DNA of 41,415 bases, from contig JALRCN010000128.1 in NCBI GenBank assembly GCA_023257295.1, positions 1 to 41,415 on the forward strand, given 5' to 3'. Made by a program: the position numbers and the translations under genes. Origin of the DNA: Nitrosomonas sp. Lineage in GTDB: Bacteria; Pseudomonadota; Gammaproteobacteria; Burkholderiales; Nitrosomonadaceae. Below, piece by piece: positions 1 to 41,415 of this stretch. The notes under the pieces were generated by a model. That model was not told the DNA's origin and searched no databases. It saw nothing but the letters and a program-made list of their open reading frames with translations. Each line of letters begins with the position of its first letter. Position 1 is the stretch's first letter.

Positions 1-679
1 CGTCGGCGGCGGCTTGCCGCGCGGCTTCGGCATTGCTGGCGGTATTGATCAATGCGGTATCCGGCAGATGCGGCAAATGGGTTTTGAGCCACTGCTGACA
101 CTGCGCCAGCGATTGTGGATGCGAAAATATTTTGGCGATCCGGGACAAATCGGTTTGCTGCGCCATGAGAAATTGATGCACGGGGATTTGGATCTCGCCG
201 CAAATGGATAATGGCGATTGCAGCAGCAAATCCATGGTTCTGCCCACTGCGCCTTCGGAAGAGTTTTCCACCGGTACTACGCCATAGTGGGCGGTTTCCG
301 ATTCCACTGCGCGGAATACGTCGTCGATCGAGTCGCAGGCAACGGCGGTAATGGCGCTGCCGAAACGTTTCAGCGCCGCTTCTTCGGAGAAAGTGCCGTT
401 CGGCCCCAGGTAGGCGACACCGATGGCGCTTTCCAAAGCGCGGCATAGCGACATGATTTCGATGAATAAATGCTTGATATGCGCATTGCTGATCGGGCCG
501 GGATTCTGTTCCTGCACGCGCGTCAAAATTTGCGCTTCGCGCTCGGGGCGGTAGATGACGATGCCTTGTTTTGCTTTGCCGATTTGCTGCGCCAGCGTCG
601 CGCGCTTACTGATGAGCTGCAGCAATTCGTTGTCGATGGCATCGATCTGATCGCGTAATTGTTTTATTTGTTCGGACAT
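1..679 (-). CDS. pheA: P-protein: chorismate mutase/prephenate dehydratase (partial, C-terminus beyond window)
   Basis: Bifunctional enzyme of phenylalanine synthesis, converting chorismate to prephenate and then to phenylpyruvate. The reading frame opens with ATG at 679 (minus strand) and runs off the left edge, giving 226 residues. Residues 1 to about 85 are an AroQ-type chorismate mutase domain (starts MSEQIKQLRDQIDAID; RPEREAQIL follows). The prephenate dehydratase domain begins at about residue 88 (VAYLGPNGTFSEEAA, then VVPVENSSEGAVG). The catalytic TRF motif and the regulatory ACT domain would lie outside the window. It follows serA by 42 bases on the same strand, the usual serC/pheA amino-acid cluster arrangement. 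Confidence 0.93.
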   Translation of the reverse strand, partial: MSEQIKQLRDQIDAIDNELLQLISKRATLAQQIGKAKQGIVIYRPEREAQILTRVQEQNPGPISNAHIKHLFIEIMSLCRALESAIGVAYLGPNGTFSEEAALKRFGSAITAVACDSIDDVFRAVESETAHYGVVPVENSSEGAVGRTMDLLLQSPLSICGEIQIPVHQFLMAQQTDLSRIAKIFSHPQSLAQCQQWLKTHLPHLPDTALINTASNAEAARQAAAD

Positions 680-721
680 GGCAAATCATTCATTCGTGGT
701 TGAACGGTCATTCGTCGACAT

Positions 722-1912
722 TTAATCGCAATGGGGTAAATAACGGGCCGTCAGCACACCGGCAATTGCTGCAATTTCATCCAGCACGCGCTGCGGCACT
801 GGGCTATCGGAATCGACCAAAGTATAGGCCATTTCCCCACGGGATTTGTTGATCATATTATGAATATTCAATCCCGCTTTGGCCATGCCGGTGGAGATCT
901 GCCCCAGGATGTTCGGCACGTTGGCGTTGGCGACCGCGACACGGTACGGCGCTTCGCGTTCCATCCGAGTATCCGGAAAATTGACGGTGTTGGCGATGTT
1001 GCCGTTTTGCAGAAAATCGATCAATTGATCGGCTACCATGACGGCGCAGTTATCTTCTGCTTCCGTCGTCGATGCACCCAGATGCGGTAATGTGACGACA
1101 CCTTGTTGGTGCTGTAATTTCCGGCTGGGAAAGTCGCTGACATAGGTTTTGATTTTCTTGGCGGCAATGCCGCGCAAAACGGCATCTTCGTCGACGATGG
1201 CACCGCGCGAAAAATTCAGCAAAATCGCATGCTGCTTCATCGATTGAATGGTTTGTTCATTGATTAAGTGCAGCGTCGAATCCACTAACGGTACATGCAC
1301 GCTGATAAATTCGCTGTGGCGCAGTAGATCTTCCATGCTGTTGGCTTTTTTGACTTCCGCCGACAGACTCCACGCTGATTCAACCGTGATTTTCGGATCG
1401 TAGCCAATCACTTTCATGCCGAGCCTGATCGCGGCGTTGGCGACCAAGCGGCCGATCTCGCCCAAGCCGATCACGCCGAGCGTGCGTCCCGGCAGCTCGA
1501 TGCCGGAGAAGTGTTTTTTGCCGTCTTCCGCTTGTTTGTTCAGCGCTTCGTCGTCGCCCTGCAGGCTGTCGGCGAATTGCAGCGCAGGCGCCAGGTTGCG
1601 CGCGGCCAGAAACAGGCTGGCTAAAACCAGTTCCTTGACGGCATTGGCGTTGGCGCCGGGCGTGTTGAACACGGGAATGCCGCGTGCATTCATTGCTGGC
1701 ACCGGTATGTTGTTGGTACCGGCGCCGGCGCGGCCAATGGCTTTAACGCTTGCCGGAATGACGCTGTTGAGCATGTTGTGCGAACGCACCAGAATGGCGT
1801 CCGGCTCCGTAATGTCATGACCGATGCGGTAGCGGTCGGCAGGAAAGCGGCTCAAGCCGTGCGGCGAAATCGCGTTGAGCGTGAGAATGTTGAAGGTTTG
1901 TGGTTCAGGCAT
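722..1912 (-). CDS. serA: D-3-phosphoglycerate dehydrogenase
   Basis: First step of serine synthesis: NAD-dependent oxidation of 3-phosphoglycerate to 3-phosphohydroxypyruvate. The 396-residue protein has the Rossmann motif GLGEIG at 149-154, catalytic Arg236 (FSRGAIVDE), catalytic His277 (PHLGAST) and a C-terminal ACT domain at about 324-394. ATG at 1912 was chosen. An in-frame TTG at 1924 would add four residues, but it is a poor codon with no Shine-Dalgarno sequence. The ATG overlaps the end of serC by 8 bases, which suggests translational coupling. The usual catalytic Glu position reads Lys (DFPSRKL, Lys265); see findings. Confidence 0.93.
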   Translation of the reverse strand: MPEPQTFNILTLNAISPHGLSRFPADRYRIGHDITEPDAILVRSHNMLNSVIPASVKAIGRAGAGTNNIPVPAMNARGIPVFNTPGANANAVKELVLASLFLAARNLAPALQFADSLQGDDEALNKQAEDGKKHFSGIELPGRTLGVIGLGEIGRLVANAAIRLGMKVIGYDPKITVESAWSLSAEVKKANSMEDLLRHSEFISVHVPLVDSTLHLINEQTIQSMKQHAILLNFSRGAIVDEDAVLRGIAAKKIKTYVSDFPSRKLQHQQGVVTLPHLGASTTEAEDNCAVMVADQLIDFLQNGNIANTVNFPDTRMEREAPYRVAVANANVPNILGQISTGMAKAGLNIHNMINKSRGEMAYTLVDSDSPVPQRVLDEIAAIAGVLTARYLPHCD

Positions 1913-2996
1913 GCTGGCTGGCAAACGCTTTCATGAAAGCGACCAATTTTGCCACACCTTCGATCGGCATGGCATTGTAAATCGATGCGCGCATGCCGCC
2001 GACCGAACGATGGCCTTTCAGTTGCAACAAGCCGCAAGTTTCCGCTTGCTTGAGAAATTCGTTATCCAATGCCGGATTCTTCAGCGTGAATGGAACATTC
2101 ATGCGCGAGCGGTCGGCTACGGCGACCGGGCAGCGATAAAAATCGGTGCTGTCCAGTAATTCATACAACAAATTGGCTTTGGCGATATTGGTTTTTTCCA
2201 TCTCGACCAATCCGCCTTTCCGCTTCAGCCATTCGAATACCAGCCCGGTGATATATAGGGCATAGGTAGGCGGCGTGTTGTACATCGAATCGTTTTTGGC
2301 GTGCACTTGATAATCAAACAGCGTCGGTGTGCCGGGTAGTGGCGTGCCGAGCAAGTCTTCGCGTACGATGACCAGTACCAACCCGGCAGGGCCGAGGTTT
2401 TTTTGCGCGCCGGCATAGATCAGTCCAAAGCGCGTGATGTCCAGGGGGCGTGACAAAATATCCGACGACATATCGACGACCAACGGGATATCGCCGCTTG
2501 AATCCAATTGCGGAACCCAATGAAATTCGACGCCACCGATAGTTTCGTTGCTGGTGTAGTGCACGTAAGCCGCTTCTGGATCGAGGTGCCATTGGTCTTG
2601 CGGCGGGATATAGGTGAAATTTTTATCTGCAGATGAAGCGACAGTATTGACGCTGCAATAGTGGCTGGCTTCTTCGATGGCTTTGGTTGACCACTGGCCG
2701 GTATTGATGTAATCCGCTTTTGTTTTGCCGTGCAGCAAATTCAGAGGCACCATGGAAAATTGGCTGGATGCGCCACCTTGCAGGAACAGGATTTTGTAGT
2801 TGCTTGGAATATTCGCTAGCTCGCGTAAGTCCCGTTCGGTTTTCTCCGCGATCGACATGAATTCCTTGCCGCGATGGCTCATTTCCATCACCGACATGCC
2901 GCTGCCGTGCCAGTCCAACATTTCATCGCGCGCTTGTTGCAATACTTCTTTGGGAAGCACTGCAGGGCCTGCACTGAAATTATAGATGGGTTCCAT
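1905..2996 (-). CDS. serC: phosphoserine aminotransferase
   Basis: PLP enzyme making 3-phosphoserine from 3-phosphohydroxypyruvate, so it acts directly after SerA. In many bacteria it also serves the pyridoxine pathway. The 363-residue length is normal. The N-terminus YNFSAGPAVLP is a family hallmark, and Lys199 in AGAQKNLGPAG is the PLP Schiff-base lysine. Near the C-terminus, LKGHRSVGGMRASIYNAMP contains the phosphate-binding histidine and arginine. It lies 31 bases after gyrA and overlaps serA, so the two serine genes are probably made together. Confidence 0.97.
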   Translation of the reverse strand: MEPIYNFSAGPAVLPKEVLQQARDEMLDWHGSGMSVMEMSHRGKEFMSIAEKTERDLRELANIPSNYKILFLQGGASSQFSMVPLNLLHGKTKADYINTGQWSTKAIEEASHYCSVNTVASSADKNFTYIPPQDQWHLDPEAAYVHYTSNETIGGVEFHWVPQLDSSGDIPLVVDMSSDILSRPLDITRFGLIYAGAQKNLGPAGLVLVIVREDLLGTPLPGTPTLFDYQVHAKNDSMYNTPPTYALYITGLVFEWLKRKGGLVEMEKTNIAKANLLYELLDSTDFYRCPVAVADRSRMNVPFTLKNPALDNEFLKQAETCGLLQLKGHRSVGGMRASIYNAMPIEGVAKLVAFMKAFASQHA

Positions 2997-3027
2997 GACG
3001 TATCATTTTCCGTGTATCGGCGCGATG

Positions 3028-5595
3028 TTAATTGTCTGCGTCGCTATCCTCGCTGTCTTCGCTTTCGACCACGCGCTCCAGTCCGGCAAGTTTCTCCCCG
3101 GCATCCAGATTGATCAATGTGACGCCTTGCGTGGCACGGCTCATTTCGCGCACTTCATTGACGCGTGTGCGAATCATGACGCCGCCCGATGTGATCAGAA
3201 TGATTTCATCGTCCGGTTTTACCAGCTTTGCGGTGACAACCTTGCCGTTGCGCGGGCTGGTGATGATTGCGATCATGCCTTGCGTGCCACGGTTGTGGCG
3301 GGTGTATTCGCTGATTGGTGTGCGTTTACCAAAGCCATTTTCCGTGGCGGTTAATACGGCAAGCTCTTCGTTTTCGGCGACCAGCATCGAAATAACTTTC
3401 TGACCGGATTTGAGTTTCATGCCGCGAACGCCGCGTGCGGTGCGCCCCATCGGGCGCACGTCGTTTTCGTCGAAGCGCATGGCTTTGCCGTTGTCCGAGA
3501 ACAGCATGACATCGTGTTTGCCTTCGGTCAGTTCGACGCCGATTAAATAATCGCCTTCGTCGAGTCCGATGGCGATGATGCCGCTGCTGCGCGGACGGGA
3601 GAATTCGGATAGTGGCGTTTTCTTAACTGTGCCGAAAGAAGTCGCCATAAACACAAATCGGGTTTCGTCGAATGCCTTGACCGGTAAGATGGCGTTGATT
3701 TTTTCACCGCCTTCCAGTTGAACGAGATTGACAATCGGCTTGCCCAGCGATTGACGGCTACCTTGCGGGACGTCGTAAACCTTGATCCAGTACACGCGCC
3801 CGAGGCTGGAGAAACACAAAATATAGTCGTGTGTGTTAGCGATGAACAGTTTGTCGATGAAATCGTCATCTTTGGTGCCGGTGGCTTGCTTGCCGCGCCC
3901 ACCGCGCTTTTGTGCGCGGTAATCGTCGAGCGATTGGGATTTGATATAGCCGCTATGCGACAGCGTGACGACGACATCGGTCGGTGCAATCAAATCTTCC
4001 ATGCTCAAATCTTGCGTATCGGTGACGATTTCGCTGCGGCGCTTGTCACCGAATTGCAGTTTGATGGCGGTTAATTCTTCGGTAATGATGGCGGTAATGC
4101 GGCTCGGATTGGCCAGAATGTCAAGGTAGTCAATGATCCTGCCGATGACCTCCCGGTATTCGTCGACGATCTTTTCTTGTTCCAGACCGGTCAGGCGTTG
4201 CAGGCGCAATTCCAGGATTGCTTGTGCTTGGGCATCGGACAGGAAATAGCCTTGCGATTGCAAACCGAACGATATGTCCAGGCCTTCCGGGCGTAATGCA
4301 TCGGCATCCGCTGCCGCGCGTGTCAACATTTCCTGTACCAAGGCGGAGTGCCATGATCTTGCCATCAATGCTTCCTTGGCTTCAGCCGGTGTCGGGGCCG
4401 CTTTGATCAGCGCGATGATTTCATCGACATTCGATAATGCGACTGCCAGACCTTCCAGTAGATGACCGCGTTCACGCGCTTTTTTCAGTTCAAAAACAAT
4501 GCGTCGTGTGACGACTTCGCGGCGGTGACGCAGGAAGGCATCCAGAATCTGTTTTAGATTCAGCAAGCGCGGCTGGCCGTCGAGGAGTGCCACCATGTTC
4601 ATGCCGAACGTATCTTGCATTTGCGTTTCTTTATACAAGTTGTTCAGAATGACTTCGGGCACTTCGCCGCGTTTCAATTCGATCACTACGCGCATGCCGG
4701 ATTTGTCGGATTCGTCGCGCAGATCGGAGATGCCTTCGATTTTTTTATCGCGCACCAATTCGCCGATGCGGATCAGCAGGTTGGCCTTGTTGACTTGATA
4801 AGGTAATTCATCGATGACGATGCATTGGCGGCTGCCTTTTTCCATGTCCTCGAAATGTGTGCGTGCACGCATCACGACGCGACCTCGCCCGGTGCGATAG
4901 CCGTCTCTGACGCCGGTAACGCCGTAGATGATGCCGGCCGTCGGGAAATCAGGTGCCGGTACATATTCGATCAGCTCGTCAATGCTGATATCCTGATTGC
5001 TCAACAAAGCGAGACAGGCGTCGACGACTTCGTTTAAATTGTGCGGCGGGATATTGGTCGCCATGCCAACCGCAATACCGGATGAGCCATTGATTAAAAG
5101 GTTGGGTATTTTGGCCGGTAAAATCAGCGGTTCTTTTTCCGAGCCATCGTAGTTTGGGCCGAAATCGACCGTTTCTTTATCGAGATCGATTAACAGTTCA
5201 TGCGCGATGCGCGACATACGGATTTCGGTATAACGCATCGCAGCAGCATTATCGCCATCCACCGAACCGAAGTTACCTTGACCGTCGACAAGCATGTAGC
5301 GCAATGAGAAGTCTTGTGCCATGCGCACGATGGTGTCGTAGACGGCGGTATCGCCATGCGGATGGTATTTACCGATTACGTCACCGACGATACGTGCCGA
5401 TTTTTTGTACGGCCTATTCCAATCGTTCGAGAGTTCGTGCATGGCAAACAATACGCGCCGGTGCACCGGTTTTAAGCCATCGCGGACATCCGGCAGGGCG
5501 CGGCCGACGATTACGCTCATCGCGTAATCCAAGTAGGAGCGCCTCATTTCTTCTTCAAGATTGATCGGCAGGGTTTCTTTGGCAAACTGATTCAT
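3028..5595 (-). CDS. gyrA: DNA gyrase subunit A
   Basis: Breakage-reunion subunit of gyrase, which introduces negative supercoils with GyrB. The protein has 855 residues. Active-site Tyr122 lies in [11 protein letters not shown]. The quinolone-resistance region [11 protein letters not shown] has Thr83 and Asp87. The GyrA box of the C-terminal DNA-wrapping domain is QKRGGRG at 562-568. The protein ends in an acidic Glu/Asp/Ser tail, as many GyrA proteins do. It is the first gene of a minus-strand run into serC, serA and pheA, an order common in Betaproteobacteria. No good Shine-Dalgarno sequence is visible before its ATG. Confidence 0.98.
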
Positions 5596-5875
5596 AGCTT
5601 ATTCTGATTTTTATGAGGGACAACAGGTTGTGATGAAGAAACAGCGTTTCTTAAAACTGTAAGTATGAAATCGTAAACATAGCTATTCTAACATGTCGAT
5701 ATCGATTCTCAGTTATCTTTGCAGCACAAAAGTTGCAATAGCAGGCGGATCCTTAAAGAAAAAAAGCTTGAAAAACCAAATTAAATAAGTAAACATAACA
5801 GTTTTTCCAAAATTTCAAAGCGGGTTTTGAGGGACGCTGAATCGAGATTTTTCACTTTGAGGCGGGTGCTGTGTC
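5596..5875. promoter_or_regulatory. divergent gyrA/argD intergenic region
   Basis: This AT-rich 280-base spacer must hold both outward promoters. Reading toward gyrA, CTGAGA (5712-5707) and TAGAAT (5690-5685) are 16 bases apart, a plausible but weak sigma-70 promoter. Inside it sits a perfect 10-base palindrome, TCGATATCGA, at 5696-5705. Toward argD, TTGAAA at 5768-5773 has no convincing -10 partner. No ORF or RNA gene was recognised. Confidence 0.3.
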
Positions 5876-7048
5876 GTGTCGAATGTTATGAATACTTATG
5901 CGCGGTTGCCTGTCACCTTTGTCAAAGGTGAAGGCGTGTGGCTGTGGGACGATCGGGGAGAGCGGTATCTTGATGCTTTGTCGGGCGTTGCCGTATGCGG
6001 ATTGGGGCATTGTCATCCACGATTGGCTAAAGCGATCTGTGAGCAAGCAAGCACGCTGATTCATACCTCAAACCTATATCGAATCGAGAAACAAGAGCGA
6101 TTGGCCGAGTGTTTGGTTGCGTTGTCCGGGATGGATAATGCTTTTTTCTGTAACTCGGGAGCCGAAGCGAATGAGGCGGCGATAAAGCTTGCGCGGCTGC
6201 ATGGACACAATCGGGGGATTTCGCTGCCGACCATTATCGTGATGGAGCGTTCGTTTCACGGGCGCACCATGGCAACGCTGACGGCCAGTGGAAATCGTAA
6301 AGTGCAGGCAGGTTTTGAGCCGTTATTGTCGGGTTTTGTGCGAGCGCCTTATAATAATCTGGAAGCGGTCGCGCAAGTTGCGGCCAACAATAAGGATGTG
6401 GTTGCGATTCTGGTGGAGCCATTCCAAGGCGAAGGCGGCGTGAACATTCCGGAGGCGCATTACTTGCAGCAGTTGCGTGCATTGTGCGATCAGAACGGAT
6501 GGTTGTTGATGCTCGACGAAGTACAATCCGGTATTGGACGAAGCGGTAAGTGGTTCGCTTTTCAGCATAGCCAGATCATGCCGGATGTCATCACCTTGGC
6601 AAAAGGATTGGGCGGTGGCGTGCCGATTGGCGCTTGCTTGGCTAAAGGTGTGGCTGCCGACGTTTTCAAACCCGGCAACCACGCTTCGACATTCGGCGGA
6701 AACCCATTGGCTTGCGCTGCAGCCCTTGAAACATTGCAAGTGATTGAAGATGAAAATCTGATCGGGCATGCAGCGGAAATTGGCGATTTTATGCGCGATC
6801 GATTTAAGCGGCAATTGGCCGATGTCGTCGGTGTGGTGCAAGTGAGGGGACAAGGCTTGATCGTCGGCGTGGAGCTTGCCGTACCATGTGTCGAATTGGT
6901 GAAAAGAGCATTGGAGAGAAAGCTGCTCATTAATGTGACATCGGATAAGGTGGTGCGTTTGTTACCGGCGTTTGTGATGCAGCAACGCGAAGCGGAGCAG
7001 GTTGTCGATGTAACTTGCGAATTGATAAAGGAGTTTCTGAATAGCTAA
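5876..7048 (+). CDS. argD: acetylornithine aminotransferase
   Basis: PLP enzyme of arginine synthesis that transaminates N-acetylglutamate semialdehyde to N-acetylornithine; related enzymes also act on succinyldiaminopimelate. The protein has 390 residues. The PLP lysine is Lys243 in TLAKGLGGGVP, and LMLDEVQSGIGR holds the cofactor-binding Asp. CNSGAEANEAAIKLAR is a class-III aminotransferase signature. The GTG start gives MSNVMNTYARLPV, the normal family N-terminus, with GAGG 13 bases upstream. An in-frame ATG at 5888 is the alternative. argF follows after 34 bases. Confidence 0.95.
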   Translation: MSNVMNTYARLPVTFVKGEGVWLWDDRGERYLDALSGVAVCGLGHCHPRLAKAICEQASTLIHTSNLYRIEKQERLAECLVALSGMDNAFFCNSGAEANEAAIKLARLHGHNRGISLPTIIVMERSFHGRTMATLTASGNRKVQAGFEPLLSGFVRAPYNNLEAVAQVAANNKDVVAILVEPFQGEGGVNIPEAHYLQQLRALCDQNGWLLMLDEVQSGIGRSGKWFAFQHSQIMPDVITLAKGLGGGVPIGACLAKGVAADVFKPGNHASTFGGNPLACAAALETLQVIEDENLIGHAAEIGDFMRDRFKRQLADVVGVVQVRGQGLIVGVELAVPCVELVKRALERKLLINVTSDKVVRLLPAFVMQQREAEQVVDVTCELIKEFLNS

Positions 7049-7082
7049 CGGATGGTTGGTCCGATTGGTTATTTAACGCATT

Positions 7083-8009
7083 ATGCAATTAAAGCATTTT
7101 TTGCAATTCAGCGATTTTAACCGGGATGAATACGAGTATTTATTCGAGCGTACGCGCTGGATAAAGCAAGCCTTCAAGAATTACCGTCAATACTGGCCCC
7201 TGACCGATCGCACGTTGGCGATGATTTTCGACAAAAATTCAACGCGCACGCGATTGTCGTTTGAAGCTGGAATGCATCAATTGGGCGGTTCCGCCATCTA
7301 TCTGTCCACGCGCGATACGCAATTGGGGCGCGGGGAGCCTGTGGAAGATGCGGCGCGCGTGATTTCGCGCATGGTGGATATGGTGATGATACGCACTTAT
7401 CAGCATGAGGTTGTTGTGCGCTTCGCTAAAAATTCGCGAGTACCCGTGATCAATGGCTTAACCGACGAATATCATCCATGCCAGATTTTGAGCGATATTT
7501 TTACTTATATCGAATTTCGCGGCAGCATCGATGGAAAAGTGATCGCGTGGATCGGTGACGCTAATAATATGTGCAATACCTGGTTACAGGCGGCTGAGAT
7601 ATTCAATTTCAAGGTGCATGTATCCACGCCGGCGGGCTATAACATCAACTCCGATCGTATCGGATTGGAAGATAAGTCGCACTATGAAATATTTGCCGAT
7701 CCGCATAAGGCGGTGACCGGTGTGGATTTGGTCACCACGGATGTATGGACGAGCATGGGGTTTGAGGCGGAAACGGAACAGAGGAAAAAGGATTTCGCCG
7801 ATTTTTGCGTCGATGCGGAAATGATGGCGCTGGCGAAATCCGATGCATTATTTATGCATTGCCTGCCCGTGCACCGTGGCGAAGAGGTCAGCGCCGAAGT
7901 AATCGACGGACCGCAGTCGGTGGTATGGGACGAAGCGGAGAATCGGTTGCATACGCAAAAGGCGCTGATGGAATATCTGCTTTTGGGTAAAGTGGACGTG
8001 AATAAATAA
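7083..8009 (+). CDS. argF: ornithine carbamoyltransferase
   Basis: Makes citrulline from ornithine and carbamoyl phosphate. The 308-residue protein carries the carbamoyl-phosphate loop STRTR at 53-57, HPCQ at 131-134 and HCLP at 259-262, whose Cys contributes to ornithine binding. The order argD-argF-argG with gaps of 34 and 22 bases indicates one arginine operon. No Shine-Dalgarno sequence is obvious before the ATG. Confidence 0.97.
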   Translation: MQLKHFLQFSDFNRDEYEYLFERTRWIKQAFKNYRQYWPLTDRTLAMIFDKNSTRTRLSFEAGMHQLGGSAIYLSTRDTQLGRGEPVEDAARVISRMVDMVMIRTYQHEVVVRFAKNSRVPVINGLTDEYHPCQILSDIFTYIEFRGSIDGKVIAWIGDANNMCNTWLQAAEIFNFKVHVSTPAGYNINSDRIGLEDKSHYEIFADPHKAVTGVDLVTTDVWTSMGFEAETEQRKKDFADFCVDAEMMALAKSDALFMHCLPVHRGEEVSAEVIDGPQSVVWDEAENRLHTQKALMEYLLLGKVDVNK

Positions 8010-8031
8010 CTTTTGGCTTACTAATTGAACA

Positions 8032-9255
8032 ATGAAGAAAATTAATAAAGTGGTTTTGGCATTTTCCGGCGGATTGGATACCTCGGTTATTTTGAAATGG
8101 CTGCAGGATACATATCAATGCGAAATTGTTACTTTTACCGCAGACATCGGGCAAGGCGAAGAAGTGGAGCCGGCGCGCGCCAAAGCCAAGCAATTGGGCG
8201 TTAAGGAAATCTATATCGATGATCTGCGCGAAGAGTTTGTGCGCGATTTTGTGTTTCCGATGTTTCGTGCCAATACGATTTACGAGGGCGAGTATTTATT
8301 GGGCACCAGTATTGCGCGCCCATTAATCGCTAAGCGGCAGATCGAGATTGCCAATGAAACCGGCGCCGATGCGGTATCGCACGGCGCTACCGGCAAGGGT
8401 AACGATCAGGTTCGGTTTGAGCTAGGTTATTATGCGCTGCAACCGGATATTCACGTGATCGCACCATGGCGCGAATGGGATTTGAATTCGCGGGAAAAAT
8501 TATTGGAGTATGCGGAGCGGCATGGCATTCCGGTCGAAATGAAAAAGAAAGCTGGTTCGCCGTACAGCATGGATGCCAATTTATTGCATATTTCATACGA
8601 AGGCCGGATATTGGAAAATCCGGCAACGGAGCCGGAAGAGTCTATGTGGCGCTGGAGCGTGTCTCCCGAGAGCGCTCCGGATGTTCCCGAGTATTTGGAT
8701 GTCGAATTCAAGCGTGGCGATGTCGTGGCGCTAAATGGCGTTCCGCTATCGTCGGCGGATGTGTTGGCGAAGTTGAATCAATTGGGCGGCAAGCACGGCA
8801 TTGGGCGGTTGGATTTGGTGGAGAATCGCTACGTTGGCATGAAGTCGCGTGGCTGCTATGAGACGCCGGGCGGAACGATTTTGTTGCGAGCGCATCGCGC
8901 AATGGAATCGATAACCTTGGATCGGGAAGTCGCGCATCTGAAAGACGATCTCATGCCGCGTTATGCTGCGTTGATTTACAACGGTTATTGGTGGAGTCCT
9001 GAGAGGAAGGTGTTGCAAGCCATGATCGATGCCACGCAAGAGAGTGTCAATGGCTGGGTACGGTTGAAATTGTATAAGGGCAATGTCATCGTGGTCGGAA
9101 GGGATTCGAAAACAGATTCTTTGTTCGATCCCACCATCGCGACATTCGAAGACGATGCGGGAGCTTATAATCAAAGTGATGCTGTCGGTTTTATAAAACT
9201 CAACGCGTTGCGGATGCGTATTGCGGCAAATTTGACCAAAAAGGCTAAAAATTAG
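8032..9255 (+). CDS. argG: argininosuccinate synthase
   Basis: ATP-dependent ligation of citrulline and aspartate, the step after ArgF. The 407-residue protein belongs to the N-type ATP pyrophosphatase family, with the nucleotide loop FSGGLDTS at 11-18. [14 protein letters not shown] and [16 protein letters not shown] are further conserved blocks. Length and ends match the family. Together with argD and argF it covers the late arginine pathway; argininosuccinate lyase is not in this window. Confidence 0.98.
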
Positions 9256-9291
9256 TGTTTCCTTAAGTGAATCGGATAGGCGAGGATTGTT

Positions 9292-9777
9292 ATGCCAACA
9301 TTTGATATAGTTTCCGAAGTCGATAAGCAGGAAGTCAAGAATGCGGTCGATCAAGTCAATAAAGAAGTTGGCACGCGGTTTGATTTCAAAGGCTCCGATG
9401 CGAGGGTCGAACAGGCGGATTATCAGTTGTCCGTATACGCGGACGATGAGTTTAAGTTGGAGCAGGTGCAGGATATCCTGCGCACAAAATTAACCAAGCG
9501 CAATGTGGATGTGCGTTGCTTGGATAAAGGCGGAATAGAGAAAATCAGCGGCAATAAGGCGAAGCAGATTGTCACGGTAAAAACCGGTGTCGAGACCGAG
9601 CTGGCGAAAAAAATCATCAAATATATCAAGGACAGCAAGCTGAAAGTGCAGGCCAGTATCCAGGGCGATGTCGTGCGTGTATCGGGCGCAAAGAAAGATG
9701 TATTGCAAGAAACGATACAGTTGGTGAAAAAATCCGTAGCCGATTTTCCGCTGCAATTCCAGAATTTTAGAGACTGA
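9292..9777 (+). CDS. yajQ: YajQ-family cyclic-di-GMP/nucleotide-binding protein
   Basis: The 161-residue protein matches YajQ along its whole length, beginning [15 protein letters not shown] and ending [11 protein letters not shown]. Members have two RNP-like folds. Some, such as the Xanthomonas homologue, bind cyclic di-GMP and act with a transcription factor; whether that applies here is unknown. It follows argG by 36 bases with an AGGA ribosome binding site. It also directly precedes the ribosomal superoperon, whose own strong promoter argues that yajQ closes the arginine transcript. Confidence 0.92.
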
Positions 9778-9866
9778 GTATGGCGTTAATGGATAACCCG
9801 GATTCGATGCTGCAGGGCTAAAACTCAGGAAGGGTGTCAGGGTGAGCAATAAATACTGAGATTAGC

Positions 9867-9895
9867 TTGACATGCCTATATAAACTCAATAAAAT
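9867..9895 (+). promoter_or_regulatory. strong sigma-70 promoter of the ribosomal superoperon
   Basis: A perfect -35 hexamer TTGACA (9867-9872) is separated by 17 bases from TAAAAT (9890-9895), one mismatch from the -10 consensus. Transcription should begin near 9902, leaving a leader of about 125 bases before rpsL. It is the best promoter match noticed in the window and sits where the str operon needs one, since rpoBC is not upstream here. Confidence 0.75.
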
Positions 9896-9910
9896 CCGCA
9901 GTCCTTTTGT

Positions 9911-9954
9911 CGCATCGGGCTGTATCCGTAATGTAGTGAAAGCCTGGTGATGCG
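9911..9954 (+). promoter_or_regulatory. hairpin in rpsL 5' leader
   Basis: The arms CGCATC (9911-9916) and GATGCG (9949-9954) pair perfectly. An inner stem GGCT (9918-9921) with AGCC (9941-9944) nests within them, leaving asymmetric bulges and a loop of about 19 bases. It starts about 9 bases after the predicted start site. No U-tract follows, so it is not a simple terminator. A ribosomal-protein binding site or a transcript-stabilising 5' stem is possible; the function is inferred. Confidence 0.4.
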
Positions 9955-10027
9955 AGATAGTATTCGAGAGAAAATCGATAAAGCAAGCTGGTAGCGAAGC
10001 TGAAAAATTTTAGGAAATAGAATAGAA

Positions 10028-10405
10028 ATGCCAACAATCAGTCAATTGGTCAGAAAGCCGAGAGTTGAAAAGCGCGTGAAAAGTAGTGTTCCTGCGCTGG
10101 AAAACTGTCCACAAAAACGTGGTGTATGCACAAGAGTGTATACAACAACACCTAAAAAGCCGAATTCGGCGCTGCGTAAAGTTGCGAGGGTGCGGTTGAC
10201 AAATGGCTATGAAGTATCGAGCTACATTGGTGGCGAAGGGCATAATTTGCAAGAGCATTCGGTTGTATTGATCCGGGGAGGTCGTGTCAAAGACTTGCCG
10301 GGTGTGCGTTATCATACGGTTCGAGGTAGTTTGGATACGGCGGGTGTAAAAGATCGCAAGCAAGGCAGATCTAAGTACGGTTCCAAGAAGCCGAAGACAA
10401 GCTAA
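10028..10405 (+). CDS. rpsL: 30S ribosomal protein S12
   Basis: Decoding-site protein of the small subunit. The 125 residues align closely with E. coli S12, with [12 protein letters not shown] containing Lys43, the site of classic streptomycin-resistance changes, unmutated here. [16 protein letters not shown] contains the Asp that is methylthiolated in many bacteria. It opens the str cluster and is followed by rpsG after 62 bases. Confidence 0.99.
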
Positions 10406-10467
10406 TTGCTAAATAAAGCGAATGTGAACTTAAAAGAGAAAAAGTGGAAGAGTAAAGAGGATGCATA

Positions 10468-10938
10468 ATGCCTAGACGTAGAGAAGTTCCGAAACGGGAA
10501 ATATTACCAGATCCCAAGTATCACAATGTGGAATTGGCGAAGTTCGTTAACGTGTTGATGACGCGCGGTAAAAAATCGGTTGCAGAGAGAATTATCTACG
10601 GTGCGTTGGAGCATATCGAAAAGAAAACAGGCAATGATCCGCTGGAAGTATTTACGCAAGCGCTGACAAATGTGCGTCCATTGGTTGAGGTGAAGAGTCG
10701 TCGGGTCGGTGGCGCAAACTATCAGGTGCCGGTTGAGGTTCGGTCGGTGCGTAGAAATGCGTTGGCCATGCGCTGGTTGAGAGACGCGGCAAGAAAAAGA
10801 AACGAAAAATCAATGGATATTAGATTGGCGGGCGAATTGGTTGAAGCTTCGGAAGGTCGCGGCGGTGCAGTCAAGAAAAGAGAAGAAGTGCACAGAATGG
10901 CGGAATCAAATAAAGCATTCTCGCATTTTAGATTCTAA
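10468..10938 (+). CDS. rpsG: 30S ribosomal protein S7
   Basis: Head-assembly protein that binds the 3' domain of 16S rRNA; in E. coli it is also the translational repressor of the str operon. The protein has 156 residues, the common bacterial length. It starts [18 protein letters not shown], with [16 protein letters not shown] in the middle and [20 protein letters not shown] at the end. An AGAGG ribosome binding site precedes the ATG. Confidence 0.99.
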
Positions 10939-10986
10939 TTGGTGGTATGAATATCAATATTTGTGTAAAACGTTAAGGCAATAATC

Positions 10987-13077
10987 GTGTCAAGAAAAAC
11001 CCCGATAGAGCGCTATAGAAATATAGGCATCATGGCCCATATAGACGCTGGTAAAACAACGACTACCGAGCGGATACTTTTTTATACCGGTGTATCGCAC
11101 AAATTAGGCGAAGTTCATGATGGTGCGGCAACCATGGACTGGATGGAGCAGGAGCAAGAGCGGGGGATTACAATTACTTCTGCGGCAACTACCTGTTTCT
11201 GGAAGGGAATGGCAAGCAATTATCCGGAGCATCGCATCAATATTATCGATACGCCGGGACACGTCGATTTTACCATTGAGGTTGAGCGTTCGTTGCGCGT
11301 GTTGGATGGAGCGTGCACGGTATTTTGTGCAGTCGGGGGTGTTCAGCCGCAAACAGAAACCGTCTGGAGACAGGCTAATAAGTATAAAGTGCCGAGATTG
11401 GCGTTTGTAAATAAGATGGACAGATCTGGCGCTAATTTTATGCGGGTTTATGAGCAAATTAAATCTCGCCTAAAGGCAACGCCAGTGCCTATTCAAATAC
11501 CGATCGGCGCAGAAGATAAATTTGAAGGTATTGTCGATCTCATTAAGATGAAAGCGATCTACTGGGATGAAGAAAGCCGCGGCATGAAATATGATGAGCG
11601 CGAAATACCGGACAATCTCAAAGCGGATGCGCAATCTTGGCGAGAAAAAATGGTGGAATCTGCGGCCGAAGCGAATGAAGATTTGATGAATAAGTATCTT
11701 GAAGGCGGAGAGTTGGAAATGTCAGAAATCAAGGCAGGGATACGCTCTCGAACGATAAATAATGAAATAGTGCCAATGATGTGCGGTACGGCCTTTAAAA
11801 ATAAAGGTGTGCAGGCAATGCTAGATGCGGTGATCGATTTTATGCCTTCTCCGACAGATGTTTTGGCGATACAAGGTGAAACAGAGTCCGGCGAAACGGA
11901 TAAGAGATCTGCGAGTGACGATGAGCCTTTTTCGGCATTGGCATTTAAGATCGCGACCGATCCATATGTGGGGCAATTGATTTTCTTCAGGGTTTATTCA
12001 GGCGTCGTAACATCGGGCGACACTGTATTTAATCCGGTAAAAGGAAAGAAAGAGAGGATTGGCAGGATTTTGCAGATGCACGCAAATCAACGAGAAGAAA
12101 TTAAAGAAGTGCGTGCGGGGGATATTGCGGCGGCAGTCGGGTTGAAGGATGTGATTACCGGAGATACGTTATGCGATCCGCAAAAGGTGATTACCTTGGA
12201 AAGAATGGATTTTCCCGAGCCGGTGATTCATGTTGCGGTAGAGCCAAAAACGAAATTAGACCAAGAAAAGATGGGGATTGCGCTCAATAGATTGGCGCAA
12301 GAGGATCCTTCTTTTCGTGTGCGTACCGATGAAGAATCGGGGCAGACCATCATTTCCGGGATGGGTGAGCTGCACCTTGAGATCATCGTTGATCGCATGA
12401 AGCGAGAATTTGGTGTGGAAGCTAATGTTGGTGCGCCTCAAGTGGCGTATCGCGAAGCGATTAAGAAACAAGTGGAAATCGAAGGAAAATTTGTTAAGCA
12501 ATCTGGCGGACGTGGCCAGTATGGACATGTTTGGTTAAAAATGGAACCCAATGAGGCTGGAAAGGGATTTGAGTTTGTTGATGAGATTAAAGGCGGTGCG
12601 GTTCCGCGTGAATATATACCTGCGGTAGAAAAGGGGTTGTTGGAAACATTGCCGAGTGGTGTTTTGGCTGGGTATCCAGTTGTGGATGTGAAGGTAACGC
12701 TTTTTGACGGTTCGTATCATGATGTGGATTCTAATGAGAACGCATTTAAGATGGCTGCATCGATTGCATTTAAGGATGGTATGCGTAAAGCCAATCCAGT
12801 TCTGCTAGAACCGATGATGGCAGTAGAAGTTGAGACACCGGAAGATTTTATGGGCAATGTTGTTGGTGATTTATCGTCCAGGCGTGGCATGATCCAGGGG
12901 ATGGAAGATATTCCAGGATTTAAGGTAGTTCGCGCTGAGGTTCCATTGGCGGAAATGTTTGGTTATTCGACAGCATTAAGATCTGCGACTCAGGGTAGAG
13001 CGACTTATTCGATGGAATTCAAGCATTATTCCGAAGCGCCAAAAAATGTGGCTGAAGCGATCATAAACAAAAAATAA
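10987..13077 (+). CDS. fusA: elongation factor G
   Basis: Translocation GTPase. The 696-residue protein has the P-loop AHIDAGKTT at 17-25, the switch II block DTPGHVDF and the guanine-specificity motif NKMD. Later come [14 protein letters not shown] (domain IV) and [11 protein letters not shown] (domain V). It starts with GTG, supported by AAGG about 8 bases upstream and by the conserved N-terminus [16 protein letters not shown]. The gap from rpsG is 48 bases. Confidence 0.99.
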
Positions 13078-13108
13078 GCATATAGTTTGAATTTAAAAGG
13101 AACAGATC

Positions 13109-14299
13109 ATGGCAAAAAGTAAATTTGAACGTTCGAAGCCACATGTGAATGTAGGGACGATAGGACACGTAGACCACGGGAAGACGACACTGACGGCGGC
13201 GATTACGACGATATTGACGAAGAAATTTGGTGGAGAAGCGAAGAGCTACGATCAGATTGACTCGGCACCGGAAGAGCGGGCTCGCGGGATTACCATCAAC
13301 ACGGCGCACGTGGAATATGAAACTGCGAATCGCCATTATGCGCATGTGGATTGTCCCGGCCATGCGGACTATGTCAAGAACATGATCACCGGAGCGGCGC
13401 AAATGGATGGCGCGATCCTGGTTGTATCGGCAGCCGACGGTCCTATGCCGCAAACGCGCGAACACATACTGCTGGCTCGCCAAGTTGGTGTACCGTACAT
13501 CATCGTCTACATGAACAAAGCGGACATGGTCGACGACCAAGAACTGATCGAACTGGTGGAAATGGAAATACGCGAACTGCTATCGAAATACGACTTTCCT
13601 GGAGACGACACCCCGATCATCGTGGGATCAGCCCTGAAAGCACTGGAAGGTGACCAAAGCGAGATCGGCGAAGCCTCCATTTTGAAACTGGCGGAAGCAT
13701 TGGACAGCTATATACCGCAACCTGAACGCGCGATAGACGGCGCCTTCATTATGCCGGTGGAAGACGTATTCTCGATATCGGGACGTGGCACTGTAGTGAC
13801 GGGACGCGTAGAACGCGGCATCGTCAAAGTTGGCGAAGAAATTGAAATCGTTGGACTCAAACCGACACTGAAAACGGTATGTACCGGTGTCGAAATGTTC
13901 CGCAAACTGCTGGATCAAGGACAAGCCGGAGACAACGTAGGCATACTGCTGCGCGGCACTAAGCGGGAAGAAGTCGAGCGCGGACAAGTATTGGCGAAAC
14001 CCGGCAGCATATCGCCGCATACCAAGTTTACTGCGGAAATCTATGTGCTGAGTAAAGAAGAAGGCGGACGTCACACCCCGTTTTTTCCGGGCTATCGTCC
14101 GCAGTTTTATTTCAGAACCACGGACGTCACGGGCGCAATCGAGTTGCCTGCCGGAACGGAAATGGTCATGCCGGGCGACAACGTATCTGTGACGGTAAAT
14201 TTGATCGCCCCGATTGCGATGGAAGAAGGCTTGCGCTTTGCGATACGTGAAGGCGGCAGAACGGTTGGTGCTGGCGTAGTTGCGAAGATTATTGAATGA
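13109..14299 (+). CDS. tuf: elongation factor Tu
   Basis: GTPase that delivers aminoacyl-tRNA to the ribosome. The protein has 396 residues, with GHVDHGKT at 19-26, DCPGHADY and NKAD. AAGGA lies upstream of the ATG. Codon choice differs strikingly from both neighbours, with CGC for Arg and ATC for Ile frequent and only about two AGA codons seen. The flanking ribosomal-protein genes favour AGA and ATA. A second tuf copy elsewhere, as in many Proteobacteria, is likely but not visible. Confidence 0.99.
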
Positions 14300-14365
14300 T
14301 TTTGAAAAGTCGATTGGTTTTTTGGAAAATAATGGGTTAAGTGAGTTAAAAACTCAGGAATAAAT

Positions 14366-14674
14366 ATGCAAAATCAGAAAATAAGAATTCGCTTGAAAGC
14401 ATTTGATTACCGATTAATAGATAAGTCGGCGCTGGAGATTGTTGAAACGGCTAAAAGAACAGGAGCGGTTGTAAAAGGTCCCGTTCCGCTACCGACTAAA
14501 ATAGAGAGATTTGATGTGCTGCGATCACCGCATGTAAATAAAACGTCAAGAGATCAATTTGAAATAAGAACGCACCTTAGATTAATGGATATTATTGATC
14601 CGACGGATAAAACGGTTGACGCATTGATGAAGTTGGATTTGCCCGCAGGCGTGGATGTTGAGATCAAGCTGTAA
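14366..14674 (+). CDS. rpsJ: 30S ribosomal protein S10
   Basis: Small-subunit head protein that also works in antitermination as NusE with NusB. The 102-residue product has [19 protein letters not shown] and [18 protein letters not shown], both diagnostic. It is the first gene of the S10 cluster, 66 bases after tuf. The gap contains a short GAGTT/AACTC stem and an AGGA ribosome binding site, but no promoter clear enough to call. The str and S10 clusters may therefore be cotranscribed. Confidence 0.98.
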
Positions 14675-14711
14675 AAATATTGCGAAAAACGGTTTCTGAA
14701 AGAGGATAAAA

Positions 14712-15359
14712 ATGAGCTTAGGTTTAATCGGCCGAAAGATCGGTATGACACGATTATTTACTGAAAATGGAGATAGTTTGCCAGTGACAGTTATCGATGT
14801 TTCTGACAATCGTGTTACTCAGATAAAGAAATTAGAAACTGATGGGTATGCTGCGGTGCAATTGTCATTTGCCAAGAAGAAGGCAAACAGAACAAATAAA
14901 GCAATGGCAGGACATTTTTCAAAGGCAGGTGTAGAAGCTTGTGCCGTTGTGAAAGAATTTAGAGTAAAAAGTGAAGCTGAGATAGCGCATTTGCAAAGCG
15001 GAGAAGGTATTAAAAACGATATCTTTGCAGTGGGGCAAAAAGTAGATATATCTGGTGTTACGATAGGAAAAGGCTTTGCGGGTACTATAAAATTGCATCA
15101 CTTTTCATCGAATAGAGCGAGTCACGGCAATTCGAAAGCACACAGAAAACCAGGTTCAATCGGCATGGCGCAAGATCCCGGACGTGTTTTCCCGGGGAAA
15201 CGAATGGCCGGTCATATGGGAAATGTGAAAAGAACGACACAGAATCTTGAGATATTAAAAATTGATAACGAGAGAAATCTGTTATTGATTAAAGGTGCGA
15301 TACCAGGCTCCAAAGGCGGTTATGTGATAGTCCGCTCAAGTATCAAGGCGCGAAGTTAA
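14712..15359 (+). CDS. rplC: 50S ribosomal protein L3
   Basis: Early-assembly protein near the peptidyl transferase centre. The protein has 215 residues, against 209 in E. coli. The loop [20 protein letters not shown] is the betaproteobacterial form. E. coli has Gln150, the PrmB methylation site, at the position occupied here by Met in GSIGM. AGAGG precedes the ATG. The N-terminus [16 protein letters not shown] is typical. Confidence 0.98.
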
Positions 15360-15391
15360 ATAAATAAAATCTACAATAGAGCACTCAAGTA

Positions 15392-16012
15392 ATGGAACTA
15401 AAGCTTATTGGCGCGAAAGATCAGAAACAATCAAATATCGATGTTTCTGATGATCTATTCAATCGAGAATATAATGAATCGCTTGTGCATCAAGTGGTTA
15501 CATCTTATTTGTCAAATGCACGTAGTGCGACGCGGGCACAGAAAGGTCGATCCGAAGTGGCAAAATCGACACGTAAGCCGTGGAGGCAGAAAGGTACAGG
15601 ACGAGCTCGGGCAGGTATGGCGTCAAGTCCGATATGGCGAGGTGGTGGAAAAATATTTCCCAATAGTCCCGATGAGAATTATCGGAAGAAAATTAATAAA
15701 AAGATGTACCGTGCAGGAATGAGTGTAATATTGTCACAATTGATTAGAGATGGGCGCTTATTGGTGATCGATACATTAAGTGCGGATACTCATAAAACAA
15801 AATCATTTGTTAATCAGCTGAATTCGCTGGGATTGAAAGAGGTTGTTATAGTGACTGGAGAGTTAGATAGCAATTTATATTTATCTTCAAGAAATGTACC
15901 GCATGTTTATGTAACAGAAGTCCAAAACGTAGATCCTGTCAGTTTAGTGAAATTTGAAAAAGCGCTTTTTACTGTAGATGGAATACGTAAGATCGAGGAG
16001 CTTTTGGCATGA
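15392..16012 (+). CDS. rplD: 50S ribosomal protein L4
   Basis: Lines the exit tunnel; in E. coli it is also the feedback regulator of the S10 operon. The protein has 206 residues. The tunnel loop [17 protein letters not shown] and the following [14 protein letters not shown] are conserved. Its stop overlaps the rplW start by four bases (ATGA), indicating coupling. No leader hairpin of the E. coli S10 kind was recognised upstream, so L4 control here is unproven. Confidence 0.98.
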
Positions 16013-16338
16013 ATTTAATAGAGCAAGAACGATTGTTAAAAGTGATTATTGGACCTTATGTCTCCGAGAAGGCGACTTTTCTAGGCGAGAAAAATAATCA
16101 AACCGTATTCAAAGTGGCGACTGATGCAACTAAGAATGAAATAAAAGCGGCGGTAGAGATGTTATGGAAAGATCAGGCAATAAAAGTTGAGAGTGTTCAG
16201 ACCATAAATGTGAAGGGCAAAAAAAAGAGATTTGGAAGATTCTTTGGTAAAAGAAGCGATTGGAAGAAAGCGGTCGTTAATATTACAAAGGGCCAGGAAT
16301 TGAATTTCTCCAACTTATCGAGTATTGAGACGAAATAA
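16009..16338 (+). CDS. rplW: 50S ribosomal protein L23
   Basis: Sits at the tunnel exit and docks trigger factor and signal recognition particle. The protein has 109 residues, against 100 in E. coli. [17 protein letters not shown] and [17 protein letters not shown] are family blocks, with the basic loop in the second. It overlaps rplD by four bases, and its stop shares one base with the rplB start (TAATG). Confidence 0.97.
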
Positions 16339-17171
16339 TGGATCTTGTTAAATTAAAACCAACATCGCCGGGACGCAGAGCGGTTGTAAGATTAATAAAT
16401 AAAGATTTGTACAAAGGCCGACCTCAGAAAGGTCTGGTAGAAAAGCAATCCAAGACAGCGGGTCGTAATCACTATGGAAGAATTACAACCAGACATCGTG
16501 GAGGCGGGCATAAGCAGCATTATCGAGTAATCGATTTTAAACGAAACAAAGATGATGTTGATGCAATAGTTGAGCGTATAGAATACGATCCAAATAGAAC
16601 GGCTAACATTGCCTTAATATGCTATAAGGATGGAGAAAGACGATATATTATCGCGCCAAAAGGATTGGCGGTGGGTACAAAGATAAGTAGCGGAAAGAAT
16701 GCGCAAATAAAAGTGGGTGATGCATTGCCGCTAAGAAATATTCCAATGGGAACGATCATTCATTGCGTTGAACTACTGCCGGGTAAGGGGGCGCAGTTGG
16801 CTCGTTCAGCGGGATCTTCGGTTCAATTGCAGGCACGCGAAGGAAATTATGCGCAAATAAAATTGCGCTCTGGAGAAATGCGCAAAGTTCATATCGATTG
16901 CCGCGCAACCATCGGCGAAGTTGGTAACGCGGCGCATAATCTAAAATCCATTGGCAAAGCCGGTGCAGTGAGATGGAGAGGGATCAGACCGACGGTTCGC
17001 GGTGTGGCAATGAATCCAATCGACCATCCACATGGCGGCGGCGAAGGTAGAACATCGGCTGGGCGACACCCGGTGAGTCCGTGGGGTACGCCTGCTAAAG
17101 GTTATCGCACCAGAAACAACAAGCGCACCGAACAAATGATAGTGCGTCATCGGTATTCTAAGAAGGGATAA
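16338..17171 (+). CDS. rplB: 50S ribosomal protein L2
   Basis: Large-subunit core protein needed for subunit joining and peptidyl transferase assembly. The protein has 277 residues. The signature [20 protein letters not shown] includes the conserved histidine near the catalytic centre, and [20 protein letters not shown] is the N-terminal RNA-binding block. It is translationally linked to rplW by the overlapping stop and start codons. Confidence 0.99.
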
Positions 17172-17174
17172 GAA

Positions 17175-17456
17175 ATGGCACGTTCGATAAAAAAAGGCCC
17201 TTATATTGATGCGAATTTGATTGCAAAAGTCGAAAAAGCTCGCGCAAGCAACGATAAAAGACCTATCAAAACATGGTCGCGCGCATCTACGATCATACCT
17301 GATTTCATAGGCTTTACGATTGCGGTACATAACGGTAAGCAACATATTCCAGTGTTCGTCACAGAGAATATGATTGGTCATAAATTTGGTGAATTTTCGT
17401 TGACTCGCACTTTTAAAGGGCATGCCGGCGACAAGAAAGCGGTAGCGAAACGGTAG
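17175..17456 (+). CDS. rpsS: 30S ribosomal protein S19
   Basis: Head protein contacting 16S rRNA and the A-site finger. The protein has 93 residues, starting [15 protein letters not shown], with [19 protein letters not shown] and a basic C-terminus. It follows rplB by three bases. AAGGG upstream overlaps the rplB end. Confidence 0.98.
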
Positions 17457-17464
17457 AGGATGAA

Positions 17465-17812
17465 ATGGAAACAACTGCAATACTGCGTGGAGCTCGTTTG
17501 TCAGCACAAAAGGGAAGATTGGTGGCCGATCAAATAAGAGGATTGTCGATCGAGAAGGCTTTAAATATCTTGGCGTTTAGTCCGAAAAAGGGTGCGGCAA
17601 TCATCAAAAAATTACTGGAATCCGCTGTGGCAAATGCAGAGCACAATGATGGTGCCGATATTGATGAGCTTAAGGTGGCAGAGATTCTGGTTGACCAAGG
17701 TGCTGTGATGAAGAGAACAAGCGCTCGGGCAAAAGGAAGAGGAAATAGGATCAGTAAGCCGACATGTCATATCGTACTAAAAGTAAGTGACGGATCAATT
17801 GAGGCGAGATAA
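17465..17812 (+). CDS. rplV: 50S ribosomal protein L22
   Basis: Forms part of the exit-tunnel constriction. The protein has 115 residues, against 110 in E. coli. The long beta-hairpin that reaches the tunnel is represented by [30 protein letters not shown] supplies the ribosome binding site. The gap to rpsS is eight bases. Confidence 0.98.
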
Positions 17813-17824
17813 AAGGCAATAATA

Positions 17825-18583
17825 ATGGGACAAAAAATACATCCAACGGGATTCCGATTATCAATTCAAAGAAATTGGTCGTCGAAATGGTACGCAAATA
17901 GTAGTAATTTTGCGACGATGCTTAATGAGGACATTAAAGTTAGGGCCTTTCTGAATGAAAGACTTAAAGGGGCATCTGTTGGAAGAATATTGATAGAAAG
18001 ACCATCAAAAAATGCGAGGATAACGATCTTCAGTTCACGGCCCGGTGTTGTCATAGGGAAAAAGGGTGAGGATATTGAAGTATTGCGCAATGAATTGCAA
18101 AAAAGAATGGGGGTTCCTGTTCATGTCAATATCGAGGAAATACGCAAACCGGAATTAGATGCGCAATTGATAGCGGATAATATTGCACAGCAATTAGAAA
18201 AGAGAATCATGTTTCGGAGAGCGATGAAGCGCGCTATGCAAAATGCGATGAGATTAGGCGCTCAAGGTATTAAAATAATGAGTTCTGGAAGATTAAATGG
18301 CATCGAAATTGCCAGAACTGAATGGTATCGAGAAGGCAGAGTTCCATTACATACATTGCGGGCGGATTTAGATTATGGAACTTCCGAAGCAAAAACGACA
18401 TACGGAATTATAGGAATTAAGGTGTGGATATTCAAGGGAGAATTTATTGGTCGTGATGATCAAAGTTCATCTGTGGCTTCTCCGAATAGTCCTGATACTG
18501 AAAAAAAGAAATCAAGTAAAAAGAATCAATTTTCGCTGACCGGTGTTTCTGATAATAAAGGCGAGCAGGATACTATAAATTGA
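17825..18583 (+). CDS. rpsC: 30S ribosomal protein S3
   Basis: Part of the mRNA entry tunnel and helicase region. Residues around 60-90 hold the type-II KH motif [16 protein letters not shown], and [19 protein letters not shown] is also conserved. At 252 residues it is longer than the 233 of E. coli. The extra length is a polar Ser/Lys/Asp tail after about residue 212, probably disordered. A 68-base gap separates it from rplP. Confidence 0.98.
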
Positions 18584-18651
18584 TATAGTAAATATTTAGG
18601 TGCGCAACGTGATAAATTTAAACATAAACTTTGTAAGTTCCGAGGGTAAAT

Positions 18652-19065
18652 ATGCTTCAGCCTGCTAGAACTAAATATAGAAAACAACAAAAAGGTAGAA
18701 ATACCGGTGTTGCGCTTAGAGGAGCGAAAGTTAGCTTTGGTGAGTTCGGACTAAAAGCGATAGAAAGAGGGCGTCTGACTTCGCGCCAAATTGAGGCTGC
18801 TCGAAGAGCGATGACCAGGCACATCAAGAGAGGCGGACGTATTTGGATAAGGATTTTTCCCGATAAACCAATATCGCGGAAACCCGCCGAAGTGCGAATG
18901 GGTAATGGTAAAGGGAGTCCTGAATATTACGTAGCAGAAATACAGCCGGGTAAGGTTTTGTATGAAATGGATGGCGTTAATGAAGAATTAGCGAAAGAGG
19001 CTTTTAGATTGGCTGCTGCTAAATTGCCGATTAAGACTATGTTTACAATAAGACAATTGGGCTAA
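18652..19065 (+). CDS. rplP: 50S ribosomal protein L16
   Basis: Binds near the A site and organises its tRNA-binding architecture. The protein has 137 residues. It starts [19 protein letters not shown]. The loop [20 protein letters not shown] contains the Arg that is hydroxylated in E. coli (Arg81 there). GAGGG precedes the ATG. The 68-base upstream gap shows no promoter or hairpin worth calling. Confidence 0.98.
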
Positions 19066-19071
19066 TCTGAA

Positions 19072-19269
19072 ATGAAGGCAAGCGAATTAAGAAATCTGCA
19101 AGTACACGAATTGGATAAAGAGCTTATCTCCTTATTAAAAACACAATTTGTGCTTAGAATGCAATTAGCAACTCAGCAAATTAGCAATACAAAACAACTA
19201 AAAGCTACGAGAAAAGATATTGCGCGAGTAAAGACCATCCTAACTCAGAAAAAAACGAATCATGTCTAA
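19072..19269 (+). CDS. rpmC: 50S ribosomal protein L29
   Basis: Small two-helix protein near the tunnel exit. The 65 residues begin [18 protein letters not shown], with the conserved [12 protein letters not shown] centre. It lies six bases after rplP and overlaps rpsQ by eight bases. Confidence 0.96.
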
Positions 19270-19504
19270 CGCTAAATTACGTCGAACATTAAGTGGGAAA
19301 GTTACAAGTAACAGTATGGATAAAACTGTAACGGTTTTGGTGGAAAGGCGACTAAAACACCCGCTATATGGTAAGTACATTACCCGCTCAAAGAAATATC
19401 ACGCGCATGTAGAAGAAAAATTGAATATTGGCGATTTAGTGATAATTGAAGAATGCCGTCCGTTATCCAAAACGAAAAATTGGATAGTAATTAAGCAGTC
19501 ATAG
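19262..19504 (+). CDS. rpsQ: 30S ribosomal protein S17
   Basis: Primary 16S rRNA-binding protein with an OB fold. The protein has 80 residues. [19 protein letters not shown], the basic stretch [19 protein letters not shown] and the end [17 protein letters not shown] are all diagnostic. It is the last gene of the classical S10 unit. A structured 75-base gap follows before rplN. Confidence 0.97.
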
Positions 19505-19510
19505 AAAATG

Positions 19511-19542
19511 CTTTCCATTGCCAGATTCGACTAATCGGAAAG
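19511..19542 (+). other. hairpin at the S10/spc junction
   Basis: CTTTCC (19511-19516) pairs with GGAAAG (19537-19542), and the inner GATT (19524-19527) pairs with AATC (19533-19536) around a five-base loop. Seven bases bulge on the 5' side. A T-rich stretch follows (TATATATTTT). It lies between rpsQ and rplN, where E. coli separates the S10 and spc operons. A weak TTGCCA/TATATA pair with 19-base spacing overlaps it. It could be an attenuator, an RNA processing site or chance. Confidence 0.3.
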
Positions 19543-19579
19543 TATATATTTTGACTACTATAAAAAGGTAATAAAACAA

Positions 19580-19948
19580 ATGATTCAGATGCAATCAATA
19601 TTAAAAGTGGCGGATAATACAGGCGCTCGCTCAATAATGTGCATTAAGGTACTTGGCGGTTCGAAAAGGCAATATGCCGGAATCGGAGATGTTATAAAAG
19701 TCAGTATTAAAGATGCAGCTCCAAGAGGTAGGGTAAAAAAAGGAGAGATTTATAATGCGGTTATCGTCCGAACTGCGAAAGGCGTAAGGAGAATAGACGG
19801 CTCACTTTTAAAATTTGATGATAATGCGGCAGTTCTGTTAAATAATAAATACGAACCAATCGGTACGCGGATTTTTGGTCCTGTAACCAGAGAATTAAGA
19901 AATGCGCGATTTATGAAGATTGTTTCGCTAGCTCCTGAAGTTTTATAG
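19580..19948 (+). CDS. rplN: 50S ribosomal protein L14
   Basis: Interface protein contacting 16S rRNA across the intersubunit bridge. The protein has 122 residues. [20 protein letters not shown] and [20 protein letters not shown] are family signatures. It is the first gene of the spc unit, after a 75-base gap containing a hairpin. AAGGT lies about ten bases upstream. Confidence 0.98.
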
Positions 19949-19963
19949 TAGCAAGGTATATAT

Positions 19964-20281
19964 ATGCGTAAACTAAAGAAAGGCGATAGTGTAACGATCA
20001 TCGCAGGCAAGGATAAAGGAAAGACGGGATCAATTCTTCGATTTGTAGGTGTTGATCGGGTCGTCGTGCAAGGTATCAATTCAATTAAGAAACACGAAAA
20101 ACCTAATCCAAGTAAAGGGATAACTGGCGGCATAATTGCAAAAGAAGCTTCGGTGCATATTTCTAATGTTGCCATATATAACTATGTCTCAAAAAAAGCG
20201 GACAAGGTTGGATTTATGATTGACGATGATAAAAATAAATATCGCGTATTTAAATCAACTGGCGAGAGCATAGAAGTATAA
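19964..20281 (+). CDS. rplX: 50S ribosomal protein L24
   Basis: Assembly-initiating large-subunit protein. The N-terminal KOW motif is [20 protein letters not shown], followed by [19 protein letters not shown]. The protein has 105 residues, the normal length. The gap to rplN is 15 bases, with AAGG in it. Confidence 0.97.
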
Positions 20282-20298
20282 CGAAGGAAGTAATAAAA

Positions 20299-20838
20299 AT
20301 GTCTAGATTACAAGAATATTACCAAGCTACTATCACGAAACAGTTGATTGAGCAATTTAAATATAAATCACCGATGGAAGTGCCAAGAATAACTAAAATT
20401 ACACTTAATATTGGACTGGGAGAGGCGACTGCGGATAAGAAAGTCATAGAACATGCACTTTCTGATATGACAAAAATTAGCGGTCAGCGCCCAGTTATAA
20501 CAAAAGCGAAAAAATCTATCGCGACTTTTAAAGTGCGGCAGGATTATCCGATTGGATGTATGGTGACGCTTCGACGAGTACGGATGTATGAGTTTCTTGA
20601 TAGATTAATAACAGTCGCAATTCCGAGAATTCGTGATTTTAGAGGAATATCGGGAAGATCATTTGATGGAAGAGGCAACTATAATATGGGAATAAAAGAA
20701 CAAATAATTTTTCCAGAAATCGATTACGATAAAATAGATTCGTTAAGAGGTATGAATATATCTATTACAACAAGTGCAAAAAGCGATATCGAAGCTAAGG
20801 CGTTACTTGCTGCGTTTAGCTTTCCTTTTAAGAATTGA
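20299..20838 (+). CDS. rplE: 50S ribosomal protein L5
   Basis: Binds 5S rRNA in the central protuberance. The protein has 179 residues, as in E. coli. [15 protein letters not shown] and [20 protein letters not shown] are diagnostic. In E. coli the repressor S8 binds mRNA near the start of this gene. No matching structure was identified by eye here. GAAGG precedes the ATG. Confidence 0.98.
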
Positions 20839-20845
20839 GGATGAT

Positions 20846-21151
20846 ATGGCCAAATTAGCACTTATTAATAGAAACCTAAAGAGACAAAAGATTGTGCAGA
20901 AATATTCAAGGCTAAGACAATCTTTGAATGACATTATTAGGAATAGCAAAATAAGCGAAGATGAGCGATTAAGCGCAAGATTAAAATTACAAAATTTGCC
21001 GAAGGACTCTAGTCCTGTTCGGTTGAGAAATCGTTGTACTTTGACGGGTAGGCCGAGAGGAGTTTATTCAAAATTCGGACTAGGAAGAAATAAATTGCGA
21101 GAAATAGCAATGAGCGGAAAAATACCCGGAATAATAAAAGCAAGCTGGTAA
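20846..21151 (+). CDS. rpsN: 30S ribosomal protein S14
   Basis: Late-assembly head protein. The start was set at ATG 20846, with GAGG just upstream, giving 101 residues beginning [20 protein letters not shown]. The open frame extends upstream into rplE, but that part has no S14 character. This is the long zinc-free form: [18 protein letters not shown] has a single Cys and no paired CxxC. Ten of its 14 arginine codons are AGA or AGG and five of nine isoleucine codons are ATA, an extreme example of the local codon bias. Confidence 0.97.
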
Positions 21152-21192
21152 ACGAATTATTTTAAGAAGATTCAGAGAAGAGAATTGATATT

Positions 21193-21588
21193 ATGTCTAT
21201 GAGTGATCCAATAGCTGACATGCTGACGAGAATCCGCAATGCACAGCAAGCGAAAAAGCTAACAGTACAAATGCCGAATTCAAAAATGAAGCTATCGATC
21301 GCGAAGGTATTAAAGGATGAGGGATATATAGAGAGCTTTGATATCGTTAAGGATAATGAAAAGGCTGCATTGGTAATTACGCTTAAATATTTTCGCAATA
21401 ATCCGGTAATAGAAAAAATAACTAGAATTAGTAAACCGGGATTAAGAATTTACAAATCAAAGCCTGATTTACCTCAAATTATGAATGGACTGGGCATTAC
21501 GATCGTATCGACTTCAAAAGGTGTTATGACCGAACGCAAGGCAAAACAGGAAGGCGTTGGTGGTGAACTTATTTGCTTTGTGGTTTAA
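21193..21588 (+). CDS. rpsH: 30S ribosomal protein S8
   Basis: Central-domain 16S rRNA-binding protein; in E. coli it represses the spc operon. The protein has 131 residues. It starts [18 protein letters not shown] and ends [20 protein letters not shown], both family hallmarks. The gap from rpsN is 41 bases. Confidence 0.98.
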
Positions 21589-21600
21589 AGGAAAACAGAC

Positions 21601-22137
21601 ATGTCGCGTGTAAGTAAGAATCCAATATTTGTTCCGGCGAACGTAGAAGTGAGTATATCGCCTTTATTGGTAACCATAAAAGGCCCGTTAGGCGTACTCA
21701 GTCAAACGATATCGAATGATTTATTGAGTCTTGAGCTAAAAGATAATTATTTGAGCATCAAGAAAGAGATAGAAACAAAAGAATCGGATGAAATATCCGG
21801 CACCGTAAGAGCGCTGCTAGCGAATATGGTGAAAGGCGTTACAGCCGGATTTGAAAAAAAATTATTGCTAGTTGGAGTAGGTTATAGAGCGCAAGCTGCG
21901 TCGAATAAGTTGAATTTGGCGTTAGGTTATTCGCACCCAATTGACCACCTTATTCCCGAAGGAATAAAGGTTGAAACGCCTACGCAAACTGAAATTATTA
22001 TCAAAGGCATTGATAAGCAAAAAGTTGGTCAGGTAGCAGCAGATATCCGTTCATACAGAAAGCCTGAGCCTTATAAAGGCAAAGGTATCCGTTATGCCGA
22101 TGAATCAATAATTCTTAAAGAAACTAAGAAAAAATAG
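21601..22137 (+). CDS. rplF: 50S ribosomal protein L6
   Basis: Binds near the sarcin-ricin loop and the factor-binding site. The protein has 178 residues with two related beta domains. It starts [17 protein letters not shown], and the C-terminal signature is [16 protein letters not shown]. An AAAGGAAA ribosome binding site precedes the ATG. The gap from rpsH is 12 bases. Confidence 0.98.
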
Positions 22138-22154
22138 TTATAGTTGATATAGAT

Positions 22155-22511
22155 ATGCCAAATCTAAAAAATAAAAGAAGTGCTCGTGCAAAGAAAACCA
22201 GAATTCTGATAGCGAATTCTGGAAATATCAGACTTTCGATACATCGAAGCAATTCGCATATTTATGCGCAATTGATAGATGATAAAAATAGTAAAACGGT
22301 TACGTCGGCGTCATCACTAGAACTAAAGAATGAAGGGAAAAAGAACCCCGGCGGTAATGTTGCCGGTGCGGCTATCATCGGTAGAAAAATCGCAGAAAAA
22401 GCTAAGGAATTTGGAATTTCTAAGATAGCTTTCGATAGATCTGGATATAAATATCATGGAAGAATAAAAGCTCTTGCTGAAGCGGCTCGAGAGAATGGAT
22501 TAATATTCTAA
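22155..22511 (+). CDS. rplR: 50S ribosomal protein L18
   Basis: Binds 5S rRNA together with L5. The protein has 118 residues. [36 protein letters not shown] and the end [20 protein letters not shown] are diagnostic. It lies 17 bases after rplF. No clear Shine-Dalgarno sequence is seen. Confidence 0.97.
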
Positions 22512-22522
22512 AAGGTTTAAAG

Positions 22523-23065
22523 ATGAGCAAAATGGTTAAAGCAAGTGCTAAAGCGGTTCTGGCAGAAGAAAGCGCAGATAGTCTACGTGAGAAAATGGTA
22601 TCGATTAATCGCGTAACTAAGGTTGTCAAAGGTGGTAGAATACTTGGTTTTGCAGCGCTTACTGTTGTCGGGGACGGGGACGGCGGCGTTGGAATGGGTA
22701 AAGGAAAATCGCGCGAGGTTCCGGTTGCAGTTCAAAAAGCAATGGATGAAGCAAGAAAGCGGATGGTAAAGATTAAGCTGAAAGGCGGAACTATCTATCA
22801 TCCTATCACTGCATCGCATGGCGCTGCCAAGGTGTACATGCAGCCAGCGCCGGAAGGTACTGGAATTATTGCTGGTGGTCCTATGCGAGCAATTTTTGAA
22901 GTGATGGGAATGACTAATATATTAGCAAAATGTATAGGATCAACTAATCCATATAACGTAGTCAGAGCGACGCTGAAAGGATTAAGTTCGATGAATACTC
23001 CGGCGGATATTGCGGCTAAGCGCAATAAAACTGTCAAAGAAATATTAGGACAAGAAAATGGCTGA
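22523..23065 (+). CDS. rpsE: 30S ribosomal protein S5
   Basis: Shapes the mRNA entry site and affects accuracy. The protein has 180 residues, with about a dozen more at the N-terminus than the 167-residue E. coli protein. Conserved parts are VNRV-like [37 protein letters not shown] and [18 protein letters not shown]. An in-frame ATG three codons in is an alternative start. AAAGG precedes the chosen one. It overlaps rpmD by eight bases. Confidence 0.97.
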
Positions 23066-23255
23066 TGGAAATAAATCGAGTAACGGATCAATTAAAGTTA
23101 CGCTGATTAAAAGCATAATTGGCACAAAACAATCCCATAGAAAAACGATTCAAGGATTGGGCTTAAAGAAATTAAATAGCCATTCAGTGTTGAAAGATAC
23201 GCCAGCAATACGTGGCATGATAAATAAAGTCAGTTACTTAATTAAATGTGAATAA
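23058..23255 (+). CDS. rpmD: 50S ribosomal protein L30
   Basis: Small large-subunit protein. The 65 residues include [20 protein letters not shown] and [10 protein letters not shown], characteristic of the short bacterial L30 (59 residues in E. coli), with a few extra N-terminal residues. Its start lies inside the end of rpsE, which suggests reinitiation. Confidence 0.96.
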
Positions 23256-23259
23256 TTTT

Positions 23260-23691
23260 ATGCATCTAAATGAGATTTCACCTGGCAAGGGTTCTAAGAA
23301 GCAAAAGATAAGAGTTGGACGCGGCATCGGTTCCAATTTTGGTAAAACTTGTGGAAGAGGACATAAAGGCCAAAAATCGCGTTCTGGGGGCTTTCATAAG
23401 ACCGGATTCGAGGGCGGGCAAATGCCAATACAGCGGCGTTTACCGAAGCGGGGTTTCGTGTCATCGACCAATGCTAATTCTGTAAAGCTTAGAGTGTCTG
23501 TACTTAATATTATCCAAGAAGATGTGATTTCTGCAGAAACGCTAGTGAAATATAACTTAGTATCTGCAAAAACCAAAAATATAAGATTTTATAAATCTGG
23601 GAATCTGGATAAAAAAATAACGATTGAAGGAATAAAAGCATCGTTGGGTGTAAAGAAGATGATCGAATCTTATGGTGGAAATATTTTATAG
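23260..23691 (+). CDS. rplO: 50S ribosomal protein L15
   Basis: Core assembly protein of the large subunit. ATG at 23260 gives 143 residues starting MHLNEISPGKGSKKQKIRVG, matching the family. GTG at 23248, overlapping rpmD, would add four residues. Neither has a visible Shine-Dalgarno sequence, so coupling to rpmD is likely. GRGIGSNFGKTCGRGHKGQK and FEGGQMPIQRRLPKRGF are diagnostic blocks. Confidence 0.94.
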   Translation: MHLNEISPGKGSKKQKIRVGRGIGSNFGKTCGRGHKGQKSRSGGFHKTGFEGGQMPIQRRLPKRGFVSSTNANSVKLRVSVLNIIQEDVISAETLVKYNLVSAKTKNIRFYKSGNLDKKITIEGIKASLGVKKMIESYGGNIL

Positions 23692-23716
23692 GCATATGAG
23701 AGTAAATTAGGTTTAT

Positions 23717-25027
23717 ATGTCAACTAAAAATGTCGATAAATTTGCGGATTTAAAAAGACGTCTGTTGTTTCTTTTGCTGGCCTTGATAGTCTATAGAATT
23801 GGGGCTCATGTGCCAGTGCCTGGAATTGATCCTGTCATTTTAAAAGATTTGTTTGAGTCGCAAGAAAATGGTGTTCTGGGGATGTTTAATATGTTCTCAG
23901 GCGGCGCTTTATCTCGTTTTTCAATTTTTGCACTGGGGATAATGCCGTATATTTCTGCATCGATTATTATGCAGTTAGGTACTGTGGCGGTTCCATACTT
24001 AGAGCAGCTTAAAAAAGAAGGCGAATCTGGCAGAAGAAAAATTACACAATATACGCGGTATGGTACACTCGTTCTGGCTTTTGTGCAGAGTTATGGTATT
24101 TCTATAGCGCTACAGGCACAAGCGGGATTGGTTATAAATCCAGGCAATATGTTTACCGCTACTACAATCATAACACTGGTTACGGGAACCATTTTTTTGA
24201 TGTGGCTTGGTGAGCAAATAACAGAGCGTGGAATCGGTAATGGAATTTCCTTAATAATATTTGCCGGTATTGCGGCTGGTCTTCCAAGCGCTATTGGAGG
24301 AACGCTTGATTTGGTGAGTACTGGGTCAATGCATTTCTTAATAGCATTGGCAATATTTATTGCTGCTGCGGTTGTAACGGCATTTGTGGTTTTTGTGGAA
24401 AAAGGACAAAGAAGAATTCTGGTGCATTATGCGAAACGTCAAGTAGGGCAAAAAGTCTACGGTGGGCAGAGTTCTCACTTGCCTTTAAAGATAAATATGG
24501 CAGGTGTAATTCCCCCAATATTCGCTTCTAGTATCATTTTATTTCCTGCTACATTAGCTGGATGGTTCTCTAGTAATGATTCTCTGATTTTTTTAAAGGA
24601 TATAAGCTCTGCATTGTCGCCCGGGCAACCGGTTTATGTGATTTTGTATGTGGTGATGATTATATTCTTTTGTTTTTTCTATACCGCTTTGGTTTTTAAT
24701 CCAAAAGAAACTTCGGATAATCTTAAAAAGAGCGGTGCGTTTATACCAGGAATTCGTCCGGGTGAACAAACAACACGATATATTGAGAAAATTATATTAA
24801 GACTCACATTAGCCGGATCGATTTATGTTTCACTCGTTTGTCTTTTGCCAGAATTTTTGATATTGACATGGAACGTCCCTTTTTATTTTGGAGGTACTTC
24901 ACTTTTAATCATTGTAATTGTGACAATGGATTTTATGTCGCAAGTGCAGTCCCATGTCATGTCTTCGCAGTATGATAGTTTGTTGAAAAAAGCAAATTTT
25001 AAAACCAGTAATACTAAACCTAGTTAA
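23717..25027 (+). CDS. secY: preprotein translocase subunit SecY
   Basis: Channel subunit of the SecYEG translocon in the inner membrane. The protein has 436 residues and about ten hydrophobic segments. Motifs include [15 protein letters not shown]-like [16 protein letters not shown] near the N-terminus, the plug-region stretch [20 protein letters not shown], and the cytosolic loop [14 protein letters not shown]. It keeps its standard place after rplO and is cotranscribed with the ribosomal genes. Confidence 0.98.
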
Positions 25028-25034
25028 ATCGTTG

Positions 25035-25253
25035 ATGGCAAAAGAAGAAACCATACAAATGCAGGGGGAGATACTTGAAACATTGCCCAATGCGACTTTT
25101 CGAGTGAAGTTAGAAAATGGACATATTGTTTTAGGACATATTTCCGGCAAAATGCGAATGCATTACATCCGTATTTTGCCTGGAGATAAAGTTACCGTTG
25201 ATTTGACTCCTTATGACCTGACAAAAGCAAGAATTACTTTTAGGGCTAAGTAA
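25035..25253 (+). CDS. infA: translation initiation factor IF-1
   Basis: OB-fold factor that binds the A site during initiation. ATG at 25035 gives 72 residues, [19 protein letters not shown], the exact family length. An in-frame TTG directly upstream would add one Met-equivalent and was rejected. [19 protein letters not shown] is the conserved core. It begins seven bases after secY ends. Confidence 0.97.
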
Positions 25254-25291
25254 TTAATTCTGCTATTTTTTTATTTTTTTGGATTAACAAA

Positions 25292-25405
25292 ATGAAAGTA
25301 AATGCTTCTGTGAAAAAAATTTGTCGAAATTGTAAAATTATTCGACGCAATCGAGTCGTTCGCGTAATTTGTACTGATCCTCGCCATAAACAGCGACAAG
25401 GCTAG
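25292..25405 (+). CDS. rpmJ: 50S ribosomal protein L36
   Basis: A 37-residue gene found by reading the gap between infA and rpsM. It starts [19 protein letters not shown] and ends [14 protein letters not shown]. Cys11, Cys14, Cys27 and His32 form the zinc ribbon of the zinc-binding L36 type. The position between infA and rpsM is standard for spc/alpha clusters. No strong ribosome binding site is visible; GGATTAACAAA precedes the ATG. Confidence 0.96.
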
Positions 25406-25434
25406 TGAGAAATTTTATTTTTGAGGGACATTAA

Positions 25435-25794
25435 ATGGCGCGCATTGCTGGTGTAAATATTCCTAATAACCAACATGTTGTAATCGCGCTTACGGCGATT
25501 TACGGCATTGGAAATTCTATCTCCAAGAAGATATGTAATAATATTGGGATTGAGTCGACAAAAAAAATAAACGAATTAAGCGATCAACAAATAGAAAAAC
25601 TGAGAGATCAGGTATCGAAGTTTACTGTCGAAGGCGATCTGAGAAGAGAAATCTCTATGAATATAAAGAGATTAATGGATCTTGGTTGCTATCGCGGCTT
25701 ACGTCATCGCCGAGGATTGCCGGTTAGAGGACAAAGAACTAGAACAAATGCAAGAACTCGGAAAGGTCCACGTAAGGCAATACGTGCAAGATAA
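25435..25794 (+). CDS. rpsM: 30S ribosomal protein S13
   Basis: Head protein contacting P-site tRNA and forming bridges with L5. The protein has 119 residues. It starts [20 protein letters not shown]. The helix-two-turn-helix region precedes [19 protein letters not shown] and the basic tail [18 protein letters not shown] lies upstream. It opens the alpha-operon block. Confidence 0.98.
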
Positions 25795-25821
25795 GCTATT
25801 AGGTTGATTTCAGGAAATATT

Positions 25822-26211
25822 ATGAATAAAGCTGCAGGAAGAGTTAAGAAGAAAATAAAAAAGAATGTTTCAGAAGGGATAGCACATATACATGCATCTT
25901 TTAATAATACCATTGTGACTATTACTGATAGGCAAGGGAATGCTCTGTCTTGGGCGACTTCTGGCGGTGCTGGTTTTAAAGGATCCAGGAAAAGCACCCC
26001 TTATGCTGCTCAAGTTGCAGCGGAAACCGCAAGTAAAATAGCGATTGATAGCGGTGTAAAGAATCTTGAAGTAAGGGTTAAAGGACCAGGTCCTGGGAGG
26101 GATTCTGCCGTTAGAGCACTCAATGCCGCGGGATTTAAAATTTCCAGTATATCTGACGTGACGCCTGTACCTCATAATGGCTGTCGCCCACCTAAAAAAC
26201 GCCGAATTTAA
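25822..26211 (+). CDS. rpsK: 30S ribosomal protein S11
   Basis: Platform protein at the mRNA exit. ATG at 25822, seven bases after AGGA, gives 129 residues ([19 protein letters not shown]), the E. coli length. The open frame reaches a TTG at 25804 that was rejected. The end [17 protein letters not shown] holds the conserved Asn-Gly that forms isoaspartate in E. coli. Confidence 0.97.
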
Positions 26212-26222
26212 GGAGAATCTCA

Positions 26223-26849
26223 TTGGCTAGAAATCTTGCACCTAAATGTAAACAATGTCGAAGAGAAGGTGAAAAGCTTTTTCTCAAAGGCGTTAAGTGT
26301 TTTTCTGATAAATGTGCCATTGAACGCCGAAATTATCCTCCTGGTCAGCATGGACAAAAGAAAGGGCGATTGTCTGATTACGGAGTTCAATTAAGAGAAA
26401 AACAAAAAGTCAGAAGAATATATGGTGTGCTTGAGAAGCAATTTCGCCGTATTTACAAAGCTGCGGATAGATCTCGCGGAATTACTGGCGATAATTTGCT
26501 GCAGGCACTGGAATGTCGGCTAGATAACATTGCATATCTGATGGGATTTGGTTCTTCCAGAGCAGAGGCTAGGCAGATTGTCAGACATAACTGTATTCTG
26601 GTAAATGGAAAGAGTATCAATATTCCGGCATATTTAGTTAAGAATGGAGATGTCGTAGAAGTATCCACTAAGGCAAAAAATCAATTGAGAATTAAAGCTT
26701 CGTTGGATGCCGCAAATAATCGTAATTTCCCTTCATGGATTGATATGAATATAAAAGAGATGAAAGGAGTATTTAAGAATCGACCTGATCGTGCTGATCT
26801 GTCTTCAACGATTAATGAATCATTAGTAGTTGAATTGTATTCAAAATAA
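26223..26849 (+). CDS. rpsD: 30S ribosomal protein S4 (zinc-binding type)
   Basis: Primary assembly protein; in E. coli it also represses the alpha operon. The start codon is TTG, seven bases after a strong AGGAG at 26211-26215, giving [12 protein letters not shown] and 208 residues. Cys9, Cys12, Cys26 and Cys31 reproduce the zinc site known from Thermus S4; E. coli S4 lacks it. The core [20 protein letters not shown] and the S4 RNA-binding domain around residues 98-160 are standard, as is the end VELYSK. Confidence 0.97.
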
Positions 26850-26881
26850 CCTTTAAGTAACTATAAGTATTTATACTAACT

Positions 26882-27886
26882 ATGCTGGATACTGAATTAT
26901 TAACTCCGCGCATTATCGATGTTCAGAACATTTCTCCATTGCATGCTCGTATCGTGATGGAGCCTTTTGAACGAGGCTATGGCCATACGCTAGGTAATGC
27001 ATTGCGTAGAATTTTATTGTCATCAATGGTTGGATATGCGCCAACTGAGGTGAAAATAGCTGGGGTAGTACATGAATACTCTTCGCTTGAAGGTGTTCAG
27101 GAAGATGTGGTTGATATTTTGCTGAATTTAAAAGGCGTAGTCTTAAAGTTGCACAATAAGGACGAGGCTATAATTACTTTAAACAAAAGCGGCAAAGGTA
27201 TCATTACTGCTGGAGATATTGAAACTGGACATGATGTCGAGATTATTAATCCAGAACATGTCATAGCACACTTAACTTCCGATACGGCAATTACCATTCA
27301 AATCAAAATTGAAAAAGGGCGAGGTTATGTTCCTGCCACTGTCAAGAGATCGAAGAATAGTGATAGCAGCATCGGTACATTATATTTGGATGCCTCTTTC
27401 AGTCCTATACGGCGAGTGAGTTACGCAGTCGAGAGTGCTCGTGTAGAGCAAAAAACAGACCTTGATAAATTGATTATCGATTTGGAAACGAATGGAGTTG
27501 TTGAGCCTGAAGAAGCAATAAGATATGCATCGCGTGTGTTAGTTCAACAGTTATCGGTATTCGCCGATTTAGAAAGCACTCCGCTTCCGAAGGAAAAACC
27601 GCAAACACCGCAAATTGATCCGATATTGCTGCGGCCAGTCGATGATCTTGAATTGACCGTGAGATCAGCAAATTGCCTAAAAGTTGAAAATATCTATTAC
27701 ATTGGAGACCTTATTCAGCGCACTGAGGCTGAGTTATTGAGAACTCCTAATCTGGGAAGAAAATCTTTAAATGAAATCAAAGAAGTATTGGCTGCCAGAG
27801 AACTGACACTTGGAATGAAATTAGACAACTGGCCACCACCTAATTTAGAGAATAATACAAAGGATTCGAATCATGCGACACAGTAA
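26882..27886 (+). CDS. rpoA: RNA polymerase alpha subunit
   Basis: Assembly platform and promoter UP-element/activator-binding subunit. The protein has 334 residues. The N-terminal domain has [20 protein letters not shown]. The C-terminal domain (about 250-315) includes [19 protein letters not shown] and [16 protein letters not shown]. The last 14 bases overlap the start of rplQ. A 32-base gap separates it from rpsD. Confidence 0.98.
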
Positions 27887-28268
27887 TGCATTTAGAAAGC
27901 TAAATAGATCAAGCAGCCATAGATCTGCAATGTTTAGGAACATGACAAATTCCTTGTTGAGGCATGAGATTATTAAAACGACTTTGCCTAAAGCAAAGGA
28001 ATTACGTCGTTTTGTTGAGCCGATGATCACTTTGGGAAAGACTGCAACATTAGCAAATCGCCGCATTGCTTTTGATCGATTGCGTGATCGTGATATGGTC
28101 GTAAAACTTTTTGCTGATTTGGGTCCGCGCTATACCTCTAGACCAGGGGGGTATGTGAGAATACTCAAGTATGGATACCGTAAAGGAGATAATGCGCCAA
28201 TGGCATTGGTCGAATTAGTCGATAGACCGATAGTGGGTTCAGATGCCCCGGAAACGGAAGACGCGTGA
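27873..28268 (+). CDS. rplQ: 50S ribosomal protein L17
   Basis: Tunnel-exit protein and usual last gene of the alpha operon. The protein has 131 residues. [20 protein letters not shown], the [18 protein letters not shown] block and [20 protein letters not shown] are diagnostic. No terminator is visible in the 40 bases before birA, so read-through is possible. Confidence 0.98.
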
Positions 28269-28308
28269 TAAATTTGGAATAGAATACTGATTCAGATTGT
28301 AAAAATCG

Positions 28309-29294
28309 ATGAATCAGACAGCGCTGTCGATTTTGCGTCTTTTGTCCGATGGCGCTTATCATTCACTACATTCACTAGCTGAACGATTGGAAATTTCCGA
28401 GAAGCTGGTATCAAGAATCTTGAATGAGCAGATTTCGTCTGATATCGGTCTGATTGCGTCGAAGGATTTTTGTTATTGTTGGAAAAGTCCGATTCAATGG
28501 CTTGATAAAAACGCCATACGGGCTAATAAAAGCGATAGACACAACATTGATATTCAGCTATTTGATTGCATCGGTTCTACCAATGATTATTTAATCGATT
28601 CGATAAAAAAAAACCTTTAAGCAATCATCCGATACAAGTTGTTGCGGCAGAAGTCCAGATGCATGGGCGTGGCCGCATGCAGAGGAAATGGCTTAGTGGT
28701 TTAGGGGCTGGGCTTACGTTCTCGTTAAAATGGACTTTCCCCTCTACAGTTGTTAACTTACCCTCTCTCAGTTTATTAATTTCTCTTGCGGTTATCCGAG
28801 CACTCAGACGGTGCGCTCCGGTTGACGTCAAAGTTAAGTGGCCAAACGATATTATTTGCGGCTCAAAAAAATTGGCTGGCATTTTAATCGAAGGGCGGCA
28901 CGATGCTGCGACGGGAGCCTTTGTTGCAATCATCGGGATTGGCATCAATTTTAAGCTTCCAAATGAAATTAAGCTCGGTATCGCTAAAGAAGCGACGGAT
29001 TTGTTTGAAATAACCGGTCAAATACTGGATCGTAATTTGATTCTCGGCGTATTGCTCGATGAATTGATTGATATATTGAAGAGATTTGAAGTATCTGGAT
29101 TTGCGCCATTCAAGATCGGATGGATTAATCATCATGCATATCAAGGAAAATCGGTTAAATTGCTGATGCCTAATAACGAGGAAGTCTTTGGAACGATAAC
29201 CGGAATAAACGATGACGGCTCCCTTTGTTTGCAAACTACAGCCGGAACTCGATCTTTTTCGGTTGGTGAAATCTCGTTGCGGGATTTGCAATAA
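28309..29294 (+). CDS. birA: biotin-[acetyl-CoA-carboxylase] ligase BirA, split by an apparent -1 frameshift at A9
   Basis: BirA attaches biotin to the carboxylase carrier protein; with its N-terminal helix-turn-helix it can also repress biotin genes. Frame one (28309-28620, 103 codons) carries the HTH (SLAERLEISEKLVSRILNEQ) and the start of the ligase domain (LFDCIGSTNDYL), then stops. The next frame carries the rest: HGRGRMQRKW, catalytic KVKWPNDI, and the C-terminal domain to 29294. The switch falls in nine consecutive A at 28605-28613. A -1 shift there, or one extra A, gives a continuous product of about 328 residues (E. coli 321). It could be a sequencing error, a disabling mutation, or programmed slippage. 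Confidence 0.88.
28605..28613 (+). other. A9 homopolymer and A-AAA-AAC slippery site in birA
   Basis: In the zero frame the codons read ATA AAA AAA AAC CTT TAA. The last part fits the X-XXY-YYZ slippery heptamer (A AAA AAC). A run of nine A also invites RNA-polymerase slippage. A backward slip of one base leads to CCT TTA AGC and on into the rest of BirA. The zero-frame stop is only two codons downstream of the run. Confidence 0.7.
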
Positions 29295-29296
29295 TC

Positions 29297-30046
29297 ATGC
29301 AGCGGATATTGACGATCGATTCTGGAAATTCAAATATTAAATGGGGGTTATTTGAAGATGGATTGCTGGTAAAGAGCAATTGCGTGCCGTGCGAAAGTGC
29401 GGATTTGCTTGGCACCGAGTTTGCGCAGCTACCGGACCCGGATTCGATAATTGTTGCTCATGTGGCACGCAGATCGATCAGAACCAAACTGATTAAATTA
29501 CTATCGATTTGGCGTATTAAAATTCATTGGCTTCGAGCGGAGGCGCTGCAATGCGGCGTGCGCAATGGCTATATGAGACCCAGTCAATTAGGCAGCGATC
29601 GATGGGCAGCGTTGATCGCCGCTTGGCAATTACACCATCAATCTTGCCTGGTGATTAATGCCGGTACTGCGATGACGATCGATGCGCTATCTGACTCGGG
29701 AGAACACTTAGGTGGCATTATTTTGCCGAGCGCTTATTTGATGGCAAATTGCCTTTCTCGAGGTACGCAGCTGCCGCACATTGAATCGGGTGAGTTTGTC
29801 ATTTTTCCTGTTGATACATCCGGTGCGATATATTCCGGCACAATCCAAGCGTTGGTCGGTGCTATTGATCGAATGTATAATTCACTGGCCAGCAGAGTAA
29901 ATCATGCCAACAGTCGATGTATCGTTAGTGGTGGCGGTGCGCATGCTATTATTCCTCACATTCAATATCCTTATCAATTTATCGAATTCTTGGTTCTAAA
30001 CGGATTGGCTCTGATTGCCGGAGAAATTCAAGATAATCGAACATAA
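29297..30046 (+). CDS. coaX: type III pantothenate kinase
   Basis: First step of coenzyme A synthesis, phosphorylating pantothenate. The 249-residue protein belongs to the ASKHA fold. It has the phosphate motif [10 protein letters not shown] at 8-17, the pantothenate-region [25 protein letters not shown] and a late SGGGAHAI. Its ATG lies two bases after the birA stop. The birA-coaX pair is common in Betaproteobacteria, where this gene was first noted as Baf. No ribosome binding site is evident, so coupling to birA translation would make the birA frame state matter to both. Confidence 0.95.
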
Positions 30047-30066
30047 CAACAGAGGCTGCACTGCGC

Positions 30067-30753
30067 ATGGCTTTATTTCAGGATGTGAGTTTTTTTACGT
30101 CGGTAAATGATGCAAGAGACTTACCGGAGAGTCAATGTATTGAAATTGCATTTGCAGGGCGTTCCAATGCTGGGAAATCGAGTGCGATAAATACCATCAC
30201 CAATCGAAACCGTTTGGCTTTTGTTAGTAAAACCCCGGGCCGTACGCAGCATATTAATTTCTTTCAGATGAATCCGAATCTATATTTTGTCGATTTGCCC
30301 GGCTATGGATATGCTAAAGTACCTGAATCGATACGACTGCACTGGCGGCGCTTGTTGAGCGAATATCTGCAAACACGATCTGCATTGAAGGGATTAGTTT
30401 TGATCATGGATATACGTAATCCGTTCAAGCCGCTCGATATGCAGATGCTCGATTGGTTTACACCGACAGGAAAGGACGTGCATATTTTACTAACCAAAGC
30501 AGATAAGTTAAGTAAATTACGCGCAAAAAATACTTTATTCGAAGTATCTCAGTTTTTGAAAAAAACATACCCGAATGTCAGTGTACAATTATTTTCCAGT
30601 CTGATCCCGAGCGGAGTCGAAGATGCATTGACAGTGATTAATCGATGGTCCGACGCAAAAGAATTATACAAAAGCCCTCCGCTGGTATTGCCAGGCGAAA
30701 AAAACCCGGTTAAAAGGGGATTAAAACCGGGTAACTACCTTAATATCACTTAA
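30067..30753 (+). CDS. engB: ribosome-assembly GTPase EngB/YihA
   Basis: GTPase needed for large-subunit maturation (YihA/YsxC family). The protein has 228 residues. G1 is GRSNAGKSS at 31-39, G2 lies in [12 protein letters not shown]3 is [11 protein letters not shown] from 76, and G4 is TKAD. The C-terminal 25 residues ([16 protein letters not shown]) form a basic tail. The DNA for that tail contains a perfect 8-base inverted repeat (30704-30711 with 30725-30732). The gap from coaX is 20 bases. Confidence 0.95.
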
Positions 30754-30828
30754 GGCCCTGTCTTAGGGAGGGAGGACAGGGGGACGATCAAGATGTCCAT
30801 TAATAAGAGCATGCTTTGCGTGAATTAG

Positions 30829-31869
<1,041 letters not shown>

Positions 31870-31926
31870 TTCCAAGGTATCTTGGCCCGATCGAGTGCGT
31901 TTCGCTTATTGCACCTTATGGTTACA

Positions 31927-32676
31927 TCACCCCAATCCTGGCCAATAATGACTATCCGGTAACGGGCGCTTGCCAAAAATCGCTTGTCCGACACGCACCA
32001 CAGTAGCACCTTCTTCAATCGCCAGTTCGTAATCGCCCGACATACCCATTGACAGTTCGTCGAACGACAAGCCTGCGGGCGCTTCCTGGCGCAACATGGC
32101 TTGAATTTCGCGCATTTTGACGAAGCATTCGCGTACGCGGTCGTGATCGGAGGAGAAGATGGCCAGCGTCATCAGGCCTTTAATGCGCAGCGATGAGAAC
32201 TGCGGCAGGTGTTGCACGAAATCGCGCACAGCTTCGGGGGGTAGGCCGAATTTGCTGGCTTCGCCGGAACTGTTGACTTGCACATAAACATTGATGGCGC
32301 GGCCTTCGTTTTGTAAGCGTTTGTCGAGTTCTTCGGCGACTTTGAGACTGTCCAGTGCCTGGAATTCATTGGCGAAGCGGGCCAAGTATTTGGCTTTGTT
32401 GGTTTGCAGGTGGCCGATGATCGACCATTTGATGTCCAGATCGCTCAATTCTTCTGATTTCTCGCGCGCTTCCTGGATTTTGTTTTCGCCCATCTCAATG
32501 CAGCCTGCGGCAAAAGCGATGCGCAATCGTTCTGCTGGTACGGTTTTTGTAACGGGGAGCAGCCGCACGCTGGCAGGGTCGCGGCCGGCTTTTTTGCAAG
32601 CATCGGAAATGCGCTGCTTGACGGTGGCGATGTTGTTTTTGATATCGGTGAGTTGCTGTTCTGCGTTGAATTCCAC
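31927..32676 (-). CDS. YggS-family pyridoxal-phosphate homeostasis protein
   Basis: Single-domain TIM-barrel PLP protein (PLPBP/YggS/ProsC family), with no established catalytic reaction and a role in PLP balance. The protein has 249 residues. RLLPVTKTVPAERLRIA contains the PLP lysine, GENKIQEAREK and IGHLQTNKAK follow, and the end has LSMGMSGDYELAIEEGATVVRVG. It starts with GTG, seven bases after AGGAG on the minus strand. It is convergent with hemB across 57 bases and downstream of the NTF2-like gene. Confidence 0.95.
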   Translation of the reverse strand: MEFNAEQQLTDIKNNIATVKQRISDACKKAGRDPASVRLLPVTKTVPAERLRIAFAAGCIEMGENKIQEAREKSEELSDLDIKWSIIGHLQTNKAKYLARFANEFQALDSLKVAEELDKRLQNEGRAINVYVQVNSSGEASKFGLPPEAVRDFVQHLPQFSSLRIKGLMTLAIFSSDHDRVRECFVKMREIQAMLRQEAPAGLSFDELSMGMSGDYELAIEEGATVVRVGQAIFGKRPLPDSHYWPGLG

Positions 32677-32700
32677 GGCCTGCTCCTGTTGTTCGAGAAT

Positions 32701-33072
32701 TTAATTTTTCCTGGATGCTTGATGGAAAACCATTTTCCATCGGTTGTTGCGATATTGCCAAATCGAGGTTCTGATCGATTCCGTGTTTCCGGCATCGGGT
32801 TGCCCGGTTCTTTGCAGCGAATAAATTGCCAGTACCGTATCCTGCCCCAATGCTTTAACCCGGAAATCCTTGAAGGCCCATTGCATATCGGGGTCTTTGC
32901 GCTTCAGCCATCCAACTGCGTCGTTTCGAGTATGAAGTTGTCCCCGGTTGTCGATTTCTTCAAAATTCTCCGCCAGCAATTCGTCGATCAGTCCGGGATG
33001 CGCCGTCAGATTGCTTTGCAGCAATTTAAGTTCCAGGCGCTGAATCAGCCCGGCGAGGGCACTCGATTCCAT
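32701..33072 (-). CDS. NTF2-like (DUF4440-type) small protein
   Basis: A 123-residue protein with the NTF2/SnoaL-like pattern: an N-terminal helix (LIQRLELKLLQS), LIDELLAENFEEIDNRGQLH, then strands with VLAIYSLQRTG and the end SIWQYRNNRWKMVFHQASR. The last motif is typical of the DUF4440 family. The function is unknown; related folds occur in enzymes, toxin-immunity proteins and ligand-binding proteins. It lies between metG (11-base gap) and the yggS-like gene (24-base gap) on the same strand, so it probably shares a transcript with both. Confidence 0.8.
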   Translation of the reverse strand: MESSALAGLIQRLELKLLQSNLTAHPGLIDELLAENFEEIDNRGQLHTRNDAVGWLKRKDPDMQWAFKDFRVKALGQDTVLAIYSLQRTGQPDAGNTESIRTSIWQYRNNRWKMVFHQASRKN

Positions 33073-33083
33073 TTGTGACAGGG

Positions 33084-35189
33084 TTATTTGACCCGCATGC
33101 CCGGCTGTGCGCCGGAATCCGGTGACAGAACGAACAATTCACCGGGATTGCCGCCACCCGCAGCCAGCACCATGCCTTCCGACAGGCCGAATTTCATTTG
33201 GCGGGGCGCAAGGTTCGCGACCATCACCGTCAGGCGTCCTTTCAGTTGTTCCGGGTCATACGCGGATTTGATGCCGGCGAAAACCGTGCGTTGCTCGCTA
33301 CCGATATCGAGCGTCAGCTTCAGTAATTTCTCCGCACCGGGTACATGTTCGGCGTTGACGATTCTGGCGATGCGCAGGTCGATTTTGCTGAAGTCGTCAA
33401 TCGAAATCGTTTCGGCAATCGGCGTGACGGCATGCTGCTGTTTCTCGGCATGGCGTGCCGGAGATTCCGATGCCGGTGCGGCCAGGCTTTGCGTATTGGC
33501 GGCGATCAGCGCGTCGATTTGTTTAGCGTCGATGCGCGTCATCAAATGCTGATAGGCGTTGATCGCATGTCCCGCAGGCAACAATAAATCGGAAACCGGC
33601 TGATTGTTGCCGAGTTGCGGCCAGGTGAGCGGCGCGCAATTGAGAAACGCTTCAATCTGCTGCGCAGTGCCGGGCAGGATCGGCTTCAAATAGCGCGATA
33701 ATAGGTAAAACAACTGGATCCCGAGACTGCAGGTGCGCTGCAAATCGTCGCTGCGATCCGGGTTCTTGGCGATTTCCCACGGCGCGAGGGCATGGATCAT
33801 TTCATTGGCTTCGTCGGCGAATTTCATGATCTGACGGATTGCAGTGGAAAATTCACGTGCTTCAAACGCTTGTTCGATGACATCGGGGTGCCAGCTCGAA
33901 AAATGCTCGTTGATCATCACTTGCAAGGCTTGGTATTGCTCGTCGGCGACCAGTTTGCCGTCAAAGCGTTTGCTGATAAAACCGGCGCAGCGGCTGGCGA
34001 TATTGATGAATTTACCGACCAGATCAGAATTGACGCGTGCGACGAAATCGTCCAGGTTCAGGTCGATGTCTTCCAGAGTGCTATTGAGCTTGGCGGCGTA
34101 GTAATAGCGTAGCCATTCGGGATTCAAGCTTTGATTCAGATAGCTCTCGGCAGTGATGAATGTGCCGCGCGACTTGCTCATTTTTTCGCCGTTCACGGTC
34201 AGAAAACCGTGCGCGAAAATTTTCGTTGGCGTGCGGTATCCGGCATTTTGCAGCATTGCAGGCCAGAACAGGGCGTGGAAGTACAAAATATCCTTGCCGA
34301 TGAAGTGATACAGTTCGGCATTCGATTGCGGTTGCCAGAATTCATCGAATTGAATCTGTTCTCGTTCGCACAAATTCTTGAAGCTGCCCATGTAGCCGAT
34401 CGGCGCATCGAGCCAGACGTAAAAATACTTGCCGGGTGCACCGGGAATTTCAAAGCCGAAATACGGTGCGTCGCGTGAAATATCCCAATCGGACAATTTG
34501 TTTTCCCCGGCTTCGCCGATCCATTCGCGCATTTTATTGGCGGCTTCCGGTTGCAAATGATCGCCGTCGCAAGCCCATTGCCGCAGAAAATCGGCGCAGC
34601 GCGGATCGGATAGGCTGAAAAAATAATGCTCGGACGATTTATTGACGGGTTTTGCGCCGGATACGGCAGAATACGGATTTTTCAGTTCTGTTGGCGTATA
34701 CGCTGCGCCGCAGACTTCGCAAGAATCGCCATATTGATCCTTGGCGCCGCATTTCGGGCATTCGCCTTTGACGAAGCGATCCGGCAGGAACATGTTTTTG
34801 ACCGGATCGTAGAGTTGCTCGATACTGCGTACTGCGATCAATCCCGCCGCTTTTAGCTTGCCGTAAATTTCTTCAGAAAAATGCCGCGTTTCAGGCGAAT
34901 GAGTGCTGTAATAATTGTCAAACTCGATATGAAAGCCGGTAAAATCGCCGAAGTGCTCGGAATGAACGCGCGCAATCAGCGCCTCCGGCGTAATGCTCTC
35001 TTTTTCCGCACGCAGCATGATCGGCGTACCGTGGGTATCGTCGGCGCACACGTAGTAAACCGTATGCCCGCGCATTTTCTGGAAACGCACCCAAATGTCG
35101 GTCTGAATGTATTCCACCAAATGCCCCAAATGGATGCTGCCATTGGCGTAAGGGAGTGCGGAAGTGGCCAGGATTTTTCGCTTGTTCAT
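33084..35189 (-). CDS. metG: methionyl-tRNA synthetase
   Basis: Class I aminoacyl-tRNA synthetase that charges tRNA-Met. The protein has 701 residues. The HIGH-type motif is HLGH at 20-23, and KMSKS lies at 336-340. The zinc knuckle uses Cys144, Cys147, Cys157 and Cys160. A C-terminal tRNA-binding OB domain (about 595-701, [20 protein letters not shown]) makes the dimer-forming long form. It is transcribed away from mrp across a short shared promoter region. Confidence 0.98.
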
Positions 35190-35225
35190 TGACTATGCAC
35201 AACTCGGATTGAATAAGTGGCAATT

Positions 35226-35261
35226 GTAACAAACTGTGTGCTTATTCCCGATATTTGTTAC
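35226..35261. promoter_or_regulatory. inverted repeat between metG and mrp
   Basis: GTAACAAA at 35226-35233 and TTTGTTAC at 35254-35261 form perfect 8-base arms separated by 20 bases. They sit in the 112-base gap between the divergent metG and mrp starts. The geometry suits a dimeric regulator or a shared operator, but the arms are A/T-rich and no regulator is identified. An RNA hairpin in the mrp leader is the other reading. Confidence 0.35.
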
Positions 35262-35301
35262 CATCCGATCCTTTAATGAACCATCGAAAAGGAAGTTTTT
35301 A

Positions 35302-36390
35302 GTGAGCATTACAGAGCAACAAGTACAAGCCGTTTTTTCTCAAACCATCGATCCGACCACCGGGAAAGATTATGTGTCGGGCAAGGCCGTGCAAGCGGTT
35401 CGCATCGAGCAAAACAATGTGAATGTGGAAATCGAACTCGGTTATCCGGCCAATAGCGTCAAAGGTGCGGTGCGGCAGCAAATTGCCGCTGCATTGCAAA
35501 CCATACCCGACATCGGTTCGGTGCAAGTCGCCGTACACAGTAAAATCATCCCGCACAGCGTGCAGCGCGGCGTCAAATTGATTCCGGGCGTCAAGAATGT
35601 GATCGCGGTGGCATCGGGCAAAGGTGGGGTCGGAAAATCGGCAACAGCAGTGAATCTGGCGCTCGCTTTGGCAGCGGAAGGCGCGGTAGTCGGTATTCTG
35701 GATGCGGATATTTATGGCCCGTCGCAACCGCAAATGCTGGGGATTTCCAACCATCCCGATTCGCTCGACGGCAAAACAATGGAGCCGGTTGTCGCACACG
35801 GTATTCAAGCGATGTCGATCGGATTGCTGATCGACGTCGAAACACCGATGGTGTGGCGCGGCCCGATGGTCACGCAAGCATTGCTGCAGTTGTTGAACGA
35901 TACCAACTGGAAGGATTTGGATTATTTGATCGTCGATTTGCCGCCCGGCACCGGCGATATTCAACTCACGCTGGCGCAAAAAATACCGGTCACCGGTGCG
36001 GTAATCGTAACCACGCCGCAAGATATCGCCTTGCTCGATGCACGCAAAGGACTCAAGATGTTTGAGAAAGTCGGCATTCCGATCTTGGGCATCGTAGAAA
36101 ACATGAGTACGCATACCTGCTCGCAATGCGGGCATACCGAACCGATTTTCGGCACCGGCGGTGGCGAGAGAATGTGCAAGGATTACCAGGTGGAATTTTT
36201 GGGTGCGTTGCCGCTCGACATCAAAATCCGTGAACATACCGATACTGGAAAACCGAGCGTGGTGGCCGAGCCGGACGGCAAAATCGCCGAAACTTATCGC
36301 TTGATCGCACGCCGCATTGCCGTCAAAGTGGCCGAATCCGCCGAGGATCATTCGGAGTTGTTCGCTAAGATCATCATGGAAAACGATTAG
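35302..36390 (+). CDS. apbC: Mrp/ApbC iron-sulfur carrier ATPase
   Basis: ParA/MinD-type P-loop protein that carries and delivers Fe-S clusters. The GTG at 35302 was chosen because AAGGAAG lies just upstream and the product MSITEQQVQAVFSQTIDP fits the family; the open frame extends to 35236 without such support. Residues 1-80 are a MIP18/DUF59 domain. The deviant Walker A is SGKGGVGKS at 105-113, and cluster-binding Cys273 and Cys276 lie in HTCSQCG. The protein has 363 residues. metG is divergent and dcd follows by 22 bases. Confidence 0.94.
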   Translation: MSITEQQVQAVFSQTIDPTTGKDYVSGKAVQAVRIEQNNVNVEIELGYPANSVKGAVRQQIAAALQTIPDIGSVQVAVHSKIIPHSVQRGVKLIPGVKNVIAVASGKGGVGKSATAVNLALALAAEGAVVGILDADIYGPSQPQMLGISNHPDSLDGKTMEPVVAHGIQAMSIGLLIDVETPMVWRGPMVTQALLQLLNDTNWKDLDYLIVDLPPGTGDIQLTLAQKIPVTGAVIVTTPQDIALLDARKGLKMFEKVGIPILGIVENMSTHTCSQCGHTEPIFGTGGGERMCKDYQVEFLGALPLDIKIREHTDTGKPSVVAEPDGKIAETYRLIARRIAVKVAESAEDHSELFAKIIMEND

Positions 36391-36412
36391 GAAATAACGA
36401 GGATAGTGCACA

Positions 36413-36979
36413 ATGACGATAAAATCGGATAAGTGGATACGCCGCATGGCACTTGAATGCGGCATGATCGAGCCGTTCGAGCCGAACCAAATTCGACATA
36501 AGGATAATCAACGCATCGTATCGTATGGCACTTCGAGTTACGGCTACGATATCCGTTGCTCGGATGAATTTAAGCTGTTCACCAATATCAATTCAACTAT
36601 CGTTGATCCCAAGAATTTCGACTCCAATTCGTTTGTCGATGTCAAAGGCGATGTCTGCATCATTCCGCCGAATTCGTTCGCGTTGGCGCGAACGGTCGAA
36701 TATTTCCGTATTCCGCGCAATATCTTAACCATTTGTTTGGGGAAATCCACTTATGCGCGTTGCGGTATCATCGTCAACGTTACGCCGTTTGAACCCGAAT
36801 GGGAAGGTTACGTGACGCTGGAATTTTCTAACACCACGCCGTTACCAGCCAAAATATACGCCAATGAAGGCGTTGCGCAAGTGATCTTTTTTGAATCCGA
36901 TGAGGTATGCGAAACCTCGTATAAGGATCGCGGCGGAAAGTATCAGGGCCAGCATGGTGTGACGTTGCCAAAGATCTGA
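36413..36979 (+). CDS. dcd: dCTP deaminase
   Basis: Deaminates dCTP to dUTP to supply dTMP synthesis. The protein has 188 residues. [12 protein letters not shown] near the N-terminus, [20 protein letters not shown] with the catalytic Arg and Glu region, and [20 protein letters not shown] are all diagnostic. It ends [13 protein letters not shown]. It belongs to the dUTPase-like trimer family. The mrp-dcd order is frequent in Betaproteobacteria. Confidence 0.97.
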
Positions 36980-37138
36980 AATGGCGAGAACGGAAAGTGT
37001 AAATGAGTTTAGCTGGAAGACGTAACTGGGTGAATAAAAAACGATTAAACTTTTTGTGAAATTTTTTATCTAATCGTCCATTATTGATATTTAATTAACA
37101 CATTGTTTTAAATGGTTATTATTTAATAAAAAAAATGC

Positions 37139-37166
37139 TTGATTTACGGTGGATGCAGACTATAAT
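37139..37166 (+). promoter_or_regulatory. sigma-70 promoter for the leader ORF and decarboxylase
   Basis: TTGATT (37139-37144), a 16-base spacer and a perfect TATAAT (37161-37166) predict a start near 37173. It lies in the AT-rich 331-base stretch after dcd (36980-37310), whose earlier part shows only a weak 7-base inverted repeat (37041-37047 with 37071-37077). About 50 bases of leader precede the small ORF. Confidence 0.65.
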
Positions 37167-37224
37167 GCGTGCAAAATTTACAATCGATATTTTAGATACT
37201 TTATTTAGCGAGAAGGAGGTCATC

Positions 37225-37290
37225 ATGAGAAGCATCAAGAACTTTTTTGCCCCGGCTGATTTAGTTAACGTACATATTCCTGAAACGTAG
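37225..37290 (+). CDS. 21-residue putative leader peptide upstream of the ornithine decarboxylase-like gene
   Basis: ATG at 37225 is preceded by a near-perfect Shine-Dalgarno sequence, AGGAGGT at 37214-37220. The ORF encodes MRSIKNFFAPADLVNVHIPE plus Thr, then TAG, and ends 20 bases before the decarboxylase ATG. TTCCT at 37277-37281, inside the ORF, is complementary to AGGAA at 37299-37303 in the decarboxylase ribosome binding site. Ribosomes on this ORF could therefore control access to the next start. The peptide was not recognised. It may be a regulatory leader or a small protein in its own right. Confidence 0.6.
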   Translation: MRSIKNFFAPADLVNVHIPET

Positions 37291-37310
37291 ATTTTTAGAG
37301 GAACGAACTC

Positions 37311-38486
37311 ATGTCCAAGCGCTCTGCCATACTTCAAAAAGCTGAACAAGCCGAAGTTTTGTTTGATACCCATCCCGAAATTAGTTTGAATTTTGAGCAT
37401 GTAAAAAATGCTCTGAAATCCGGTTACCACCGCCCTTTTTTATTGGTCGACAGCAATATCGTGCGACAAAAAGCACGACGATTTAAAGCTGCCATGCCGC
37501 GCGTGCGCCCCCATTATGCCGTTAAAGCCAATCCTGACGAACGCGTGCTGAGAACATTGATTGAGGAAGGTGTCGGTTTTGAGATTGCTTCTATCGCTGA
37601 ACTTGATTTGTTGATGAAATTAGGTGTTCCTGCTGCGGAGATTTTTTATAGTAATCCGATGAAATCGCGGGCATATCTTGAGTATGCCGCAGCCAAAGGC
37701 GTCGAATGGTATGTGCTCGATAGCGTGGAAGAGTTGCGTAAAATCGTGAGTGTAAAGCCCGATGCCAAAATGTATTTACGCATCGATACACCGAACATCG
37801 GCAGCGACTGGCCACTGGCTGGTAAATTTGGCACCCACTTGGGTGATATCAGTGCGATTATCCAAGCAGCAGTTGAACTTAAAGCTGATCTTGCCGGTGT
37901 GACATTTCATGTCGGTTCGCAATGCCGCAATCCGCAAAATTGGCGCGTAGGTATTGAGCGTGCAGTTAAAGTTTTTGCCGAAATGCGGGAGGTCGGCTTG
38001 AATCCGCGATTGCTAAACATCGGCGGCGGTTATCCTGTCCGGCATGTTAAGCCGATTCCTTCGATTGAAGTGATTGCAGATGTCATTAACGAAGCCATTG
38101 CCAATCTGCCGGAAAACATTCGAGTGATGGCGGAACCCGGTCGTTACTTGGTATCCGATTCCGCATATTTTGTGTGTCGTGTTGTGGGAACCGCAACGCG
38201 CAACGAGAAGCGTTGGATTTATTGGGATGCGGGAATGTTCGGCGGCGTGATCGAAATGACCGAGGGATTGCGCTATGAAATTCTAACCGATCGCCAAGGT
38301 CCAATGATGCCATGGTCCGTTGCCGGTCCGACTTGCGATTCGGTCGATATTCTGACGCATGATTTAATGTTGCCAAGTGATATGCAGGAAGGCGATTTTA
38401 TTTATATCCCGAACGCAGGAGCTTATACGACGGCTTATGCCAGCAATTTTAACGGCTTTCCTTTGCCGGATGTAAAAGTTATCTAA
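37311..38486 (+). CDS. fold-III PLP decarboxylase, probably ornithine decarboxylase
   Basis: Probably makes putrescine from ornithine. The 391-residue protein is of the alanine-racemase-fold type (eukaryote-like, and like Pseudomonas SpeC). PLP Lys72 is in HYAVKANP, His200 in FHVGSQ, the phosphate loop GGG at 238-240, EPGR at 275-278, and catalytic Cys342-Asp343 in GPTCDSVD. GAYTTAYASNFNGFP closes the active site. Lysine or diaminopimelate as substrate is less likely but not excluded. AGAGGAA lies seven bases before the ATG. It is followed by a strong terminator, so the promoter, leader ORF and this gene form one unit. Confidence 0.88.
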   Translation: MSKRSAILQKAEQAEVLFDTHPEISLNFEHVKNALKSGYHRPFLLVDSNIVRQKARRFKAAMPRVRPHYAVKANPDERVLRTLIEEGVGFEIASIAELDLLMKLGVPAAEIFYSNPMKSRAYLEYAAAKGVEWYVLDSVEELRKIVSVKPDAKMYLRIDTPNIGSDWPLAGKFGTHLGDISAIIQAAVELKADLAGVTFHVGSQCRNPQNWRVGIERAVKVFAEMREVGLNPRLLNIGGGYPVRHVKPIPSIEVIADVINEAIANLPENIRVMAEPGRYLVSDSAYFVCRVVGTATRNEKRWIYWDAGMFGGVIEMTEGLRYEILTDRQGPMMPWSVAGPTCDSVDILTHDLMLPSDMQEGDFIYIPNAGAYTTAYASNFNGFPLPDVKVI

Positions 38487-38502
38487 TCTAATATGATGCT
38501 GT

Positions 38503-38540
38503 GCTCGGGGTAAACTTCCGTTTCCCCCGGGCATTTTATT
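38503..38540 (+). terminator. rho-independent terminator after the decarboxylase
   Basis: GCTCGGGG (38503-38510) pairs with CCCCGGGC (38525-38532) over eight base pairs, including one G-U, with a 14-base loop. ATTTTATT follows at once. It ends the decarboxylase transcript 17 bases after its stop codon. Confidence 0.8.
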
Positions 38541-38627
38541 GTCAATACGCATTTAACCGATATATTCGCGATAACACAATCGCTCCTTGCCATCCCGCAT
38601 AGTTTTACAATTTTTCTTGTACAGGTA

Positions 38628-38656
38628 TTGATTTTTTGTTGCAGCACTCATATAAT
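38628..38656 (+). promoter_or_regulatory. promoter of bfd (iron-controlled)
   Basis: TTGATT (38628-38633), a 17-base spacer and a perfect TATAAT (38651-38656) place the transcription start near 38663, inside the adjacent Fur-like box. The 257-base gap between the decarboxylase and bfd otherwise holds only the terminator and a leader of about 80 bases. Confidence 0.7.
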
Positions 38657-38657
38657 T

Positions 38658-38676
38658 AAGAATCATTCTCATTATT
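38658..38676. promoter_or_regulatory. Fur box
   Basis: On the minus strand the 19 bases read AATAATGAGAATGATTCTT, agreeing at 14 of 19 positions with the consensus GATAATGATAATCATTATC. The site begins two bases after the -10 element and covers the predicted start site, the usual repression geometry. The genes behind it, a bacterioferritin-associated ferredoxin and a siderophore receptor, are classic iron-regulated functions. Confidence 0.7.
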
Positions 38677-38743
38677 ACTAGCATTTAGTCATTAATGTTG
38701 TAAGAAGAATTTTTCCCATTTACCTATTGGCTGAGAATTTAAT

Positions 38744-38968
38744 ATGTATGTGTGTGTCTGCAGGGGTGTAACGGAAAGCGCATTGCGCGAAGCGGTTTAT
38801 CAAGGAGCTGACCGCATGCGGGATTTAAAAGCTTGCCTCGGTGTTACGGAGCAATGCGGTATTTGCGCTTGCCATGCCAAGCAGATTCTCGATCAAATGC
38901 TGGCTCAAAAATCCGAAGTGCAAGACTTTCATTTGCAAACCGCATGTATGTGCGAAACAGCGGCGTGA
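38744..38968 (+). CDS. bfd: bacterioferritin-associated ferredoxin (Bfd-like [2Fe-2S] protein)
   Basis: Small [2Fe-2S] protein that in known systems reduces bacterioferritin iron for release under iron starvation. The protein has 74 residues. Cluster ligands should be Cys4, Cys6, Cys38 and Cys41 (MYVCVCRGVTES and EQCGICACHA), matching Bfd spacing. Four further cysteines (31, 43, 68, 70) are unusual, with CMC at the C-terminal end. No bacterioferritin gene is in the window. It lies behind the Fur-like promoter, 93 bases before the siderophore receptor. Confidence 0.88.
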   Translation: MYVCVCRGVTESALREAVYQGADRMRDLKACLGVTEQCGICACHAKQILDQMLAQKSEVQDFHLQTACMCETAA

Positions 38969-39061
38969 TAGATGTATCTGACTGATTGATACCATCTCTC
39001 CGACCCATTCATATTAATTCCAATTTAATTTCACCTCACCCGGTTTGATTACCGTTTAAAA

Positions 39062-41415
39062 ATGTTTCAGCACATCCGAGCGATTGCCGGTTCTGTCCAT
39101 AGAATCTGTTTCGCTGCTTTAATCGGGCTAAGTGCCTCTTTTCTGCCTGCACTCAGCTTGGCGGAATCGGGCGATACAACGGTAAAAGCAATGATCTCGA
39201 AGCGATCCTACGATATTCCTGCGGGCACACTGCACGATGCGCTGGTTCTGCTTGCCGAGCAATCCGGTGTTAAGCTGGCATTCGATCCGGGGTTTCTGCA
39301 AGGCAAAATCACCTTTGGTTTGACCGGAGATTTTGAATTTAAAGCAGCGCTCGAGCAGTTATTGGAAAACTCCGGGTTGCAGGTAACCGAACAGGCGGGG
39401 GGGTATGCAATTGTTGCTGCATCAGCTGCGGCAACGGAATCGGTGGTTACATTACCCTCGATCCAAGTTACCGCAGTGACTGCCAATCGCTACGCGGCTG
39501 TCAGTACTAGCACGGCGACCAAAACCAATACGCTGCTGCGCGATGTGCCGCAATCTATTACGGTGATTACCGACGATTTAATCAAAGATCAATCGATTCG
39601 CAGTCTCGGCGATGCCGTGCGCTATGTGCCGGGCGTGGGGGTTTCGCAAGGCGAAGGTAATCGCGATGCACTGGTGTTTCGTGGCAATCGTTCGACCGGA
39701 GATTTTTTCGTCGATGGTATCCGCGATGACGTCGAATATTACCGTGATCTTTATAACATCGAGCGTGTGGAAGTGCTGAAAGGAGCCAACGGCATGATTT
39801 TTGGCCGTGGTGGCTCGGGTGGCGTGATCAATCGCGTTACCAAGGAGGCCAATTGGAATCCGGTTCGCGAGTTTTCCTTTCAAGGAGGCTCGTTCAATCA
39901 AAAGCGAATGACTGCCGATGTGGGTTACGTGATCAACGATAAAGCGGCATTGCGATTGAATGCGATGTACGAGGATGCGGGCAGTTTTCGTGATGGCGTG
40001 AACATGGAACGACTGGGCATTTCACCCACGGTCACGATCAAACCGACGACGCGTACCAAGATCGTTGCCAACATGGAGCGGTTTCACGATGATCGTACTG
40101 CAGACCGGGGTATTACTTCGGTATTGGGCACCGCCGGACAGATCACCGGGCCTGTCGATGTATCGCGCTCCCAGTTTTTCGGCGACCCACGGCGCAGCAA
40201 CGCCAATGTCGATGTATTGGCGTTCAATTCCTTTATCGAGCATAAGTTTGAATCCGGCGTTACGTTGCAAAATCGTACTAACTTCACCACGTACGATAAG
40301 TTCTATCAGAACGTATTTGCCAACGGCGGCTTGAATCTCAACAGCGGATTGCTATCGCTCGGGGCGTACAACAACACGACTTCACGCGAGAACGTATTTA
40401 ACCAGACCAACTTGCTGTATTCGCTAAATACCGGTCCGTTTTTGCACACGTTGATGGCCGGTATCGAAGTCGGTCGTCAGGAAACGCACAATCGGCGTGA
40501 AGCCGGCTTGTTTAACAATGACCAGTCGCGCACCAATCTGTTTGTGCCGCTCTTCAATCCGCTGACAAATGTACCGATTACATTTAGGACTCGGGATTCC
40601 GGCGGGGATTTGGACGCGCTGAATCGCAGCATAGTCAATGTCACGTCGCTCTACATTCAGGACCAGATTGAAATCGTTCCGCAACTTCAAGCCATCGTTG
40701 GCGTACGTTACGATATGTTCGAGGTGGATTTTCAGCAAAAAAACGGCCCGCGAGATCATCTGAAGACGCGGGACGATTTGATCGCGCCTCGTTTTGGTTT
40801 GATCTATAAGCCGATTGAGCCGGTTTCGTTTTATGCCAGTTACAGCCAGGCTTATGTACCCCGCGCCGGTGATCAGTTGACGGCATTGAACGTCACGGTT
40901 GAGACATTGAAGCCGGAGAAATTCACCACCCTGGAAACTGGCGTTAAATGGGATATTCGTCCTGATTTGGCGTTTACCGCAGCGGTATATCAATTGGATC
41001 GCACCAATGTTATTAATTCCGTGATCGGCGGGCAGACCTTTTTAACCAAAGGACAGCGTACCGAAGGGGTTGAAGTCAGTCTTGCCGGGCAATTGACGTC
41101 AAACTGGAGTGTGATGGGCGGCTATGCCTATCAAGTGGGCGAAATCACCAGCGATATTATGGGAATTGCCAAGAAAGGCGCATCGGTCTCCGAACTTCCG
41201 CGCAATACTTTCTCAGTATGGAGTCGTTACGACATAACGCCAAAAATTGGTGCAGCCGTCGGTGTAATATACCGCGATGCGATGTACGCTTCGTTAACCA
41301 ATCGCGTGCGTTTGCCTGATTTTGTGCGCGTCGATGCGGCGCTTTTTGCACAATTCACCAAGAATTTCCGTGGACAGCTCAATATCGAAAATTTATTCGA
41401 TACCAAGTATTTCGC
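39062..41415 (+). CDS. TonB-dependent siderophore receptor with STN domain (partial, C-terminus beyond window)
   Basis: Outer-membrane receptor importing a ferric siderophore. The frame stays open from ATG 39062 to the right edge (784 complete codons). Residues 1-35 are a signal peptide ending LSLA. An STN domain (about 48-118, RSYDIPAGTLHDALVLLAEQ) follows. The plug domain has DVPQSITVITDDLIKDQ, DGIRDDVEYYRDLYNIERVE and IFGRGGSGGVINRVTK. The remainder is barrel, reaching NIENLFDTKYF near the usual C-terminal region. The plug resembles catecholate receptors of the Fiu type; the ligand is unknown. No Shine-Dalgarno sequence is visible. Expression from the Fur-controlled bfd promoter is likely. 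Confidence 0.93.
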   Translation, partial: MFQHIRAIAGSVHRICFAALIGLSASFLPALSLAESGDTTVKAMISKRSYDIPAGTLHDALVLLAEQSGVKLAFDPGFLQGKITFGLTGDFEFKAALEQLLENSGLQVTEQAGGYAIVAASAAATESVVTLPSIQVTAVTANRYAAVSTSTATKTNTLLRDVPQSITVITDDLIKDQSIRSLGDAVRYVPGVGVSQGEGNRDALVFRGNRSTGDFFVDGIRDDVEYYRDLYNIERVEVLKGANGMIFGRGGSGGVINRVTKEANWNPVREFSFQGGSFNQKRMTADVGYVINDKAALRLNAMYEDAGSFRDGVNMERLGISPTVTIKPTTRTKIVANMERFHDDRTADRGITSVLGTAGQITGPVDVSRSQFFGDPRRSNANVDVLAFNSFIEHKFESGVTLQNRTNFTTYDKFYQNVFANGGLNLNSGLLSLGAYNNTTSRENVFNQTNLLYSLNTGPFLHTLMAGIEVGRQETHNRREAGLFNNDQSRTNLFVPLFNPLTNVPITFRTRDSGGDLDALNRSIVNVTSLYIQDQIEIVPQLQAIVGVRYDMFEVDFQQKNGPRDHLKTRDDLIAPRFGLIYKPIEPVSFYASYSQAYVPRAGDQLTALNVTVETLKPEKFTTLETGVKWDIRPDLAFTAAVYQLDRTNVINSVIGGQTFLTKGQRTEGVEVSLAGQLTSNWSVMGGYAYQVGEITSDIMGIAKKGASVSELPRNTFSVWSRYDITPKIGAAVGVIYRDAMYASLTNRVRLPDFVRVDAALFAQFTKNFRGQLNIENLFDTKYF

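Follow-up and report, generated by a model that had tools for sequence, protein, structure and literature searches.

Expression of the biotin ligase gene birA in a Nitrosomonas lineage probably depends on RNA polymerase slippage at runs of nine or ten A's

The usual bacterial examples of transcriptional slippage are mobile elements, virulence genes, the Thermus gene dnaX and symbionts whose genomes are decaying. In Thermus thermophilus, dnaX is described as undergoing slippage on a run of nine (PMC1088944, PMC5009743). The tssM1 gene of Citrobacter rodentium carries an A11, and its full-length protein is reported to arise by slippage at about 20-25% (PMC4256274). Poly-A slippage and genes that are frame-broken at poly-A tracts have been described for Buchnera and Blochmannia (PMC5009743, PMC3017870), and transcriptional slippage serves expression of Shigella mxiE and type III genes (PMC3711429) and of IS-element transposases (PMC1088944). 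Neither birA nor Nitrosomonas was found in the main text of a study that surveyed 1106 genomes for frame transitions (PMC3711429), and we found no report of slippage or frameshifting in birA, or of slippage in Nitrosomonas, in the open-licence literature. A comparison of birA sequences across the genus makes it probable that birA in the lineage of the window (the entire stretch of 41,415 nucleotides analysed here) is expressed via RNA polymerase slippage on nine or ten A's.

In the window, birA (28309-29294, forward strand) is a single conserved protein that is written in two frames meeting at a 31-nt overlap. The features of the locus are:

27873 to 28268, forward strand: rplQ, the upstream neighbour, intact.
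28309 to 28620, forward strand: upstream (zero) frame of birA, 103 aa, with the winged HTH and the beginning of the ligase domain; it ends STNDYLIDSIKKNL, TAA.
28576 to 28584, forward strand: codons for the STN motif, conserved in the ligase domain, 5' of the break; E. coli BirA has DSTNQYL at the aligned position.
28587 to 28617, forward strand: stretch in which both frames are open; the frame change must take place here.
28587 to 29294, forward strand: downstream frame of birA, with the remaining biotin-ligase domain (GRGR, KWPND, KLAG, GIGIN) and the BPL C-terminal domain.
28605 to 28613, forward strand: A9 run, the proposed slippage site, read xxA AAA AAA AAC in the zero frame.
29297 to 30046, forward strand: coaX, the downstream neighbour, intact, starting two bases past the birA stop.

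The zero frame closes with ATA AAA AAA AAC CTT TAA, in which the TAA occupies 28618-28620, and the break lies directly after STNDYLIDSI, within the ligase domain, whose STN motif we take to be a biotin contact. With one move of frame the joined product has about 328 aa. An earlier note on this DNA, made from the letters alone, had described the junction and its description stands: the two halves meet at the A9, the heptamer A_AAA_AAC has the phase that was given for it, and coaX starts two bases after the birA stop (29297 vs 29294). No recognisable BirA sequence is lost, as had also been claimed, since the upstream part aligns with residues 5-98 and the downstream part with residues 108-318 of E. 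coli BirA (1bia). The 2.0-Mb genome of the window holds 13 runs of at least nine A's on both strands together, and only that of birA comes with a recognisable frame break; the idea of a genome full of poly-A breaks was rejected on this ground. By rough arithmetic from the run density of this genome, the chance of such a run within the overlap is about 1 in 10,000, and the placement of the A9 at the junction exceeds chance.

The joined product has the N-terminal winged HTH, the catalytic and C-terminal domains, GRGR and KWPND of a Group II biotin protein ligase, with the same domain order and catalytic motifs as E. coli BirA (1bia). What sets the window's birA apart is its frame break, by which it lacks the one continuous reading frame of this group, and membership of Group II applies to the joined product, not to the frame as written. 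In Pfam, the downstream frame matches BPL_LplA_LipB and BPL_C, and the upstream frame matches the winged HTH PF13412 with 22.6 bits, barely over the cut-off of 21.9. Against an HMM built from 51 intact relatives, the window's upstream frame scores an E value of 9.8e-32.

The genus set comprised 85 genomes, 76 of them with a PF03099 match. Leaving out G085 and G087, which carry a distant ligase, 74 native-type birA genes were compared: 51 are continuous HTH-ligase genes, 17 encode a ligase without HTH in any frame and six are split. All six split genes break at an A9 or A10. Alignment of the relatives for the A-run and the break shows that G083 (A9) and G071 (A10) share the site of the window (A9), 59-60 nt before the GRGR codons; we refer to this trio as clade B. 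The other three, G078 (A9), G036 (A10) and G002 (A9), here clade A, share a site that precedes the GRGR codons by 203 nt and lies about 143 nt upstream of the clade B site. In each split gene, 16-31 nt are common to both open frames; this overlap covers the run or most of it, and in all six the HTH part lies in another frame and reaches the break region. In-frame runs of A9 or A10 occur in 4 of the 68 unsplit birA genes. One of these, in G092 (L068), is an A9 that precedes the GRGR codons by 52 nt; it lies near the site of the window and is possibly a forerunner state. In a family-wide search of 125 genomes, 40 of them from the other three genera, the matched birA frames of these genera have about 330 aa or more, except in G112 (285 aa, near a contig end) and G132 (a fragment); G120 and G148 gave no birA match in this search. 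Poly-A runs elsewhere in the other five split genomes were judged on open frames and not on homology. Among 28 distinct sites of at least nine A's, sampled from those listed, a clear break was seen only at birA of G078; at the remaining sampled sites an open frame spans the run, the run lies outside long frames or it is not readable as a break, and two (L119, L123) are ambiguous.

A BirA tree built by a quick method from the catalytic part recovers both trios as clades (SH-aLRT 99 and 100). Because the branches in the window's trio are long (0.41-0.86) and could mislead this tree, a second tree was built from the neighbour proteins RpsK, RpsD, RpoA, RplQ, EngB and HemB, with an alignment of 1384 columns that covers the window and 20 selected genomes. 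It supports both trios with 100/100, and the nearest relatives of G078, G036 and G002 in it, G006 and G025, are both unsplit. Downstream of the break, the BirA proteins are 48-54% identical within clade B and 53-62% within clade A; upstream of it, the values are 34-41% and 40-56%, respectively. The best reading of these comparisons is that the break in birA is ancient and had two independent origins at two sites.

A homopolymer error in sequencing or assembly, or a recent or phase-variable mutation, had been among the explanations offered in the earlier note. Homopolymers are the usual place of such errors, and the G083 assembly, 83% complete, consists of one 2.46-Mb contig, such as may result from error-prone long reads. 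However, the breaks occur in six genomes at two shared sites, each belonging to a clade, and in each genome the seven neighbour genes match in one frame over about 85-100% of their length. Phase variation would also leave a different trace, as none of the six runs has a length that gives an in-frame birA, which is the opposite of what is expected for an essential phase-variable gene. Error and recent mutation are thus contradicted by the break that G071 and G083, the closest relatives in the set, share with the window and by the conserved break that the second clade has of its own, and we find this explanation hardly credible.

The downstream frame by itself offers little from which a complete ligase could start. 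In clade B the STN motif is located upstream of the break, and downstream starts can therefore not include it; the first ATG, GTG or TTG of the downstream frame is at or beyond GRGR (the first ATG of the window at 28659). In five of the six split genes, the downstream frame offers no ATG, GTG or TTG able to start an STN-keeping ligase, and a GTG in G078 is the only start among the six that keeps the motif. A separate downstream start yielding a ligase was accordingly rejected for five of the six genes. These observations bear on the idea that both frames are translated separately and that the polypeptides assemble as a split ligase, or that the HTH fragment works alone. It would suit clade A, where the break falls between the HTH and ligase domains, and the 17 of 74 relatives without HTH indicate that an HTH-less ligase suffices in the genus. 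The missing starts in five genes and the position of the clade B break inside the ligase domain speak against it, and we judge it improbable.

Both halves of the split genes behave as coding sequence. All six comparisons of the downstream half show the most differences at codon position 3 and the fewest at position 2. The upstream half follows the same order in three of three clade A pairs. Among the clade B pairs, position 3 differs more often than position 2 in all three and more often than position 1 in two; in two pairs it is about level with position 1 (0.60 vs 0.57 and 0.57 vs 0.59). The codon-position pattern is similar in intact relatives, the catalytic motifs are kept and extra stops are absent from both halves. 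From these sequence patterns we conclude that both halves are under coding constraint. A decaying birA pseudogene, its task taken by another ligase, fits this poorly: the motifs and the constraint in both halves, identities of 48-62% downstream of the break and the lack of further stops all point the other way, as does the single gene in the window's genome, counting PF03099 ligases only. This explanation draws on G087 and G085, which carry a distant ligase in place of birA, and on G096, which has no birA at the locus; we consider it very improbable.

The genome of the window (G000; 2.0 Mb, 235 contigs, 99.44% complete) contains one PF03099 gene in a profile search, birA itself, and no second PF03099 ligase was found in it. 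The second birA that the earlier note had suggested looking for is thus absent among PF03099 genes. Each split genome has one native birA. The BirA substrate BCCP was found in all six split genomes and bioB in all 16 genomes tried, so a ligase is wanted in the split genomes. The bioB of G071 (L207, G071:C169, around 24179) looks split at first sight; a frame break was rejected here because an NN scaffold join, accompanied by a duplicated stretch, lies at this position. An AmoA match was obtained for one of the six split genomes, G083; we take the genus to be an ammonia oxidiser, probably Nitrosomonas.

Which machinery shifts the frame may be judged from the direction of the shift. One A more (or a ribosomal -1) is required in the window, G083, G071 and G078, and one A fewer (or a ribosomal +1) in G036 and G002. 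The needed shifts thus go in both directions within clade A, and polymerase slippage therefore fits better than ribosomal frameshifting. Runs of this length were also counted in a sample of 336 genes (323 kb in 20 regions of the genus; GC content 0.44), with synonymous codons shuffled within each gene; the sampled regions belong to related genomes and are not independent of one another. Runs of at least nine A's occur four times vs 8.3 expected (a count this low was reached in 6 of 200 shuffles), runs of at least nine T's not at all vs 10.8 expected (0 of 200 shuffles as low), and runs of six to eight A's or T's are undepleted. By this analysis, the genus avoids runs of at least nine A's or T's in its genes, as published for a slip-prone polymerase. 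Depletion of such runs in 108 genomes has been read as selection against slippage, with nine as a common run length (PMC1088944), and slippage on nine A's or T's is described as efficient in vivo and as yielding extra nucleotides (PMC5009743). Three sequence features expected of realignment by the polymerase are found together: an A or T run of at least about nine at all six junctions, a conserved and constrained junction, and avoidance of such runs in other genes.

The sequence A_AAA_AAN is a -1 frameshift site, and programmed -1 ribosomal frameshifting on A_AAA_AAC (A_AAA_AAA in G083 and G071) could likewise give full-length BirA. The heptamer is in phase in all three clade B genes, which all need the same shift, and -1 is the right direction for this trio and for G078, where heptamer and -1 need again occur together. 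Nine or ten A's being tolerated without a break in the four unsplit birA genes also weighs against slippage, as does the hairpin after the run of G002, a feature of the ribosomal type. What speaks against ribosomal frameshifting is that runs of this kind require the reverse shift in G036 and G002, and that the runs have 9-10 A's where 6-7 would be enough. No shared RNA structure was found after the run in the six genes (z -1.45, -0.35, 0.03, -1.87, -0.26 and -2.66), and no Shine-Dalgarno-like stimulator was seen by eye. The exception is G002 (L031) with a stable 12-bp hairpin 5 nt after its A9 (z -2.66), which the other five split genes lack. We regard ribosomal frameshifting as unlikely. Of the proposals in the earlier note, slippage-dependent expression is well supported by the comparison of relatives; for clade B taken alone, a ribosomal shift could supply the same product.

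RNA polymerase slippage would work as follows. The polymerase would slip on the A9 or A10, and part of the mRNA would gain, or lose, A's. Ordinary translation of the shifted mRNA would then produce the complete bifunctional enzyme, in the window a biotin ligase of about 328 aa, and mRNA of templated length would yield only a short protein that ends 0-22 nt past the run, in the window the HTH with the start of the ligase domain. We infer that the RNA polymerase and not the ribosome does the shifting, and that functional BirA would be the shifted product. A lower dose of ligase as a consequence is a guess. It is conceivable, and we offer it tentatively, that slippage is a selected device which sets the biotin ligase dose or uncouples the DNA-binding part from the ligase, that it arose twice by convergence in a genus of which other members lost the DNA-binding domain altogether, and that it was kept while the gene changed in many other ways and even the needed direction of slippage flipped.

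The fate of birA elsewhere in the genus bears on this point. No birA match was obtained in 9 of 85 genomes; six of these also lack the neighbouring rpoA and probably represent an assembly gap. In G096 (L243, G096:C274), listed as 99% complete, the gap between rplQ and coaX measures about 570 nt and tblastn found no birA remnant in it; G064 has no birA in the stretch after rplQ, and the contig of G024 ends soon after rplQ. Because G096 has no birA between rplQ and coaX, native birA is not indispensable in every member. In G087 and G085 (L058, L059) a distant biotin ligase of 261-262 aa without HTH is the only PF03099 match and is probably a replacement of native birA. The HTH-less birA genes (17 loci, for example L003, L010, L019, L046 and L091) suggest that HTH loss occurred more than once. 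BirA represses biotin genes through the BirA box. Boxes of the E. coli type and spacing were found in none of 16 genomes at up to 2 mismatches. Taken together, HTH loss, the absent E. coli-type box, the distant ligases and G096 would favour drift as much as selection for the breaks.

Most likely, birA expression that depends on slippage is an old trait with two independent origins in one betaproteobacterial genus. A housekeeping gene that is normally essential, and of which no other copy was detected, seems to have depended on slippage through divergence to about half identity, and two origins at two sites with opposite shifts provide a natural test of dose control, domain uncoupling or near-neutral drift. 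A caution for annotation follows, which will call slippage-bridged genes broken.

Among the described systems, Shigella mxiE and the type III genes as well as the IS transposases are, as reported, accessory or mobile, unlike birA. Buchnera and Blochmannia are AT-rich obligate symbionts; they resemble the present case in having frame-broken genes at poly-A tracts, whereas the genes sampled from the genus described here have a GC content of 0.44 and avoid runs of nine or more, and its breaks are common to clades. The tssM1 gene of C. rodentium is, like birA, interrupted shortly after a poly-A run. According to the published account, however, tssM1 is a secretion gene with an interruption near its 3' end, while birA is normally essential and breaks nearer to its 5' end, and the birA break, unlike that of tssM1, is conserved over deep divergence. 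T. thermophilus dnaX shares with birA that it is a housekeeping gene with a run of nine, for which two products by RNA polymerase slippage are described and, in birA, proposed. The difference between them is one of output: as reported, the templated length of dnaX encodes the full-length product, whereas in birA it would encode the truncated one.
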